Shown here: one piece after another, positions 1 through 64,000 of the stretch | How positions within the stretch are numbered: the stretch's first letter is position 1 | Layout: every line of letters begins with the position of its first letter | Source: an uncultured Lysobacteraceae bacterium | Lineage (GTDB): Bacteria > Pseudomonadota > Gammaproteobacteria > Xanthomonadales > Xanthomonadaceae | Direction: 5' to 3' | DNA: 64,000 nt | Assembly: GCA_902825775.1 (NCBI GenBank) | Contig: CADECF010000005.1 | Coordinates: 1-64,000 of the forward strand | The notes under the pieces: model-generated | Databases searched by the model: none | What the model was told of the DNA's origin: nothing | The model's input: only the letters and a program-made list of their open reading frames with translations | Program-made: the position numbers and the translations under genes

Positions 1-55
1 CTTTGGCTTTGGCTTTGGCTTTGGCTTTGGCTTTGGCTTTGGCTTTGGCTTTGGC
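1..55. repeat. CTTTGG hexanucleotide tandem array
   Basis: Nine perfect head-to-tail copies of CTTTGG run from the first base of the window, followed by one extra C. The array probably continues to the left, so its full length is unknown. Read in one frame it would encode an Ala-Leu dipeptide repeat, but nothing around it supports a coding role. Perfect short-unit arrays of this kind are prone to slipped-strand length change. Confidence 0.95.
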
Positions 56-794
56 AACCGCATCCGACCAGACCCGAAGGGCGGCGGCCATGGATGGCCG
101 TCGTTTTCCGACCGAGCCATGGGTGAGCCGGTGCGTGCTTGCGAGCCATGGCTCGCGCACTGGCGAACGCCCGCGCCGCAAGCGCGGGCCGGACTTTTGC
201 CGCAGGCAAAAGGCGAGTCGGAAAATGCCCGCGCCACGGCACGCTCGCGCGTTAGCTTCGTCGAGGAAGACCCTTTTCTTTGGTTACCCTTCGACAAGCT
301 CAGGGCAGGCTTTTCTTTTGGGTCAGCAAAAGAAAGTAACTCGGGCGCAGCCCGAAAGCCTTTTTCCATGGCGCGAGTCGCGCCTCCATTCACCGGCCAC
401 ATCGGGCCTGGATATCGGCGTTGGCGGGGATGACGGCTCCAAGAGCAAGAGCAGCGGAGCAAGCTCAGCTCTACAAAGAGAAAAGCAAAGCCGCTGGATC
501 CCCGCCTTCGCGGGGATGACGGCTTTAGTAAGAGCAGCGGAGCAAGCCCCGCTCTACAAAGAGAAAAGCGAAGTCGCTGGATCTGCGATCCCCGGCCATC
601 GCGCATAGCGCGATGGCGCTCAGCGCCGCACGAGCCGGTGGCTCGTAAACGCGGCGCTTCGCCCCCGCCTTCGCGGGGATGCCGGCTTGAAGGGCAAGAG
701 CAATATGGGTCCCAGCTTTCGCTGGGATGACGGATTGGGGGATATCGTCCATGGTTCCCAGCGTTCGCCGGGATGACGGATTGGGGAGATATGG
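56..794. other. Gene-free block packed with dispersed palindromic repeats
   Basis: No credible gene is visible here. The block holds several copies of two short palindromic repeats: one of the type agcagcggagcaagc..gctctac (about 447-475 and 533-562), and one centred on cccgccttcgcgggg (about 499-515, 663-680), with degenerate relatives near 705-780. Bases 317-413 resemble a stretch at 54446-54540. Open frames across the block are repeat-derived (runs of low-complexity Ala, Arg and Ser) and are not annotated. Confidence 0.8.
571..669. repeat. 99-bp repeat, copy 1 (second copy at 35350-35448)
   Basis: This segment matches 35350-35448 along 99 bases with one difference that I can see (G against A at the sixth base). 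It contains the smaller inverted repeats gcgcatagcgcgatggcgct and acgagccggtggctcgt. In both places it sits next to copies of the agcagcggagcaagc and cccgcc..gcgggg repeats, so it looks like part of a composite dispersed element. It contains no gene. Confidence 0.85.
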
Positions 795-1700
795 TCAATG
801 CAACGCGTAGTCCAGCGCGATGCCTGCGAAGATCACCAGCCCCACCCAATGGTTGTGCAGGAACGCACGGAAGCAGGCATCGCGGTCGCGATGGCAGGCG
901 ATGATGAACTCGTACGCGACCAGCAACGCCGCGATGCCGAGCCCGGACCAGTAATACGCGCCCATCTGCGCCTGCCGCCCGCACAACGCCAGCGCCGCGA
1001 AGAACGACGCGTACAGCACGCCTTGCGCGACCAGGTCCAAGTCGCCGAACAGGATCGCGGTGGACTTGGCGCCTGCCTGGATGTCGTCGTCGCGGTCGAC
1101 CATCGCGTACCAAGTGTCGTACGCGGTCGCCCACAGGATATTGGCCACGTACAGCAGCCAGGCCAATGCCGGCAGCTCGCCACGCACCGCCGCGAAGGCC
1201 ATCGGAATGCCCCAGCCGAAAGCCAGGCCCAGATACACCTGCGGCAGATAGGTGTAGCGCTTCAGATACGGATAGCTCGCGGCCAGCACCACGCCGACGA
1301 AACTCAGATACATGGTGAACCGGTCGAGCGTGGCGACCAGCCCGAACGCGGCCAGCATCAACGCGGCGAACACCGCCAGCGCCTCGCGCCCGGACACCGC
1401 CCCGGTGGCCAGCGGCCGGCCCTTGGTGCGCTCGACCAGCGGGTCCAGCCAGCGGTCGGCGTAATCGTTGATCACACAGCCGGCCGAGCGGGTCAGCCAG
1501 ACGCCGGCGGAAAACACGAACAGCGTCCATAGCGGCGGCACGCCCTCGGCGGCCAGCCACAGACCCCACCAGGTCGGCCACAGCAACAGCAGCCAGCCGA
1601 TCGGCCGGTCGCCGCGGATCAATTTCCAGTATTGGCCCAGACGCTCGCGCCAACGCGGCACGGGCACCGGTATCGAGGGGTTGTAGCGTTCGTAGCTCAT
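795..1700 (-). CDS. ubiA: 4-hydroxybenzoate octaprenyltransferase
   Basis: Integral membrane prenyltransferase that attaches the polyprenyl tail to 4-hydroxybenzoate, the committed step of ubiquinone synthesis. The 301-residue product has the two Asp-rich signatures of the UbiA family: NDYADRWLD about one third of the way in, and [13 protein letters not shown] near the middle. Both bind Mg-diphosphate. Eight or nine hydrophobic segments separate them. The start was set at MSYERYNP (1700). An upstream in-frame ATG at 1748 would add 16 residues that look unlike the family and reach almost to the tRNA gene. The gene stands alone, transcribed away from the tRNA. Confidence 0.93.
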
Positions 1701-1759
1701 GCGGGCGACAGGGTAACGACTCGCGCCGCCCGGCGCGATCATGGACAATACGCGGCTCG

Positions 1760-1836
1760 GCGCCTGTAGCTCAGCCGGATAGAGTAGTGGCTTCCGAAGC
1801 CATTGGTCGGGGGTTCGAATCCCTCCAGGCGCGCCA
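1760..1836 (+). tRNA. tRNA-Arg (anticodon CCG)
   Basis: The cloverleaf folds by eye: acceptor GCGCCTG (1760-1766) pairs with CAGGCGC (1826-1832), the discriminator is G, and CCA (1834-1836) is encoded. The D-stem is GCTC/GAGT. Anticodon stem GTGGC/GCCAT closes the loop TTCCGAA, giving anticodon CCG, which reads CGG. The T-arm is GGGGG-TTCGAAT-CCCTC. The last 16 bases plus AAAT recur about 120 bp downstream (see 1942-1960). Confidence 0.96.
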
Positions 1837-1941
1837 AATGCTTCAAAATGGATGCGTACGGTCGGGATTTCCTGCCCGTGCGCTCTGCGCCCGGGCGTTC
1901 GTCGTTGCGCAAGCCAATGGCTTGCAAGCGCAACGACTTAC

Positions 1942-1960
1942 CCCTCCAGGCGCGCCAAAT
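1942..1960 (+). repeat. Direct repeat of the tRNA-Arg 3' end (att-like scar)
   Basis: The 19 bases ccctccaggcgcgccaaat repeat exactly the tRNA 3' end and flank at 1821-1839. Between the copies lie 102 bp containing an imperfect inverted repeat (gtcgttgcgcaagcc at 1901-1915 against ggcttgcaagcgcaacgac at 1919-1937). A duplicated tRNA 3' end is what tyrosine-recombinase integration leaves behind. No integrase or cargo remains, so this could be a collapsed element or a simple local duplication. Confidence 0.7.
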
Positions 1961-2069
1961 CCCCGCAGATGAAGCATGTTGTGACGCCGGTCGAGGCTTC
2001 GCCGTCCGGGTCGCGGCATTTATACTGATCGGATGCACGGCCTCGATTAGCGGCCGCCAAAGGTGGAAC

Positions 2070-2588
2070 GTGCGCAATTACGACCTCGATTTTCTGAAGA
2101 AATTCTCGCTGGTGATCGGCTTCCTGTCGCTGGTCACCCTGGGCCTGATCCTGTTCGCGCATCATCTGAACGGCGTGATTCCCCCGGAAGTCTCGCCGCA
2201 GGCGGCCAAACGCACCGAGGCGCGGATCGCTCCGGCCGGCAACGTCTACGCAGGCGCCACCGGCGCTGCGGCGCAAGCGGCCGCTGTGGCCGCCGCCGCC
2301 GCCAAGGCCGCTTCGCAGGTCGCTTACGGCGGCACCAAGGACGGCTCGGTGATCTTCGGCAACCTGTGTACCGGCTGCCACACCTCCGGCGCCGGCAATG
2401 CGCCGACCATGGACAAGGGCCACTGGGCATCGCGCATCACGCAGGGCAAGGACACGCTGTACAAGCACGCCATCGAGGGCTACACCGGCCCGGACGGCGG
2501 CGTGATGCCGGCCAAGGGCGGCAATCCGGCGTTGACCGACGACCAGGTCAAAGCCACCGTCGACTGGATGCTCGACAACCTGAAGTAA
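2070..2588 (+). CDS. Cytochrome c5 family protein, membrane-anchored
   Basis: A 172-residue c-type cytochrome. One hydrophobic N-terminal segment (about residues 10-32) anchors it in the inner membrane. An Ala-rich linker follows, then a heme domain with the CTGCH attachment motif near residue 110 and an MPAKGG stretch whose Met is the likely axial ligand. It probably carries electrons in the periplasm to terminal oxidases or peroxidases. The start is GTG at 2070, chosen because AGGTGG lies 4-9 bases upstream and the protein then begins VRNYDLDFLKKFS directly before the membrane segment. A stem-loop follows at 2640. Confidence 0.88.
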   Translation: MRNYDLDFLKKFSLVIGFLSLVTLGLILFAHHLNGVIPPEVSPQAAKRTEARIAPAGNVYAGATGAAAQAAAVAAAAAKAASQVAYGGTKDGSVIFGNLCTGCHTSGAGNAPTMDKGHWASRITQGKDTLYKHAIEGYTGPDGGVMPAKGGNPALTDDQVKATVDWMLDNLK

Positions 2589-2639
2589 GACGAGACCATC
2601 GGAAGCGCTGCCGCAAACGCGCGCATTCTGAGACACTTC

Positions 2640-2661
2640 AACGCCGCCTTCGGGCGGCGTT
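2640..2661 (+). terminator. Stem-loop after the cytochrome c5 gene
   Basis: acgccgcc and ggcggcgt form a perfect stem around a TTCG tetraloop, 50 bp after the cytochrome stop codon. The T-run after it is weak (TTGTCGT), so termination is probable but not certain. Confidence 0.6.
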
Positions 2662-2686
2662 GTCGTATGCACGGGGAGACCTTCGA

Positions 2687-4471
2687 ATGCTTCGGATCGC
2701 GACGCTGATCGGCACCTGCGCGCTCGCCGCCTGCGTCCCCGGCGCAATGCGCGAAAAAACGACGGCACCGCCGCATCCGGACGCCGTCGCGATCGGCAGC
2801 GTGCAAGGCCGCGGCGCTACGAGTCCGCGCGTCGGCCAGGTCGTGACCGTCGAAGGCGCGGTGGTCGGACATTACGTCGGCGCCGCGGGCGGCTGGTTCG
2901 TGCAGGACGGCGGCGACGGCGATCCGGCCACATCCGACGGCCTGTTCGTCGAAACCGGCAACCGCGACCCCAAACTGCAGCAACGCGTGCGCATCCGCGG
3001 CCGCGTGGTCGAACGCGACTTCGGTGGCCGCGGCACGCTGACCACGCTCGAACCGCTGCAGATCGACGTCATCGGCCGCGCCGCGCCGCTAGCGGCGACG
3101 CCCGCTGCGCCGACATTCCAGACCGACGAGTGGGAACGCTACGAAGGCATGCTGCTGCGTATCGACGCGCCGCTGACCATCGCCAGCACGCGCCAGCTGT
3201 CGGCGTCGGGCGTGCTCGTGGCCAGTTTCGACGGCCGGTCGTACACGCCGACCGAATATGCCGCCGCCGGCAGCGATGCGTATCGCAGCGCCGCCGAAAG
3301 CAATGCGCGCCGCCGGCTGATCCTGGACGACGGCCTGGACGCGAAAGATCCGCCGCGCGTCGCCTACATGCCTCCGTCCGCAGGCCCGCAACAGGCAGGC
3401 GTGCCGCGCACCGGCAGCATCGTGCGCAATGCCACCGGCGTGCTCGATCAACGCGGCGGTTACCGCCTGCAACTGACCGAACCGGTGCGACTGGAAGCCG
3501 CGCCGCGCCCGGCGCCGCCGAAAGTGGACGGCAATGTCAGCATCGCCAGCCTCAATCTGGAAAACCTGTTCAACGGCGACGGCAAGGGCGGCGGCTTCCC
3601 GACCCAGCGCGGCGCGAAAACGTCGCGCCAGTACGCCGTGCAGCTGTCGAAACTGGTCGCGACCTTGCGCGCGCTGAACCCGGACATCGCCGCCCTGATG
3701 GAGCTGGAGAACGACGGCTACGGTCCCGACTCCGCGCTCGCCCAGCTGGTGGCCGCATTGAACGACGGCGGCGGCGACTGGCGCTACGTCGAAACCAAGC
3801 GCGGGCCGGGCAGCGACGACATCCGTGTCGGCCTGATCTATCGCAGCACGCGCGTCGAGCCCGTGGGCCGGCCGGCGACTTTGACGACCGGCCCGTTCGC
3901 ATCGCACAGCCGCGCGCCGCTGGCCCAGGCCTTCCGCGCCGGCCGCGGGCCGGTGTTCGTCGTGGCCGCCAACCACTTCAAATCCAAAAGCTGCTCGGAC
4001 GCCGCAGGCGCCGATGCCGACCAGAACGACGGCCAGAGCTGCTGGAATGCGACGCGCACCCGTTCGGCGGAGCTGCTCGATCGCTGGCTGAAAGCCGACC
4101 CGACCCGCTCCAGCACGCCGTTGATCGTGATCGCCGGCGATCTGAACGCCTACAGCCAGGAAGACCCGCTGCGCCGCCTGAAAACCCTGGGCTGGTGGGA
4201 CTCGTTCCGCGCGATCCGCCGCGATCGCCGCCATTTTCCCGGAGAGCGGCCCTACAGCTATATCTATGACGGCCAGATGGGCAGCCTGGACCATCTCCTG
4301 CTCAGCGGCGCGATGGCGCAGCGCCTCAAGGACGCGTTCTTCTGGCATATCAACAGCGATGAAGCCGATAACGTCGGCTATCAGGACGACATCAGCGCCG
4401 AAAATGCCGCTACGCCCTGGCGTAGTTCCGATCACGATCCGGCGATCACCGGGTTCGATCTGCGCCGCTAG
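2687..4471 (+). CDS. ExeM/NucH-family extracellular endonuclease, lipoprotein
   Basis: A 594-residue protein with a lipoprotein signal peptide (lipobox LAAC, Cys near 15). It has an OB-fold-like N-terminal part (about 40-230) and a C-terminal endonuclease/exonuclease/phosphatase domain starting at VSIASLNLENLF. Visible catalytic stretches are NLENLF, MELENDG, AANHFKS, AGDLNAY and SSDHDPAI; together these supply the metal-binding Asn, Glu and Asp and the catalytic His pair. The family degrades extracellular DNA and RNA and is used for nutrient scavenging or biofilm turnover. The start at 2687 gives the lipobox. The upstream reading frame overlaps the cytochrome gene out of frame and is ignored. 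The next gene starts 12 bp downstream. Confidence 0.87.
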   Translation: MLRIATLIGTCALAACVPGAMREKTTAPPHPDAVAIGSVQGRGATSPRVGQVVTVEGAVVGHYVGAAGGWFVQDGGDGDPATSDGLFVETGNRDPKLQQRVRIRGRVVERDFGGRGTLTTLEPLQIDVIGRAAPLAATPAAPTFQTDEWERYEGMLLRIDAPLTIASTRQLSASGVLVASFDGRSYTPTEYAAAGSDAYRSAAESNARRRLILDDGLDAKDPPRVAYMPPSAGPQQAGVPRTGSIVRNATGVLDQRGGYRLQLTEPVRLEAAPRPAPPKVDGNVSIASLNLENLFNGDGKGGGFPTQRGAKTSRQYAVQLSKLVATLRALNPDIAALMELENDGYGPDSALAQLVAALNDGGGDWRYVETKRGPGSDDIRVGLIYRSTRVEPVGRPATLTTGPFASHSRAPLAQAFRAGRGPVFVVAANHFKSKSCSDAAGADADQNDGQSCWNATRTRSAELLDRWLKADPTRSSTPLIVIAGDLNAYSQEDPLRRLKTLGWWDSFRAIRRDRRHFPGERPYSYIYDGQMGSLDHLLLSGAMAQRLKDAFFWHINSDEADNVGYQDDISAENAATPWRSSDHDPAITGFDLRR

Positions 4472-4483
4472 TATCATCGCCTG

Positions 4484-5143
4484 ATGACCTCATCCGCCTT
4501 CCCCGACGCCTCCGGTCCGGTGGTGCTGCCCGGCCCCGCCGGCGCCCTCGAAGCCGCTGTCGAACATCCCGAAGCCGACACGCCCGCAGTGCCGGTAGTG
4601 GGCGTGGTCTGCCACCCGCTGCCCACCGAGGGCGGCAGCATGCACAACAAGGTGGTGACGATGACCGCGCGTGCCCTGCGCGAACTCGGCGCGACCACGG
4701 TGCGTTTCAACTTCCGCGGGACCGGCCATTCCGAGGGCGCGTACGACGAGGGCCGCGGCGAGGCCGACGACTTGCGCGCGGTGGTGGCCTGGGTGCGCGA
4801 GCACAAGCCGGACCACGCATTGTGGCTGGCGGGTTTCAGCTTCGGCGCCTATGTGTCGATCGGCGCGGCCGAAGAATTGAAACCGGCATTGCTGATCTCG
4901 ATCGCACCGCCGGCCGGCCGTTGGGATTTCGAAAGCGTCTCGCTGCCGACCATGCCTTGGCTGGTCATCCAGGGCGAGAACGACGAGATCGTCGACCCGC
5001 AGGCCGTTTACGATTGGCTGGAGAAATCCAAGGCCCAGGCCGAACTCGTGCGCATGCCCGACACCAGCCATTTCTTCCACCGCAAATTGATCGACCTGCG
5101 CGGCGCGATCAAGAACGGCGCCAAGCCCTATTTGCCCGCCTGA
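4484..5143 (+). CDS. Alpha/beta hydrolase (dienelactone hydrolase-like)
   Basis: A 219-residue cytoplasmic alpha/beta hydrolase. The nucleophile elbow is GFSFGAY (Ser near 117), the acid is probably Asp in GENDEIVDP, and the catalytic His is in DTSHFFH near the C-terminus. The oxyanion region is HPLPTEGGSMHNK followed by RFNFRGTGHS, typical of the small bacterial group with a GTGxS strand. The substrate is unknown. It sits between the nuclease and the LprI-like gene with short gaps (12 and 13 bp), so the three may be co-transcribed. Confidence 0.85.
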   Translation: MTSSAFPDASGPVVLPGPAGALEAAVEHPEADTPAVPVVGVVCHPLPTEGGSMHNKVVTMTARALRELGATTVRFNFRGTGHSEGAYDEGRGEADDLRAVVAWVREHKPDHALWLAGFSFGAYVSIGAAEELKPALLISIAPPAGRWDFESVSLPTMPWLVIQGENDEIVDPQAVYDWLEKSKAQAELVRMPDTSHFFHRKLIDLRGAIKNGAKPYLPA

Positions 5144-5156
5144 AGGACAAACGCGG

Positions 5157-6182
5157 ATGCACACATTCGCAGGCCTGCTGTTGCTGGCCTGGTTCCCGCT
5201 CGCGCAAGCGGCAGGCATCGATTGCGGCCGCGCCGCCACCGAGGTCGATCGGCTGATTTGCGCCGACCCGGTATTGCGCGCGCAGGACGCCGCGCTCGCG
5301 AAGGCATGGGAGCGCGCGTTGGCCGTTACGCAGTATCGCCAGGCGTTGATCGCGGATCAGCGCGAATGGCTGGATCGTCGCCTCCAAGCCGGCGAGAACG
5401 CCGACGAAAAGATCCGCTGGCTGCGCTTCAAATACGCGATCCGTCTGGCCGAACTGCATCCGCAGGCCATCGGCGGCCGCTTCGAATGGCGCAGCCGATG
5501 GGTTCAGACCGATCCGCCCGGCTACTCGGGCGACCTCTCGATCCGGACCGATGGCCCGCATCGGATATGGACGGAATTCGAAGCCACAGGGCGAGGCAAC
5601 GGCGGGTCGCTGATCGCGCCTGCGACGATCGATGGCGACTTGGCGACGATCGCGGCGCTCAGCTTCGCCCCCGGCTGCTTGGTGACGCTGCGCCGGATGC
5701 AAAGGCAGCTGGAGGTGGATCAGGCGGGCCACTGCGGCGAAGGCAGCGGCGTGCATTTCAGCGGCCGCTATTTTCCGGCCGCCGGCCGCGTTGCGCCGGA
5801 TTGGAACCTGCTGACCCTAGGCCTGGTGCGCGAACCCGCCGACGACGATACGATCCGCCGGGCGATGGGCGCGGACGCTTACGCGCGCATGATCGAAACC
5901 ATCGATACGCGCTGGCCGATGGCTGCGAATATGGGGACGGTGCTGATCGAACTCGGCCGTCGCGGCAACGACCAGGCGATGCTGCTGCAGCGCGATCGCA
6001 AGTTCTGGATACTCGTTTCCTTCGAGGGCGACGAAGGGTTGCGCTACTACACCAACGACACGGCATCGGTAGCCGAACCACCCCACGACTTCGACGGGTT
6101 GCGCCAGCGCCGCGCCTATCCCATACACCTGATGTCCGCGCCCGGCCAACCCGTATTAGCGGCCGCCCACGATGTCCGCTGA
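5157..6182 (+). CDS. Secreted protein with LprI-like (DUF1311) N-terminal domain
   Basis: A 341-residue protein with a signal peptide ending near residue 18 (AQAAG). The first 100 residues carry the Cys-containing helical pattern IDCGRAATEVDRLICADP..L...D..L and DQREWL of the LprI N-terminal (DUF1311) family, some members of which inhibit lysozyme. The remaining 240 residues match nothing I recognise. A purine-rich site (GAAGGA) precedes the ATG. The last 11 bases overlap zapE. A periplasmic location is inferred; inhibitor function is not demonstrated. Confidence 0.7.
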   Translation: MHTFAGLLLLAWFPLAQAAGIDCGRAATEVDRLICADPVLRAQDAALAKAWERALAVTQYRQALIADQREWLDRRLQAGENADEKIRWLRFKYAIRLAELHPQAIGGRFEWRSRWVQTDPPGYSGDLSIRTDGPHRIWTEFEATGRGNGGSLIAPATIDGDLATIAALSFAPGCLVTLRRMQRQLEVDQAGHCGEGSGVHFSGRYFPAAGRVAPDWNLLTLGLVREPADDDTIRRAMGADAYARMIETIDTRWPMAANMGTVLIELGRRGNDQAMLLQRDRKFWILVSFEGDEGLRYYTNDTASVAEPPHDFDGLRQRRAYPIHLMSAPGQPVLAAAHDVR

Positions 6183-7278
6183 CGAACCGATACGGCTGCC
6201 CTCGGCCGCCTACGCCATCGGCGCCGTGCGCGGCGACTGGCAGGACGACCCGGCGCAGCACGGCGCCTTGCGCGAACTGGACCGCATCCACGCCGCGCTC
6301 GTCGCGCCGCCGAAATCGCGCGGCCTGCTGCAACGGATGTTCGGCGAAGACCCGCCGCCGCCAGAACGCGGCCTGTATCTGTGGGGCGGGGTCGGTCGCG
6401 GCAAGACTTTCCTGATCGATCTGTTTTACGACGGGCTTCCGATCAAGCACAAGCGCCGCACGCATTTCCACCGCTTCATGCGCGACGTGCACGAACGCCT
6501 GCGCGCGCATGCCGGCGAACGCGATCCGCTGGCGATCATCGCGCGCGAATGGCGCGCATCGCTGCGGGTGCTGGTGCTGGACGAATTCTTCGTCAGCGAC
6601 ATAGGCGATGCGATGCTGCTCGGGCGCCTGCTCGAGCGGCTGTTCGCCGAGGGCGTGATCCTGGTGACCACGTCCAACAGCGCGCCGGGCGAGCTGTACA
6701 AGGACGGTCTGCAGCGCGCGCGCTTCCTGCCGGCGATCGCCCTGATCCAGCAGCATTGCATCATCGCCCACCTCGACAGCCCCACCGACTACCGCTTGCG
6801 CGAACTGACCCGCTCGCCGGTCTACCGTGCGCCGCTCGACGCCGGTTCCGACGCGTGGCTGGAATCGCGCTGGCATGCGCTCGGCGGCGACGACGCGCAC
6901 CGTAGCGGCACTATCGAACTGGAAGGCCGCAAGATCGCCGTGCGCGCGCGCTGCAAGGGCATGGCCTGGTTCGATTTCGCCGAGTTGTGCGAAGGCCCGC
7001 GCGGCGCGTCGGACTACATCGAAATCGCGCGCGAATTCCACACCGTGCTGCTGGGAGGCATCCCGCGGCTGGAAGAACGCATGGACAATCCCGCGCGGCG
7101 CTTCATCACCCTGATCGACGAGCTGTACGACCGCCACGTCAACCTAGTCTGCACCGCCGACGCGCCGCCGCCGGCGCTGTACGAAGGCACGCGCCTGGCC
7201 GCGGCATTCGAACGCACCGCGTCGCGCCTGATCGAGATGCAGTCGGCCGAGTACCTCACCCTAGAACACCGCCAGTAA
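6172..7278 (+). CDS. zapE: Cell division protein ZapE (AFG1-like ATPase)
   Basis: A 368-residue P-loop ATPase of the ZapE/AFG1 family, which in E. coli destabilises FtsZ bundles during constriction. Walker A is WGGVGRGKT (about residues 69-77) and Walker B is VLVLDEFFV. The family signatures HFHRFM, TTSNSAP and HC-I-HLDSPTDYR are all visible. The length is typical. It overlaps the upstream LprI-like gene by 11 bp, suggesting translational coupling. A repeat cluster lies directly after the stop codon. Confidence 0.93.
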   Translation: MSADEPIRLPSAAYAIGAVRGDWQDDPAQHGALRELDRIHAALVAPPKSRGLLQRMFGEDPPPPERGLYLWGGVGRGKTFLIDLFYDGLPIKHKRRTHFHRFMRDVHERLRAHAGERDPLAIIAREWRASLRVLVLDEFFVSDIGDAMLLGRLLERLFAEGVILVTTSNSAPGELYKDGLQRARFLPAIALIQQHCIIAHLDSPTDYRLRELTRSPVYRAPLDAGSDAWLESRWHALGGDDAHRSGTIELEGRKIAVRARCKGMAWFDFAELCEGPRGASDYIEIAREFHTVLLGGIPRLEERMDNPARRFITLIDELYDRHVNLVCTADAPPPALYEGTRLAAAFERTASRLIEMQSAEYLTLEHRQ

Positions 7279-7283
7279 CCTGC

Positions 7284-7381
7284 TTTGTAGAGTGGAGCTT
7301 GCTCCGCTGCCTTTGCCGTTGTTTCTGCGCCGCTGCCTCGCACCAAAAGCAAGAGCAGCGGAGCAAGCCCCGCTCTACAAA
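7284..7381. repeat. Inverted pair of agcagcggagcaagc-type repeats
   Basis: TTGTAGAGTGGAGCTTGCTC (7284-7303) and GAGCAAGCCCCGCTCTACAA (7361-7380) form the outer arms of a roughly 98-bp palindromic unit just after zapE. This is the commonest dispersed repeat in the window. The position fits a transcript-end or mRNA-stabilising role, but that is inference. Confidence 0.8.
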
Positions 7382-7526
7382 GCCGCGTGCCTATCTTCCG
7401 TCAGTGCCCACGCCCCGCCTTGAGACGGCGGCAGCGTACGCGTCCACGCCTCTAGTCTGGCCGCGCGCCGACGCCGTTCGCGTTCGCGCAACCCTTCTCT
7501 TCTGCGCCGGCGGAGCGTGCTCCTTG

Positions 7527-8414
7527 TTGAGCCTTAAACTTACGGCCTGGCTGATGCTGGCGCTCATTCTGCTCGCCGCGATCGAAGCCTGGTGGCTGGT
7601 TCGAAGCGGCCGCGGCTACGCGTGGGGCGAATTCTGGGCGTCGCTGGGCGATGTCGCCGGCCGCATCGTAATCATCGCCGTAGTCAAGACGGGCATCGTG
7701 GGCCTGGTGCTGTACGCGGTGTGGCGCTGGCGGATCGGCGAGATCGCGATGGACCGCTGGTGGCACTGGGCCCTGCTGCTGCTCGGCCTGGACTTCTGCT
7801 ATTACTGGATGCACCGCGCCGAACACCGCATCCGCTGGTTCTGGCTCAATCACTCCGTCCACCACTCCTCGCAGCGGATCACGTTCGCCGCCGCTTACCG
7901 GCTGGGTTGGACCAGCCGCATCGTCGGCACGCCCATCTTCATGGCGCCGCTGGTGCTGATCGGATTTCCGGTTCCGATCGTCCTCGCTACGCTGTCCCTG
8001 AACCTGCTGTACCAGTTCTGGCTGCACACCGAACTGATCGGAAAGCTGCCGCGTCCGATCGAATACCTGTTCAATACGCCGTCGCACCACCGCGCGCACC
8101 ATGCGAGCAACGAGATCTACATCGACCGCAATTACGGCGGCGTGCTGATCGTCTTCGATCGTTGGTTCGGCACCTTCCAGGCTGAAACGATGGAGCATCC
8201 GCCGCGCTACGGGCTGGTGGAGCCCCTCCACACCCACAATCCGTTCCGGCTCGTGGCGCACGCCTGGCGCGGCATGTATCGCGACCTGCGCGCCGCACGC
8301 GGTTGGCGCGAATGCGTATGGGTGGTGGTCGGTCCGCCGGAGTTCAAACCCGCCGGCCATGCAAGCGCCGCAAACTTGAATATCGCTACATCTGGCGTTG
8401 ACGGCGCCGTCTAG
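7527..8414 (+). CDS. Sterol desaturase / fatty acid hydroxylase family protein
   Basis: Membrane di-iron oxidase of the fatty acid hydroxylase superfamily, about 295 residues with four or more hydrophobic segments. The eight-His metal site is visible as HRAEH, HSVHHSS and, downstream, HHRAHH. The substrate could be a lipid or a carotenoid-like molecule and cannot be read from sequence. The start is uncertain: TTG at 7527 has GGAG about 11 bases upstream, while ATG at 7554 is the first ATG and would remove nine residues. It is transcribed toward the riboswitch-nrdA region. Confidence 0.8.
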   Translation: MSLKLTAWLMLALILLAAIEAWWLVRSGRGYAWGEFWASLGDVAGRIVIIAVVKTGIVGLVLYAVWRWRIGEIAMDRWWHWALLLLGLDFCYYWMHRAEHRIRWFWLNHSVHHSSQRITFAAAYRLGWTSRIVGTPIFMAPLVLIGFPVPIVLATLSLNLLYQFWLHTELIGKLPRPIEYLFNTPSHHRAHHASNEIYIDRNYGGVLIVFDRWFGTFQAETMEHPPRYGLVEPLHTHNPFRLVAHAWRGMYRDLRAARGWRECVWVVVGPPEFKPAGHASAANLNIATSGVDGAV

Positions 8415-8431
8415 GCACCGTATGTTGTGGC

Positions 8432-8720
8432 CGTCGGTTCCGACGGCTCGCGCCTTCGGATGAAAAGGGAAGCCGGTTGGAATCCGGCACTGCCCCGCAG
8501 CGGTATGTGGAAACGAAAGCCGTCATTGGCACTGGGATCCAGGATCCCGGGAAGCGACGGCCGGTAGGTGGGTTCGGTTTCTGCTTTTTTGCGGGAGCGG
8601 CTTCAGCCGCGAGCTTTTGTTGTTGCCCTGACCTCAGGCGAAGAGCTCGCGGCTGAAGCCGCTCCCACAAAAGAAAAAGCGAAACCGGTCCCGCGTCCAC
8701 GAGTCCGAAGACCTGCCGAC
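8432..8720 (+). ncRNA. Cobalamin (B12) riboswitch upstream of nrdAB
   Basis: The stretch carries the conserved landmarks of a cobalamin aptamer in the right order: gggaagccggt..aatccgg followed by ctgccccgcagcggta (8467-8505), a ggcactggga segment (8528-8537), gggaagcgacgg (8549-8560), and the terminal B12 box gagtccgaagacctgccgac (8701-8720). A compact hairpin (ccgcgc..gcgcgg, 8722-8743) follows and may belong to the expression platform. About 250 nt separate the box from the nrdA start. The expected effect is lower nrdAB expression when cobalamin is plentiful. The aptamer is unusually long because a dispersed palindrome occupies one variable arm (8591-8668). Confidence 0.9.
8591..8668. repeat. 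Dispersed gggagcggcttcagccgc palindrome inside the riboswitch
   Basis: Arms gggagcggcttcagccgcga (from 8593) and its reverse complement tcgcggctgaagccgctccc (to 8666) surround a short variable centre. The same element occurs at 26896-26981, with degenerate or half copies at about 25928-26012 and 42278-42325. Here it extends a stem formed by cggtttc-gctttt and aaaaagcgaaaccg, that is, a peripheral arm of the cobalamin aptamer. Confidence 0.88.
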
Positions 8721-8969
8721 AGCCGCGCGATGCACACCGCGCGGTACCGGCCGCGGAATCTCCGGGGGGAGATGGCTGGTGACGCAACACCGGCCATTGC
8801 CTTCATCCGAATGCATCGCGGCCGTTGCGACACCGCCCACCCATCCTGAGATCGCCGCACGCCCGAGGGGGCGCGGTCGCGTTGCGGATTCGCGTCCGTA
8901 CGCGATGCGTTCCTTCCGCCGTCCGCGCGGGACAGACGGCATCGGTGCGCCATCGCAGGAGAAACACGC

Positions 8970-11429
8970 ATGAACCCGAACGACAGCGCCGTTGTCGACG
9001 CCACCATCGTCGAAGGCCGCGACCCGCCCTCGAACAACGCCTCTTTTCTGCTCACCCCACCGCCCGCCGCCACCGCGATGAGCGTGACCAAGCGCAACGG
9101 CGGGCGAGAGCCGGTGGACCTCAACAAGATCGTGCGCGCCGTGCAGCGCAGCTGCGAAGGCCTGCACGCGATCGACCCGATGCGCGTGGCCACGCGCACG
9201 ATCTCCGGTTTGTACGACGGCGCCACCACGCGCGAGCTGGACGAGCTGTCGATCCGTACCGCCGCGCTGCTGACCGCCGAAGAACCCGAATACGGCCGCC
9301 TCGGCGCGCGCCTGTTGGCCAACGTCATCGCCAAGGAAGTCGCCGGGCAGGAAATCCATGCGTTCTCGCAATCGGTGGCGCGCGGCCATGAAGTCGGCCT
9401 GATCAACGACCGCTTGCTCGGCTTCGTGCAGGCCAATGCGCGCAAGCTCAACGATGCGCTGGACATGTCGCTGGACCTGCATTTCGATTATTTCGGTTTG
9501 CGTACACTGTACGACCGCTATCTGCTGCGCCACCCGCATACGCGCAAGGCGATCGAGACGCCGCAGCAGTTCTTCCTGCGCATCGCCTGCGCGCTGAGCG
9601 AGGATGTGTCCGAGGCGCTGGCCTTGTACCGGCGCATGGGCAACCTCGACTACCTGCCCAGCTCGCCGACGCTGTTCAACAGCGGCACCACGCACGAACA
9701 GCTGTCCTCGTGCTTCCTGCTGGATTCGCCGCGCGATTCGCTGGAATCGATCTACCAGAAGTACGGCGACATCGCGCAACTGTCGAAATTCAGCGGGGGC
9801 ATCGGCGTGAGCTACACGCGCGTGCGTTCGCGCGGCTCGCTGATCAAGTCCACCAACGGCCATTCCAACGGCATCGTGCCGTGGCTGAAGACGCTGGATT
9901 CGTCAGTGGCCGCGGTCAACCAGGGCGGCAAGCGCAAGGGCGCAGCCTGCGTGTATCTCGAGCCGTGGCACGCGGACGTCGAGGAATTCCTGGAACTGCG
10001 CGACAACACCGGCGACGAAGCGCGGCGTACGCACAACCTCAACCTGGCCAACTGGATCCCCGATCTCTTCATGAAGCGGGTGGAAGCCGACGGCGCCTGG
10101 TCGCTATTCGATCCGCGCGGGGTGCCGGAACTCACCGATCTGTTCGGCGAAAAGTTCGAACAGGCCTACGAACAAGCCGAAAAACAAGGCAAAGCCGTCA
10201 AGACCGTGCAAGCGCGCGAGCTGTACGGCCGGATGATGCGCACCCTGGCGCAAACCGGCAACGGCTGGATGACGTTCAAGGACAAGTGCAACCGCGCCAG
10301 CAACCAGACCGCCAAAGCCGGCAACGTGATCCATCTGTCGAACCTGTGCACGGAAATCCTGGAAGTGACTTCGGCGGAGGAAACCGCGGTCTGCAACCTG
10401 GGTTCGATCAACCTGAGCCGCCATTTCGACATCGATCCTGATAACGGCCGTGGCTATTTCGATTACGACAAGCTAGGCGAGACCGTGCGCCTGGCCGTGC
10501 GCCAGTTGGACCGCGTGATCGACCTGAATTTCTATCCGATCGAATCCGCGCGCCGCGGCAACCTGCGCTGGCGGCCGGTCGGATTGGGCGTGATGGGCCT
10601 GCAGGACGTGTTCTTCCGGCTGCGCCTGGCTTTCGATAGCGAAGATGCGCGCCAGCTGTCGGTCAAGATCGCCGAGACCATTTACTATCATGCGCTGGAA
10701 ACTTCGTGCGAACTCGCCGAGGAGCGCGGCCGCCATCCGTCGTTCGACGACACCCGCGCCGCTGCCGGCGAACTGCAGTTCGAGGCCTGGAGCGTGACGC
10801 CGCAGAACAACGAACGCTGGGATGCGCTGCGCGTCCGCATCCGCAAGCACGGCCTGCGCAACTCGCTGCTGATCGCGATCGCGCCGACCGCGACCATCGC
10901 TTCGATCGCCGGTTGCTACGAATGCGTCGAGCCGCAGGTCAGCAATCTGTTCAAGCGCGAGACGCTGTCCGGCGATTTCCTGCAGGTCAACCGTTATCTG
11001 GTCGTCGAACTGAAGAAGCTGGGTTTATGGACGCCGGAAATCCGCGACGCGATCAAGCAGGCCGAAGGCTCAGTGCAAGGCATCGCCCAGATCCCGGAAA
11101 CCTTGCGCGCGATCTACCGCACCGCCTGGGAAGTGCCGATGCGATCGCTGATCGACATGGCCGCCGACCGCGGCGCCTATATCGACCAGTCCGCTTCGCT
11201 CAACTTGTTCATGGAAAGCCCGAACATCGGTGCGATGTCGTCGATGTACATGTATGCGTGGAAGAAAGGCATCAAAACCACGTACTACCTGCGCTCGCGG
11301 CCGGCGACGCGGATCGCCAAGACCACGCTCGGCAATGCGCCCGCGCAAGTCTTGCCGCCGGAAATCGCGCCGGCGGACGCCATCGCGTGCTCGCTGGAGA
11401 ATCCGGAGAGCTGCGAGGCCTGCCAGTAA
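8970..11429 (+). CDS. nrdA: Ribonucleoside-diphosphate reductase, class Ia, alpha subunit
   Basis: An 819-residue catalytic subunit that reduces ribonucleoside diphosphates to deoxyribonucleotides. An ATP-cone (allosteric activity domain) starts at MSVTKRNGGREPVDL, about residues 31-120. The active-site residues are present: SSCFLLD (first redox Cys), NLCTEI (radical Cys with Asn and Glu), CNLGSIN (second redox Cys), and a C-terminal shuttle CEAC in the last five residues. It is followed by nrdB after a repeat-filled 155-bp gap. The upstream B12 riboswitch implies control by cobalamin, probably because a B12-dependent enzyme exists elsewhere in the genome. Confidence 0.96.
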   Translation: MNPNDSAVVDATIVEGRDPPSNNASFLLTPPPAATAMSVTKRNGGREPVDLNKIVRAVQRSCEGLHAIDPMRVATRTISGLYDGATTRELDELSIRTAALLTAEEPEYGRLGARLLANVIAKEVAGQEIHAFSQSVARGHEVGLINDRLLGFVQANARKLNDALDMSLDLHFDYFGLRTLYDRYLLRHPHTRKAIETPQQFFLRIACALSEDVSEALALYRRMGNLDYLPSSPTLFNSGTTHEQLSSCFLLDSPRDSLESIYQKYGDIAQLSKFSGGIGVSYTRVRSRGSLIKSTNGHSNGIVPWLKTLDSSVAAVNQGGKRKGAACVYLEPWHADVEEFLELRDNTGDEARRTHNLNLANWIPDLFMKRVEADGAWSLFDPRGVPELTDLFGEKFEQAYEQAEKQGKAVKTVQARELYGRMMRTLAQTGNGWMTFKDKCNRASNQTAKAGNVIHLSNLCTEILEVTSAEETAVCNLGSINLSRHFDIDPDNGRGYFDYDKLGETVRLAVRQLDRVIDLNFYPIESARRGNLRWRPVGLGVMGLQDVFFRLRLAFDSEDARQLSVKIAETIYYHALETSCELAEERGRHPSFDDTRAAAGELQFEAWSVTPQNNERWDALRVRIRKHGLRNSLLIAIAPTATIASIAGCYECVEPQVSNLFKRETLSGDFLQVNRYLVVELKKLGLWTPEIRDAIKQAEGSVQGIAQIPETLRAIYRTAWEVPMRSLIDMAADRGAYIDQSASLNLFMESPNIGAMSSMYMYAWKKGIKTTYYLRSRPATRIAKTTLGNAPAQVLPPEIAPADAIACSLENPESCEACQ

Positions 11430-11436
11430 TCCTGAA

Positions 11437-11573
11437 GCCCCTCTCCCTGCGGGAGAGGGGTTGGGGTGAGGGTACGGCGAAACGTCGCAAATCCGACCGT
11501 CGCACCTTCGCCGAACCCTCATCCGCCCCCGGATCAAGTCCGGGGGCACCTTCTCCCGGTGGGAGGAGGAAAA
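11437..11573. repeat. Palindromic repeat between nrdA and nrdB
   Basis: The unit has the order cccctctccc-tg-cgggagagggg, ttggggtgagggtacggcg, a variable centre, ttcgccgaaccctcatccg, then a ctccc..gggag end. The same ordered unit is found inside hrpB at 27721-27853. It could attenuate nrdB relative to nrdA through its stem-loops. No T-run follows, so it is not an obvious terminator. Confidence 0.85.
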
Positions 11574-11584
11574 GCGAGAAACGC

Positions 11585-12604
11585 ATGTCCACCCACAACC
11601 GCCAACTCTTGCTAGATCCGGGCTTCGAACTGACCCTGCGCCCGATGCGCTACCCGCAGTTCTACGAGATGTACCGCAACGCCATCCGCAACACCTGGAC
11701 GGTGGAGGAAGTGGACTTCTCTCTCGACGTCAACGACCTGAAGCACAAGTTCGGTCCGGCCGAGCGGCACCTGATCGAGCGCCTGATCGCGTTCTTCGCC
11801 ACCGGCGATTCGATCGTGTCCAACAACCTGGTGCTGAATCTGTACCAGCACATCAATGCGCCGGAAGCGCGCATGTACCTGTCGCGCCAGCTGTACGAGG
11901 AAGCGCTGCACGTGCAGTTCTACCTGACCCTGCTCGACAGCTACCTGCCCGATCCGAACCAGCGCGCCAAGGCCTTCGCGGCAGTGGAGAACATCCCGTC
12001 GATCCGCAAGAAGGCCGAGTTCTGCTTCAAGTGGATCGACTCGATCCAAGGCTTGCAGCGGATCGAGACGCGCGAGCAGCGCCGGCGCTTCCTGCTGAAC
12101 CTGGTCTGCTTCGCCGGCTGCATCGAGGGCCTGTTCTTCTTCGGCGCTTTCGCCTACGTCTACTACTTGCGTTCGCGCGGCCTGCTGCACGGGCTCGCTT
12201 CTGGCACCAACTGGGTGTTCCGCGACGAAAGCTGCCACATGGCGTTCGCGTTCGAAGTGATCCGTACGGCGCGCGAGGAGGAGCCGGACTTGTTCGACGA
12301 CGATTTCCGCGCGCAGGTGGTGCAGATGATGGGCGAGGCCGTCGAATGCGAAGTCGCCTTCGCCGAAGACACGCTGTCGGGCGGCGTCGCCGGCCTGTCG
12401 CTGAAGGATATGCGCCAATACCTGGAGTATTGCGCCGACCAGCGCATGGCCCAACTCGGCATGACCAAGCATTTCGGCGCGCGAAATCCGTTCCCTTTCA
12501 TGGATCTGCAGGACGTGCAGGAGCTGACCAATTTCTTCGAACGGCGCGTATCGGCGTACCAGGTGGGCGTACAGGGCGAAGTCGGCTTCGACCACGCGTT
12601 CTAA
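11585..12604 (+). CDS. nrdB: Ribonucleoside-diphosphate reductase, class Ia, beta subunit
   Basis: A 339-residue di-iron protein that makes the tyrosyl radical used by NrdA. Metal ligands appear as Asp in ATGDSIVSNN, E-x-x-H in EEALHVQFY, Glu in CIEGLFF, and E-x-x-H in DESCHMAFAFE. The radical Tyr lies four residues after the first His (HVQFY), as in class Ia enzymes. It is probably co-transcribed with nrdA despite the palindromic unit between them. The stop codon is followed by an AAGCTGTTCCC motif that recurs in the terminator at 12624. Confidence 0.95.
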   Translation: MSTHNRQLLLDPGFELTLRPMRYPQFYEMYRNAIRNTWTVEEVDFSLDVNDLKHKFGPAERHLIERLIAFFATGDSIVSNNLVLNLYQHINAPEARMYLSRQLYEEALHVQFYLTLLDSYLPDPNQRAKAFAAVENIPSIRKKAEFCFKWIDSIQGLQRIETREQRRRFLLNLVCFAGCIEGLFFFGAFAYVYYLRSRGLLHGLASGTNWVFRDESCHMAFAFEVIRTAREEEPDLFDDDFRAQVVQMMGEAVECEVAFAEDTLSGGVAGLSLKDMRQYLEYCADQRMAQLGMTKHFGARNPFPFMDLQDVQELTNFFERRVSAYQVGVQGEVGFDHAF

Positions 12605-12623
12605 GCTGTTCCCTCCTCTCTAA

Positions 12624-12665
12624 AGCTGTTCCCCCCTTTTTCAAAGGGGGAACAGCTCTTTTTTA
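12624..12665 (+). terminator. Rho-independent terminator after nrdB
   Basis: agctgttccccc pairs perfectly with gggggaacagct, followed by CTTTTTT. A partial copy of the left arm (aagctgttccc) sits at the nrdB stop codon 20 bp upstream. Confidence 0.9.
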
Positions 12666-12676
12666 GTAGGAAAAAT

Positions 12677-13057
12677 ATGACCGCGCATATGGAAGCCCGC
12701 CTGCTGGAAATGGTTTTCCCCGACCACACCAACCACCTCGGCACACTGTTCGGCGGCCAGGCGCTGGCGTGGATGGACAAGGCCGCTTTCATCGCCGCCT
12801 CGCGCTATTCGCGCCGCTCGGTGGTCACCGCGCGCTCGGAACAAGTGGATTTCAAGTTGCCGATCCGCCAGGGCCAATTGGTGGAAACGGTGGCGCGCGT
12901 GGTGGAAGTGGGTCGCAGCTCGATGCAAGTCGAGGTGGAGTTGATAGCCGAGGACCTACTGACCGGCGATCGCGAACTGTGCACGCGCGGCCGCTTCGTG
13001 ATGATCGCGCTGGATGCGCGCGGTAGGCCCGCCGCAGTGCAAAGCCTACAAGGCTGA
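12677..13057 (+). CDS. Acyl-CoA thioesterase (YciA/hotdog family)
   Basis: A 126-residue single hotdog-domain thioesterase that hydrolyses acyl-CoAs in the cytosol. The family signature FPDHTNHLGTLFGGQALAWMD is nearly intact, with the catalytic Asp in WMDKAA. The start at 12677 follows an A-rich gap immediately after the nrdB terminator, so the gene has its own promoter. The chain is slightly shorter than E. coli YciA. Confidence 0.88.
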   Translation: MTAHMEARLLEMVFPDHTNHLGTLFGGQALAWMDKAAFIAASRYSRRSVVTARSEQVDFKLPIRQGQLVETVARVVEVGRSSMQVEVELIAEDLLTGDRELCTRGRFVMIALDARGRPAAVQSLQG

Positions 13058-13074
13058 CGGCCTAAGCTTTGCCC

Positions 13075-13172
13075 ACTCCCTCGAAGAGGGAGAGGGATAG
13101 GCCGAAGGCCAGGGAGAGGGTCCGGCTTTTCGCGCCATCTAAGAGCAGCGGAGCAAGCTCCGCTCTACAAAA
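13075..13172. repeat. Intergenic repeat block (two families)
   Basis: This block holds actccctcgaagagggagagggataggccgaaggccagggagagggtccggcttttcgcgccatct followed by an agagcagcggagcaagctccgctctac unit, quoted here as landmarks only in pieces: gccgaaggccagggagaggg (13101-13120) and agagcagcggagcaagctcc (13142-13161). The first part recurs after the M20 peptidase gene (16768-16842). It sits between convergent genes (thioesterase and sod). Confidence 0.8.
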
Positions 13173-13178
13173 GCGGGA

Positions 13179-13805
13179 TCAGCGCTTTTTGGCTTCGGCA
13201 TAACGCCGCGCTACTTCCTTCCAATTGATCACGTTGTAGAACGCGGCGATGTATTCGGGACGGCGGTTTTGGTACTTCAAGTAGTAGGCATGCTCCCAGA
13301 CATCCAATCCGAGGATCGGCGTATTGCCCGAACCCACGCCTTTCATCAAGGGGCTGTCCTGGTTGCCGCTGTCTTCCACGGCCAACTTGCCTTTGCCGTC
13401 GACCGCGAGCCAGGCCCAACCGCTGCCGAAGCGTCCGACCGCCGCTTTGGTGAACGCTTCCTTGAACTTGTCGAAGCCGCCGAAATCGCTGTCGATCGCT
13501 TTGGCGAGTTCGCCGTCCGGTTGGCCGCCGCCGTCGGGACTCATGACGGTCCAGAACAGGCTGTGGTTGGCGTGGCCGCCGCCGTGGTTGCGCACCGCGC
13601 CGCGTTTGCCTTCCGGCACCGCGTCGAGATCGCGGATCAGCTCTTCCACCGGTTTGTCGGCCAGCGGCGTGCCGTCGACGGCCTCGTTGAGCTTGTCGAC
13701 ATAAGTCTGGTGGTGCTTGGTGTGATGGATCTCCATCGTCTTCGCATCGACGTGCGGCTCGAGCGCGTCGTAGGCGTAAGGCAGTTTCGGCAGCGTGTAC
13801 GGCAT
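13179..13805 (-). CDS. sodA: Superoxide dismutase [Mn/Fe]
   Basis: A 208-residue cytosolic enzyme that dismutates superoxide. The four metal ligands are visible: His in [12 protein letters not shown], His in [10 protein letters not shown], and Asp and His in [13 protein letters not shown]. Sequence around the second and third motifs ([30 protein letters not shown]) is closer to the Mn type, but metal choice cannot be settled by eye. The gene is monocistronic, convergent with the thioesterase gene. Confidence 0.93.
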
Positions 13806-13967
13806 GGTCTTGCTCCATCATGGGGGATGGCGCACCGCGCGGATGCGCCTTTGCTCGACCATGATAGAGCCCGGCGATGAAAAACCCGTCAGGACGGTGT
13901 GTTGCGCTCGCGCCGCAACACGGCCGGATGCGGCGAGGTTAAGACCGCGTCAATGCCGCGAACGCGA

Positions 13968-15329
13968 TCAGGGCAATTTGCGCGGCCGCATCACCCGCAA
14001 CGTCGCGTACACGGCTATCAATGCCGCCAACGCGCCGCCGAGCGCCAGCCATTCCTTGGCGGTCAGCGTGGCGACGATGGCGACCATCGCCACCACCGAG
14101 ATCAGCGGGATCGCCGCGCCGCCCGGCATCACGAACGGTTCGCCGCGTTCGCGCAGGTCGATGCGCTGCGCGCGCCAAGCCGCCAGGCACACGGTGATGT
14201 AGACCAGGCAGTTGCCGCCGCCGGAGATCAGCACCAGCGTGTCGAAGCCGCCGGCCACCCATTCCGAAGCATCGAGCACGCTGGCCAACGCCAGCACGCA
14301 AGCCAACACCGCATGCGCGGTGATCGCCAGCAGCGGCACGCGATGCGTGGCCGTAACACGGCCGAATGCGCTGGGCAAATAACCGTCGCGGCCGAGCGCG
14401 AATACCAGCCGCGAGGTACCGAGCAGATTGCCCATCAGGAAACCCAGCATCGATACGCATGCCGTCAGCAACAGCACCGTACGCCCGGACGACCACAACG
14501 CGCCGGCGGTATCGGCCAGCGGCACGCCGCTCTGCCCGAGCGCCGGCCCGAGCACGCCCTGGGTGACGACCTGCAGGCCGAGATACAGCAGCACCACCAG
14601 CAGGATCGCGGCTATCGTCGCGCGCGGCACGCTTTTGGAGACGTCGCGCACTTCGCCCGACGGGATCAGCGCCGTCTCCATGCCCGAGTAAGCGAACATC
14701 ACCAGCACCATCGAGGTGCCCATCACGCTCCACGACGGCACATCCGTCCAACTGATGTAATTCCAGTCGACGAAGAACAGGCCCACGCCGGTGAGCAGGA
14801 ACAGCGGCGTGAGTTTCAAGGTCGCCAGCACCGCGATCGCGCGCGCGCCGAGCTTCACGCCGTATGCGTTCAACAGGAATACGGCCAGATACACGGCGAC
14901 GATCAGGCCCGCGCGCATGCCGGGTTCGGCGAACGCCGAAAACAAACCCGCCACCTGCACCGACAACGCCGCGCTGACGCCGGCGCTGGAGGCGACGTTG
15001 CTGATCCACATCAACGCGCCGGCGATGAACCCGGCGAACGGCCCGAACACCGCACTGGCATACGTGTAGGGTCCGCCGGTGGCCGCAGCGCGGCTGCCGA
15101 CGGCGGCGAAGCACAACGCGACCGGCAGGATCGCCAGCGCGCCGGCGATCAAGGCCAGCGGCGCGGCCGCGCCCATCTGCGCCGACAACGTGGCGGGCAT
15201 CTTGAAGATGCCGGCGCCGACGATGATGTTGATCACCGCCGCGGTCAGCGCCATCGATCCGACCGCGCGCACCAGCGCCGCGTCGCCCTGCAATGCGCCG
15301 ATGCCGCCGGCGGGTCGTTGGTCGGTCAT
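13968..15329 (-). CDS. APC-superfamily amino acid permease
   Basis: A 453-residue inner-membrane transporter with about 12 hydrophobic segments. The first helix carries the APC substrate-site motif NIIVGAGIFKMP, and helix 6 contains FAYSGMETALIPSGEV. Substrates are probably neutral or cationic amino acids; the exact one cannot be told. The start at 15329 (MTDQRP) was preferred over an in-frame ATG 51 codons upstream, because the extra residues are Arg-rich, lie in the promoter gap to the divergent M20 gene, and are not family-like. Confidence 0.85.
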   Translation of the reverse strand: MTDQRPAGGIGALQGDAALVRAVGSMALTAAVINIIVGAGIFKMPATLSAQMGAAAPLALIAGALAILPVALCFAAVGSRAAATGGPYTYASAVFGPFAGFIAGALMWISNVASSAGVSAALSVQVAGLFSAFAEPGMRAGLIVAVYLAVFLLNAYGVKLGARAIAVLATLKLTPLFLLTGVGLFFVDWNYISWTDVPSWSVMGTSMVLVMFAYSGMETALIPSGEVRDVSKSVPRATIAAILLVVLLYLGLQVVTQGVLGPALGQSGVPLADTAGALWSSGRTVLLLTACVSMLGFLMGNLLGTSRLVFALGRDGYLPSAFGRVTATHRVPLLAITAHAVLACVLALASVLDASEWVAGGFDTLVLISGGGNCLVYITVCLAAWRAQRIDLRERGEPFVMPGGAAIPLISVVAMVAIVATLTAKEWLALGGALAALIAVYATLRVMRPRKLP

Positions 15330-15427
15330 GTCCGGTCTCTGCCTTCGAGGCACGAAGACTCGCATGGACCCGCCCCCGGATGCGAGTGCTGGGTTAGCAT
15401 CGTGGCCGGTCCCGACGGAGTCAGCCG

Positions 15428-16744
15428 ATGCGATCCCTTTCCTTCGCGATGCTGTGCGCGCTGGCCGCGGTCGGTCCCGCAACGGCGGACGCCGCGGAAG
15501 TCGAGACTCTGATCGCGCCGCTCGATGCGCAGGTCCTGGCTTGGCGGCGCGACATCCATCAGCACCCGGAACTGGGCAATCGCGAGACGCGCACCGCGAA
15601 ACTGGTCGCCGACCATTTGCGCAAACTCGGCTTGCAACCGAAAACCGGCATCGCCCACACCGGTGTCGTCGCGGTGCTCAAAGGCGGCAAACCGGGGCCG
15701 AAAATCGCATTGCGCGCGGACATGGACGCATTGCCGGTGGCCGAACGCAATGCGCTGCCGTTCGCGTCCAAAGCCGTCACCACGTATCGCGGCGAACAGG
15801 TCGGCGTGATGCACGCCTGCGGCCACGACGCGCATACCGCGGTGCTGATGGGCGTGGCCCAGGCGCTGGCGTCGATGCGCGACGAACTGCCGGGCGAGGT
15901 TTTGTTCGTCTTCCAGCCTGCCGAAGAAGGTCCGCCGGAAGGCGAGGAAGGCGGCGCGACGCTGATGCTCGAACAAGGCCTGTTCGGCGATTTCAAACCC
16001 GATGCCGTGTTCGGGCTGCACGTGTTCAGCTCGCTCAACGCCGGCCAGATCGGGGTGCGCGCCGGGGCGACGATGGCGGCTTCGGACCGTTTCGAAATCA
16101 CGGTCAAGGGCCGGCAGACGCACGGCTCGCGGCCTTGGGGCGGCGTCGATCCGATCATCGCCACCGCGCAGATCATCGACAACGCGCAGGCCATCGTCAG
16201 CCGGCAGATGGACATCAGCAAGCAGCCGGTGGTGGTGACTTTCGGCGCGATCAAAGGCGGCGTGCGCCACAACATCATTCCCGACCAGGTGCAAACCCTC
16301 GGCACGATCCGCACTTTCGATACGGGCATGCGCGAGGACGTGTTCGCGCGTTTGCGCAGCGTCGCAGAACACGTCGCCGCCGCGCACGGCGCCACGGTGG
16401 AGGCGAAGATCCCGCTGGATGCGCAAGGCAATCCGGTGACGTTCAACGACCCCGCCCTGACCGCACGCATGCTGCCGAGCCTGGAAAAAGCGGCGGGCGC
16501 GGGCAATGTGATCGAAATGCCGCTGGTGATGGGTTCGGAGGATTTCTCGTACTACGCGCGCGAGGCGCCGGGTTTGTTCTTTTTCGTCGGCGCCACGCCG
16601 AAGGGGCAGGATGCGTCGAAGGCGCCGAGCAACCATTCGCCGGAATTTTTTCTGGACGAATCGGCGCTGAAGGTGGGTACGCGCGCGATGTTGCAGGTGG
16701 CGCTGGATTATTTGAACGGCGGCGCAAGCGACAGCGCGAAGTAA
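15428..16744 (+). CDS. Secreted M20-family amidohydrolase/peptidase
   Basis: A 438-residue protein with a signal peptide (cleavage near ADAAE, residue 23). The rest is an M20D-type aminoacylase/carboxypeptidase with metal-site motifs RRDIHQHPELGN, RADMDALPV, HACGHDAHT, FQPAEEG (catalytic Glu) and MGSEDFSYY. The dimerisation insert lies in the middle. It is exported, so it probably releases amino acids from N-acyl conjugates or peptides in the periplasm. It is divergent from the amino acid permease with a 98-bp shared promoter gap, which suggests a linked uptake role. Confidence 0.88.
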   Translation: MRSLSFAMLCALAAVGPATADAAEVETLIAPLDAQVLAWRRDIHQHPELGNRETRTAKLVADHLRKLGLQPKTGIAHTGVVAVLKGGKPGPKIALRADMDALPVAERNALPFASKAVTTYRGEQVGVMHACGHDAHTAVLMGVAQALASMRDELPGEVLFVFQPAEEGPPEGEEGGATLMLEQGLFGDFKPDAVFGLHVFSSLNAGQIGVRAGATMAASDRFEITVKGRQTHGSRPWGGVDPIIATAQIIDNAQAIVSRQMDISKQPVVVTFGAIKGGVRHNIIPDQVQTLGTIRTFDTGMREDVFARLRSVAEHVAAAHGATVEAKIPLDAQGNPVTFNDPALTARMLPSLEKAAGAGNVIEMPLVMGSEDFSYYAREAPGLFFFVGATPKGQDASKAPSNHSPEFFLDESALKVGTRAMLQVALDYLNGGASDSAK

Positions 16745-16766
16745 CCCAGAGCGAAGGCCGACCGCT

Positions 16767-16842
16767 TCTGCCCTCTCCCGCTTGCGGGAGAGGGACAGGC
16801 CCGAAGGGCCAGGGAGAGGGGTCCGGCTTTTCGCGCCATCTG
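16767..16842. repeat. ccctctcccgcttgcgggag palindrome plus shared flank
   Basis: ccctctccc-gcttg-cgggagagg (16772-16794) is a hairpin, followed by ggcccgaagggccagggaga and ggtccggcttttcgcgccat. The same order is found at 13075-13140. The remainder of the gap to queF (16843-16976) shows no recognisable feature beyond a short AT-richer stretch before the start. Confidence 0.8.
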
Positions 16843-16976
16843 GTAGTAAGAGCAAAACACGCTTCGCTACGCTCGCGCCCCCACTCCTGCCCTGCGGGGG
16901 AGGAAACAGCAAGTCGCTGCGCCTTTTGGCAACATGAAAACAGCGCGCTTCGGTGCCGCAGCCTTAAAATAGCCCT

Positions 16977-17786
16977 ATGACCTCCACCCTCCCTCTAGGC
17001 CGCGACGTCGCCTACCCCGCGCATTACGACCCGTCGCTGCTGTTCCCGATCGCCCGCGCCATCGGCCGCACCGCGCTCGACCTGCAGGGTCGATCCCTGC
17101 CGTTCATCGGCTACGACCGCTGGCATGCCTACGAACTGAGCTGGCTCGACGCGCGCGGCAAGCCGCGCGTGGCCACGGCCACGCTGCAAGTGCCTTTCGA
17201 TTCGCCGAACCTGGTGGAATCCAAGTCGCTCAAGCTCTATCTCAACTCGTTCAACGCGCACCTTTTCGAAAACGACGGTGCGGTGCTGGCCACGATCGCC
17301 GCCGACCTGTCGCGCGCCGCCGGCTCGCAAGTGGATGCGGCATTCGGCCTGCCGCAAATCGCATCGCACGACGGCGCCGCATCGATCGACGATCAAGACA
17401 TCGATATCGAAAGCTACGGCCCGCCCGATCCGCATCATCTGCAGGCCGATGCGGCTGCGATCGTGCACGAGACCTTGCATTCGTCGCTGCTTAAATCGAA
17501 CTGTCCCGTCACCGGCCAGCCGGATTGGGCCAGCCTGCGCATCGCCTACCGCGGCGCGCAGCTCGATCGCGCCGGCTTGCTGCGTTACCTGGTCTCGTTC
17601 CGCGACCACGCCGAGTTCCATGAGCAATGCGTCGAGCGCATCTTCGTCGACCTGATGGCCCGCTGCCGTCCGCAGTCGCTGTCGGTGGAGGCGCGCTATA
17701 CCCGGCGCGGGGGCCTGGACATCAATCCTTGGCGGGCGACGCCGGGGACGCCCGTGCCGCGGCCGGGACGGGATCTGCGGCAGTGA
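16977..17786 (+). CDS. queF: 7-cyano-7-deazaguanine reductase (QueF type II)
   Basis: A 269-residue cytosolic enzyme that reduces preQ0 to preQ1 with NADPH in queuosine tRNA modification. The bimodular (type II) architecture is clear: an N-terminal T-fold half with [13 protein letters not shown], and a C-terminal half with the nucleophile in [14 protein letters not shown] and [10 protein letters not shown]. The catalytic Cys and Asp are both present. The length is normal for the E. coli-type enzyme. The start at 16977 is the first ATG after the repeat block. Confidence 0.94.
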
Positions 17787-17883
17787 ACCGTGCACGCCGC
17801 GTTCACGGGGCCGCAATGTCTTCTTAACAAGGTTCGTGCAAACGTGGCGCGACCCAGACCGCGTCCGGGTAAGGAGCCCCTAC

Positions 17884-18189
17884 ATGAGCAACGAGAAGAA
17901 AGCCGATTTCTCCGGCGTGAGCGCCAAAGTAGACACTACAGCGGACAAGGTGGAGAAGGCCGATTTTTCCGGCGTCACCGCCAAGGTCGATACCACTGCG
18001 GAAAAAGTGGGATCGCCGGAACAGACGTATACGGTGCAGAAGGGCGACACGCTGTCGCATATCTCAAAACAGTTCTACGGCAAGGCCAGCAAGTGGAACG
18101 CGATCTTCGAAGCCAATCGCGACCAGCTCGACGATCCGGACCGGATCAAGCCGGGCCAAGTGTTGAAGATTCCCGCTGAAGAAGCCTGA
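17884..18189 (+). CDS. Small LysM-domain protein (BON/LysM-type, YgaU-like)
   Basis: A 101-residue protein with a C-terminal LysM domain (about 49-97: [25 protein letters not shown], then [12 protein letters not shown]). LysM binds peptidoglycan. The N-terminal half has two near-identical 20-residue units built on KADFSGVxAKVDTTAxKV instead of the BON domain expected in YgaU homologues. No signal peptide is seen, as in other YgaU-like proteins. A strong site AAGGAG lies just before the ATG at 17884; an in-frame upstream ATG at 17836 has no such site. Confidence 0.82.
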
Positions 18190-18241
18190 TCGCAGCGCCT
18201 GATCGATCCCTATTCCTTTACTCGCCTGCAAGGACATCCTC

Positions 18242-18724
18242 ATGAACCGTAAAACGCTCTCTTATGCTCTGATCGTGGCCCTGGCCGGCTCCGTCGCGCT
18301 GGTCGGCTGCAAGAAGAAAGAAGAACCGGTCGCCGCAACGCCGCCGCCGACCGCGACCGAGCCTGCGCCGATGCCCGAAGCCGCTCCGCCGGCACCGGCC
18401 GCCACCGTCAGCGCCGTCACTGTCGGCACCACCGCCGCCGCCGACAAATCCGTCGCAGCCGTAGCGACGTTCAAGCCGACCGACAAGATCATCGCCTCGA
18501 TCAAGACCGACGGCGCGGCGAGCAACGTCGAAGTCGGCGCCAAGCTGACCTACCAGGACGGCCAGGTCGCCGGCGAGCAGAAGCAGACCATCAACACCAG
18601 CGGCCCGGAGACCACCAACGTGGAATTCAGCAACGCCAATCCGTGGCCGGCCGGCAAGTACACCGTCGATGTGACCTTGAACGGCGCGCCTGCGGGCTCG
18701 CAACAGGCGATCGAAGTGAAGTAA
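18242..18724 (+). CDS. Hypothetical lipoprotein, Pro/Ala-rich
   Basis: A 160-residue predicted lipoprotein (lipobox LVGC, Cys about 21) followed by KKKEEP, a Pro/Ala/Thr-rich linker (about residues 30-60), and a compact C-terminal domain of about 90 residues. That domain has alternating hydrophobic pattern and sequences such as FSNANPWPAGKYTVDVTLNG, consistent with an Ig-like beta-sandwich. The function is unknown. It lies 52 bp after the LysM gene and is followed by a good terminator, so the two may form a unit. Confidence 0.75.
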   Translation: MNRKTLSYALIVALAGSVALVGCKKKEEPVAATPPPTATEPAPMPEAAPPAPAATVSAVTVGTTAAADKSVAAVATFKPTDKIIASIKTDGAASNVEVGAKLTYQDGQVAGEQKQTINTSGPETTNVEFSNANPWPAGKYTVDVTLNGAPAGSQQAIEVK

Positions 18725-18758
18725 CCGAAAGCACGCTTCCCGCTTTGGGGCAGCAACG

Positions 18759-18787
18759 GGGGCGCGGTGCGAGCCGCGCCCTTTTTT
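18759..18787 (+). terminator. Rho-independent terminator after the lipoprotein gene
   Basis: gggcgcgg and ccgcgccc form a GC-rich stem around a short loop, followed by six T residues. It ends the LysM-lipoprotein unit. Confidence 0.88.
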
Positions 18788-19190
18788 CTGCTCTATAGAG
18801 CTTGCTCCGCTGCTCTTGCTTTCGTAGTGCGAATTCATTCGCACGGTCTTGATGCTTCGAAAAAAGCGTGCGAATGAATTCGCACCTACATTACTTCGTT
18901 CAGGATTCCGTTCTCTGAAACGCGGCCGGGTTAACTCTCGACAAGCAGGGCATGCTTTCTTTTTGTGGGGCCAAAAACAAAAGTAACCACTGCACGGATG
19001 CTCGCTCAGGCATCCTGCCTCCTCAGCCTGGCGTGTGCCGGGATGATGGCGGAAGGGCAAAGCCACTGGATCCCCGCTTTCGCGGGGATGACTGCTTATA
19101 GGAGCAAAGCAATGGGTCCCGGCGTTCGCTGGGATGACGGCATACAGCAACAGCAGCGCAGCAAGCTCCGCTCTACAGCGCTTCGTGCCG
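18788..19190. repeat. Intergenic cluster of dispersed repeats
   Basis: No gene is seen. The region holds a gcttgctccgctgctcttgc unit, then a palindrome whose arms are gtagtgcgaattcattcgca and tgcgaatgaattcgcaccta (18824-18889), then cccgctttcgcgggg-type units near 19074-19092 and 19115-19135 and an agcagcgcagcaagctccgc unit at 19153-19172. The gcttgctccgctgctc + gcgaattcattcgc pair recurs in the same order at 54035-54123, so these two parts travel together. Confidence 0.8.
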
Positions 19191-20225
19191 TTAAGTCGTC
19201 GCCACGGCGTCGTGCTCCAGGTGATACCGCGTCGCCTGCTCGACCTCGTCTTTCGAACCCAGAAACACCGGCACGCGCTGGTGCAACTGGTTCGGGGCGA
19301 TGTCCATGATCCGTTCGCGGCCGTTGGTGGCCGCGCCGCCGGCCTGTTCGATCAGCATCGCCATCGGGTTGGCCTCGTACATCAGCCGCAATTTGCCGGC
19401 CTTGCCGGGGTCCTTGCGGTCCCAGGGATAGATGAAGATACCGCCGCGGGTCAGGATCCGGTGCACGTCGGCGACCATGGATGCGATCCAGCGCATGTTG
19501 AAATCCTTGCCGCGCGGACCTTCCTTGCCGGCCAGCAGGTCGGTCACGTAGCCCTGCATCGGCGCTTCCCAATGGCGCTGGTTGGACATATTGATCGCGA
19601 ATTCCTGGGTCTGCTCGGGCACGCGCATGCCTTTCTGGGTCAGCACGAAGCCGCCCTGCTCGCGGTCCAGCGTGAACGCATGCGTGCCATGACCGATGCT
19701 CAGCACCAGCATCGTGCTCGGCCCGTAGATGCAATAGCCGGCCGCGACCTGGGTGCGACCGGGCTGCAGGAAATGCTCGTCCGCCGCTTGGGTCACGCCG
19801 TCCGGGCAGACCAGGGCCGAGAAAATGGTGCCGACGCTGACGTTGACGTCGATATTGCTGCTGCCGTCCAACGGATCGAACAGCAGCAGATAGTTGCCGC
19901 GCGGGAACGCGTCCGGGATCGGCTGGCAGTGGTCCATTTCCTCCGACGCGCAGGCGGCCAGATGCCCGCCCCAGGCGTTGGCTTCGAGCAGGATCTCGTT
20001 GCTGAGCACGTCGAGTTTCTTCTGCGCCTCGCCCTGCACGTTGATGCTGGCCGCGCCGCTGGCGATCACATCGCCCAGCACGCCGCCGAGCGCGCCCTTG
20101 CCGACCGCGACCGAGATCGACTTGCAGGCGCGCGCGACCACTTCGATCAGCAGGCGCAGATCGGGGTTGACGTGCCCGGCACGTTCTTCCTCGATCAGGA
20201 AACGAGTGAGGGAAATTTGCGACAT
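19191..20225 (-). CDS. fbp: Fructose-1,6-bisphosphatase class I
   Basis: A 344-residue gluconeogenic enzyme that dephosphorylates fructose-1,6-bisphosphate. Class I signatures are present: the metal site [20 protein letters not shown] and the later [29 protein letters not shown]. The start at MSQISLTRF (20225) is standard. A longer open frame upstream overlaps the neighbouring MBL gene and is not family sequence. The 53-bp gap to the upstream MBL-fold gene on the same strand allows co-transcription. Confidence 0.95.
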
Positions 20226-20278
20226 GGCACGGTCCGCGGCGGCGAGGCCGCTATTGTCGCCGATCGTGCCGCGGCGAT

Positions 20279-21388
20279 TCAGCGGCCGGCGTCCCACCAG
20301 GCCGTGCCCGCCGGCGGCTTGCGGACCGGCACCGCCTGCCCGATCCGCGGCGTGGCGAGGCTGACGCCGCGCTCGGCCGCGAGCGCGCTGATCCGGTCCA
20401 GCGGCTCGCGCCAACCGTGGAAAGCCAGGTCGAAGGTGCCGTTGTGCACCGGCAGCAGCCAGCGTCCGCGCAGATCAAGATGCGCTTGCAGGGTTTCTTC
20501 GGGCTGCATGTGCACGTCCGGCCAATCGCGGTTGTAGGCGCCGCATTCGAGCAGCGTGATGTCGAAGGGACCGTATTTGTCGCCGATCGCCTTGAAACCG
20601 CCGAAGTAACCGGTGTCGCCGCTGAAGAACAGCCGCAATCCACCGCCTTCGATCACCCACGACGCCCACAGCGTGGGGTTGTCCGCGAACGGCGCGCGCC
20701 CGGAAAAATGCTGCGACGGCGTGGCGACGAAGCGCACATCGCCGACCGGTATGGCGTCCCACCAGTCCAATTGCAGCACCTTGCGTTCGTCCACGCCCCA
20801 TTCGATCAGCAGGTCGCCGACGCCCAGCGGTGCGATGAAGTGTTCGGTCTTGGCGACCAGCGCCAGGATCGCCGCCTTGTCGAGATGGTCGTAATGGTCG
20901 TGCGACAGGATCACGCCCTTGATCGGCGGCAACGCCTCGATCGATATCGGCGGCGGATGGAAACGCTTCGGTCCGGCCCATTGCACCGGCGATGCGCGCT
21001 GGGAAAAAACCGGATCGGTGAGCCAGAACGCTCCGCCGAGCTTGATCAGCACGGTGGAGTGGCCGAGCCGGTATAGCGTGCCGTCCGGTGCGGCCAGCAG
21101 CTGTTCGCGGTTGAGCGGCGACACCGGCAGCGGTGCCGCAGGCACGGTGTCCTCCGGTTTGTCGAACAGGAAACGCCAGGTCATGGCGAAAAAGTTGCCG
21201 CGCATCCGCGGCGCGACCGGATTGCGGAAGCTGCCGTCGCGGTATTGCGGCGATTGCGTGTAACGAGCCGTGTTGCAGGCGCTAAGCGTGAGAGCGGTCA
21301 TCAATATCATCGCAAAAGGAAATAAAAATCGCCGTGCGCGACGCGCACGGCTCGGCGCATGAGGGGAGCGCGCCCAAGGCTCAGGCAT
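20279..21388 (-). CDS. MBL-fold metallohydrolase lipoprotein (NAPE-PLD-like)
   Basis: A 369-residue metallo-beta-lactamase-fold protein with the family site SHDHYDHLD plus downstream His and Asp in [17 protein letters not shown] and PVHNGTFDL. This arrangement is typical of the N-acylphosphatidylethanolamine phospholipase D-like group. The N-terminus is a lipoprotein signal (lipobox LSAC). Translation may begin at 21388, where ATG overlaps the stop of the GNAT gene (ATGCCTGA), giving an Arg-rich n-region. The alternative ATG at 21310 keeps the lipobox but has no clear ribosome site. The substrate is unknown; it probably acts at the cell envelope. Confidence 0.8.
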
Positions 21389-21914
21389 GCAGCAGATCCG
21401 GCGCGACTGCGTCGATCGCGCGCTGCGCCAGCGGCAATACGTGGCGCACCGTTTCGATGCGTGTGGCGCGTTCGCCCGGCAGCGCAGGCGCCGCGCTCCA
21501 TGTGGGCGCCTGCCACTGCAGGTTCAAACAGCCCAGCTTCAGCGCCAAGGCCTGCGCCTGCTGCAATAAAAGGAGATCCGCTCCGCTCGTGCGCCAGGGC
21601 GCGCGCACGTGCCAAGGCTCGAGCTGCAGGTAGTAGCCGCGCTCGAGCATCGAGAAACCCACCGTCGCCGCGGCATAGCCGACCGTTTCGTCGCCGGCAT
21701 GGAGCAGCCATGCCCATGCGCGCAACGGCGGCTCGAATAAAGCTTCGAGCAGTTCGAGCGGATCGTGGTGGCCGCGGCCGTAAGGCAGGCGCTCGAACGC
21801 GGCCTGTTCGGCGTGTTCGGCGCACAGTTGCAGCAATTGCGGCAAGTCGTCGCGCACGACGGGACGAATGGCCAGTGCGGGCAGGCGCGAGAGCGCCCGT
21901 GTTTCGGCGTTCAT
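21381..21914 (-). CDS. GNAT-family N-acetyltransferase
   Basis: A 177-residue GNAT-fold protein: an N-terminal strand AIRPVVRDDLPQLLQLC, a central AWLLHAGDETVGYAAATVGFS, and the acetyl-CoA loop around RTSGADLLLLQQAQALALKLGC. The canonical Q/RxxGxG/A loop is degenerate, so the acceptor and even activity are uncertain. The start at 21914 (MNAETRAL) was chosen; an upstream ATG at 21965 adds 17 residues without family character. The stop overlaps the MBL-fold gene by 8 bp, suggesting translational coupling. Confidence 0.72.
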   Translation of the reverse strand: MNAETRALSRLPALAIRPVVRDDLPQLLQLCAEHAEQAAFERLPYGRGHHDPLELLEALFEPPLRAWAWLLHAGDETVGYAAATVGFSMLERGYYLQLEPWHVRAPWRTSGADLLLLQQAQALALKLGCLNLQWQAPTWSAAPALPGERATRIETVRHVLPLAQRAIDAVAPDLLHA

Positions 21915-22084
21915 CAGGGACTCCAGGACGAGATAAGCGACGGTCACGGTGCGCTGTCGGCGCAACCGGCCGGCGGCGGCGCTAGGATCGGCAATGTCGT
22001 GTTGCGGGTACGCAGGGGCATGGCGATCCTCCAGGCGAATCCGGGCCGATGGCGAACCCGTGGCAGCCAGCGTAAGCGCACGGT

Positions 22085-22101
22085 TTTAAGAAGTTTTTAA
22101 T
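22085..22101 (+). promoter_or_regulatory. Candidate PmrA/QseB-type operator (direct repeat)
   Basis: TTTAAG-AAGTT-TTTAAT is a 6-bp direct repeat with 11-bp periodicity, 45 bp before the response-regulator start. It matches the YTTAAK-N5-YTTAAK style of PmrA-group boxes with one ambiguous base. The position suggests autoregulation of the two-component operon. Confidence 0.55.
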
Positions 22102-22145
22102 TGCGTCGGCGCACAGTGCGCGGCAACCCCCGATCGAGGCGAGCG

Positions 22146-22811
22146 ATGAAACTGCTGCTGGTGGAAGACGATGCGATGCTGGCCGACGCGCTGCGCGCCG
22201 GGCTGGAGCAGCTCGGCTCGGCAGTGGATTGGGCGGCCGATGCGGCGACGGCCAAGATCGCGCTGGTCGACCACGGCTACGACGCGGTGCTGCTGGATCT
22301 GGGCCTGCCGGGCAGTTCCGGGCTGAGCGTGCTGGCGGCCTTGCGCGGCCGTTACGACATCACGCCGGTGCTGATCATCACCGCGCGCGACAAGCTCAGC
22401 GATCGCATCGCCGGGCTCGACGCCGGCGCGGACGATTACATCGTCAAACCGTTCCAGCCCGACGAGTTGTACGCGCGCCTGCGCGCGGTGACGCGCCGCA
22501 GCCAGGGACGCGTATCGCCGGTGTTGAGCCATGGCGACGTCACCCTGGATCCCGCGCGGCGTTTGGTGACGCGCAACGGCCAGGCGGTGCAGGTGAGCAC
22601 GCACGAATTCCTGACCTTGATGCTGCTGATGGAGCGGCAGGGCAAGGTGACCACGCGCGAACAACTGGAGGAAGCGGTGTACGGCAGTTCCGGCACGATC
22701 GAGAGCAATACCATCGCCGTGTACGTGCATCAGCTGCGGCGCAAGCTCGGCGAAAAACTGATCGGTACCGTGCACGGCTACGGCTATCGGATCGGCGGGC
22801 CGCAAACGTGA
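22146..22811 (+). CDS. OmpR-family response regulator (PmrA/QseB-like)
   Basis: A 221-residue two-component regulator. The receiver domain (1-115) has acidic pocket residues EDD, the phospho-acceptor Asp in VLLDLGLPG, and Lys in IVKPF. The C-terminal winged helix (about 125-219) carries LDPARRLVTRNGQAVQVSTHEFLTL and NTIAVYVHQLRRKLG. Similarity is to PmrA/QseB/BasR regulators of envelope modification. A matching direct repeat lies at 22085-22101. The kinase gene follows with a GTGA overlap of 4 bp, so the pair is translationally coupled. Confidence 0.88.
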   Translation: MKLLLVEDDAMLADALRAGLEQLGSAVDWAADAATAKIALVDHGYDAVLLDLGLPGSSGLSVLAALRGRYDITPVLIITARDKLSDRIAGLDAGADDYIVKPFQPDELYARLRAVTRRSQGRVSPVLSHGDVTLDPARRLVTRNGQAVQVSTHEFLTLMLLMERQGKVTTREQLEEAVYGSSGTIESNTIAVYVHQLRRKLGEKLIGTVHGYGYRIGGPQT

Positions 22812-24232
22812 GCCGTTATTGGCGTGAACGCATGGAGCAGTGCCGGCGAGCCGTGCACGAGCGCCATTCGCTGCGCTGGCGCCTGACCAAGGCGTTGCTG
22901 TTGTGCATCGTGCTGGCCTTCGCCTGCTGGAAGGGCTATCAGAGCTGGCAGCTCACCCGCGAGCGCACCGGCTTTTGGGACGCGTCTCTGCAGGAGATCG
23001 GGACCCAGATCGTGCAATCGATGCCCGACAACCTGGCGCTGCTGGCGCAGACCGCGCGTCCGCCGCGAGGCAATGCAGGCGGCGCGGGCGACCATAAGAT
23101 GAGTTTCCAGATCTGGGCCGGCGGCCGCAATGTGGTGCATTCGCCGGCGGCGCCGGCGACGGCGATGAAACCGGACTTCATCGACGGCTTCGCCACGCGC
23201 ACGATCGCCGGCGAGACCTGGCGCGTCTACAGCATCGCCGATCGCGAGCGCGGCATCATCGTCCAGGTCGGCCGCACCCAGGACATGATGGCGGAGGAGT
23301 TCAAAGGTTGGGTGCGGGTAGCGCTGATCGCCGCACTGCAGATCTTCGTGCTGTTCGGCCTGGTGGCCTGGCTGGTGATCGGACGCTCGCTGCGTCCGGT
23401 GACCGCTCTGCGCAGAACGCTGCTGGCGCGGCAGCCGCTGGACCTGACCCCGTTGCCGGTCGCGCCTATTCCCACCGAGTTGCAACCGCTGGTGGAAGCC
23501 TTCAACGGCCAGCTCGCCCGCGTCGACGAGGCCCTGCAGAACGAGCGCCGCTTCATCGCCGACGCCGCGCACGAACTGCGCACGCCGCTGGCGGTGCTGA
23601 TCGCGCACGCCGACCTGGCGCTGCGCGCGAACACGATCGAAGAGAAGAATGCAGCCTTGCAGCGCCTGAGTGCGGGTGTGCAACGGAGCGCGCGTTTATC
23701 CGAACAGTTGCTCGACTTAGCCCGCCTGGACACGGCCGCCGATGGCGCCGAACGCGTACCGGTCGACCTATCCGAACTGGTGGTATTGCTGGTGCGCGAT
23801 TTCGAAACGCTGGCGCGCGAGCGCCGGCAGAAGATCGCGCTCAACGCCGAACCTGCGATCGTCAGCGGCGATATCGACCAACTCGGCATCCTGCTGCGCA
23901 ATCTGCTCGACAACGCGGTGCGCTATGCCGGCGAGGGCGGCACGATCGCCGTGTCCTGCGGCCCGACGCTGCATGAAGGCGCGCCCGGCGTGATGCTGCA
24001 GGTCGCAGACGACGGACCCGGCGTGCCCGCCGTCGATCGCGATCGCATCTTCGATCGCTTCTATCGCGCGCCGGGCAATGGAGGACGCGGCAGCGGCATC
24101 GGCTTGTCCTTGGTGGCGCGGGCAGCGCGCGGCCACGATGCGCAAATCGTCGTCGGCGAGGGAATCGGCGGGCGCGGCTTGTCGGTCGCGGTCTATTTCC
24201 GCTCTGCCGCCGATCAAGCGGGCGAGGCCTGA
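22808..24232 (+). CDS. Two-component sensor histidine kinase (PmrB/QseC-like)
   Basis: A 474-residue inner-membrane sensor kinase. It has two membrane segments (about 28-45 and 173-195) bracketing a periplasmic domain of about 125 residues, a short HAMP-like linker, the H-box FIADAAHELRTPLA (His near 255), an N-box LRNLLDNAVRYA, and G-boxes DDGPGV and GSGIGLSL. The start is GTG at 22808 overlapping the regulator stop (GTGA); an ATG at 22832 is an alternative. Co-transcribed with the upstream regulator. The periplasmic domain should sense an envelope signal such as cations or peptides, by analogy with PmrB. Confidence 0.87.
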   Translation: MSRYWRERMEQCRRAVHERHSLRWRLTKALLLCIVLAFACWKGYQSWQLTRERTGFWDASLQEIGTQIVQSMPDNLALLAQTARPPRGNAGGAGDHKMSFQIWAGGRNVVHSPAAPATAMKPDFIDGFATRTIAGETWRVYSIADRERGIIVQVGRTQDMMAEEFKGWVRVALIAALQIFVLFGLVAWLVIGRSLRPVTALRRTLLARQPLDLTPLPVAPIPTELQPLVEAFNGQLARVDEALQNERRFIADAAHELRTPLAVLIAHADLALRANTIEEKNAALQRLSAGVQRSARLSEQLLDLARLDTAADGAERVPVDLSELVVLLVRDFETLARERRQKIALNAEPAIVSGDIDQLGILLRNLLDNAVRYAGEGGTIAVSCGPTLHEGAPGVMLQVADDGPGVPAVDRDRIFDRFYRAPGNGGRGSGIGLSLVARAARGHDAQIVVGEGIGGRGLSVAVYFRSAADQAGEA

Positions 24233-24281
24233 TCGCAGTTGCGGTTTCGCCAAGGCGTTCGTCGTTGGCGATTGAAAAAAG

Positions 24282-24328
24282 GTTGGCGCGACGGGCAAAG
24301 GGATCGAATCTTTGCCCGCCGCGCCAAC
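24282..24328. terminator. Long stem-loop after the two-component operon
   Basis: gttggcgcgacgggcaaag (24282-24300) pairs with ctttgcccgccgcgccaac (24310-24328), with a single mismatch and a 9-base loop. No T-run follows. It sits 50 bp after the kinase stop and may act as a 3' end or barrier. The flanking bases 24233-24281 and 24329-24423 show no gene. Confidence 0.6.
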
Positions 24329-24423
24329 TGCGACGCAATCGACTTCAAGCGTCGTGCGGGTTCAGTCGCACGGCGTGCTGTACTTCTCGTAATTGGGCGT
24401 GACCGTGCCCTGCCAATGGCGCC

Positions 24424-24645
24424 ATGCAGACTGCGTTGGCGGTTTCGGCGGCCAGCTGCGCAGGCCAGAACGCCATGACCCGCAACCGCATGTGCGTAGG
24501 TGCCGGCTACCAGCATGGGCAGGCCGCGATGGGTCTCAGCTATCAACGTCTGATCGACGAGAAGAGCACGTTCACCATCGGCGGCGCGCTCGGACGCAAG
24601 GGCACCAACACCATCGGCATTGGCTACGGCTTCGGTTGGCGGTAA
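24424..24645 (+). pseudogene. Fragment resembling a YadA-type autotransporter anchor
   Basis: A 73-codon frame whose last 57 residues look like the C-terminal membrane anchor of trimeric autotransporter adhesins: VGAGYQHGQAAMGLSYQRL, then STFTIGGALGRKGTNTIGIG, ending in an aromatic-rich GYGFGW before a terminal Arg. There is no head, stalk or signal peptide in frame upstream, and a TGA stop lies at 24400. It is therefore most likely the 3' remnant of a deleted adhesin gene. It could alternatively be a small stand-alone protein; I cannot tell without homologues. Confidence 0.5.
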
Positions 24646-24908
24646 GCGCACGGGCGGCGCGGATGACGCGCCGCTCGAGCAACCGACCACATACCCGTAC
24701 TCCGATTTGTTACGCCCCGGCGGCCAATGACGTTTCCCCCCGAAGCAGCAGAGGCCGTCGGGGCTCTTACCTAGCAGACACCGCCATGAATCAGGCCAGC
24801 GCACGTACCGCCCACGCCATGCCCGTCGCCCCGCCGCAACCTGTTTATCGGTTGTGGCCGGCAGCGATCAGCCAGGTGCGGCCGACCCCGCGCAACCGAC
24901 CCATTCAA

Positions 24909-25454
24909 ATGCGCAAGCTCAAATACCACGTCAATGTGAGTGTGGATGGCTTCATCCTGGGCAAGGGCCAAGGCTTCGATGCGTTTCCGCAAGGCGACGA
25001 GTCGGCGCAGTACCTGCAGTCTCTGCACGCGTACGGCATCGCACTAATGGGCCGGCATACCTACGAAGCCGCGCTGGAAGCGGGCGTCGACGATCCGTAC
25101 CCGCATCTGATGAGCTATGTGTTCTCGAGCAGCCCAGGTCTCCACCTGGGTTCGCAGGTGGAGCGGATATCCGACGATGCCGCGCAATGGGTGCGACGCA
25201 TGAAGACGTGTCCCGGCAAGGATCTTTTTCTCTGCGGCGGCGCGCAGCTGGCGGCATCGCTCTTCAAGGCGAACCTGATCGATGAGGTGATCCTGAAAGT
25301 GAGCCCCGTGTTGAAGGGGTCCGGCAGACGCCTGCTGTCCGAGCTGGATACAGACATCGCGCTGGTGCGTGAGAGCAGCGCGGTTCATGACGACGGCGTG
25401 GTGATGCTGACCTACCGGGTGGAAACCAAGAAAGCGCAAGAGATAGACGCGTAG
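24909..25454 (+). CDS. Dihydrofolate reductase family protein (RibD C-terminal-like)
   Basis: A 181-residue member of the DHFR/RibD-reductase superfamily, starting MRKLKYHVNVSVDGFI, the usual opening of this group. Further motifs are GRHTYEA and the NADPH-binding stretch KDLFLCGGAQLAASLFKANLIDE. The start at 24909 is preferred on family grounds; an in-frame ATG at 24786 would add 41 Pro-rich residues that do not fit. True DHFR activity is not implied; many family members reduce unknown substrates. It stands alone between the adhesin fragment and a small lipoprotein gene. Confidence 0.75.
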   Translation: MRKLKYHVNVSVDGFILGKGQGFDAFPQGDESAQYLQSLHAYGIALMGRHTYEAALEAGVDDPYPHLMSYVFSSSPGLHLGSQVERISDDAAQWVRRMKTCPGKDLFLCGGAQLAASLFKANLIDEVILKVSPVLKGSGRRLLSELDTDIALVRESSAVHDDGVVMLTYRVETKKAQEIDA

Positions 25455-25538
25455 CGATATGCGCCCACACGACAAACAGATCCCAATCGCGGTGGCCGAG
25501 CGCTGTCGCGGGAGCTAAAAGCATTGAAGGAGTTGATG

Positions 25539-25796
25539 ATGAAAACGACCCACAAAGCAATCGTTTTACTTACGGCCTGCATAGGCATCGCTGCATGCGG
25601 ACGCTCGCTGCACGCCGATTCCCCGGGCCTAGACGGTGCGATCCCACGTTGCGCAGTCCTGTTGTCCGACGCTAGAACCGAATATCGGGAAACAGCTAAG
25701 CGCGAATGCGACGTGCTGCAAGCGTCAGAGGCGCGCAAGACGAGCGGTGCTTGCGAGATTGCCGAACATGTCCGCATGTGCACCGAGTGGCAGTGA
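25539..25796 (+). CDS. Small hypothetical lipoprotein
   Basis: An 85-residue protein: a lipoprotein signal MKTTHKAIVLLTACIGIAAC (Cys near 20) and a short Cys-containing mature part with R.AVLL.DAR.EY..TAKREC and C.IAEHVRMC, so four Cys that could form two disulfides. GAAGGAG lies 6 bases before the chosen ATG at 25539, with a second ATG directly upstream at 25536. Base composition is lower in GC than its neighbours, hinting at acquisition. No family is recognised. Confidence 0.6.
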   Translation: MKTTHKAIVLLTACIGIAACGRSLHADSPGLDGAIPRCAVLLSDARTEYRETAKRECDVLQASEARKTSGACEIAEHVRMCTEWQ

Positions 25797-25927
25797 GAGT
25801 TTGCTTTTCCGGCTAGGACCGCGCTGTCCGGCCAAACCGTGTTGCGGGCGGCCAATCAACACTCTCCCGGCTGCCTCTTCCATCGCGCGACAGGCATCCC
25901 CCCTGCCGCGCGGTGCCTTCTTCGACT

Positions 25928-26012
25928 TTGTGCGAGCGGCTTTAGGTCCGAGCTTTATTTGCATCGGGCGGGCGTGAGGAAAAAGCTCGCGGCTTAAGCC
26001 GCTCTTACAAGA
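25928..26012. repeat. Degenerate gcggctt..aagccgc palindromic element
   Basis: gagcggctttaggtccgagc (from 25935) and gctcgcggcttaagccgctc (to 26007) are diverged arms of the element seen intact at 8591-8668 and 26896-26981. The rest of the gap 25797-26050 shows no gene. Confidence 0.7.
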
Positions 26013-26050
26013 GCAGGGGGCAAATCGCCGGCGTCACCGGCGGATAGCTT

Positions 26051-26848
26051 CTATGCGATTCCGGATAAGCCAAAGAAAGCACGGGCCGAAGCAGTAGTTT
26101 CTGCCGCCGTTGTTTCGACACTTTCGCCGCGGTCGCGCGCAAGTTCTTCGACGATGTGCGCCAAGTACATCGGTTCGTTACGCCGATGGGAAGGCTGCGG
26201 CTTGACGGTGCGCGGCAATAGATAGGGGGCGTCGGTTTCGATCATCAGGCGTCCGGCGGGTATCGATTTCACCAGTTCGCGCAGATGCAGGCCGCGGCGC
26301 TCGTCGCAGAGCCAGCCGGTAATGCCGATGTACCAGTCCTGATCCAGATAATCGAACAGTTCTTCCCGCGTGCCGGTAAAGCAGTGCACCACCGCCGGAC
26401 CGAGCCGGCCGTCGAAATCGGCCATCATCGCCATGAAGTCGGCATGCGCGTCGCGCTGATGCAGGAACAGCGGCTTGCCGGTGTCGGCGCCGATCTGCAG
26501 CTGCCGTTCGAAGGCCTTGCGCTGCGCGGGGCGGGGGGAGAAGTCGCGGAAGTAATCCAAGCCGCATTCGCCGACCGCGACCACTTCCGCATGCGCGTGC
26601 AGGTCACGCATCTGCGCGTCGGCTTCGTCGGTGTACTCGACGGCGTGGTGCGGATGCACGCCGGCAGTCGCATATAGAAAGCCCGGGTGCGCTTGAGCGA
26701 GCGCCAGGGCCTTGGGCGAATGCTCGCGGCTGGCGCCGGTGACGACCAATTGCGAAATACCGGCATTGCGGGCGCGTTGCAGCACCGCCTCGCGGTCGTG
26801 ATCGAAGCTGTCGTGGGTGAGGTTGGCGCCGATGTCGATCAAATCCAT
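26051..26848 (-). CDS. tatD: TatD-family deoxyribonuclease
   Basis: A 265-residue metal-dependent hydrolase. It begins MDLIDIGANLTHDSF like E. coli TatD rather than YcfH, and has TAGVHPHHA, GECGLDYF, LFLHQRDAHADF, VVHCFTG, and the terminal IETDAPYLLPR and NEP motifs. TatD acts as a 3'-5' exonuclease on single-stranded DNA in repair of oxidative damage; despite the name it is not part of the Tat translocon. It is divergent from hrpB, with a palindromic element between. Confidence 0.9.
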   Translation of the reverse strand: MDLIDIGANLTHDSFDHDREAVLQRARNAGISQLVVTGASREHSPKALALAQAHPGFLYATAGVHPHHAVEYTDEADAQMRDLHAHAEVVAVGECGLDYFRDFSPRPAQRKAFERQLQIGADTGKPLFLHQRDAHADFMAMMADFDGRLGPAVVHCFTGTREELFDYLDQDWYIGITGWLCDERRGLHLRELVKSIPAGRLMIETDAPYLLPRTVKPQPSHRRNEPMYLAHIVEELARDRGESVETTAAETTASARAFFGLSGIA

Positions 26849-26895
26849 GCGCGCAATTCTAGCAACCGGGCCGATCGTTCAGCGGCCGCGTGCTT

Positions 26896-26981
26896 GTGGG
26901 AGCGGCTTCAGCCGCGAGCTTTAACGCCATGGCGGTCTGTCCCCGGGTGAAGCAAGAGCTCGCGGCTGAAGCCGCTCCCAC
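26896..26981. repeat. gtgggagcggcttcagccgc palindrome between tatD and hrpB
   Basis: The arms gtgggagcggcttcagccgc (26896-26915) and gcggctgaagccgctcccac (26962-26981) are perfect complements; the centre differs from the copy in the riboswitch. It occupies the divergent promoter gap, and an open frame that runs through it into hrpB is not real coding sequence. Confidence 0.9.
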
Positions 26982-27018
26982 AAAAAAGCCGGCTGCGTCA
27001 GCGCGTATCCTTGCGCGC

Positions 27019-29622
27019 GTGAGCAGACCCATATTTCCCATCGATGCATTGCTGCCGGACATCCTCCGAAGCCTGGCCGTACATCCGCGCTTGGTGCTGG
27101 AGGCGCCACCCGGTGCCGGCAAAACCACGCAAGTGCCGCTGGCGTTGCTCGATGCCGATTGGTTGGGCGCCCGCAAGATCGTGATGCTCGAGCCGCGCCG
27201 CGTAGCCGCGCGCGCTGCGGCCGGCTTCATGTCGCAGCAGTTGGGTGAGCCGGTCGGCGGCACGGTCGGCTACCGGATCCGATTCGACAACCAGGTCTCG
27301 GTGCGCACGCGCATCGAAGTGGTCACCGAAGGCATCCTGACGCGCATGCTGCAGGACGACCCGATGCTCGACGGCGTCGGCGCGCTGCTGTTCGACGAAT
27401 TCCACGAACGCCACCTCGCCGGCGACCTCGGCCTGGCGCTGGCCTTGGATGTGCAGGCCTCGTTGCGCGAGGACCTGCGCATCGTGCTGATGTCGGCCAC
27501 CTTGGACGGCGAGCGCTTGGCGAAGTTCGTCGATGGGCCGCGGTTGTCGAGCGCGGGCCGAAGTTTTGCCGTCGAGATCGCGCATTTTCCGGCGCGGCGC
27601 GAGGAATCGTTGGAAGTCCAAACCCGGCGCGCGGTCGAACAGGCCCTGGCGGAGCATCCGGGCGATGTGCTGGTTTTCTTGCCGGGGCAACGCGAGATCG
27701 CGCGGGTCGAAGCGGGTTTAAGCCCCTCTCCCACCGGGAGAGGGGTTGGGGTGAGGGTACGGCGAAGCGACGGGAATCCGGGCATCGGCGACTTCGCCGA
27801 ACCCTCATCCGGCGCTGCGCGCCACCTTCTCCCGGAGGGAGAAGGAGAAGCGAAGGGCGTCGTAGTGCTGCCATTGCACGGCGAACTACCCGTCGAAAAA
27901 CAATCCGAAGCGCTGCGGCCCGATCCGCAAGGCCGCCGCCGGGTCGTGCTCGCGACCAATGTCGCCGAATCCAGCGTGACATTGCCGGGCGTGCGTGTGG
28001 TGATCGATACCGGTCTAGCGCGCGAACCGCGTTACGACCCCAACTCCGGATTCTCGCGGTTGGATGCGGTCGCGATTTCGCAGGCTTCCGCCGATCAGCG
28101 CGCCGGCCGCGCCGGCCGCGTGGCCGAAGGCTGGGCGTACCGGCTGTGGCCGCAGTCGCAGCGTTTGGAGCCGCAGCGGCGGCCGGAAATCGTGCAGGTC
28201 GAGCTCGCCGGTTTGGCATTGGAACTGGCCGCATGGGGCAACGATGCTTTGCGTTTCGTCGACGCGCCGCCGCCGGGCGCGATCGCCGCCGCGAAGGATC
28301 TGTTGCATAGGCTCGGTGCGCTCGATAGCCAGCGCGCCATCACGCCGCTGGGGCGCCGCATGCTCGCACTGGGCACGCATCCGCGTCTGGCGGCGATGCT
28401 GCTGTCGCCGCGCGACGCGCGTGAAAGCGCGCTGGCCTGCGACTTGGCTGCGCTGATCGAAGCGCGCGATCCCTTACGCTCGCGTTCGGACGCATTGGCC
28501 GAACGTTGGCGCGCGTTAGCCGCGTTCCGTTCGGGGCGCGTCGCCGGCGACGCCAACCGCGGCGCATCGGCGGCCATCGACGCCGCAGCGAAACAATGGC
28601 GGCGGCGCCTGCGCATCGATGCCAAAGCGCCCGACGATGCGCCGGCCCATCTGATCGGCGACGTGCTGTTGCACGCGTTTCCGGATCGGATCGCCTACCA
28701 GCACGCCAATGATCCGCGTCGTTACCAGCTCGCCAACGGCCGCATGGCGCGGCTGTTCGACGACAGCGCGTTGTACGGCGAACCCTGGATCGTCGCCAGC
28801 GAATTGCGCTTCGAAGCCAAGGACGCTCTGGTGCTGCGCGGCGCGCCGCTGGATGAGGCGCGGTTGCGCCGGGATTTTCCGGAACGTTTCGCCGAAAGCG
28901 ACACCGTGCGTTGGGACGACGACCGGCGCGCGCTGGTGGCATTGCGCGAGAACCGCTACGACGGCATCGTGCTGTCGTCGCGCCCCGCCGGGCGGCCCGA
29001 CCCCGCGCAAGCCGCGCAAGCGTTGACCGACGCCGTCCGCGAACACGGCCTCGAATCGCTTCCCTGGTCGGAAGCGCTGTCGCAGTGGCGCGAGCGCGTG
29101 CTGTCGTTGCGAGATTGGATGCCCGAGCTCGACTTGCCCGATCTGTCCGATACGGCCCTGCAGGACACGCTGGACGATTGGCTGCGCCCGATGTTCGCGG
29201 GCAAGACGCGACTCGATGCGCTGAACGACGAAGCATTGTCGAACGCGCTCAAATCGAAAATCGATTGGAACGCGCGGCAACAACTCGATCGTTTGGCGCC
29301 GGTGCGGATCGTCGTGCCGTCGGGAATGGAACGCGCCATCGTTTACCGGCATGGCGAGCCGCCGGTGCTGGCGGTCAAGCTGCAGGAACTGTTCGGTCTG
29401 GCCGACACGCCGCGCATCGCCGATGGCCGCGTGCCGCTGACCTTGCATCTGTTGTCGCCCGCCGGGCGGCCGTTGCAAGTCACGCAGGATCTGAAGGGGT
29501 TCTGGGAGCGGACTTATCCGGAAGTAAAGAAGGAGATGAAAGGCCGCTACCCCAAGCACCCGTGGCCGGACGACCCGTGGTCGGCCACGGCGACGCACCG
29601 GGCCAAACCACGCGGAACGTAG
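27019..29622 (+). CDS. hrpB: ATP-dependent helicase HrpB (DEAH type)
   Basis: An 867-residue DEAH-box RNA helicase-like protein. Motifs are Walker A PPGAGKTTQ (about residue 30), LEPRRVAARAAA, DEFHERH, SATLDG, FLPGQREI, TNVAESSVT and QRAGRAGRV, with the HrpB-specific C-terminal domain ending in KEMKGRYPKHPWPDDPW. The start is taken as GTG at 27019, since upstream sequence belongs to a palindromic repeat. Between FLPGQREIARVEAGL and VVVLPLHGELP an extra stretch of roughly 45 residues is encoded by a dispersed repeat (27721-27853). The reading frame stays open. The bacterial role of HrpB is poorly known. Confidence 0.9.
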   Translation: MSRPIFPIDALLPDILRSLAVHPRLVLEAPPGAGKTTQVPLALLDADWLGARKIVMLEPRRVAARAAAGFMSQQLGEPVGGTVGYRIRFDNQVSVRTRIEVVTEGILTRMLQDDPMLDGVGALLFDEFHERHLAGDLGLALALDVQASLREDLRIVLMSATLDGERLAKFVDGPRLSSAGRSFAVEIAHFPARREESLEVQTRRAVEQALAEHPGDVLVFLPGQREIARVEAGLSPSPTGRGVGVRVRRSDGNPGIGDFAEPSSGAARHLLPEGEGEAKGVVVLPLHGELPVEKQSEALRPDPQGRRRVVLATNVAESSVTLPGVRVVIDTGLAREPRYDPNSGFSRLDAVAISQASADQRAGRAGRVAEGWAYRLWPQSQRLEPQRRPEIVQVELAGLALELAAWGNDALRFVDAPPPGAIAAAKDLLHRLGALDSQRAITPLGRRMLALGTHPRLAAMLLSPRDARESALACDLAALIEARDPLRSRSDALAERWRALAAFRSGRVAGDANRGASAAIDAAAKQWRRRLRIDAKAPDDAPAHLIGDVLLHAFPDRIAYQHANDPRRYQLANGRMARLFDDSALYGEPWIVASELRFEAKDALVLRGAPLDEARLRRDFPERFAESDTVRWDDDRRALVALRENRYDGIVLSSRPAGRPDPAQAAQALTDAVREHGLESLPWSEALSQWRERVLSLRDWMPELDLPDLSDTALQDTLDDWLRPMFAGKTRLDALNDEALSNALKSKIDWNARQQLDRLAPVRIVVPSGMERAIVYRHGEPPVLAVKLQELFGLADTPRIADGRVPLTLHLLSPAGRPLQVTQDLKGFWERTYPEVKKEMKGRYPKHPWPDDPWSATATHRAKPRGT
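27721..27853. repeat. Palindromic repeat inserted in frame inside hrpB
   Basis: This is the same ordered unit as the nrdA-nrdB spacer at 11437-11573: cccctctcccaccgggagag, gggttggggtgagggtacgg, a variable centre, cttcgccgaaccctcatccg, and ccttctcccggagggagaag. It adds roughly 45 codons to hrpB without a stop, encoding Pro/Gly/Arg-rich sequence such as SPTGRGVGVRVRR. Flanking helicase motifs are intact on both sides. Confidence 0.88.
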
Positions 29623-29670
29623 GGTGGGCCTTGTCCACCATCGCGGCGTCGCGCTTTCGCTGTTAGCGCA

Positions 29671-29752
29671 TTGTAGAGTCGAGCTTGCTCGACTGCTCTG
29701 GCTCTGCCCGCGACGCCGACAAAAACAGTCGAGCAAGCTCGACTCTACAAAG
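29671..29752. repeat. Inverted repeat, gtcgagcttgctcgac variant
   Basis: ttgtagagtcgagcttgctc (29671-29690) and gagcaagctcgactctacaa (29731-29750) are complementary arms. It is the same family as the agcagcggagcaagc units but with a gtcgagc core instead of agcggagc. It follows hrpB. Confidence 0.85.
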
Positions 29753-29859
29753 AGCGGCATGTTCAGCCACGGGCGGGTTTAGCGGGCTTTTCTCACGCGC
29801 CCTGAACATGCCCGCCTCGAGACTGCATCCCCATGACCCGACGTCAGGAAAACACCGCC

Positions 29860-30222
29860 ATGAGCAAGTTGAACTCGCTGCCCGAACGCGCATTGGAATT
29901 GGTCGGCAGCGTCGGCGAAGGCATCCGCCAAGCCGTGCCGGACAGTGCGATCAAATGGGTGGAAACCGGCGCCGCTTTGACGGCGCTCAAGACCGGCAGC
30001 CGGGTGGCGACGACATTCGTCAAGCGCAATCCGGCCGTGGCGGTGGCCGCCATCGCCGGCGCGGGTTTGCTCTGGTATGCAGCGCGACGCAGGGCCAAGC
30101 AGGCGCAGCGCGACGGCAACGGCGCGATCGAAGGCACTTCGAAACGGGTGGAAGCCAAGCGCGCTTCGCGTCCGGTGACCTCGCGCAAACGCAGCACGCG
30201 CAGCAGTACAGCGGCCGAGTGA
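29860..30222 (+). CDS. Hypothetical membrane-associated protein
   Basis: A 120-residue protein with one hydrophobic segment (about 61-77: NPAVAVAAIAGAGLLWYAA) followed by a very basic tail rich in Arg, Lys, Ser and Thr. The region before it is amphipathic. The pattern resembles small DUF883/ElaB-like or stress-related membrane proteins, but I see no firm signature. The start at 29860 (MSKLNSL) was chosen because a CAGGA-type site precedes it; ATG at 29833 is an alternative. It shares a bidirectional terminator with the convergent kinase gene. Confidence 0.6.
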   Translation: MSKLNSLPERALELVGSVGEGIRQAVPDSAIKWVETGAALTALKTGSRVATTFVKRNPAVAVAAIAGAGLLWYAARRRAKQAQRDGNGAIEGTSKRVEAKRASRPVTSRKRSTRSSTAAE

Positions 30223-30243
30223 GTGTTTCTCTTGCAGATGCGC

Positions 30244-30271
30244 AAAAAACGCCGGCGAATGCCGGCGTTTT
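30244..30271. terminator. Bidirectional rho-independent terminator
   Basis: aaaacgccggc-gaat-gccggcgtttt is a perfect stem with A-run on one side and T-run on the other. It lies between two convergent genes and touches the stop codon of the hybrid kinase. Confidence 0.9.
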
Positions 30272-31413
30272 CATGTCTGGGCCGAGCGCGCTTCCGGCAA
30301 TTCGATGATGAAACGCGCACCGCCGCCTTCGCGATCCTCGTACCAAAGGTGTCCGCCGACATTGGCCACGATCTGCCGCGCCAGCGACAGGCCGAGCCCG
30401 CTCGACAAGGGATCGCCGGCATCGGCGTCACCCAAACGCACGAACGGCTTGAACAGGTCGCGCTGCTGGTGCGCCGAGATGCCGGGTCCGCGGTCCTGGG
30501 CGATCAGCTGCCAGTAGCCTTGCGCGCCGTTGCGCGCCGACAGTTCCAGTTCGCCGCCGCTCTGGGCGTACTTGATCGCATTGGTCACCAGGTTTTCCGC
30601 GACCTGGCGCAGCACCAGGCCATCGATCGCCACCAGCACCTCATCGTTGGGCATGCGCACGTCCAACCGCATGCCGCGCGCTTCCAGCTGTATTTCGTAG
30701 CGTCGTATCAGCCATTGCAGCGCTTCGCGCAAGCCGCAGGCCTGCGGTTCGTCGTCCAAGACCCGGGCGCGTTCGGCGGCGGACTGCATTTCCAGATATC
30801 GATGGATATAGCCCAGCGCATCGTCGGCGCTGTCGCGGATCATCTGCAGGTAATGCGGCACGCGTTCGGGGCGGGTGCCGTTGCTGAGCAGCAGATCGCT
30901 GGCGAACAACACGCTGCTCAACGGATTCTTGAGATCGTGCGCGACCAGGTTGACCAGTTCCTGCCGTTCGCGCGCGACGCGTTCCAGCCGATCGCGCGTC
31001 AGCTTCAGGCCGATGTGCGCGCTGACCCGGGCCAGCAGTTCTTCCGGCGTGAACGGCTTGGTCACGTAGTCCACGGCACCTGCATCGAACGCGCGCAGCA
31101 GCAGATCGCGGTCGTGCGCGGCGGTGAGGAACACCACCGGGATGCGCAGCAGCGTTTCGCGCTGCTTCAATTGCGCGATCAGGCCGAAGCCGTCCATGCC
31201 GGGCATCATCATGTCCAGCAGCACCAGGTCCGGCGCGCGCTGTTCGCAAAGCGCCAAGGCGGTGGGGCCGTCGGCGGCGTTATCCACTTCGTAGCCGTGC
31301 CGCGACAGCAAGGCGCTGACCACGCGCAGATTGGCCGGCTGGTCGTCGACGACGAGGATCCGTCCCGCATTGTTGGCCGTTACGATCACCGTTCCCCCGA
31401 ACTGGCTATTCAT
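30271..31413 (-). CDS. Soluble response regulator-histidine kinase hybrid
   Basis: A 380-residue protein with reversed hybrid order: a receiver domain first (about 17-135; VDDQ, Asp in VLLDMMMPGMDG, Lys in VTKPF), then a short coiled linker, an H-box VAHDLKNPLSSV (His near 159), an N-box VTNAIKYAQ and G-boxes DRGPGIS and SGLGLSLA. There is no membrane segment. Such REC-HisKA-HATPase proteins usually work within phosphorelays downstream of another kinase. It is monocistronic as far as can be seen; the rluE gene lies upstream on the same strand, 63 bp away. Confidence 0.85.
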   Translation of the reverse strand: MNSQFGGTVIVTANNAGRILVVDDQPANLRVVSALLSRHGYEVDNAADGPTALALCEQRAPDLVLLDMMMPGMDGFGLIAQLKQRETLLRIPVVFLTAAHDRDLLLRAFDAGAVDYVTKPFTPEELLARVSAHIGLKLTRDRLERVARERQELVNLVAHDLKNPLSSVLFASDLLLSNGTRPERVPHYLQMIRDSADDALGYIHRYLEMQSAAERARVLDDEPQACGLREALQWLIRRYEIQLEARGMRLDVRMPNDEVLVAIDGLVLRQVAENLVTNAIKYAQSGGELELSARNGAQGYWQLIAQDRGPGISAHQQRDLFKPFVRLGDADAGDPLSSGLGLSLARQIVANVGGHLWYEDREGGGARFIIELPEARSAQT

Positions 31414-31476
31414 CCGTCGCTGGGCGACGTTATCAGGTTCTCCGGAGCGACGGCCAGCGCGGCGCGGCTTAATGGT

Positions 31477-32013
31477 TCAGGCGACGCGCCAAGCGCCGGG
31501 CGCCAAACCGTCGAGGCCATAAGCGGCGATCCCGACCCGGACCAAACGCAAGGTCGGCAGACCGACGGCGGCCGTCATGCGGCGCACCTGGCGGTTGCGG
31601 CCTTCGGCGATGGTCAGTTCGATCCACGCGTCCGGCACGGTCTTGCGCATCCGCACCGGCGGATCGCGCGGCCATAGCGCCGGCGCCGGTTCGAGTCTGC
31701 GCGCATGCGCCGGTGCGGTCGGTCCGTCGGCGAGCACGATGCCATCGCGCAGAGCGGCCAGTTGCGTCACGTCGGGATCGCCCTCCACCTGCACCCAATA
31801 CGTTTTCGGTTGTTTGTGGCGCGGGTCGGTGAGCCGGTGCGCGAGTGCGCCGTCGTCGGTCAGCAGCAGCAGACCTTCGGAATCGAAATCCAAACGCCCG
31901 GCCGGATAGACGCCGGCCGGCATTCCGAACTCGGCCAACGTGCGGCGTGGCGGCGCGCTGCGATCGGTGAATTGGCAGAGCACGCCATAGGGTTTGTTGA
32001 AGGCGATCAGCAT
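31477..32013 (-). CDS. rluE: 23S rRNA pseudouridine synthase, RluE type
   Basis: A 178-residue small RsuA-family pseudouridine synthase without an S4 domain. It begins MLIAFNKPYGVLCQFT and has the catalytic-Asp motif PAGRLDFDSEGLLLLT, then KTYWVQVEG and the closing EGRNRQVRRMTAAVG. The length and the missing S4 domain fit RluE, which modifies U2457 of 23S rRNA. Assignment against RluB/RluF paralogues is based on length only. Confidence 0.88.
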   Translation of the reverse strand: MLIAFNKPYGVLCQFTDRSAPPRRTLAEFGMPAGVYPAGRLDFDSEGLLLLTDDGALAHRLTDPRHKQPKTYWVQVEGDPDVTQLAALRDGIVLADGPTAPAHARRLEPAPALWPRDPPVRMRKTVPDAWIELTIAEGRNRQVRRMTAAVGLPTLRLVRVGIAAYGLDGLAPGAWRVA

Positions 32014-32027
32014 GCGGCCGGTGTTTG

Positions 32028-32192
32028 TAGAGCGGAACTTGCTCCGCTGCTCTTGTTTGTCTCCTTCCCCTTCAAGGGGGAGGCCAGGATGGGGATGGGT
32101 TTGATGTTGTTGCGATGATCAAACCCATCCCCACCCAACCCTCCCCTTGAAGGGTAGGGCTTAATGCAGCGGAGCAAGCTCCGCTCTACAGA
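32028..32192. repeat. Large composite palindrome between rluE and the methyltransferase gene
   Basis: The outer part is a pair of agcggaacttgctccgctgc / gcagcggagcaagctccgct units. The inner part is ccccttcaagggggagg.. ggatggggatgggtttgat, opposed by atcaaacccatccccaccca and ccctccccttgaagggtagg. It is thus one repeat nested inside another. Both flanking genes are on the minus strand. Confidence 0.85.
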
Positions 32193-32200
32193 GCGAAGGC

Positions 32201-33046
32201 TCAGGGTTTGGTGAACCGCAACGTCATCCGGTCGCTCTCGCCGATCGCTTTGTACTTGGCATCGTCGGTTGCGTCGTGGCGATTGGTCGGCGGCAAAGTC
32301 CATACGCCGTTCGGATGGTCTGCGGTGTCTTTCGGATTGGCGTTGGCCTCGCTCTTGGCATCGAGCTTGAAGCCGGCATCGGTGGCGAGTTTGATCACCA
32401 GTTCTTCGGTCAGATAACCCGACTCCTTCATCTTCTCCAGATCGGTGCCGGGTTTGGCGCGATGATCCGCCACGCCGAGCGTGCCGCCGGACTTGAGCAC
32501 CGAGAAGAACGCCTTGAAATAGGCTTCGGCATTGCCGGCGTCGACCCAGTTGTGCACGTTGCGGAACGTCAGTACGGCGTCCGCGCTGCCGGGCGCGCCG
32601 AATGCCGGCGCTTTGGCATCGAATTCGACGGCCACGGCCTTGCCGTAATGCGCGGCGTCGGCGGCGAACTTGTCGCGAAGCGCCTTGTTGTTGCGGCCGC
32701 CGTAACTGTTCGGGTCGCTCGATTTGGCGAGGGCGGCGATGTAACGGCCCTTGTCGCGTAGATAAGGCGCGAGGATTTCGCTGTACCAGCCGGCGCCGGG
32801 CGTGATTTCGATGACGGTCTGGTCCGGCGTCACGCCGAAGAACGACAGGGTTTCGCGCGGATGGCGGTATTCGTCTCGCGCCGAGTTCTTGGCGTCGCGC
32901 CAGTCGCCGGCGATGGCCGCGGCGAGCGCCGCGTCGGGCTTGGCGATGGTTTGGGCTGCAGGCGCGGGTTTGTCCGCGGCGAAAGCGAAGGACGCGAAGG
33001 CGGTCGCCATTGCGGCCACGAGAAGGGTATTGGCGATCAGTCGCAT
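32201..33046 (-). CDS. Exported class I SAM-dependent methyltransferase
   Basis: A 281-residue protein with a clear Sec signal peptide (MRLIANTLLVAAMATAFASF, cleavage after AFA near residue 23), followed by a Rossmann methyltransferase domain. SAM-binding motif I reads VIEITPGAGWYSEIL, and later motifs are DAVLTFRNVHNW and GGTLGVADHRAKPG. Periplasmic methyltransferases of this group are common in Xanthomonadaceae; the substrate is unknown and availability of SAM outside the cytoplasm is a puzzle. The start at 33046 gives the signal peptide. Confidence 0.8.
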   Translation of the reverse strand: MRLIANTLLVAAMATAFASFAFAADKPAPAAQTIAKPDAALAAAIAGDWRDAKNSARDEYRHPRETLSFFGVTPDQTVIEITPGAGWYSEILAPYLRDKGRYIAALAKSSDPNSYGGRNNKALRDKFAADAAHYGKAVAVEFDAKAPAFGAPGSADAVLTFRNVHNWVDAGNAEAYFKAFFSVLKSGGTLGVADHRAKPGTDLEKMKESGYLTEELVIKLATDAGFKLDAKSEANANPKDTADHPNGVWTLPPTNRHDATDDAKYKAIGESDRMTLRFTKP

Positions 33047-33129
33047 GAGGGGCTCCGATGAGGGCGGTGTCGCGAAGCGGGGCCTTAGCTTACGCGGTCG
33101 CGACGACGGGTGCGTATCGCTGCCCGGGT

Positions 33130-34050
33130 TCAGCCGACGTCGGCGACCGTCGCTGGCGCCGCGCGCTCCATATGCCGCACATGTTCCTGCGCTTTGTCGT
33201 GCAGCCACTCGCGGAAGGCGAGCAGGCCGCGATGCGAGGCCGACCGGGATGGATAGACCAGGTAATGCGCGTAGTCGGTTTTCATCCGCTCGCGGGTCAG
33301 CATGACCAGCTGTCCCGAATCGAGCAGCAGCCGCGCGCGCGTCAAACGCCCGAGCGCGACGCCGACGCCGCCGAGCGCGGCGCGATGATGCGCTTCGGAA
33401 TCGTCGAAATAGGCCACGTAGCGCGCCGGCGGTTCCAGACCATGGCTGGCGAACCAACGGTTCCACTGGCCGTCGGGATCGCCCAGCAACGGCCAGTCGC
33501 GCAGATTCCGCAGGCTCGGCTTACCCATGCGTTCGATCAGTGCCGGACTCGCCATCGGCACCAGCCATTCGTCGAACAAGTGTTCGGAGATGACGCCCGG
33601 CCAGTGCCCGAAGCCGATCCGCAATGCGGCATCGACGCCGGTGTCGCGGGCGAAATCGACCACCGACGAACTCGATTGCAGATTGATTTCGATCTGCGGA
33701 TGCGCTGCCAGGAATTCGCTGAGCCGCGGCACCAGCCACGCCGATGCCATCGAAGCCGTGGCGCTGACGGTGAGCACGTCGTCGTGGCGCGCGGCGAAGG
33801 GTTGCAGCGCCTGGGTGATCGCATCGATGTGCGGCGCCACCCGTTCCAGCAGCCGTTCGCCATCCGCGGTGAGGCCGACGCCACGCGAGTTGCGCACCAA
33901 CAACTGCTGGCCGAGCCGCTCCTCGAGGCTGCGCATCTGGTGGCTGAGCGCGCTGGCGGTGAGGTTCATGGATTCGGCCGCGCGCGCCAGGTTGCCCAGC
34001 CGGGCGGCGGCGATGAAGCCCTGCAGGGCGTGGAGCGGGGGGCGGCTCAT
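33130..34050 (-). CDS. LysR-family transcriptional regulator (GcvA-like)
   Basis: A 306-residue LysR regulator: N-terminal helix-turn-helix (LPALQGF-type opening, NLARAAESMNLTASALSHQMRSLEERLG, about 5-60) and an effector domain beginning VSATASMASAWLVPRL, typical of the GcvA/AmpR group. It is divergent from the gene set starting at 34159, with 108 bp between starts containing inverted repeats, so it very likely controls that set and itself. Confidence 0.88.
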   Translation of the reverse strand: MSRPPLHALQGFIAAARLGNLARAAESMNLTASALSHQMRSLEERLGQQLLVRNSRGVGLTADGERLLERVAPHIDAITQALQPFAARHDDVLTVSATASMASAWLVPRLSEFLAAHPQIEINLQSSSSVVDFARDTGVDAALRIGFGHWPGVISEHLFDEWLVPMASPALIERMGKPSLRNLRDWPLLGDPDGQWNRWFASHGLEPPARYVAYFDDSEAHHRAALGGVGVALGRLTRARLLLDSGQLVMLTRERMKTDYAHYLVYPSRSASHRGLLAFREWLHDKAQEHVRHMERAAPATVADVG

Positions 34051-34087
34051 GACGGTTTGTAATGAATTAATTTCAAGTCAGTGTTGC

Positions 34088-34102
34088 AAAAGCATCGCTT
34101 TT
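34088..34102. promoter_or_regulatory. Inverted repeat in LysR divergent promoter
   Basis: aaaagc-atc-gctttt is a perfect dyad in the intergenic gap, 38 bp upstream of the LysR start. A second, imperfect dyad (catttcac..gtggaatg) lies at about 34129-34148. Either may be a LysR operator; the T-N11-A spacing is not exact. Confidence 0.45.
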
Positions 34103-34158
34103 CGTTGCCAAAGCATGCGCCTATCTTTCATTTCACTCAAGTGGAATGAGGGAAGGCC

Positions 34159-34374
34159 ATGAACATCTATACCGGATTGCTGTTCCAGCAGGGCCATATC
34201 CAGGACCCGCAGCTGGCCCTGTCGCTGGCTGGCGCCGAAAACCGCCAGGCTCCCGTTTCGTCGTCCAAGGAAGCATCGAATGAGCGACGTCCGGCCCGCA
34301 CCGAACGGCAGGCGTCCTTCAGGCGCGGCGCGATCTTCGCGGTGTGCTCGACCTCGCTGTCGCCGTTCCGCTGA
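34159..34374 (+). CDS. Small hypothetical protein, first gene of LysR-linked unit
   Basis: A 71-residue frame beginning MNIYTGLLFQQGHIQDPQLA with GGGAAGGCC before the ATG. The N-terminal half is well ordered and non-repetitive; the C-terminal half is Arg-rich and may be translated poorly. It is divergent from the LysR gene and precedes the AdoMet-decarboxylase-like gene. I recognise no family. The boundary with the next gene is messy (overlapping frames at 34280-34410), so a frameshift or an unusual junction is possible. Confidence 0.5.
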   Translation: MNIYTGLLFQQGHIQDPQLALSLAGAENRQAPVSSSKEASNERRPARTERQASFRRGAIFAVCSTSLSPFR

Positions 34375-34409
34375 TGGTGGGCGCGGACGCAACGTCGGCG
34401 GCGCGATCC

Positions 34410-34781
34410 ATGAACCGGGTTGCGCTGACCACCATCGCGCCGGAGATCTACCGCAAGCGTTTGTTGGTGGAAGGCTATTTCCGCAGCGAGGTCACGCACG
34501 GCGCGCTGCTGGCTTTTTTCTCGCGGATCACCGGCGAGCTGGGTCTGCGCACTTACGGCGAGCCGATCATCCATCGCACCAGCGGTGAGGGCAAAGCCGC
34601 GAACGAGGGCTACGACGGCTTCGTGCCGCTGATCGATTCGGGCATCTATATCGCAGCTTGGATCAACCCGCGTTTCCTGTCGGCGGTGGTCTATACCTGC
34701 GCCGATTTCGATGAGGATCGCGTGGTCGAAGTGGTGCGCGACTTCTTCCGGCTACGCCAGCATCAGGCCGCCATCTTTTGA
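34410..34781 (+). CDS. S-adenosylmethionine decarboxylase-like protein
   Basis: A 123-residue protein whose pattern follows proteobacterial SpeD: RLLVEGYF near the start (compare HLLLELYG), then GYDGFVPLIDSGIYIAAWIN and FLSAVVYTCADFDEDRVVEVVRDFF. In SpeD the second block carries the self-cleavage site Glu-Ser-His and a His-Thr-Trp stretch. Here it reads Asp-Ser-Gly and Ala-Ala-Trp, so the Ser survives but the key His residues do not; the Cys of FTCGD is kept. It may have lost decarboxylase activity. The start is ATG at 34410; GTG at 34344 and ATG at 34374 are alternatives. Confidence 0.6.
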   Translation: MNRVALTTIAPEIYRKRLLVEGYFRSEVTHGALLAFFSRITGELGLRTYGEPIIHRTSGEGKAANEGYDGFVPLIDSGIYIAAWINPRFLSAVVYTCADFDEDRVVEVVRDFFRLRQHQAAIF

Positions 34782-34806
34782 TCGATACCGCACCGGAGGA
34801 GCGAAC

Positions 34807-35124
34807 GTGATCGCACGCATCTGGCATGGCATCACTTTGACCGCAGCGGCCGACGCCTATCTGGCTTTCCTGCGCGATCGCGCGGTGAAGGATTACGGCG
34901 CGACGCCCGGCAATCTGGCCGTGCACATCCTGCATCGTCAGGAAGGCCGGGTTACGCATTTCATCATCTTGACGCATTGGGAATCGCTGCAAGCGATCCG
35001 CGCTTTCGCCGGCGAGGAGATCGCCCGCGCCAAGTACTATCCCGAGGACGCGGGTTTCCTGCTCGAATACGAGCCGACCGTTCAGCACTACGAGATCGAA
35101 TCGTATCCAACCGCGGCTTTGTAG
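34807..35124 (+). CDS. Antibiotic biosynthesis monooxygenase (ABM)-like protein
   Basis: A 105-residue ferredoxin-like dimeric fold of the ABM type: IARIWHGITLTAAADAYLAF, then HFIILTHWESLQAIRAFAGE and a terminal EYEPTVQHYEI. The start is GTG at 34807, with GGAGGA 8-13 bases upstream. It lies 25 bp after the SpeD-like gene, so the two are probably one transcript. The reaction is unknown; family members include heme-degrading and quinone-forming monooxygenases as well as inactive proteins. The final codons border on a repeat cluster. Confidence 0.68.
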   Translation: MIARIWHGITLTAAADAYLAFLRDRAVKDYGATPGNLAVHILHRQEGRVTHFIILTHWESLQAIRAFAGEEIARAKYYPEDAGFLLEYEPTVQHYEIESYPTAAL

Positions 35125-35504
35125 AGCGGGGCTTGCCCCGCTGCTCTTGAGCTGCTCTGTAGAGCGGAGCTTGCTCCGCTGCTTTTTGTGGTGATCCGTC
35201 ATCCCAGCGAAAGCTGGGACCCATTTTGCTTTTGCTCTTCCGCCGCATCCAGGCGAAAGCCGAGTTCCAGGTAGACGTGGCTCGCGCGTTTCGACGCGGT
35301 TCGCGTCATGAACGCAGCGGAGCAAGCTCCGCTCTACAAAGCCGGAGCCAAGTCACTGGATCTGCGATCCCCGGCCATCGCGCATAGCGCGATGGCGCTC
35401 AGCGCCGCACGAGCCGGTGGCTCGTAAACGCGGCGCTTCGCCCCCGCCGCGCGGGGATGACGGCTTAAAGGCAAGCGCAGCGGGGCAAGCCCCGCTCTAC
35501 AAAG
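35121..35504. repeat. Repeat cluster between ABM-like gene and icd
   Basis: No gene is seen. Units include tagagcggggcttgccccgc (35124-35143), tagagcggagcttgctccgc (35160-35179), a gtcatcccagcgaaagctgg unit (35199-35218), gcagcggagcaagctccgct (35316-35335), the 99-bp repeat at 35350-35448, a cccgccgcgcgggg unit, and gcagcggggcaagccccgct (35477-35496). The density equals that at 1-794 and 54031-54826. Confidence 0.85.
35350..35448. repeat. 99-bp repeat, copy 2 (first copy at 571-669)
   Basis: Differs from 571-669 at one position that I can see. The two copies are 35 kb apart yet nearly identical, while the flanks diverge, which suggests recent copying or ongoing gene conversion. Confidence 0.85.
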
Positions 35505-35534
35505 AAAAAGCCCCGCTGCGTGCGGGGCTCTTTT
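35505..35534 (-). terminator. Terminator downstream of icd
   Basis: On the minus strand gagccccgc-acgca-gcggggct is followed by a T-run (TTTTTC), 20 bp past the icd stop. On the plus strand the other side also has four T residues. Confidence 0.88.
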
Positions 35535-35554
35535 GTGGCGACAACAGCGTGAAA

Positions 35555-36886
<1,332 letters not shown>

Positions 36887-37290
36887 GGGAGGTCTCCTGC
36901 GGTGCCGCGCAACGTACGGCGCGGGCGAGACGCGTATTGTCGCGATTTGTAGGGCGCGGGGCAAAACCGGGGCCGGCGACGGTGCAGCGTTGAGCCAGCA
37001 GGGTGGGTACGCTCGGAATTCGCTGGTTCCCGCTCTCTAAGCCGTCATCCCAGCGTGCCTTGGCACGCACGCTGATCTTTTCCCCTCTAGTCCCCTTTGC
37101 GGGGGATGACGAGTTTTAAGGCCTCGATATCTGTCCTCGTTGAAACTTCAGCAAAAACCATGCCGGCCAATGCGGCCTGTTTTGGCGGCCGGTTGTCCTG
37201 TTTTCGTCATTGGCCGCGTTCACCCTACTACCCAGCAGCATTGAAGCGATCCGCACGACCATGCGGAGCGGGTACGGGGAGAAATGTTGG
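36887..37290. other. Divergent promoter gap between icd and the VpsR-like gene
   Basis: About 400 bp without a credible gene. It contains one gtcatcccagcg..gggggatgac repeat-like stretch (37044-37110). The last 150 bp are less GC-rich, as expected for a promoter region; no clear operator could be picked by eye. Confidence 0.6.
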
Positions 37291-38667
37291 ATGAGCGCGC
37301 AAGCGACTCGTGACGTTATCTATTTCGCCAGCGCGCCGACCAACGGCTCGCCGGCATTGCAGGGTTTGGCCTCTCTGGGCTGGAACCTGCGCCGTGCAGA
37401 CAGCATGTCGGCCGTGCTGAAGATCCTGCGCGGCCATGCCGGCATGCGTTTCGCCGCCCTGATCGACCTGCGCGGCGGCTTCGACGCGCGCGACCTGGCC
37501 GCCCTGGCCCCCATGCTCTCGGCCGGCAACGCCGGCTGGGTGGCCTGCGTGCAGCCCGACCAGTTGACGCTGGAACCGATCCGCCAGCTGATCCGCGACT
37601 ATTGCTACGACTACGTGACGCTGCCCTGCCCCGAGCAGGTGCTGAGCACGGTGATCGGCCACGCCTTCGGCATGGCGTCGCTGTCGCCGCGCATGGTCGA
37701 CGACCCGCCCACCGACGCCAACGACGGCATGATCGGCGAGTGCCCGCCGATGCGCGCCCTGTACCGCGCGCTGCGCAAGTCGGCCCTGACCCAGGCGCCG
37801 GTGTTCATCGCCGGCGAGACCGGCACCGGCAAAGAGCTGGCCGCGCTGGCCATCCACCGCCATTCCTCGCGCCACGACCAGCCGTTCGCCGCGATCAACT
37901 GCGGCGCGATCGCGCAGAACCTGGTGCAGTCGGAACTGTTCGGCTACGAGCGCGGTGCGTTCACCGGCGCGCAGCAGCGCAAGATCGGACGTATCGAGCA
38001 CGCCCATCGCGGCACTTTGTTCCTCGACGAGATCGGTGACCTGCCGCTGGACTGCCAGGCCTCGCTGCTGCGCTTCCTGCAGGAAGGCTGCTTCGAACGC
38101 GTCGGCGGACACGAATCGATCCGGGTCGACGTGCGCATCATCTCGGCGACCCATCAGGACTTGCGCGCGCTGATCGCCGAAGGCCGTTTCCGCGCCGACC
38201 TCTACCACCGGCTGTGCGTGCTGCGCCTGGAACAACCGCCGCTGCGTCAGCGCGGCGACGACATCGTCCGCCTGGCCGAAAGCGCGTTGCGTCGCTACGC
38301 GAACGAAGGCCGGCGCGTGATCCGCGGCTTCTCGCCCTGTGCCATCCACGCCCTGCACACTTACGAATGGCCGGGCAACGTGCGCGAGCTGATCAACCGC
38401 GTGCGCCAAGCCGTGGTGATGGCCGACGGCCGCCTGATCACCGCCGAAGATCTGCACTTGGCCGACGAGCACACCAGCATGCTGCCGCAGACGCTGGAGG
38501 AAGCGCGCAACGCCGCCGAATGCAATGCGATCCAGCAGGCGCTGCGCCGCAATCGTCACCGCCTGATCGATACCGCACGCGACTTGGGCGTATCGCGCGT
38601 TACGCTGTACCGCCTGATGGAACGGCACGGCATGCGCCGGCCGGAATCCGAGGCCGGCGCTGCCTGA
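37291..38667 (+). CDS. VpsR-like sigma-54-dependent transcriptional activator
   Basis: A 458-residue enhancer-binding protein. The N-terminal receiver-like domain (1-140) keeps Asp59 in ALIDLRGG, the position phosphorylated in Vibrio VpsR. A AAA+ domain follows (Walker A GETGTGKE, the sigma-54 contact loop GAFTGA, Walker B LFLDEIGD, RADLYHRL), then a Fis-type helix-turn-helix LIDTARDLGVSRVTLYRL. VpsR-type proteins bind cyclic-di-GMP and switch on matrix genes. GGGGAGA lies just before the ATG. A near-consensus sigma-54 promoter fronts the Fap-like operon 10 kb away, making this a reasonable candidate activator. Confidence 0.86.
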   Translation: MSAQATRDVIYFASAPTNGSPALQGLASLGWNLRRADSMSAVLKILRGHAGMRFAALIDLRGGFDARDLAALAPMLSAGNAGWVACVQPDQLTLEPIRQLIRDYCYDYVTLPCPEQVLSTVIGHAFGMASLSPRMVDDPPTDANDGMIGECPPMRALYRALRKSALTQAPVFIAGETGTGKELAALAIHRHSSRHDQPFAAINCGAIAQNLVQSELFGYERGAFTGAQQRKIGRIEHAHRGTLFLDEIGDLPLDCQASLLRFLQEGCFERVGGHESIRVDVRIISATHQDLRALIAEGRFRADLYHRLCVLRLEQPPLRQRGDDIVRLAESALRRYANEGRRVIRGFSPCAIHALHTYEWPGNVRELINRVRQAVVMADGRLITAEDLHLADEHTSMLPQTLEEARNAAECNAIQQALRRNRHRLIDTARDLGVSRVTLYRLMERHGMRRPESEAGAA

Positions 38668-38682
38668 TTTCAGGAAGTTAGT

Positions 38683-38949
38683 TCACTCCTTCGCAGCCCA
38701 TGGCTTGGTGCACACAATGCCCAAGATCGGCGCGTACACGCACATCTTGCACCAGTGTTGGACCGAGCCATCGCCCATAAGCACATAGAAGCATGTCACG
38801 TAGCCTGTCGGCTCGGGAGCCGGCGTCGCGAATATATCGTGCGGTTCGGCCTGCACTGTCGCAGCCGCCGCGGACAGAATCGCCATGAACAGCGAGGTGG
38901 TGGTCTTGCTTGCTTTACGAAACGTTTTGGATTGCGCGGAGCGATTCAT
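38683..38949 (-). CDS. Small secreted cysteine protein, paralogue 1
   Basis: An 88-residue protein with a Sec signal peptide (Arg/Lys-rich start, hydrophobic core FMAILSAAAATVQA, cleavage after VQA). The mature part holds the motif W-C-x-x-C-x(5)-I-L-G-x-x-C (WCKMCVYAPILGIVC) near the end, plus one earlier Cys. The same motif occurs in paralogue 2 at 39053-39343. Not a family I recognise. It is convergent with the VpsR-like gene with only 15 bp between stops. Confidence 0.65.
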   Translation of the reverse strand: MNRSAQSKTFRKASKTTTSLFMAILSAAAATVQAEPHDIFATPAPEPTGYVTCFYVLMGDGSVQHWCKMCVYAPILGIVCTKPWAAKE

Positions 38950-39000
38950 GTGAACCTCTTTTTCTTGATATCGAATGTCTTGGCGAGACCGCCGGGCCGG

Positions 39001-39038
39001 GCATGCGCCGGCCCGAATCCGAGACCGGCGCTGCTTAG
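39001..39038. repeat. Copy of the VpsR-like gene tail
   Basis: gcatgcgccggcccgaatcc and the following gagaccggcgctgcttag match the last 37 bases of the VpsR-like gene (38631-38667) with four or five changes. It lies beyond the stop of paralogue 2 exactly as the real tail lies beyond the stop of paralogue 1, showing that the duplicated unit included the regulator's 3' end. Confidence 0.85.
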
Positions 39039-39052
39039 TACTGGGGGCAGGC

Positions 39053-39343
39053 TCAATCGCCAGCCGGGTTCGACTGGGCGATGACGTAGTAGGCTCCTGT
39101 GCAATACGTCCCCAGGATCGATAGCGAGAAGCAGTGGTTGCACTGCCATGCTTTCCAAGGGAAGTTATTCCCCGATTGGACAACGTGGCATTTCATTGCA
39201 GTCGTCGGTTCGGCGGGGCCCATCGTGAGCGGCGTTTGCGCGTTGGCGGGAGCGCCGACGATCGCCGCAGACATGATCACGACCACTGCCGCCGCGAAAG
39301 AGTTTCTGGCCTTGCGAAACTTTTCGGATTGCATCTTGCGCAT
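39053..39343 (-). CDS. Small secreted cysteine protein, paralogue 2
   Basis: A 96-residue protein with a signal peptide (cleavage after ANA near residue 35) and the same Cys motif as paralogue 1: W-Q-C-N-H-C-x(5)-I-L-G-T-Y-C. Both N-termini share a FRKA stretch before the hydrophobic core. Conservation is strongest around the Cys motif, suggesting a disulfide-bonded or metal-binding mini-domain. AGGAGA precedes the ATG at 39343. Divergent from the Ser/Thr kinase gene. Confidence 0.65.
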   Translation of the reverse strand: MRKMQSEKFRKARNSFAAAVVVIMSAAIVGAPANAQTPLTMGPAEPTTAMKCHVVQSGNNFPWKAWQCNHCFSLSILGTYCTGAYYVIAQSNPAGD

Positions 39344-39496
39344 ACGTTTCTCCTCGCTCGTTGAAAGGCGCCCGAACGGTTCCGCCGGGCTCCAGTAAGA
39401 CGGGTTCTTTCTCCAGACCTGGCCATGGCTGCAGCGCCTGGCCGTCGTCTGCGCGCGATCGCATAGAATCCGCCGTTGCGGGACCGGGGACGAGGC

Positions 39497-42247
39497 ATGG
39501 GCGCAGATCGCTGGCAACGGATCAGGGAACTGTTCGATCGCTTCGCGGATATGCCGCGCGAGCAATGGCGGCCGCAGTTGGCCGAAGCCTGCGGCGGCGA
39601 TCCGGCGCTTGAGCGTGAAGTCCTGGCGCTGCTGGAGGCGGATGCGGATACCGCTTTCAGGCCCCGCGAAATGCTGGCCCGGCAATTGAACGAATTCGAC
39701 GGCCAGGCCGAAAACCAAGCCGAGCAAAGCCTGGCCGGCACGCGACTGGGGCCGTTCCGCCTGGTGCGGCCGATCGGCCGCGGCGGCATGGGCGCGGTCT
39801 GGCTGGCCGACCGCGCCGACGGCGAGTACGCGCAACAGGTCGCGATCAAACTGGTCCGCAGCACCTGGGACAGCGCCGAGCTGCATGCGCGCTTCCGCAG
39901 CGAGCGACAAATGCTGGCAGATCTGCATCATCAGAACATCGCCAGTCTTGTCGACGGCGGCGTCACCGACGACGGCAAGCCCTGGCTGGCGCTGGAATAC
40001 GTCGACGGCATCGACCTATGCCTTTATGCCGAACAGCAACGGCTCGATTTGCGGCAGCGCGTCGACCTGTTCCTGACCGCCTGCGCCGCCGTGTCGCATG
40101 CGCATGCCCACTTGATCGTGCATCGCGACTTGAAGCCTTCCAACATCCTGGTGCGCCGCGACGGCATGGTGAAGCTGCTGGATTTCGGCATCGCCAAACT
40201 GATCGACGCGTCGGACGCGCAGACGACGGTGCTGCGCGCGTTCACGCCCGAATACGCCGCGCCCGAACAGATCCGCGGCGATGCGGTCACCACCGCCATC
40301 GACATCTACACGCTGGGCTTGCTGCTGTACGAGCTGCTGACCGGCCGCCGGCCGTACGCGCTCGACCAGACGACGCCATCGGCCTACGAACGCGCCGTGC
40401 TGGAACAGACGCCTACCCGCCCCAGCCAGGCGGTCACGCATAACGACGGGAACGGAACGGCCGCCGCCCGCGCCGCGCAGCGCCGCCTGACGCCGCACAG
40501 CCTGAAGCGGGAACTGCGCGGCGATCTCGATGCGATCGTGTTGAAGGCACTGCGCAAGGAGCCCGAGCAGCGCTACGCCTCGGTGCAGGACATGGCCGCC
40601 GATCTTCGCGCCTGGCAGCAGCGCCGCCCGGTCGCGGCACGGCGCGGCGGCTGGCGCTACGACGCGGCGCGCTTCCTGCAACGGCACGCCGTGGCCGCAG
40701 GCATGGCCGTGGTCGCCGTCCTGGCGTTATGCGGGGGCTTGGGCGTGGCGCTGTGGCAAGCCCAGCAGGCGCGCTTGCAGCGCGATGTGGCGGTGGCCGA
40801 GAGCGCCAAATCGCGCGCCGTACTCGAATTCATGAGTGGACTGTTCGAGTTGGCCGACCCGGACAAGGCGCGCGGCAACCAAGTCACGGCGCGCGAGCTG
40901 CTGACGCGCGGCGCCGAGCGGATCCGCGGACAGTTTTCGCAGCAGCCGGCGGTGCGCGCCGAGCTGCTCACGGCGATCGCCGGCGCGCAGGAAGGCCTCG
41001 GGCTTTATGCCGAAGCGCTGCCGCTGGCGGAGGAAGCGTCGCGACTGACGCGCGATCTGCGCAGGCCTGCGTTGCACCGCGCAGCCGAAATCGATCGCGT
41101 GCAGATCCTGCATCGGCTCGGCCGCTATCGGGAAGCGCTGACGCTGCTCGAGCCGCTGCGTTCCGGCCCCGCGCCGGCGGATCGCGATGCGGAGGCCGCG
41201 CTGGCCGAAGTGGAATACCGGCGCGCCTTGACGCTGCAGGCCTTGAACCGTTTCGACGAGGCCGACCGGGCCTATGCGCGCGCCTATCGCGAGCAACTGC
41301 GTTTGTACGGCGCGGCGGACCGGCGCGCGCAGGATACGGCCATGCGTTACGTCACGCTGCTGATGCTGCGCGACCACCCCGCGCAAGCGGCGCGGCTGGC
41401 GCGCGAAACGCTGACCGCGGTGCGCGGCAGCGCCGGCAAGACCGATCCGCATCTGGCGCAAGCCATCGACACGCTGGCGATGGTGTTGTCCAACACGGGC
41501 CCCTTGTCGGAGGCCGAGACGCTGCGGCGCGAAGAGATCGCGATCCGGAGAGCCTCGCAAGGTGCGGAGCACCCGGACACCGTCGGCGCGTTCAACGACC
41601 TGGGCTCGGTGCAGTACGCGCAACGCCGGTTCGCGGAAGCGGCGGAAAGTTTTCGCCAGGTGCTGGCGCACCGGCGCACGAAATTCGGCAATGCGCATCC
41701 CTCGGTCGCCCTGGTAGCCAACAATCTGGCCAACTGCGAATTGGAATTGAACCATCCCGGCACCGCCCTACCGCTGGCGCGGGAAGCGTTGCGGATCCGC
41801 ATGGCGCTGTACGGGCCCAAGCATCACGGTACGGCTTCTTCGTTGCTGACCCTGGGCGCGATCGAACTGGACATGGGCGAGTACGGCGCCGGCGAACGTC
41901 ATCTGCGGCAAGCGCTGGACGCTTACGACGCCACGCTGGGGCCGAATAACGCCTTCGCACTGCCTGCGCTGCGCGAACTCGCTCGTGCCGAACTCCTTTC
42001 CGGGCGCGCGGATCCCGCATGCGCCACCGCCGAGCGCGCGTACGCGCTCGCGCAGGCGGGCGACGACGATCCGGCCAAGCGCGCGTACGTCAGCGCGCTG
42101 CGTGCGGCGTGTTGGGCCTGGCGCGGGCAATCGCAGGCGAAGGCCACGCTCGCCGTCGATCTGGAACTGTTGCGGCGGGAATGGGGGAACGACGATCGCC
42201 GTACGCGCAAGATCGATGCGTTGAACCGCGCTGTCGCGTCCCGATAA
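39497..42247 (+). CDS. Transmembrane Ser/Thr protein kinase with C-terminal TPRs
   Basis: A 916-residue Hanks-type kinase. The kinase domain (about 80-380) has GRGGMGAVW, the ATP-site Lys in VAIKLV, HRDLKPSNILV, LLDFGIAKL and YAAPEQIRG. A single membrane segment (about 398-420, AAGMAVVAVLALCGG) leads to an extracytoplasmic half of about 490 residues made of tetratricopeptide units (for example HPDTVGAFNDLGSVQYAQRRFAEA). A short N-terminal part (WQRIRELFDRFADMP..R) is typical of kinases that pair with ECF sigma factors, but none is seen here. It is divergent from paralogue 2 of the small Cys proteins. Confidence 0.88.
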   Translation: MGADRWQRIRELFDRFADMPREQWRPQLAEACGGDPALEREVLALLEADADTAFRPREMLARQLNEFDGQAENQAEQSLAGTRLGPFRLVRPIGRGGMGAVWLADRADGEYAQQVAIKLVRSTWDSAELHARFRSERQMLADLHHQNIASLVDGGVTDDGKPWLALEYVDGIDLCLYAEQQRLDLRQRVDLFLTACAAVSHAHAHLIVHRDLKPSNILVRRDGMVKLLDFGIAKLIDASDAQTTVLRAFTPEYAAPEQIRGDAVTTAIDIYTLGLLLYELLTGRRPYALDQTTPSAYERAVLEQTPTRPSQAVTHNDGNGTAAARAAQRRLTPHSLKRELRGDLDAIVLKALRKEPEQRYASVQDMAADLRAWQQRRPVAARRGGWRYDAARFLQRHAVAAGMAVVAVLALCGGLGVALWQAQQARLQRDVAVAESAKSRAVLEFMSGLFELADPDKARGNQVTARELLTRGAERIRGQFSQQPAVRAELLTAIAGAQEGLGLYAEALPLAEEASRLTRDLRRPALHRAAEIDRVQILHRLGRYREALTLLEPLRSGPAPADRDAEAALAEVEYRRALTLQALNRFDEADRAYARAYREQLRLYGAADRRAQDTAMRYVTLLMLRDHPAQAARLARETLTAVRGSAGKTDPHLAQAIDTLAMVLSNTGPLSEAETLRREEIAIRRASQGAEHPDTVGAFNDLGSVQYAQRRFAEAAESFRQVLAHRRTKFGNAHPSVALVANNLANCELELNHPGTALPLAREALRIRMALYGPKHHGTASSLLTLGAIELDMGEYGAGERHLRQALDAYDATLGPNNAFALPALRELARAELLSGRADPACATAERAYALAQAGDDDPAKRAYVSALRAACWAWRGQSQAKATLAVDLELLRREWGNDDRRTRKIDALNRAVASR

Positions 42248-42272
42248 GCGACGGATAAGATTTGTGGAGGCA

Positions 42273-42414
42273 CTGTTGTAGGAGCGGCTCTTGTGGGAGC
42301 GGCTCTTGTGGGAGCGGCTTCAGCCGCGATCTTTTGCTCTTTGCCTGTCATCCCGAGCGCAGCGAGGGATCTGCTTTGTCGACGAAGCAGATCCCTCGCT
42401 GCGCTCGGGATGAC
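42273..42414. repeat. Two palindromic repeats between the kinase gene and the amyloid operon
   Basis: Bases 42277-42330 contain three tandem gtaggagcggct / gtgggagcggct starts ending in a half copy of the riboswitch-type element. Bases 42347-42414 are a nearly perfect 68-bp palindrome: gtcatcccgagcgcagcgag and ctcgctgcgctcgggatgac at the ends and gatctgctt..aagcagatc inside. The second can act as a terminator-like barrier between the convergent genes. Confidence 0.88.
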
Positions 42415-42433
42415 AAGCAGAAAGAAAGCGCGG

Positions 42434-43756
42434 TCAGAACCCGCGCGAAGCGCGGAACGACATCACGAAATTCGGCGCGTCCGGCGTGAGGCCGTTGGCC
42501 ATCTGCGCGTTCAGCGACCAACCCGACGGCAGCAGATAGCTGGCGCCGACATTGAATGTCGTCGTCGTCGTGGAGCTGCCCGCGACGCGGCTGTAATCGT
42601 CGCCGCCATCGGGTTTGATATGCGTCGCGCCCGCCGCCGACGCCGCGACGCTGAAACTGACCGCGGCGCGGTCGTTCAACGCGATCGCCAGGCCGCCGCT
42701 GAGCTGGTACGGATTGCCCAGCTTGACCTTGGCCGGCTGCACCTGACCGACCACCGGCGAGATGTCGTCGAAGCTGCCGGGCAGGTTGTAGGTGTAACCC
42801 AGGTTGCCGAACAGGATCACCGGGTCGTAAGTGCGCAACGCGGACACGTTGGCGGTCACGCTCCACAAGCCGCTGCCGGTGGGCAGATCTTCGGGCACGT
42901 TGAGGTTGTTGTTGTTGTCGTCCGGCGCGATGAGCTTGAGGCCGAAGGGATCGCGTCCGGTAGGCGAACGCACGCGCAGGCTGGCCACCAGATCGGGCCA
43001 ACGCGCCGATTCCTTCACCAGCTGGTAATAGCCGGCGACGCTGACATCGCCCAGGCCGCTGGAGCTCTTGGTCACCTCGCTGATCGAAGTGGATGCGCCG
43101 CCCGCGCCGCCGCTGACGAATCGGCTGGTGCGATAGACGTAAGGAATGTTCGCTTCCAGATTGATGCGGTCGGTGATGCCGTAACGGCCGGTGATGTCGG
43201 TGGTCAGCACCGAGGCCTTGGTCTGGTCGAGGTTGATCGTGCCCAGGAAGATCGCATCCAGCGCCAGGAAGCCGCTCAAAGCCAGCTGGCGGCGGTCGTA
43301 ATAGCTGAAGTTGGTACCGACATCGACCGTGAACCGGCGCTCGAACAGCGGCGCATGCTCCTGCACCACCAGCGCCTTCTCCTGCTCGCGGCGTTCTGTG
43401 TCGTCGACTTTCTGGTCCTGGCCGATCTGCTGCGCGACCGGCGCGCCGGCGGGCGCAGGTTGCTGCGGTTGTTGCGGATCCTGCGCCTGCAGCTCCTGTG
43501 GCGGTTGCTGCGCCACTGCCGTCTGCGGATCGTCCACGCCGCGGCCGCGCATGCCCAGTTCGAGGAATTCCACTTGCGCGCGCAACCGCTCGATCTCGAG
43601 TTGCTGCTGGGAAACGCGCGACTCCAACCGGTCGAGCTGCTGGCGCACGTCGCTGGCGACTGTCGTCTGCCCATCGACGCCGGCAGACTGCTGTGCGTGA
43701 GCCGGGAGGCTGAGCGCGAAGGCGATGGCGAAAGCGAGGGTCGTTTGCCGCAGCAT
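42434..43756 (-). CDS. fapF: FapF-like outer membrane amyloid secretion porin
   Basis: A 440-residue protein with a signal peptide (cleavage after AHA near 21), an N-terminal coiled coil (about 34-75: VRQQLDRLESRVSQQQLEIE and on), a Gln/Pro-rich linker (about 80-115), and a long C-terminal beta-barrel region ending in Phe. In Pseudomonas, FapF is a trimeric pore with just this coiled-coil-linker-barrel order and exports the amyloid subunits. It is the last gene of the operon, as fapF is. The final 'RASRGF' fits an outer-membrane insertion signal. Confidence 0.75.
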   Translation of the reverse strand: MLRQTTLAFAIAFALSLPAHAQQSAGVDGQTTVASDVRQQLDRLESRVSQQQLEIERLRAQVEFLELGMRGRGVDDPQTAVAQQPPQELQAQDPQQPQQPAPAGAPVAQQIGQDQKVDDTERREQEKALVVQEHAPLFERRFTVDVGTNFSYYDRRQLALSGFLALDAIFLGTINLDQTKASVLTTDITGRYGITDRINLEANIPYVYRTSRFVSGGAGGASTSISEVTKSSSGLGDVSVAGYYQLVKESARWPDLVASLRVRSPTGRDPFGLKLIAPDDNNNNLNVPEDLPTGSGLWSVTANVSALRTYDPVILFGNLGYTYNLPGSFDDISPVVGQVQPAKVKLGNPYQLSGGLAIALNDRAAVSFSVAASAAGATHIKPDGGDDYSRVAGSSTTTTTFNVGASYLLPSGWSLNAQMANGLTPDAPNFVMSFRASRGF

Positions 43757-43796
43757 GGCTGTCCCTGATTGGAATGTCCGGAGAAAAGAAGGCCAT

Positions 43797-43823
43797 GACG
43801 CCGCGCGTCCGGCGGCGTCTTTT
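43797..43823. terminator. Stem-loop between the fapE-like and fapF-like genes
   Basis: gacgccgc-gcgtccg-gcggcgtc followed on the plus strand by TTTT. For the minus-strand operon it is an intercistronic hairpin that could lower or stabilise downstream message. Confidence 0.55.
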
Positions 43824-43841
43824 GCATCCACTCGACAAGAA

Positions 43842-44612
43842 TTAACGCGGCAGCTGGCTCAATCCGGCCAATGCCTGGTACACGCCCATCTGCTGCTGCT
43901 GCAGCGCGGGCATGGCGGCAGTCTGCATCTGCAGCTGCATGGTGTTGCTGCCGAGCTGGTCCTGGCCGGCGACGCGTGCGGCCTGCATGATGCCGCCGTT
44001 GGCGCCGGAGACCACACTCTGGCTGAGCATGCCGCTGGGCGCGGAGAGGCCGAGCCTGGCGCCGCCGCCTTCGAACGACACGCTGGCGATCATGCTGCCG
44101 TTCGTGCTGCTGCTCGAGGTCTGGCCGTTGAAGTTGCCGCCCGCGGTCGAGTGCGGCGTGAAGCTGATCGCGGTGAGGTTGGCGAACTTGTTGCCGTCGC
44201 CGGCGATCTGCACGACCTGGCCGACGCCGTTCACCGAGACCTGGTCGCCGCCGACCGCCGAGCCGTTGCTCAGGCCGGAGCCGGCGCCGCCGCTGGCCTG
44301 CGCATCGCTGCGCGTGTCGACCTGCACGCTGAAGCTGCCATTGCTGTTGCGCTGGATCTGCAGCGTGCCCGCGGCGCTCAGATTGCCCTCGGCGGTGCGC
44401 CAGTTGGACAGCAACTCGATACGCAACCCGACCAGCATGTCGGCGCCATAGAACTTGCCGCTGATGCGGCTGAGGGTGTCCTCATCGACCACTTCCACCC
44501 TGACAGGTTTGATCGCCGGGGCGACGGAAGGCTGGGCGGCCTCGGCTTGCGCCGAGGCCGCCATCCCTACGAGGGTCCCGAACAAAGCGAGGGGGAGAGT
44601 TCGTGTGTTCAT
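43842..44612 (-). CDS. Secreted protein in FapE position of the amyloid operon
   Basis: A 256-residue exported protein (signal peptide cleavage after AQA near 23). The N-terminal part has ordered sequence (VRVEVVDEDTLSRISGKFYG); the centre is very rich in Gly, Ser, Asn and Gln (GNFNGQTSSSSTNGSMIAS); the C-terminus has a Gln/Met-rich stretch. Length and place match FapE of Pseudomonas (about 250 residues, between fapD and fapF), a minor fibre or export component. I could not confirm homology by motif, so the symbol is left empty. Confidence 0.65.
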   Translation of the reverse strand: MNTRTLPLALFGTLVGMAASAQAEAAQPSVAPAIKPVRVEVVDEDTLSRISGKFYGADMLVGLRIELLSNWRTAEGNLSAAGTLQIQRNSNGSFSVQVDTRSDAQASGGAGSGLSNGSAVGGDQVSVNGVGQVVQIAGDGNKFANLTAISFTPHSTAGGNFNGQTSSSSTNGSMIASVSFEGGGARLGLSAPSGMLSQSVVSGANGGIMQAARVAGQDQLGSNTMQLQMQTAAMPALQQQQMGVYQALAGLSQLPR

Positions 44613-44623
44613 GGCGCACCTCG

Positions 44624-45337
44624 TTAAAGATAATCCGCGCGCATCAGCCCGAATTCGAGCACTGGCGGTGGGGTTGTCGCGCGGTCCAGCACATCCATGC
44701 GGCGCTTGAGCGCCTGGGATCCACGGTCACGCATCAGGAATGAATCGGCCAGCATGGGCTTGTCGCCGACCACGGCGAGCACCACCCCATTCCAGCCTTT
44801 CACGAAATCTTTTTCGTACACCACGCGGTGGCCCAGCGCCGGATCGGCGATGAACACGCGTCCTGCCGAAGCGCCCTTCACCAGCACGAAGTGCCGGTAG
44901 CCGCGCACTTCCATCAACGCGATGACCGGCATTTGCAGCTGGTACAACGCGTCGGGCTTGATCCGGTAGCCATGGGCGCGCATGCCGATGCTTTCGACAT
45001 AACGTTTCATGTCGAGCATCGAGAAGCCGTTCTTGACGACTTCCTTGGGATCGGCGCCGACCAGCATCTTCTCGATCAGCCCGGTCTCGGTCACTTGCAT
45101 GCCGTAGCCGTAGAGCAGCAGCGTCGCCAGCGCGGCCGAGCCGCAGCTGAAGTCGTAATGCTGCTGCATCATTTCGCGGTAGCGCAGGTCGCGGAAGGTC
45201 TTGACGGGCTTGATGACCGGCGCGCTGCCGAAGCGGGTGGCATCGATCGCCGTCTGCGCCATGCCCAGTCCCGGCAGGCCGATCAAACCGGCCAGCAGCA
45301 GGATCTGCGGTATCGCGAATCGCAACGGCAAACGCAT
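44624..45337 (-). CDS. fapD: FapD-like C39-family peptidase
   Basis: A 237-residue exported protein of the C39 papain-like fold. The catalytic Cys is in QQHYDFSCGSAALATLL, the His in GYRHFVLVKG, and the Asp in IADPALGH. It has a signal sequence and no ABC-transporter domain, as in FapD, the peptidase required for Fap export. AAGGAG lies 9 bases before ATG 45337; a GTG at 45343 would be only 3 bases from it, so 45337 was chosen. It lies 11 bp from the next gene, so the pair is co-translated. Confidence 0.85.
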   Translation of the reverse strand: MRLPLRFAIPQILLLAGLIGLPGLGMAQTAIDATRFGSAPVIKPVKTFRDLRYREMMQQHYDFSCGSAALATLLLYGYGMQVTETGLIEKMLVGADPKEVVKNGFSMLDMKRYVESIGMRAHGYRIKPDALYQLQMPVIALMEVRGYRHFVLVKGASAGRVFIADPALGHRVVYEKDFVKGWNGVVLAVVGDKPMLADSFLMRDRGSQALKRRMDVLDRATTPPPVLEFGLMRADYL

Positions 45338-45360
45338 GGTCACTCGCTCCTTGTCTGAAA

Positions 45361-45386
45361 CCGGGCCGGCGTTATCGCCGGCCCGG
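45361..45386. promoter_or_regulatory. Intercistronic hairpin after the second amyloid gene
   Basis: ccgggccggcg-ttat-cgccggcccgg is a perfect 11-bp stem in the gap between the second subunit gene and fapD. It could stabilise subunit mRNA while reducing read-through into the export genes. Confidence 0.65.
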
Positions 45387-45419
45387 CATTGCTTCGCACT
45401 ATCGTTACAACGCTATCGA

Positions 45420-46229
45420 TCAGTCCCCACCGCAGCCCGAGCAGGGCGGCGGCGGTGCGGCGCACAGCTCGCACGCGGCCACGGCGATCGCCAGGCCGTT
45501 GTGCTGGGCGTTGCCCACGCCGGCGGCGATGTTGACGCCGATGTTGCCGACGGCACCGGACAGCGCGTTGCCGCTCAGGAACGCGGTGTTGTCCAGATCG
45601 CACTCGGCGGCCAGGGTGTTCCAGATCGTGAACTGCTCGCTGTCGGCCGTGGCCTTGGCGATCGTGCCGGAGCTGTTGACCGAAGCGGCCAGCGCGTTGG
45701 TCTGCGCATTGCCCACGCCGGCGGCGACGTTCAAGCCGATGTTGCCCGAAGCGCTGGCCAGCACGTTGTCGGAAGCCGACGCGGTGTAGAACAGCTGGTT
45801 GTCGGCATAGCCGTCGTCGGTGCCCAGGTTGATGCCGGTTTCCTGGCTGCTGAACACCATGGCGTGCGCGAACACGTCGTCGCCGTCGACCGACGACAGC
45901 GCGGTGTCGTTGGCCTGGGCGTTGCCCACGCCGGCGGCCACGTTGGCGCCGATGTTGCCCGAAGCGCTACGCAGCGCGTTGCCGCTCAGGTAGGCATGGT
46001 TGTCGCCATCGCCCATCGAGGCGTTGGCGGCCGTCGTCTGGTCCTGATCGACCACGGCGCCGGATTCGCTGGCCACGTCGATTTCGCCGTAAGCGAACAC
46101 GTCGCCGATGACCCAGATGCTGTTGACGATGTCGGTGGAGTTGTAGATGACGGCGTCGTCGCCTTCGGCGAACGCCGGTGCGGATACCGCGAGCATCGCG
46201 GCGGCCAGCAGGCTCAAATGAAGTTTCAT
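45420..46229 (-). CDS. fapC: FapC-like amyloid subunit 2
   Basis: A 269-residue exported protein (signal cleavage after AFA near 21). Three copies of the motif GNIG-x-N-[VI]-AAGVGNAQ-x-N lie at about 91-108, 162-179 and 228-246, separated by linkers of about 50 residues. This is the repeat of Pseudomonas FapC. The last residues hold CELC and a second C-S-G-C after a Pro run; FapC also ends in a Cys pair. Residues from about 90 to 256 are identical to the neighbouring paralogue because the DNA is identical. The N-terminal 90 residues differ moderately. Confidence 0.85.
   Translation of the reverse strand: MKLHLSLLAAAMLAVSAPAFAEGDDAVIYNSTDIVNSIWVIGDVFAYGEIDVASESGAVVDQDQTTAANASMGDGDNHAYLSGNALRSASGNIGANVAAGVGNAQANDTALSSVDGDDVFAHAMVFSSQETGINLGTDDGYADNQLFYTASASDNVLASASGNIGLNVAAGVGNAQTNALAASVNSSGTIAKATADSEQFTIWNTLAAECDLDNTAFLSGNALSGAVGNIGVNIAAGVGNAQHNGLAIAVAACELCAAPPPPCSGCGGD
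45466..45959. repeat. 494-bp direct repeat, copy in amyloid gene 2
   Basis: Identical by eye to 46311-46804. It covers the C-terminal two thirds of the two subunit genes, from the third base after the first motif copy to the CELC codons. The ends are sharp: at 45960 the copies diverge at once. Confidence 0.92.
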
Positions 46230-46260
46230 GTCGATCCCCTAAAGATATGGTTGGAGAAGG

Positions 46261-46284
46261 CGGGAGCGGCCCCTGCCGCTCCCG
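46261..46284. promoter_or_regulatory. Intercistronic hairpin between the two amyloid genes
   Basis: cgggagcggc-ccct-gccgctcccg is a perfect 10-bp stem in the 71-bp gap between the fapC-like genes. Confidence 0.6.
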
Positions 46285-46300
46285 TGCTTCCGTGGGTAGG

Positions 46301-47074
46301 TCAGTCGCAGAGCTCGCACGCGGCCACGGCGATCGCCAGGCCGTTGTGCTGGGCGTTGCCCACGCCGGCGGCGATGTTGACGCCGATGTTGCCGACGGCA
46401 CCGGACAGCGCGTTGCCGCTCAGGAACGCGGTGTTGTCCAGATCGCACTCGGCGGCCAGGGTGTTCCAGATCGTGAACTGCTCGCTGTCGGCCGTGGCCT
46501 TGGCGATCGTGCCGGAGCTGTTGACCGAAGCGGCCAGCGCGTTGGTCTGCGCATTGCCCACGCCGGCGGCGACGTTCAAGCCGATGTTGCCCGAAGCGCT
46601 GGCCAGCACGTTGTCGGAAGCCGACGCGGTGTAGAACAGCTGGTTGTCGGCATAGCCGTCGTCGGTGCCCAGGTTGATGCCGGTTTCCTGGCTGCTGAAC
46701 ACCATGGCGTGCGCGAACACGTCGTCGCCGTCGACCGACGACAGCGCGGTGTCGTTGGCCTGGGCGTTGCCCACGCCGGCGGCCACGTTGGCGCCGATGT
46801 TGCCGGAAGCATCGCTCAGCGCGCTGCCATCGAGGTAAGCGCTGTTGTCGCCGTCGCCGAGCGACCAGTTGGCGTCGGTGTACTGGTCCTGATCGACCAC
46901 GGCGCCGGATTCGCTGCTGACGGAGATGTAGCCGCCGGCATAGATGTCGCCGATCACCCAGATGCTGTTCTGGACGTCGGTGTAGTTGAAGATGTAAGCG
47001 TCGTCGCCTTCGGCGAACGCGGGCGCAGCAACCGCCAACAGGGCGGCGGCGAGCAGGGTGCGGGTCAGTTTCAT
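46301..47074 (-). CDS. fapC: FapC-like amyloid subunit 1
   Basis: A 257-residue exported protein (signal cleavage after AFA near 21) with acidic EGDDAYIFNYTD start, then three GNIG-x-N-x-AAGVGNAQ-x-N repeats at about 91-108, 162-179 and 228-246. The single Cys at 210 and the terminal C-E-L-C pair (253, 256) match the other copy. Composition is Ala, Gly, Asn, Asp and Ser rich with few charges in the repeats, as in functional amyloids. It follows the FapB-like gene by 43 bp. GGAGAG precedes the ATG. Confidence 0.85.
   Translation of the reverse strand: MKLTRTLLAAALLAVAAPAFAEGDDAYIFNYTDVQNSIWVIGDIYAGGYISVSSESGAVVDQDQYTDANWSLGDGDNSAYLDGSALSDASGNIGANVAAGVGNAQANDTALSSVDGDDVFAHAMVFSSQETGINLGTDDGYADNQLFYTASASDNVLASASGNIGLNVAAGVGNAQTNALAASVNSSGTIAKATADSEQFTIWNTLAAECDLDNTAFLSGNALSGAVGNIGVNIAAGVGNAQHNGLAIAVAACELCD
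46311..46804. repeat. 494-bp direct repeat, copy in amyloid gene 1
   Basis: Partner of 45466-45959 at a constant offset of 845 bp. The 5' part of the two genes is clearly diverged while this part is not, which argues for gene conversion rather than a simple recent duplication. Confidence 0.92.
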
Positions 47075-47117
47075 GGTTCTCTCCTGGTGGTGTGGTTACG
47101 GCTCTTGGGTACAGCGG

Positions 47118-47711
47118 TTATGGCGTGCTACCTGGAAGCTGAAGCACGATGGCGTTGGTCGAGAGGTTCCCGACTCCCGCGGTCTGATTGACCTGTACCA
47201 CCCCCTGGCTGCCGCGGAACGCATCGGTGTCGATGAGCGCGCGGCGGTCGGGCGTTGCGGTTGCAGTCCCCTCAGTACTGGTTCCGGCACCGGCGGTCTC
47301 GGCCAGCGCGGCGTCGTCCGCACGCGCTACCAAGGAGAAGCCGCCGTTGCCGATGGCGATGCTGTTGAGTTGCAGGTTGGAAGAACCTGCGACCTGATTG
47401 AGCGACAGCGCGCCGCTGCTGCCGTTGAATGCGGTGCCGTCGATCGTGGCGCGCGCCGCGGCCGCGCGCTGCGCGGGCGTGGCGGTTTGCAGACTGTGCG
47501 TATCGGCCATGGCGACGCCGTCTTGCGAATACGCGAAGGCCGCCAGGTTGGCCTGCGCATTGCCCGTGCCCGCCGCCTGATTGACCGCGATGCGGCCCTG
47601 GCTGCCGGCGCCGGCGTGATCGCCGATGAAGGCTTGATCCTGGCTCTGCGCATGCGCCGTCGATGCCAGGCCTGCGGCCGCGACGAACACGAGTACGGAC
47701 AAGCGCTTCAT
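47118..47711 (-). CDS. fapB: FapB-like minor amyloid subunit
   Basis: A 197-residue exported protein (signal cleavage after AHA near 21). It has three imperfect relatives of the subunit motif: GSQGRIAVNQAAGTGNAQAN, SSGALSLNQVAGSSNLQLN and SQGVVQVNQTAGVGNLSTN. No Cys. In Pseudomonas the smaller repeat protein just before FapC is FapB, the fibre nucleator, and length and order agree. The ATG overlaps the stop of the preceding gene (ATGA), so synthesis is coupled. Confidence 0.78.
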   Translation of the reverse strand: MKRLSVLVFVAAAGLASTAHAQSQDQAFIGDHAGAGSQGRIAVNQAAGTGNAQANLAAFAYSQDGVAMADTHSLQTATPAQRAAAARATIDGTAFNGSSGALSLNQVAGSSNLQLNSIAIGNGGFSLVARADDAALAETAGAGTSTEGTATATPDRRALIDTDAFRGSQGVVQVNQTAGVGNLSTNAIVLQLPGSTP

Positions 47712-48220
47712 GGCTTGCCCCCCGCTGCGCCGATGGCTGGCTGCAGGGTGGACAGCGCGTTGTTGATGGTGCCGCCCAAGCCTTCGGTAGCGCCACGGAT
47801 CGATCCGCCCACCGACGCGCCCATGCCCAGCGGCGCGGCGCCCGCCGCCGACGTCCCCATCATGCCCATGCCGGCGGCGCCGGTTTGCGCGTCCGGCGCC
47901 AGCATGCCGCGCGTGGCCTCCATCACGATGCCGCCCGAACCGGTCGCCGAACCGAGTTCGCCGTCGCCGAGCGCGTTACCCAGCGCTTTATCGAGCGTGC
48001 TGTGGAAGACCTGCGCCGGGAACGTCGTCGCCCGCGCATGCACCGGATTGTCTTCGAGCGGCACGCCGCGGTACGCGATGCGCGGATTCACGGTACGCGT
48101 GATCGCGAAGCCGGGATCTTCCTGCGGCGCGGCCTGCTGCGCGAACGCGGCCGGCGACAGCGCCGCGCCTAGCAGCGCCAGGCAGGCACGCGTCCGAAGA
48201 TTGTGGGCAGGTAGGCGCAT
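47708..48220 (-). CDS. First gene of amyloid operon, FapA position
   Basis: A 170-residue exported protein (signal cleavage after AFA near 27). The mature chain starts QQAAPQEDPGFAITRTVNPR with a well ordered region, then becomes Gly/Met/Ala-rich (AAGMGMMGTSAAGAAPLGMG). Length and position match FapA, thought to be a periplasmic chaperone-like factor for the subunits. I see no shared motif strong enough to prove homology. It overlaps the FapB-like gene by 4 bp and lies about 50 bp after a sigma-54 promoter. Confidence 0.62.
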   Translation of the reverse strand: MRLPAHNLRTRACLALLGAALSPAAFAQQAAPQEDPGFAITRTVNPRIAYRGVPLEDNPVHARATTFPAQVFHSTLDKALGNALGDGELGSATGSGGIVMEATRGMLAPDAQTGAAGMGMMGTSAAGAAPLGMGASVGGSIRGATEGLGGTINNALSTLQPAIGAAGGKP

Positions 48221-48272
48221 CGTTTCCCCTCATCACATGACCGCCGCAGCGTGCGGTGGCGGGGAGAGCTAA

Positions 48273-48288
48273 GCGATATGCGTGCCAC
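48273..48288 (-). promoter_or_regulatory. Candidate sigma-54 promoter of the Fap-like operon
   Basis: On the minus strand the sequence reads GTGGCACG-CATA-TCGC, against the consensus TGGCACG-N4-TTGC: the -24 element is perfect with correct spacing, and the -12 element has one change. Transcription would start about 40 bp before the first gene of the operon. The remaining gap (48289-48588) contains no gene. Confidence 0.75.
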
Positions 48289-48588
48289 CGGCCCAAGGCA
48301 CTGAATGGAAAGGGTTTTTGCCAACGATGTGAGCGCTGCGTTAAAACCGTCATCGAAAAACGTTGCGCGGATGAAACACGCCTACGCCCGTCAGTGAGCC
48401 GATACCTGCGCCGCGTTGCGACCAGGCTGTAGCGCGCGCCTTATTAGGCGCCGGCAGCGGCTATCCGGCACCGTTTCAGTCTTGAACATCGAAGAATTTC
48501 GCGTCGTCTTGTCCGGTTTCGGAGTAGCGATGCGTTACCTATCTTGCGAGCGGGGGTCGTTGTTTTCGTGCACCCGCTCGTCGCGCGA

Positions 48589-49026
48589 TCACTCTTCGCG
48601 AGTGCGGTTCAACACCAGCCAGTACAGGCCCACCTGCTTGACCGCGGCGACGAACTGCTCGAAATCGACCGGCTTCTGGATGTAGCTGTTGGCGCCCAGC
48701 GCATAGCTGGCTTCGACGTCGAACGGTTCGGCGCTGGTGGTCAGCACCACCACCGGCAGCGTCTTGGTGACCAGGTTGTCGCGGATCGCCTGCAGTACTT
48801 CGCGGCCGTCGACCTTGGGCAGGTTGAGGTCCAGCAATACGATCGACGGCAGCTGCAGCGGATCGCGGTCGGCGTAGCGACCGCGCGCGAACAGGTAATC
48901 CAGCGCTGCCGCGCCGTCGCTGACGACCATCAGGCGGTGGTCGATGCCGGCTTCGGCGAAGGCGATGCGGGTCAGCTCGACGTCGTCGAGGTTGTCTTCG
49001 ATCAGCAGGATGTCTTTCTCGTTCAC
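48589..49026 (-). CDS. CheY-like single-domain response regulator
   Basis: A 145-residue receiver-only protein (Rcp1-like). Acidic pocket IEDNLDDVELT, the phospho-acceptor Asp in VLLDLNLPKVDG, Thr/Ser in VLTTSAEP and Lys in IQKPVDF are present, with the longer loop typical of regulators that pair with phytochrome-type kinases. It overlaps the kinase gene by 4 bp (ATGA). There is no output domain, so it acts by protein contact. Confidence 0.88.
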   Translation of the reverse strand: MNEKDILLIEDNLDDVELTRIAFAEAGIDHRLMVVSDGAAALDYLFARGRYADRDPLQLPSIVLLDLNLPKVDGREVLQAIRDNLVTKTLPVVVLTTSAEPFDVEASYALGANSYIQKPVDFEQFVAAVKQVGLYWLVLNRTREE

Positions 49027-50213
49027 TCGGCGTCCTCGTCGATAGGGCGGTCGTTGTCCGTAACGGGAAACGATAGATGGAATACGCTGCCGACGCCGGG
49101 CTCGGATTCGGCCCAGACCAAGCCGCCGTGCCGCTGCACGATGCGCTGGGCGATCGCCAGGCCCAGTCCGCTGCCGCCGCCTTCGGCTTGGCCGTGCAGA
49201 CGCTGGAACGGTTCGAACAGCTTATCGGCGTAAGCCATATCGAAGCCGCAACCCTGGTCGCGCACCGACAGCTGCACGCCCTGCGCCTGCATCGTGCCGC
49301 GCACTTCGATCTGCACGCGCTCGCGTTGCGCGGAGAATTTCCAGGCATTGCCCAGCAGCTGCGTGAACAAGGTTTTGAGCATGCGTTCGTCGCCGTACCC
49401 GTGCAGGTCGGGTTGCACGTCGATGCGCGCCTGCCGTTCGGGATCGGCGTCCTGCAGCTCGGCGCCGACCCATTCGGCCAACAGGCTCAGATCGACCGAC
49501 TGCGGACGCAGGTCCGCGCTGATCGCGCGCGACAGTTCGAGCAGGCCGTCGATCAGCGCCGACATCCGGCCGGCGTTGTCGCGGACGCGTTGCAGATAGT
49601 CGCGGCCGGTTTCGTCTAGCGCCTGGGCGGCATGGCGTTCGAGCTGCGTGGCGAAACCGTCGATGGCGCGCAGCGGCCCGCGCAGATCGTGCGAGACGCC
49701 GTACGCGAACTGCCGCAGTTGCTGATTGGCCTCGCGCACTTGCGCAATGCGCTCGGCGACCTGCCGCTCTAGGGCGCGGTTGAGCTCCTGCAACGCCTGC
49801 TCGGCCTGCATCTGCGCGCTGATGTCGCGCACCTGCGCGATCATGTAGATCCGCGCGCCGGCATCGTCGTGCATCATCGCCACGTTCAGATGCGCCCACA
49901 GCACGCTGCCGTCGCGGCGCAGGTAGCGCTTGGGCGCATCGAGCACCGGGATGCTGCCGTCGACCAGGCTGCGCATATAGCCGCGGGAGAGCTCGATGTC
50001 TTCGGGATGGGTGAATTCGAGCACGTGATGCCCGATCAGCTCGCTGGCCGGGTAACCGAACATCTTCTCGAACGCGGGATTGACCTCGCACCAGTGGCCG
50101 CCCATATCGACGATGGCCATGCCGATGCCGGACGAAGCCATCGCCAGCCGGAATAGCTGGCTGTCGTCCCGGTCGGGATCGTGCAGCGGCGCGCGGGCGG
50201 CGGGCGTCGACAT
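49023..50213 (-). CDS. Soluble PAS-domain sensor histidine kinase
   Basis: A 396-residue cytosolic kinase. A PAS domain with PAC (about 20-135: FRLAMASSGIGMAIVDMGG, FGYPASELIG, then ARIYMIAQVRDIS) leads through a coiled coil (about 136-170) to a phytochrome-type H-box YGVSHDLRGPLRAI and the ATPase boxes LGNAWKFS, DQGCGFDM and GSGLGLAI. No membrane segments. The partner is the CheY-like protein encoded next with a 4-bp overlap. The PAS ligand is unknown. Confidence 0.87.
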   Translation of the reverse strand: MSTPAARAPLHDPDRDDSQLFRLAMASSGIGMAIVDMGGHWCEVNPAFEKMFGYPASELIGHHVLEFTHPEDIELSRGYMRSLVDGSIPVLDAPKRYLRRDGSVLWAHLNVAMMHDDAGARIYMIAQVRDISAQMQAEQALQELNRALERQVAERIAQVREANQQLRQFAYGVSHDLRGPLRAIDGFATQLERHAAQALDETGRDYLQRVRDNAGRMSALIDGLLELSRAISADLRPQSVDLSLLAEWVGAELQDADPERQARIDVQPDLHGYGDERMLKTLFTQLLGNAWKFSAQRERVQIEVRGTMQAQGVQLSVRDQGCGFDMAYADKLFEPFQRLHGQAEGGGSGLGLAIAQRIVQRHGGLVWAESEPGVGSVFHLSFPVTDNDRPIDEDAE

Positions 50214-50283
50214 CGTGCCCGCAGTTTACGAGCAAAGCCGCCGGTCGGCGCGCCCGGCCGGGCCCGCCCGGCCGGTTACGGCG

Positions 50284-51372
50284 TCAGAACAATTCGGCCT
50301 GCGGCGAGGGTTTGCGCGGCGGCACGAAACGGCTGCAGTCCAGGCCGGCGTTTCGATCGCGCGCCGGGTAGCCGCAGCGCTTCAGGGCCAGGGCGAAGCG
50401 GTGCGCCAGCAGCTCGGCGTAAGCGCCCTCCCCGCTCATGCGCTTGCCGAAAGTGGAGTCGTATTCGCGGCCGCCGCGCATCTGCTTGATCGTGCTCATC
50501 ACATGCTCGGCACGGTCGGGCAGATGGGTCTGCAGCCAGTCGCGGAACAGCGGCGCCACCTCCCACGGCAGACGCAACAGTACATAACCGGCGCTGTCGG
50601 CGCCGGCCTCGCGCGCGGCTTCGAGCACGGCTTCGAGCTCGCGGTCGTTCACCCAGGGAATCACCGGCGCGAACATCACACCGGCCGGCACGCCATGTTC
50701 GCGCAGCGTACGGATCGCCTTGATCCGGCGATGCGGCGCCGACGCGCGCGGCTCGAGTTTGGCGGCGAGACGGTTGTCGAGCGAGGTGATCGAAAAGAAC
50801 ACGCGCACCAGCCGCTCGCGCGCCATCGGCGCCAACAGGTCCAGATCGCGTTCGATCAGCGCGTTCTTGGTGATCAGCGACACCGGATGCTTGGTTTCCG
50901 CCAGCACTTCCAGCAGCTGCCGCGTGATCCGCCATTTGCGTTCGATCGGCTGGTAGGCGTCGGTATTGATGCCCAGCGCGATCGGGCTGACCCGGTAACC
51001 GGGTTTGGACAGCTCCAAGCGCAATTGTTCGGCCGCGTTGACCTTGGCCGAGAGCTTGGTTTCGAAATCCAGGCCCGGCGACAGGTTCAGATAAGCGTGC
51101 GAAGGCCGCGCGAAACAGTAGCTGCAACCGTGTTCGCAACCGCGATACGGATTGACCGATTGCGAAAAGGGAATGTCGGGCGATTTATTGCGCGAGATGA
51201 TCGACCGCGCCCGCTCCTCGCGCACCTGCGTGCGCGGCAGCGGTTCGAGGATTTCCTCGTCGCCGTCCGCACGGCCATCGTGCCAGCCGTCGTCGATCTT
51301 CTCGCTGATGCTGACTTCGTAGCGACCCGGCAGGTAGCCGGTCGAGCCGCGGCCTTTGATTGCGTCGCCCAT
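50284..51372 (-). CDS. PA0069-family radical SAM protein
   Basis: A 362-residue radical SAM enzyme. The cluster motif is YRGCEHGCSYCFARP (Cys-x3-Cys-x2-Cys), and family blocks such as SIISRNKSPDIPFSQSVNPY, GVMFAPVIPWVND and GYVLLRLPWEV are present. The group is related to spore photoproduct lyase, and its reaction in Gram-negative bacteria is unknown. The start at 51372 (MGDAIKGRG) was chosen; 14 more residues upstream would overlap the divergent cls promoter. Fully divergent from cls with 59 bp between starts. Confidence 0.88.
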   Translation of the reverse strand: MGDAIKGRGSTGYLPGRYEVSISEKIDDGWHDGRADGDEEILEPLPRTQVREERARSIISRNKSPDIPFSQSVNPYRGCEHGCSYCFARPSHAYLNLSPGLDFETKLSAKVNAAEQLRLELSKPGYRVSPIALGINTDAYQPIERKWRITRQLLEVLAETKHPVSLITKNALIERDLDLLAPMARERLVRVFFSITSLDNRLAAKLEPRASAPHRRIKAIRTLREHGVPAGVMFAPVIPWVNDRELEAVLEAAREAGADSAGYVLLRLPWEVAPLFRDWLQTHLPDRAEHVMSTIKQMRGGREYDSTFGKRMSGEGAYAELLAHRFALALKRCGYPARDRNAGLDCSRFVPPRKPSPQAELF

Positions 51373-51431
51373 GGGGCTTAGCCTACCCCCTGCCCGTCGC
51401 AGCGCCTGCGACACGCCGGAACTCCGCGTCG

Positions 51432-52880
51432 ATGCTCGATTTGCTGCAGCAGGCCTGGCACACGCTGGTCTCGATCCCGCACATCCGCCTCTGGCTGGCG
51501 CTGGGCTGGCTGGGCTATCTGCTGTGGCTGGGCAGCTGGATCGTGCTGCAGAAGCGCGAGCCCGTCGCGACGCTGAGCTGGCTGCTGGGTCTGGCGGTGC
51601 TGCCCTACCTCGGCTTCCTGATCTATTACGTGTTCGGCCCGCAGAAGATCAAACGACAGCGCCTGCGTCGCGGCCGTGCCCGTGCGGCGCCTGCCGATCT
51701 GCCGGACGGGTTTCGCCCCACTCCCGTCGCCGTCGAGCTGGCCAAGCTGGGCCAGGCCTCGACCGGCCTGGCGCCGACCGTGTGTCGCGATGTGCGCCTG
51801 CTGGTCGACGGCGGGCAAACCTACGACGCGCTGCTGGAAGCGATCGCCGGTGCCGAGCACCACGTGCATCTGGAGTACTACATCTATTACGCAGACCGCA
51901 CCGGCACCCGCCTGCGCGACGCGTTGGTCGAACGCGCCCGCGCCGGCGTCAAGGTGCGCCTGCTGTTGGATGCGGTCGGCTCTGGCAATGCGAGGCGCGC
52001 CTTCTTCGAACCCTTGCTCGAAGCCGGCGGCGAGTTGTGCTGGTTCCACCCGATCCGATTCGGCCGCTTCTGGCAACGGCCCTGGCTCAACATGCGCACG
52101 CACCGCAAGATCGTGGTGGTCGACGGCCGCGTCGCCTTCACCGGCGGCATCAACATCACCGACGACGAGAACGAGCGGCTGCGCCCGGACGCGTATCGCG
52201 ATTTGCATCTGCGCATCGAAGGCGATGCCGTGCGCACGCTGCAGCTGGTGTTCGCCGAAGACTGGGCCTATGCCACCGGCAGCCGCGACTTCGTCGCCGA
52301 AGTCGCGCGCGCAACGCCGGTGGCGCAGGGCGGAGACATCCCGACGCTGGTATTGACGTCCGGGCCGGATTCGTCGTGGGAGGCGATCCATCGCATGCAT
52401 GTGGCCGCGATCCATGAAGCGCGGCGCCGGGTCTGGCTGGTCACGCCGTATTTCGTGCCCGGCGAAGCGGCGATGATGGCGCTGACTTCGGCTGCGCTCG
52501 GCGGTCTGGACGTGCGCCTGCTGGTCCCGAAGATGAGCGACTCGCGACTGGTCACCTATGCGGCGCGTTCGTATTTCGACGACCTGCTCGCCGCTGGGGT
52601 CAAGGTGTATGAATACGGGCCGCGCATGCTGCACAGCAAGGCCCTGCTCGCCGACGACGAACTGGTGATGATCGGCTCGGCCAATTTCGATCACCGCAGT
52701 TTCCGCCTTAATTTCGAGGTCACGATGCTGTTCCGCGATCCGGCCCTGGCCGCACGGCTGGCCGCCCTGATCGAAGCCGAGCTGTCCCACGCGCCGCGCG
52801 TGCACGACGACCGGGCCCGTTCGTTGTGGCGTTACCGGCTGCCGGAAGCGCTGGCGCGGCTGCTCTCCCCGTTACTGTGA
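51432..52880 (+). CDS. cls: Cardiolipin synthase (ClsA-type)
   Basis: A 482-residue membrane phospholipase-D-superfamily enzyme that makes cardiolipin from phosphatidylglycerol. Two N-terminal membrane helices (about 20-70) precede two HKD motifs: HRKIVVVDGRVAFTGGINIT and HSKALLADDELVMIGSANFD. The start at ATG 51432 gives the usual N-terminus; earlier in-frame codons overlap the divergent gene's promoter. Length is typical. Confidence 0.93.
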   Translation: MLDLLQQAWHTLVSIPHIRLWLALGWLGYLLWLGSWIVLQKREPVATLSWLLGLAVLPYLGFLIYYVFGPQKIKRQRLRRGRARAAPADLPDGFRPTPVAVELAKLGQASTGLAPTVCRDVRLLVDGGQTYDALLEAIAGAEHHVHLEYYIYYADRTGTRLRDALVERARAGVKVRLLLDAVGSGNARRAFFEPLLEAGGELCWFHPIRFGRFWQRPWLNMRTHRKIVVVDGRVAFTGGINITDDENERLRPDAYRDLHLRIEGDAVRTLQLVFAEDWAYATGSRDFVAEVARATPVAQGGDIPTLVLTSGPDSSWEAIHRMHVAAIHEARRRVWLVTPYFVPGEAAMMALTSAALGGLDVRLLVPKMSDSRLVTYAARSYFDDLLAAGVKVYEYGPRMLHSKALLADDELVMIGSANFDHRSFRLNFEVTMLFRDPALAARLAALIEAELSHAPRVHDDRARSLWRYRLPEALARLLSPLL

Positions 52881-52976
52881 CCGCGGTTCCGACGGGCGGT
52901 TTTTTTGCCCGGACGGCCTGCCTTGCGCGGGCTGCGATCGCGGTAGACTGCTCGGGTCGTCAAAGGAGTGTTCACG

Positions 52977-53240
52977 ATGGCTTGGCTGTTTTTATTGCTC
53001 GGACTGGTCGCCATGGTGGTCGCGATGAAGACCACGTCGATGGTGCTGATGGTCATCTGCCTGCTGGCCGCATTGGCGTTTCTGGTGCTGTGGGCTTACG
53101 GCTGGTACGCGAGCCGCGTGGTGAGCGTGAGCCGCGACGAATCGCTGATGCTCGATCCCGAAGAGTTGCGCCGGCTGCGCGAACAGGCTGAAGCGCGCAA
53201 GCTCGCCAGCCAGGCTCCGCCGGAACCGCCTGCGGGCTGA
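52977..53240 (+). CDS. Small two-helix membrane protein
   Basis: An 87-residue protein: two hydrophobic segments (about 2-20 and 23-43) joined by a very short turn, then a soluble tail with [26 protein letters not shown] lies about 9 bases before ATG 52977, which decides against the GTG at 52968. No family recognised. It lies between cls and pdxJ, 37 bp from the latter, and is probably co-transcribed with it. Confidence 0.68.
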
Positions 53241-53277
53241 TGAGGGTCGTGGCGCCCGACGACGTCGAGCGGTACCG

Positions 53278-54030
53278 ATGGTTGCGCTGAGCGTCAACGT
53301 CAACAAGATCGCCGTGCTGCGCAATTCGCGCGGCGGCGCCGATCCCGACGTGGTCCGCGCCGCGCGCGTCTGCCTGGATGCCGGCGCTCACGGCATCACC
53401 GTGCACCCGCGGCCGGACGCTCGCCATATCCGCGCCGACGACGTGGCCGCTTTGGCGGTGCTGACGCGCGACTATGGCGTCGAGTTGAATTTGGAAGGCA
53501 ATCCGTTCGCGCCGCCGCGGCCGGGCTACCCCGGTTTCGCGCAGTTGTGCGCGCAGGCGCGCCCGGCGCAAGCGACGCTGGTACCCGATGGCGACGGCCA
53601 GCTGACCTCCGATCACGGTTTCGATTTCGGCCGCGACAGCGAAAAGCTGCGGCCGCGCATCGCCGAACTGAAAGCGCTCGGCTGCCGAGTGAGCCTGTTC
53701 GTCGATGCCGGCGTCGCGGGCGTCGCGCGCGCCGCCGAACTCGGCGCGGACCGGATCGAGCTCTACACCGGCCCTTATGCCGAGGCATATGCGCGTGGCG
53801 ATGCCGGCACGGCGCTGGCTGCGTGCGTCGCGACCGCGCGCGAAGCGCAGGCGGCTGGGTTAGGCGTGAACGCGGGCCATGATCTGAACCAGCAGAACCT
53901 GCGCGATTTCGCGGCCGCGATCCCGAACCTGCTCGAAGTCTCGATCGGCCACGCCTTGATCGGCGAAGCGCTTTACGATGGCTTGACCGATACGGTCAAA
54001 GCCTACCTGCGCCTTCTCTGCTCTTTGTAG
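53278..54030 (+). CDS. pdxJ: Pyridoxine 5'-phosphate synthase
   Basis: A 250-residue TIM-barrel enzyme that condenses 1-deoxyxylulose-5-phosphate with 3-amino-2-oxopropyl phosphate in vitamin B6 synthesis. Signatures [57 protein letters not shown] and [12 protein letters not shown] are all present. The last residues LRLLCSL and the stop codon are supplied by a dispersed repeat (ttctctgctctttgtagagc), so the native C-terminus has been replaced or trimmed slightly. No sign of loss of function. Confidence 0.94.
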
Positions 54031-54826
54031 AGCGGAGCTTGCTCCGCTGCTCCCGCTTTCGTAGGCGCGAATTCATTCGCGCGTTTCCTGCATATCAAGC
54101 GCGTGCGAATGAATTCGCACCTGCATTTCTAGAGCGGACCTACGATGGGCTTCCCCGTGTTTTGGCCTCTGCTCGTCGTCCTAGGGATTCCTCTCGCTTC
54201 GACACGAGATCCGATGCAACCGACCCGGACGCCTCCTTAGCGAAAATCCGCAAAAGCCACGTCGCCGCACATGCTACGAATCAAAATCTAATGCCTGCGT
54301 AAGAAGGTCAACCTCGACGAAAGCTAAGGCCGCCTGCAGCCTTTCAGACGCGACGAATCACTTAAGCTTCGGCCCTTTCTTTACTCCGGGCATCCTGCCC
54401 TGCGGGCCGGCTTCGCCGTTCGCGCGCGCTCCTGGCGCGCGCAGTGGGCCAACAAAGAAAGTGACCCGCGCGCAGCGCGGAAGCTGTTTTCCATGGCGCG
54501 AGTCGCACCGCCGTTCACCGGCCAGATCGGGCCTGGGTCCCGGCGTGCGCCGGGATGACGGCTACGAGGACAAGAGCAGCGGAGCAAGCCTCGCTCTACA
54601 AAGCCGGAGCCAAGTCGCTGGAACCCCGCCTTCGCGGGGATGACGGCCTAAGGGCAAGTGCACATGGATCCCGACATTCGCGGGAGACGACGCTTAAGCG
54701 CAAGAGCAAGAGCAAGATAGGTCCCAGCTTTCGCTGGGATGACGGCATGAAGCAACAGCAGCGGAGCAAGCTCCGCTCTACAGAGCTAGCGCGAAGGCAC
54801 TGGCCGCATGCGGTACGTCGCGTCTG
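54024..54826. repeat. Repeat cluster between pdxJ and exbD3
   Basis: No credible gene. In order: tagagcggagcttgctccgc (54028-54047), a palindrome with arms gaattcattcgcgc and gcgaatgaattcgc (54061-54123), a less repetitive stretch (about 54130-54370) with lower GC and no signals I can read, an element similar to 317-413 (54446-54540, ccatggcgcgagtcgcaccg), agcagcggagcaagcctcgc (54576-54595), cccgccttcgcggggatgac (54626-54645), and agcagcggagcaagctccgc (54758-54777). Confidence 0.82.
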
Positions 54827-55237
54827 CTATCTCGCGTCCTGTACGAACCCGATCCGCTCCATGTCGGCATTGCGGGCCGCCGCCAGCACCTTCGCCAGAA
54901 CTTCGTACTCGGCATCGTCGCTGCTGTCGATCTGCAATGTCGGCGGATGGGCCGGATCGCGCTGCACCTCGGCCCGCATCATCTGCTGCAGCGCCGCGAC
55001 CGGTGTAGGCGCACCATTCCAGAAGACCTGACCAGCGCCATCGATTCGCAGGGCGATCGGTTCGACCGTGATCTTCGGCGGATCAGGCCGCGCTTGCGGG
55101 AGATTCACGGTGATCGGATGCGACAGTATCGGCATCGTCACCATGAAGATGATCAGCAGTACCAGCATCACATCGACCAGCGGGGTGATGTTGATATCGG
55201 CATTCGGGCGTTGCGCTGAAACGGTGGAATAAGGCAT
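54827..55237 (-). CDS. ExbD/TolR-family biopolymer transport protein, third copy
   Basis: A 136-residue inner-membrane protein of the ExbD family: short cytosolic start, membrane helix [20 protein letters not shown] with the essential Asp, and a periplasmic domain with [20 protein letters not shown]-like pattern. It resembles exbD2 more than exbD1 (same PTPxxALQ and AEVQRDP blocks). A terminator lies between it and exbD2, and it has its own upstream gap of about 150 bp, so it is a separate transcript. Either a spare or a partner for another receptor system. Confidence 0.85.
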
Positions 55238-55299
55238 GACATCCTCCCCTCCGGTTGGCACGCCTCCACGCTACTCCCGCCCGCCGCCCGCCCGCAAGA

Positions 55300-55333
55300 G
55301 ACCAAAAAAATGCCGCCCTCGCGGGCGGCATCG
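55300..55333 (-). terminator. Terminator of the tonB-exbB-exbD1-exbD2 operon
   Basis: On the minus strand gatgccgcccgcgagggcggcatttttttgg folds as gccgcccg-cga-gggcggc followed by seven T residues, quoted in parts (atgccgcccgcgagggcggc, then T-run). It lies 56 bp past the exbD2 stop. Confidence 0.9.
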
Positions 55334-55388
55334 AAATCCACTTGTTTGGTAAGCGTGCCGGGCGGGCCGGCTTGTTGCTGTCTTGCGG

Positions 55389-55808
55389 TTACTGCGTGTT
55401 CTGTACGAAGCCGATCTTGATCATATCGGCGTTCTTGGCCGCGGCGAGCACCTTGGCCAGGACCTCGTACTGGGCCTCGTCGTTGGTTTCGATCTCCAGC
55501 GTGGGCTGGTTGGTCGGATCCCGCTGGACTTCGGCCGACATCATGTTCTGCAGCGCCGTGATCGGCGTCGGCGAATCGTTCCAGAACACCTCGTTCGACG
55601 CGTCGATGCGCAGACGGATCGGATCCGGCGGTTCCTTCGGATTCTCCAACGGCTTGTCGGTCTTCTGCGGCAGGTCGACCTTGATCGGGAACGACTGGAT
55701 CGGCATGGTCACCATGAAGATGATCAGCAACACCAGCATCACGTCGACCAGCGGCGTGACGTTGATATCGGCCATCGGGCCGCCACCGGAATTGGATGCG
55801 AATGCCAT
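55389..55808 (-). CDS. exbD2: Biopolymer transport protein ExbD2
   Basis: A 139-residue ExbD protein: membrane helix [20 protein letters not shown] with the proton-path Asp, and a periplasmic domain ([37 protein letters not shown]). In Xanthomonas campestris the tonB-exbB-exbD1-exbD2 cluster drives TonB-dependent uptake and exbD2 has a separate role in interaction with plants. The 15-bp spacing to exbD1 indicates co-transcription; a terminator follows. Confidence 0.9.
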
Positions 55809-55823
55809 GTTCTATATCTCCGG

Positions 55824-56249
55824 TCAGCGCTTCTTTTCTTTGGTGGCCACGTAGCCGATATCCAGCATGCCCTGCGCCTGCGCGATCTTGGTGATCTCGT
55901 TGATCGTGCGCATCTTGGTGGTTTTATCTCCGCGCAGGTTCAGCGGCGGCTGCGGCTGCAGCTGGGCGGCGCTGGACAGGCGGCTTTCCAGGATCTCGCG
56001 GGTGATCGGCTCGTCGTTCCAATACAGCGAGCCGTCTTCCTGCACGGACAGCTGGATCGGCGTCGCTTTCAACTTGGCTTCTTCTTTCTTCTGAAGATTG
56101 GCCTCGGGCAGTGTGATCTGCGTTTTGTTCGTCATCAGCGGGGTGGTGATCATGAAGATGATCAGCAGCACCAGCATCACGTCCACGAGGGGCGTGACGT
56201 TGATCTCGGCCATGGGGCCGCCGCTTTCGTTGCCTGAACTGAAGGCCAT
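55824..56249 (-). CDS. exbD1: Biopolymer transport protein ExbD1
   Basis: A 141-residue ExbD protein with the membrane helix [20 protein letters not shown] and the essential Asp, and a periplasmic domain with ATPIQLSVQEDGSLYWNDEP and LRGDKTTKMRTINEI. It partners ExbB to use the proton gradient to energise TonB. Its start is ATG 56249, 39 bp after exbB. Confidence 0.9.
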   Translation of the reverse strand: MAFSSGNESGGPMAEINVTPLVDVMLVLLIIFMITTPLMTNKTQITLPEANLQKKEEAKLKATPIQLSVQEDGSLYWNDEPITREILESRLSSAAQLQPQPPLNLRGDKTTKMRTINEITKIAQAQGMLDIGYVATKEKKR

Positions 56250-56288
56250 GATCGGTTCCTCTATACCCTGCTGAGTCCGAACCGTCGC

Positions 56289-57041
56289 TTAGCGACGGGC
56301 CGGGGACTCGCCGACGCGGGCGCCGGTGGCGAAGAAGTCGTGCAGGTCGTGCGCGAACGTGTCGAACTTGTTATTGGTGACGCGGTTCAGGCGTACGAAG
56401 AAGTTGTACGCGAGCACCGCCGGGATCGCCACGAACAAGCCGATCGCGGTCATGATCAGCGCCTCGCCGACAGGACCGGCCACCGCCGAGATCGAAGCGT
56501 CGCCGCTCGAACCGATGCGGATCAGCGCGTGGTAGATGCCCCACACGGTGCCGAGCAGGCCGACGAACGGCGCGGTCGAACCGACCGTGGCGAGCACCGT
56601 CAGGCCGCTTTCGAGGCGCATCGACTCGCGGGTCACGCCCTGGCGCAGCGCGCGATCGACGAACTCGGAGCGGTTCAGCGACTCGACCAGGCGCGAACCT
56701 TCGTGACGCTGGTGGTGCGCGGCGGCCTGGGCGGCGTCGAGCGCGATCTTCGAGAAGGGTTCGCCCTTGGGCTGCTCTTCCATGAAGCGGATCGCGTCCT
56801 GCGCGTTCGGGGTTTCCCAGAACGTGGTGACCACGCGGTCGGCGCGGCCCCGCAGTCGCATGTTCTTGATGAAATTGATGACGATCCAGTAGACCGACAT
56901 CACCGACATCAGCGCTAGGGTGACGAACACCGCCCAGCCGACGAAGTCGAAGTTTTGGAGCAGTTCGGCAAAGCCCATCTGCTGTAGCGCCGCGGCGTTG
57001 TTGTTACCCGCGGCAGCGGCGGTGGTGGTTTCCTGCAACAT
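56289..57041 (-). CDS. exbB: Biopolymer transport protein ExbB
   Basis: A 250-residue MotA/TolQ/ExbB-family protein with three membrane segments (about 33-55, 143-165 and 182-205). The family core is TVLATVGSTAPFVGLLGTVWGIYHAL followed by GPVGEALIMTAIGLFVAIPAVLAYN. It forms the stator channel with ExbD1/ExbD2. The first 20 residues are Ala/Asn/Thr-rich and cytosolic or periplasmic by topology. It is 97 bp from tonB. Confidence 0.93.
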   Translation of the reverse strand: MLQETTTAAAAGNNNAAALQQMGFAELLQNFDFVGWAVFVTLALMSVMSVYWIVINFIKNMRLRGRADRVVTTFWETPNAQDAIRFMEEQPKGEPFSKIALDAAQAAAHHQRHEGSRLVESLNRSEFVDRALRQGVTRESMRLESGLTVLATVGSTAPFVGLLGTVWGIYHALIRIGSSGDASISAVAGPVGEALIMTAIGLFVAIPAVLAYNFFVRLNRVTNNKFDTFAHDLHDFFATGARVGESPARR

Positions 57042-57138
57042 GACGCTTACCTTTAAATGTCGTGGAAGGAGTGGATGACGCGTATTTCTGTTTATTGAAC
57101 CTTAGTACCGCTTTGCTAACACGGGCAACAGGAATCTG

Positions 57139-57804
57139 TCAGCCGAGCTTGAATTCGACCGGTACGCGCACGCGGCCGGTGGTTTTCTGTCCGCCCGACG
57201 ACGCCGGGTTGAAGCGCCAGCGCTTGGCCGCTGCGACCGCTGCGCGATCGAGATTGCGGTTGCCGCTGGACTGTTCGACCTGCACATCGGTGGCGTTGCC
57301 GTTGGCATCGACCGTGATCACCAGAACCACTGTGCCCTGGATGCCGCGGCGATTCTCTTCCGGCGGGTACTTGGGCGGATTCATGTTCTTCGACGAAATG
57401 TCGACGCTGGCTTCCATCGAAGCCACCGGCGCGGGCGGTGCCGGCGGTGCCGGCGGCGGCGCCTGGATGTCGGTCGCGCGCGCTTCGTCGACGATGATCG
57501 GCGGCGCGTCCGGCGGCGGCGGCACCGGCGACGGGCGCGGCGGCGACAGCTCTTTGATCGGCGTCGGCTTGGGCGGTTCCGGCGGCGGCGGCGGCGGCGG
57601 CGGGGGCGGGGGCGGCGGTTCGATGAAAGTCACATCGACGCGGTCGTCGCGCTCGTCCTCTTGCGGCGGCGGCGAAATCGGCGCCAGCAGCAGCAGCAGG
57701 GCCGCGACGTGGATGGCGATCGCCAAGGTGATGCCGACGATGCGCGGCCAGTTGAGTCCTGGTTCGCGGTCGTCTTGGTCGTGGCGGGCGAGGCGTTCGA
57801 TCAT
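57139..57804 (-). CDS. tonB: Energy transducer TonB
   Basis: A 221-residue TonB protein: a cytoplasmic start, membrane anchor (about 22-42), a Pro-rich periplasmic stretch beginning FIEPPPPPPPP with a run of about 13 Pro, then the C-terminal domain (about 130-221) with YPPEENRRGIQGTVVLVITV and AAKRWRFNP. It links the ExbB-ExbD motor to outer-membrane TonB-dependent receptors, of which these bacteria have many. First gene of the operon; about 150 bp upstream of it (57805-57950) show no other feature. Confidence 0.93.
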   Translation of the reverse strand: MIERLARHDQDDREPGLNWPRIVGITLAIAIHVAALLLLLAPISPPPQEDERDDRVDVTFIEPPPPPPPPPPPPPEPPKPTPIKELSPPRPSPVPPPPDAPPIIVDEARATDIQAPPPAPPAPPAPVASMEASVDISSKNMNPPKYPPEENRRGIQGTVVLVITVDANGNATDVQVEQSSGNRNLDRAAVAAAKRWRFNPASSGGQKTTGRVRVPVEFKLG

Positions 57805-57950
57805 GCGGGGCTCTGCAGTGGGCTCGGGCGCCGCAGCGCCGCGGATCAGTTTCGGTTACATGCGGCCAACTTGGCCGCATGAACCTCTTAGCTTATACCA
57901 ATCGTGCGGGCTCGTTCCAATCGATTCCGCGCTTAATGAAATCCTTACTC

Positions 57951-59108
57951 TTACTTGAGCAAGGTTTTGGCCTCATCCGGCTTTTTGATGCCCTTGTCGA
58001 GCGCCTTCTGCGCGGCCTCGCGGGCCTCGGCCTTCTTACCCTGATAACTATAAACCTTGGCCAGGTTCAGGTAAGCCTCGCCGTCGGCGGCGATCGGCGC
58101 GGCCTTGGCGTACATCTCCGCGGCGGTCTTGGTGTCGTCTTCCACGTAGGCCTTCTGCGCCACGATCATGTAGGCCTTGGCCAATTCGGCGTCCTGCGGC
58201 AACAGACCCTTGGCGACGCCGTCGTTGATCACGGGTATCGCTTCCTTCCAGCTGTTGTCCGAATTCAGGTAGCCGGCATACAGCGCTTTGTACTCGCGCG
58301 CTTCGGTCAATTGGCCCTTCTTGTAGGCCTCGCCGAGCAGCGCATTGGCCTGGTCGTACTGGTCGGCCTGCTGTAGCGAGGCGACCGCGTTCATCAGCAC
58401 CCGCTTGTCGTTCGGATTCTTGGCGAGCAGGTCCTTGTACAGCTTGGCGGCCTCGTCGTTGCGGCCGAGGCTGGCCAGGATGCTGCCGCGCATCGCCTGG
58501 TACTTGGTGTCGGTGGTCTTGGTCTCGGCCAGGAAGCGGTCGAGCGTCTTCAGTGCGGCATCGTTCTGTTCCAGACTCAGCTGCACCGCAGCCAGGTTGC
58601 TCATCACCTGGTAGTGGCTGTTGTTGTCCAGTCCATTGCTGTCCAGCGCCTTCTGGAAATATTCGGCGGCCTTGGCTTCGTTGTTCAAATCGGCCGATGC
58701 GCTGCCGGCCAATTGATAGGCGAAACCTTTTTCGTACGGATTGGCGTCGGCCTTGTTCGCGATTTCTTCGGCCTTGGCGACGGCGTTGGCGTAATCCTGC
58801 TTTTCGTAGAGTTCCTGCACGCCCTGCAGCGCCTTCAGCGTCTTGCTGCTGGCCTTGGCGTCGGGTTCCTGGCGCGTCGCGTTCGGGAACAACGGTGCGG
58901 TCGCGGCTTGGGCCTTGTCGTCGTTCTTGGATTGGCCCAGTTCGGCCTTACGCCGCTCGCGTTGTGCGCGCATGCTTTCCGAACCGGCGCTACTCGTGTT
59001 CTGGCCGCTTTGCGATGAGGAACCGCTCATCTGCGCGAAAGCGGGCATGGCCGCGCCGGCCGTGATCGCGGCGAGCAGCAGGAGTGGAGCGGTAGGAACG
59101 GTTTTCAT
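57951..59108 (-). CDS. Exported tetratricopeptide repeat protein
   Basis: A 385-residue protein with a signal peptide (cleavage after AFA near 25), a Ser/Gln/Lys-rich linker (about 30-80), and about eight TPR units (for example EYFQKALDSNGLDNNSHYQV, AAKLYKDLLAKNPNDKRVLM, AYLNLAKVYSYQGKKAEARE). TPRs are protein-binding scaffolds. It lies directly upstream of tonB in the same direction and next to the M48 gene, a conserved arrangement in Xanthomonadaceae as I remember it. A role in TonB-related or envelope function is inferred. The start at 59108 supplies the signal peptide. Confidence 0.82.
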   Translation of the reverse strand: MKTVPTAPLLLLAAITAGAAMPAFAQMSGSSSQSGQNTSSAGSESMRAQRERRKAELGQSKNDDKAQAATAPLFPNATRQEPDAKASSKTLKALQGVQELYEKQDYANAVAKAEEIANKADANPYEKGFAYQLAGSASADLNNEAKAAEYFQKALDSNGLDNNSHYQVMSNLAAVQLSLEQNDAALKTLDRFLAETKTTDTKYQAMRGSILASLGRNDEAAKLYKDLLAKNPNDKRVLMNAVASLQQADQYDQANALLGEAYKKGQLTEAREYKALYAGYLNSDNSWKEAIPVINDGVAKGLLPQDAELAKAYMIVAQKAYVEDDTKTAAEMYAKAAPIAADGEAYLNLAKVYSYQGKKAEAREAAQKALDKGIKKPDEAKTLLK

Positions 59109-59226
59109 CGAAACACCTCGAAAATATGACGATGGCCGCGACGGCGGTGGATTGGGGGCGTGGAAGCCGGGGGCGGCCACGCTAACAGAACAGACCTTCA
59201 AAAGTCGCAAATTCGGCGTTCGCGCG

Positions 59227-60030
59227 TCAGCCGCAGTTCGGCCGGCGGCCGGCCGCGCGCGCCTGCTCGTAGGCCGGCACCAGCTGCGCCGAACGCTGCT
59301 GCAGCTCAGCGATGCGCGCCTGCGGGTCCGGGTGAGTCGAGAGCCACTGCGGCGGGCGGCTGCCGCCGGCAGCGATCATGTTCTGCCACAGATTCACGGC
59401 CTGGCGCGGATCGAAACCGGCCTGGGCCATCAGTTGCTGGCCGACCACATCGGCCTCGGTCTCCTGCTGGCGCGAACCGGGCAGCAGGAAGCCGGTCTGC
59501 GCCAGCACGCTGCCGCCCTGCACCGCCGCGTTGCCGGCGCCTTCGCCGTAGCGGGAACCTGCCAGCGCGCCGAGCACCTGCAGCGCGCCCTGCGCGCCCA
59601 TCTGGCGGGTGATGCGTTCGTCGTGATGGCGCGAGACCACATGGCCGATTTCGTGCGCGATTACGGCCGCCAGCTGGTCCTGGTTGCGCGCCACCGTGAA
59701 GATGCCGGTGTTGACGCCGACCTTGCCGCCCGGCAACGCGAACGCGTTCGGTTCCTGATTGGCGAACAGCGCGGTTTCCCATCCGGCCTGCGCCTGCGGC
59801 GGCAATTGCCGGGTAATGGCGGAAACGACGCAGCGTACGTAAGCGTTCTGCTTGGCGTTGTTGCTGATCGGGCCTTTGCTCTTGGCTTCGGCGAAGGCCT
59901 GCGCGCCGAGCTGGTTGAGCTCCTGCTGCGACACCGCGCCGACCATTTGCGTGCGCCCGGTCGGCGAGGTGGTCGTTGCGCACGCGGTGACGACGCAGGC
60001 GATGGCTACGCTCAGAACGAGTGTCTTCAT
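59227..60030 (-). CDS. M48-family metalloprotease lipoprotein (LoiP/YcaL-like)
   Basis: A 267-residue periplasmic lipoprotein (lipobox VTAC, Cys near 17) with an M48 zinc protease domain: HEIGHVVSRHHDER (about 136) and the third ligand Glu in ETEADVVGQQLM. After this comes WLSTHPDPQARI, typical of the BepA/LoiP/YcaL group that cleaves misfolded outer-membrane proteins. The start at 60030 gives the lipobox. Followed by the TPR gene on the same strand. Confidence 0.88.
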   Translation of the reverse strand: MKTLVLSVAIACVVTACATTTSPTGRTQMVGAVSQQELNQLGAQAFAEAKSKGPISNNAKQNAYVRCVVSAITRQLPPQAQAGWETALFANQEPNAFALPGGKVGVNTGIFTVARNQDQLAAVIAHEIGHVVSRHHDERITRQMGAQGALQVLGALAGSRYGEGAGNAAVQGGSVLAQTGFLLPGSRQQETEADVVGQQLMAQAGFDPRQAVNLWQNMIAAGGSRPPQWLSTHPDPQARIAELQQRSAQLVPAYEQARAAGRRPNCG

Positions 60031-60134
60031 GGAATGGCCCCGTGCGGACGGATACGGATGGGCTTCTTGTAAGCCGGCCAACCTGAAGGGCGCGTCAAGC
60101 CGTTACCGCGGCTCGGACGCGCCCTGCGAGGGGC

Positions 60135-62618
<2,484 letters not shown>

Positions 62619-62686
62619 TTAGCTCGGCGTCGCGACACATTAGCTATAGGGGATTGCTCCGGGAATTATAGCATTTCGCTTCTCCC

Positions 62687-62756
62687 GTAGCCCGGGTAAG
62701 CGAAGCGCACCCGGGATCCCAACGGCCCCCGGGTGCGCTTCGCTTACCCGGGCTAC
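62687..62756. repeat. Palindromic cccgggtaagcgaagcgcac element between recF and gyrB
   Basis: gtagcccgggtaagcgaagc (from 62687) pairs over about 29 bp with the reverse complement ending gcttcgcttacccgggctac at 62756, around a 12-base loop. The recF stop codon (62753-62755) lies inside the right arm, so the repeat supplies the end of recF. It may terminate or process the recF transcript before gyrB. Confidence 0.92.
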
Positions 62757-63838
62757 GAGGTCTTCGTTATTTGGCCATGTTCCACGTGGAACCAGACGTC
62801 ATCCGGCTGCCGGTCCGCTTCGCTCGGCGCTTCGGTGCCGGAAATGAAGACCTGGGCCCCGCTCTGCCGTAACTTGGCCAGCAATTGGCGTTGGTGCTGA
62901 CGGTCGAGCTCGGAAGCCAGATCGTCCAGAGCCACTACCGGCCATTCCCCGCGACTTTCGGCGTAATCCTCGGCCTGGGCCAGCAGGCAGGCCAGTGCGG
63001 TCAGTTTGGCCTGGCCGCGAGATAGGGCTTCGCGCCCGGGCCGGGCCGCGTAGTCGATGCGCCAATCCGCCCGGTGCGGGCCGACCGAGGTGTGACCTGT
63101 CATCAGATCCCGTTCCCGCGCCAAAAGCAGGGCATCGGCCAGGGACAGATCATGGCGGCGCCAGCCGGGCTGGAAATGCAGCATGGCCACGCCCAGCGAC
63201 GGCACCAAATCGGCTGCCACCGCCGCCAAGCGGGTCTGCAGGCGTTCCAGGTACTGTTCGCGGCGCGTGGTCAGCGGTTCGCCGGCTTCGGCCAGCTCAT
63301 GCTCCCAGGCGTCGAGCTGCTCCGGGCGCGGCCGGCTCTTCAGCAAAGCATTGCGCTGTTTGAGGGCACGAGCATAGCGCCGCCATAACGGCAGAAAATC
63401 CTGTTCCACGTGGAACAGACCCCAATCCACCCATCGCCGGCGCAGTTCGCCGCCGCCCGCGATCAGGGCATGGCTCCCCGGTTCGAAGGTGACCACTGCC
63501 AGGGCCGCGCACAACTCGCCCAGAGCGACGGCCGGGACGCCGTCGAGCCTGCCCTGCCAAGACTGCCCCGCGTGGCGCAGGCCGACGCGGCGGACGCGTG
63601 GCGAGGCCGTCTCCTCCCACTCGGCGAATATTTCCAAGGCCTCGGCGCCGGTGCGGATCAGCCCATCGCGGACCGGACCGCGAAAACTGCGGCCATAGGC
63701 CAGCAGGTGGAGCGCTTCGAGCATGCTCGTCTTGCCGGCGCCGTTGTCGCCGCTGATCCAATTGAGCGCCGGTCCTGGCTGGATCGAGACGGGTTCTAGC
63801 CGGCGCAGATCGCGGATGTCGAGCCGGGTCAGGCGCAT
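62753..63838 (-). CDS. recF: DNA replication and repair protein RecF
   Basis: A 361-residue SMC-like ATPase that helps load RecA at gaps. Walker A GDNGAGKTSMLEAL (about 30), the signature motif LSRGQAKLTALACLLAQ and Walker B VVALDDLASELDRQHQ are visible. The position between dnaN and gyrB is standard. The stop codon is part of a palindromic repeat (62687-62756), so the last few residues may not match relatives. The start at 63838 lies 73 bp after the dnaN stop. Confidence 0.94.
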   Translation of the reverse strand: MRLTRLDIRDLRRLEPVSIQPGPALNWISGDNGAGKTSMLEALHLLAYGRSFRGPVRDGLIRTGAEALEIFAEWEETASPRVRRVGLRHAGQSWQGRLDGVPAVALGELCAALAVVTFEPGSHALIAGGGELRRRWVDWGLFHVEQDFLPLWRRYARALKQRNALLKSRPRPEQLDAWEHELAEAGEPLTTRREQYLERLQTRLAAVAADLVPSLGVAMLHFQPGWRRHDLSLADALLLARERDLMTGHTSVGPHRADWRIDYAARPGREALSRGQAKLTALACLLAQAEDYAESRGEWPVVALDDLASELDRQHQRQLLAKLRQSGAQVFISGTEAPSEADRQPDDVWFHVEHGQITKTS

Positions 63839-63911
63839 TGCGCACCGTCAAAACGACACCGCCCGGGCAGAACCGGGCGGCGATGTTTCACGTGGAACTG
63901 CACTTCATCCA

Positions 63912-64000
63912 TCAAAGTCGCAGCGGCATCACCACATGGCGGCAGCGATCATTACTGGCTTCGCGCACCAGGGCGGATGAATTGGCATCGCGCAGGGCGA
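63912..64000 (-). CDS. dnaN: DNA polymerase III beta subunit, C-terminal end (partial)
   Basis: The last 28 codons of a minus-strand frame that runs off the right edge: ...LRDANSSALVREASND then CRHVVMPLRL and stop. E. coli DnaN ends VVMPMRL, and recF follows at the expected place. Only the final part of the third sliding-clamp domain is seen. The rest of dnaN, dnaA and oriC should lie to the right. Confidence 0.92.
   Translation of the reverse strand, partial: ALRDANSSALVREASNDRCRHVVMPLRL

Follow-up and report, generated by a model that had tools for sequence, protein, structure and literature searches.

Fap and related amyloid systems

Of the bacterial amyloid systems, two are well studied, and Fap, a known type of biofilm glue, is one of them; its FapD protease is essential. 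Much like curli (Csg), it works by secreting a repeat-containing amyloid through an outer-membrane pore. The reference operon, Pseudomonas fapABCDEF, encodes three-repeat FapB and FapC subunits (FapC with a C-terminal CxxC), a lone C39 peptidase (FapD), FapE and the FapF barrel; FapA is often absent from accepted Fap operons. Two other systems have overlapping parts. The Nap island of Neisseria gonorrhoeae, going by the accessible part of its description (PMC11798529), likewise combines a C39 peptidase and a FapF-related channel with double-glycine peptides but is set apart by that description, these being small cationic autolysis peptides without amyloid repeats. The "putative pilus system" Fil of Acinetobacter comprises a FilB-like C39 peptidase and a FilC-like barrel; for the window's proteins, both Fil models score below the Fap models.

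The original prediction suggested that Fap might be undescribed in this family. Xanthomonadales (Rhodanobacter and Stenotrophomonas) are, however, already listed in the accessible text of Dueholm 2013 (PMC3792158), and a Fap-type FapF was found in 34 of 149 sampled family genomes, which together rule out a first description.

A Fap operon with two fapC genes

The window (the whole 64,000-nucleotide stretch of DNA that was analyzed) contains seven consecutive minus-strand genes between 42434 and 48220 which, on the basis of open reading frames and profiles, read A-B-C-C-D-E-F, the Pseudomonas gene set and order with one extra fapC:

48589..50213, minus strand: histidine kinase and response regulator, immediately upstream of fapA on the same strand; neighbors in 3/3 same-genus loci
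47708..48220, minus strand: fapA-like; 170 aa, secreted, low-complexity; periplasmic subunit chaperone by analogy
47118..47711, minus strand: fapB; 197 aa, three weaker repeats; minor subunit or nucleator by analogy
46301..47074, minus strand: fapC1; 257 aa, three repeats, CxxC-D end; putative major fiber subunit
45420..46229, minus strand: fapC2; 269 aa, three repeats, CxxC followed by a Pro-rich CxxC tail; putative second fiber subunit
44624..45343, minus strand: fapD; secreted stand-alone C39 peptidase, 239 aa from GTG or 237 from an in-frame ATG two codons on
43842..44612, minus strand: fapE; 256 aa
42434..43756, minus strand: fapF; 440 aa from ATG, outer-membrane barrel with an N-terminal coiled-coil-like region
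42346..42415, strand unassigned: long palindrome 3' of fapF, seen in the sequence; possible terminator or REP-like element

Gene order and lengths were as originally predicted, and so were the repeats: both large subunits carry three copies of GNIG-x-N-x-AAGVGNAQ-x-N, the 197-aa protein carries three weaker ones, and the predicted terminal Cys pairs are present on both FapC copies, the longer of which has two more cysteines in its tail. In profile searches, six of the seven genes hit NCBIfam Fap models: FapB (NF058557; E 3.5e-31, 108.3 bits, cut-off 190), FapC (NF058558; E 6.2e-29 for the fapC1 product, 102 and 94 bits for the two copies, cut-off 195), FapD (NF058616; E 1.8e-63, 213.9 bits, cut-off 330), FapE (NF058559; E 4.3e-13 across residues 32-250, 49 bits, cut-off 250) and FapF (NF058560; E 4.8e-104, 348.5 bits, cut-off 700). 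None of the window's FapB, FapC, FapD, FapE and FapF reaches its curated equivalog cut-off; since the FapF cut-off was reached by no genome in samples of 149 and 369, these cut-offs shut out other Fap operons too. In the fapD product, C39 is a solitary domain (PF03412, E 3.1e-22), all catalytic alignment columns (Gln, Cys, His, Asp) are conserved, and a signal peptide was recognized by eye. At the level of sequence, the fapF product also matches the barrel of FapF in PDB 5o65 (E 2.2e-78) and FapC matches PDB FapC (E 1.2e-16), with repeats and modeled fold in agreement with the solved FapC fibril. Finally, all three fetched same-genus loci have an identical gene order, including two fapC genes. 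The NCBIfam matches, the PDB matches to FapF and FapC and this gene order place the locus beyond chance and support its assignment, from sequence, as a Fap-type operon in which fapC is doubled, the fapD place is taken by a lone C39 peptidase and the barrel resembles FapF.

Compared with Pseudomonas Fap, the locus differs in its two fapC genes with different tails, its short FapC proteins (257 and 269 aa), its low identity, the presence of a hairpin after each fapC and a FapA that profile libraries do not recognize: the protein had no Pfam match and no informative NCBIfam match. The very different genes in the fapA and fapE places had looked new in the original prediction; they are better described as a putative divergent FapA, judged by profile and position, and as a divergent FapE, matched above. 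Iterative-profile relatives of the first gene occupy the fapA position in 33/34 family loci and in 79/80 named Xanthomonadales and Burkholderiales Fap loci, but in only 2/12 further loci of the class.

A leader-like site in FapE

In the accessible text of two reports, the substrate of FapD is called undetermined (PMC5557850, PMC6173800). FapE, a homologue of which was found in 45/46 fetched Fap loci, offers a candidate site:

44454..44474, minus strand: leader-like site L47-S-R-I-S-G52-K53 of FapE; proposed FapD cleavage site

In a profile alignment, the pattern [LM]-x4-G-[KR] was present in 125/125 FapE sequences, with both the glycine and the K/R in 125/125, a partly redundant count because the named and other locus sets overlap (e.g., L107/L036, L108/L060, L109/L067, L111/L068, L112/L066, L113/L069, L115/L064); 74 distinct leader windows remain. 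G52 is invariant across 46 FapE sequences, and the structure model places the site in a hinge between a helix (residues 44-50) and a beta domain starting at residue 58.

The same genome has a sister locus, L034, with 20 counterparts elsewhere, that encodes a C39 peptidase, a FapF-like barrel and secreted RGG proteins. Like Fap, it combines FapD and FapF homologues with a FapE-like protein bearing a leader site (P4); unlike Fap, it has RGG in place of RG[KR] and a Gly-rich protein, and no FapA, FapB, FapC or FapE match was found in the sister loci at 1e-5. Their FapD and FapF homologues form a separate clade (support 1.0 in both trees). P4 carries RGG at the matching position in 21/21 loci and aligns with the N-terminal part of FapE (hhalign probability 90%, E 1.5e-6, versus 0.1-0.3% for reversed or unrelated profiles); its profile-profile probability against P2, a 133-aa sister protein, is 97%. 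For P2 and P4, these are the only two relationships for which we claim homology, as read from sequence profiles. An iterative search from P2 did reach FapB, FapC and FapE (143 hits), which we ascribe to profile drift, as the profile-profile probability is 4% against FapC and 15% against FapE.

The conserved FapE site, together with the aligned sister RGG, leads us to propose that this is where FapD cuts FapE. Alternatively, FapD might cut the FapF linker before the barrel, or FapE elsewhere, with G-[KR] serving as a structural turn or FapF-targeting signal. The accessible text of Rouse 2017 (PMC5557850) reports possible processing of the FapF linker and points to GG/GA motifs in both that linker and FapE; moreover, a double-glycine leader carries G at the position taken by K/R in FapE, and P2 keeps RGG in only 14/20 cases. 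With the alignment to the sister RGG, the hinge position and the FapE N-terminus being the one missing from mass spectrometry in that same text, we nevertheless regard this alternative as somewhat unlikely. Under the preferred reading, cleavage of FapE at its invariant site, matched by a true double-glycine sister site, the question of the FapD substrate comes down to a one-residue experiment.

Duplication of fapC

The duplicated fapC-like gene was borne out, with three repeats in each copy. According to the accessible part of one survey, exactly two fapB/C genes are present in 94.5% of 1172 clusters (PMC12392863), so some clusters deviate and more than two have been counted before; elsewhere, Fap gene number is described as unusually fixed (PMC12822426). 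Our literature search found no paper describing a duplicated fapC. Xanthomonadales and Burkholderiales Fap operons share the operon plan seen here, and a single fapB and a single fapC are present in 72 of the 80 named loci, with an extra fapC in seven, all from Lysobacter, Luteimonas or Lysobacterales and five of them already in the other locus set. Two or three tandem fapC genes occur in 12/33 complete family operons. A Pro/Cys tail is found on the last copy in 10/12 and on earlier copies in 0/15 (the third copy at locus L068 of G066, which contains unread bases, was excluded from alignments and from the hairpin count below).

In the window, fapC1 (46311..46804, minus strand) and fapC2 (45466..45959, minus strand) are identical over 494 bases, their longest common substring and a feature absent from the original prediction, whereas the longest identical runs in sister genomes are 97, 55 and 74 bases. 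Within the window's genus, gene conversion between copies is upheld; within the Lysobacter clade it is not, and the fapC cores there cluster by copy rather than by genome (support 0.94 and 0.99). The copies could also be redundant, the second being a recent neutral tandem duplication or in part an assembly artifact, without division of labor: the shared run exceeds short-read length, and the window genome is a 26-contig draft. The divergent signal and N-terminal parts (71% and 76% nucleotide identity), the recurrence of two copies in same-genus loci and family operons, the tail distribution and the grouping by copy in the Lysobacter clade all argue otherwise, and we consider redundancy unlikely. 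The doubled fapC, whose copies differ in their tails in a conserved way, lends itself to testing whether amyloid fibers can be mixed from two subunits.

Proposed function and expression

Very probably, the operon encodes a working Fap system whose amyloid fibers form outside the cell and serve in biofilm formation or attachment. It is highly improbable that an intact operon instead makes another secreted adhesin or a Fil-like pilus: FilB and FilC models also match FapD and FapF, but weakly (111.3 versus 213.9 bits and 43.1 versus 348.5 bits, respectively), and in both repeats and fold FapC agrees with the solved fibril. The profile, PDB and fold matches likewise exclude an unrelated repeat family or a different secretion system.

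All seven products would enter the periplasm, where FapA may keep the subunits soluble; FapB, both FapC forms and FapE would exit through a FapF trimer, with FapB nucleating the FapC fiber. As FapC1 and FapC2 have a common fiber core, co-assembly is possible, and the FapC2 tail might present extra cysteines at the fiber surface that serve in cross-linking or anchoring. FapD, as a periplasmic C39 protease, would most likely license secretion by its cut in FapE. On balance, we lean toward a broader reading, in which the true substrate of FapD is FapE, a leader protein of the double-glycine type that is cut after L-x4-G-[KR], and Fap belongs as one branch to a wider class of secretion machines (periplasmic C39 peptidase, FapF-type coiled-coil barrel and leader-bearing gate protein); L034 would represent a second, undescribed branch, in which two small secreted proteins bear true RGG leaders and are accompanied by a Gly-rich protein, and in this branch of Fap the roles of duplicated fapC genes would be split, with a cross-linking or anchoring Pro/Cys tail on the last copy.

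Three further elements may bear on expression:

48272..48287, minus strand: sigma-54-like promoter match (TGGCACG-N4-TCGCT) that lies 67 nt ahead of the fapA start
46261..46284, minus strand: GC-rich hairpin in the fapC1/fapC2 gap (fold z -2.1)
45361..45386, minus strand: GC-rich hairpin in the fapC2/fapD gap (fold z -4.8)

Sigma-54, a factor encoded in the window genome, may drive the operon; a literature search for a fap operon with RpoN found none. A strong hairpin lies 3' of 24/30 fapC copies, and such intercistronic hairpins after each fapC might raise the level of fapC message over that of the downstream machinery.

Fap-type loci in the family

The window carries a real Fap operon that probably works; its useful parts are the fapC duplication, with differentiated copies, and the FapD site proposed below. 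Among 149 sampled genomes of the family, 54 contained a match to the FapF model: 34 carried a Fap-type FapF (322 to 389 bits), 30 carried a second type (125 to 162 bits), 11 carried both types together, and a single genome had nothing beyond a weak, 20-bit match. The cutoff of the model was passed by none of the 149. All 34 Fap-type loci were retrieved and, with one contig fragment left out, 33 were counted, containing one (21 loci), two (9 loci), or three (3 loci) fapC copies; two copies were present in all three same-genus loci retrieved. One genome (G409; loci L090 and L098) has two Fap-type FapF genes, each beside a FapE-like neighbor, with a 730-aa FapB/C-like frame at the stretch edge in one of these loci, and in another fap locus (L092:3262-6048), a fapC-like frame lies ahead of the fapB-like one.

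Differentiated tails and identical cores of fapC

In multicopy operons, a Pro/Cys-rich tail follows the CxxC motif in 10 of 12 last copies and in none of 15 earlier copies; the exceptions are G096, whose last copy lacks Cys, and G066, whose third copy contains unread bases. In the other clade, where fapC is long and single-copy, all 17 genes end without Cys. As for the CxxC conserved in FapC, it is described as probably lying outside the fiber core and stabilizing fibers (PMC6173800), and a cysteine-richer tail would fit cross-linking or anchoring.

The repeat cores of fapC1 and fapC2 in the window are identical at 489/489 bases, versus 76% identity in the N-terminal part, and the longest exact run between copies spans 494 bases; the corresponding runs of three sister genomes have 97, 55, and 74 bases. 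Orthologous cores of the nearest relative are 92 to 94% identical, so homogenization has acted on the cores of each genome, with the ends staying distinct. In sister genome G099, the copies are alike in the N-terminal part, too (89%), and the Lysobacter clade differs in that its cores group by copy. Recent gene conversion is a likely cause of the identical cores of the window, but they may instead reflect assembly collapse in a draft genome.

A perfect stem of ≥8 pairs, a candidate expression signal, was present ≤70 nt past the gene end in 24 of 30 fapC copies, compared to 0.32 of 30 in shuffled sequence. Other genes of these loci, an imperfect control because part of the 70 nt is coding, showed such a stem less often (fapA, 0/16; fapB, 0/15; fapD, 1/16; fapE, 1/16; fapF, 3/16). 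Folding z-scores were ≤−2 for 23 of the 30 post-fapC stretches (−2.1 and −4.8 in the window).

FapD and its proposed site in FapE

The catalytic residues of FapD are kept throughout the Fap sequences used (Gln and Cys, 53/53; His and Asp, 54/54). At the proposed cleavage site in FapE (L47-S-R-I-S-G52-K53 in the window), profile alignment showed Gly, followed by K or R, in 125 of 125 sequences, taken from 45 of 46 retrieved Fap loci and from 80 named loci that partly represent the same genomes. The 74 distinct leaders have G at −2 (74), K/R at −1 (74), L/M at −7 (74), and V/L/I at −12 (71); position −4 is hydrophobic or Ala in just 45 and Gln in 29. This spacing is that of double-glycine leaders, with FapE lacking the second Gly. 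The structure model of FapE has a helix at 44-50 and a beta domain from 58 on; G52 falls in the hinge that joins them (51-55), which is modeled with low confidence. Rouse 2017 (PMC5557850) reported that the FapD Cys is required and that the first ~70 FapE residues gave no peptides, and pointed out GG and GA motifs in FapE, with the FapD target not settled there; a 2025 review (PMC12822426) describes FapE and FapF as thought to be processed by FapD.

A second FapD/FapF locus

The second FapF-type gene of the window's genome lies in a cluster (L034:5600-9700; G000:C20) encoding a C39 peptidase (E value of 2.2e-42 for FapD and 4.3e-39 for FilB, the peptidase model of the putative Fil pilus), a Gly-rich secreted protein, and secreted proteins of 133 and 169 aa; library searches with the small proteins gave no match of note. 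The second-type loci retrieved were L034, L038, L039, L070 to L079, and L099 to L106 (13 of 30 from the family, plus 8 from a class search). All 21 contain FapD- and FapF-type genes, with peptidase catalytic residues kept in 21/21, and the 13 family loci yielded no FapA, FapB, FapC, or FapE match at 1e-5. FapD and FapF trees each separate the two types (support, 1.0). An RGG leader-like site occurs in the 169-aa protein (21/21) and the 133-aa protein (14/20), and profile comparison matched the RGG of the FapE-like sister protein to the site in FapE over 48 columns (E value, 1.5e-6) at a probability of 90%, versus 0.1 to 0.3% for reversed and unrelated profiles. The 169-aa profile matched in 14 of 398 genomes across the phylum. 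This wider class is already partly in print: Rouse 2018 (PMC6173800) describes five more phyla in which homologues of fapD and fapF are colocated, and in the Neisseria Nap island, double-glycine peptides are described as occurring together with a C39 peptidase and a channel related to FapF (PMC11798529). A possible regulator is encoded upstream of the sister locus, at L034:1611-3974 on the other strand; it is a winged-helix protein resembling ToxR/CadC and also has TPR-like matches.

Possible promoter and flanking genes

A sigma-54-like site, matched to the sigma-54 consensus with ≤1 mismatch, precedes fapA in 24 of 33 loci (4/660 shuffles), 22 of them 39 to 87 nt and two 18 nt before the chosen start; with ≤2 mismatches, the counts are 29/33 and 44/660. 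The site of the window has one mismatch, and its genome encodes a sigma-54 factor. The operon is flanked in the window by the following:

48589-50213, directly upstream of fapA: histidine kinase and stand-alone response regulator, likewise in 3/3 same-genus loci
42346-42415 and about 42260-42330, past fapF: long palindrome and repeated short units, resembling REP elements
39476-42247, plus strand, converging on fapF: serine/threonine kinase-like protein with TPR-like repeats

The upstream pair may control the fap operon, and the palindrome and repeats may end both converging transcripts. The kinase-like neighbor is retained in three same-genus loci.
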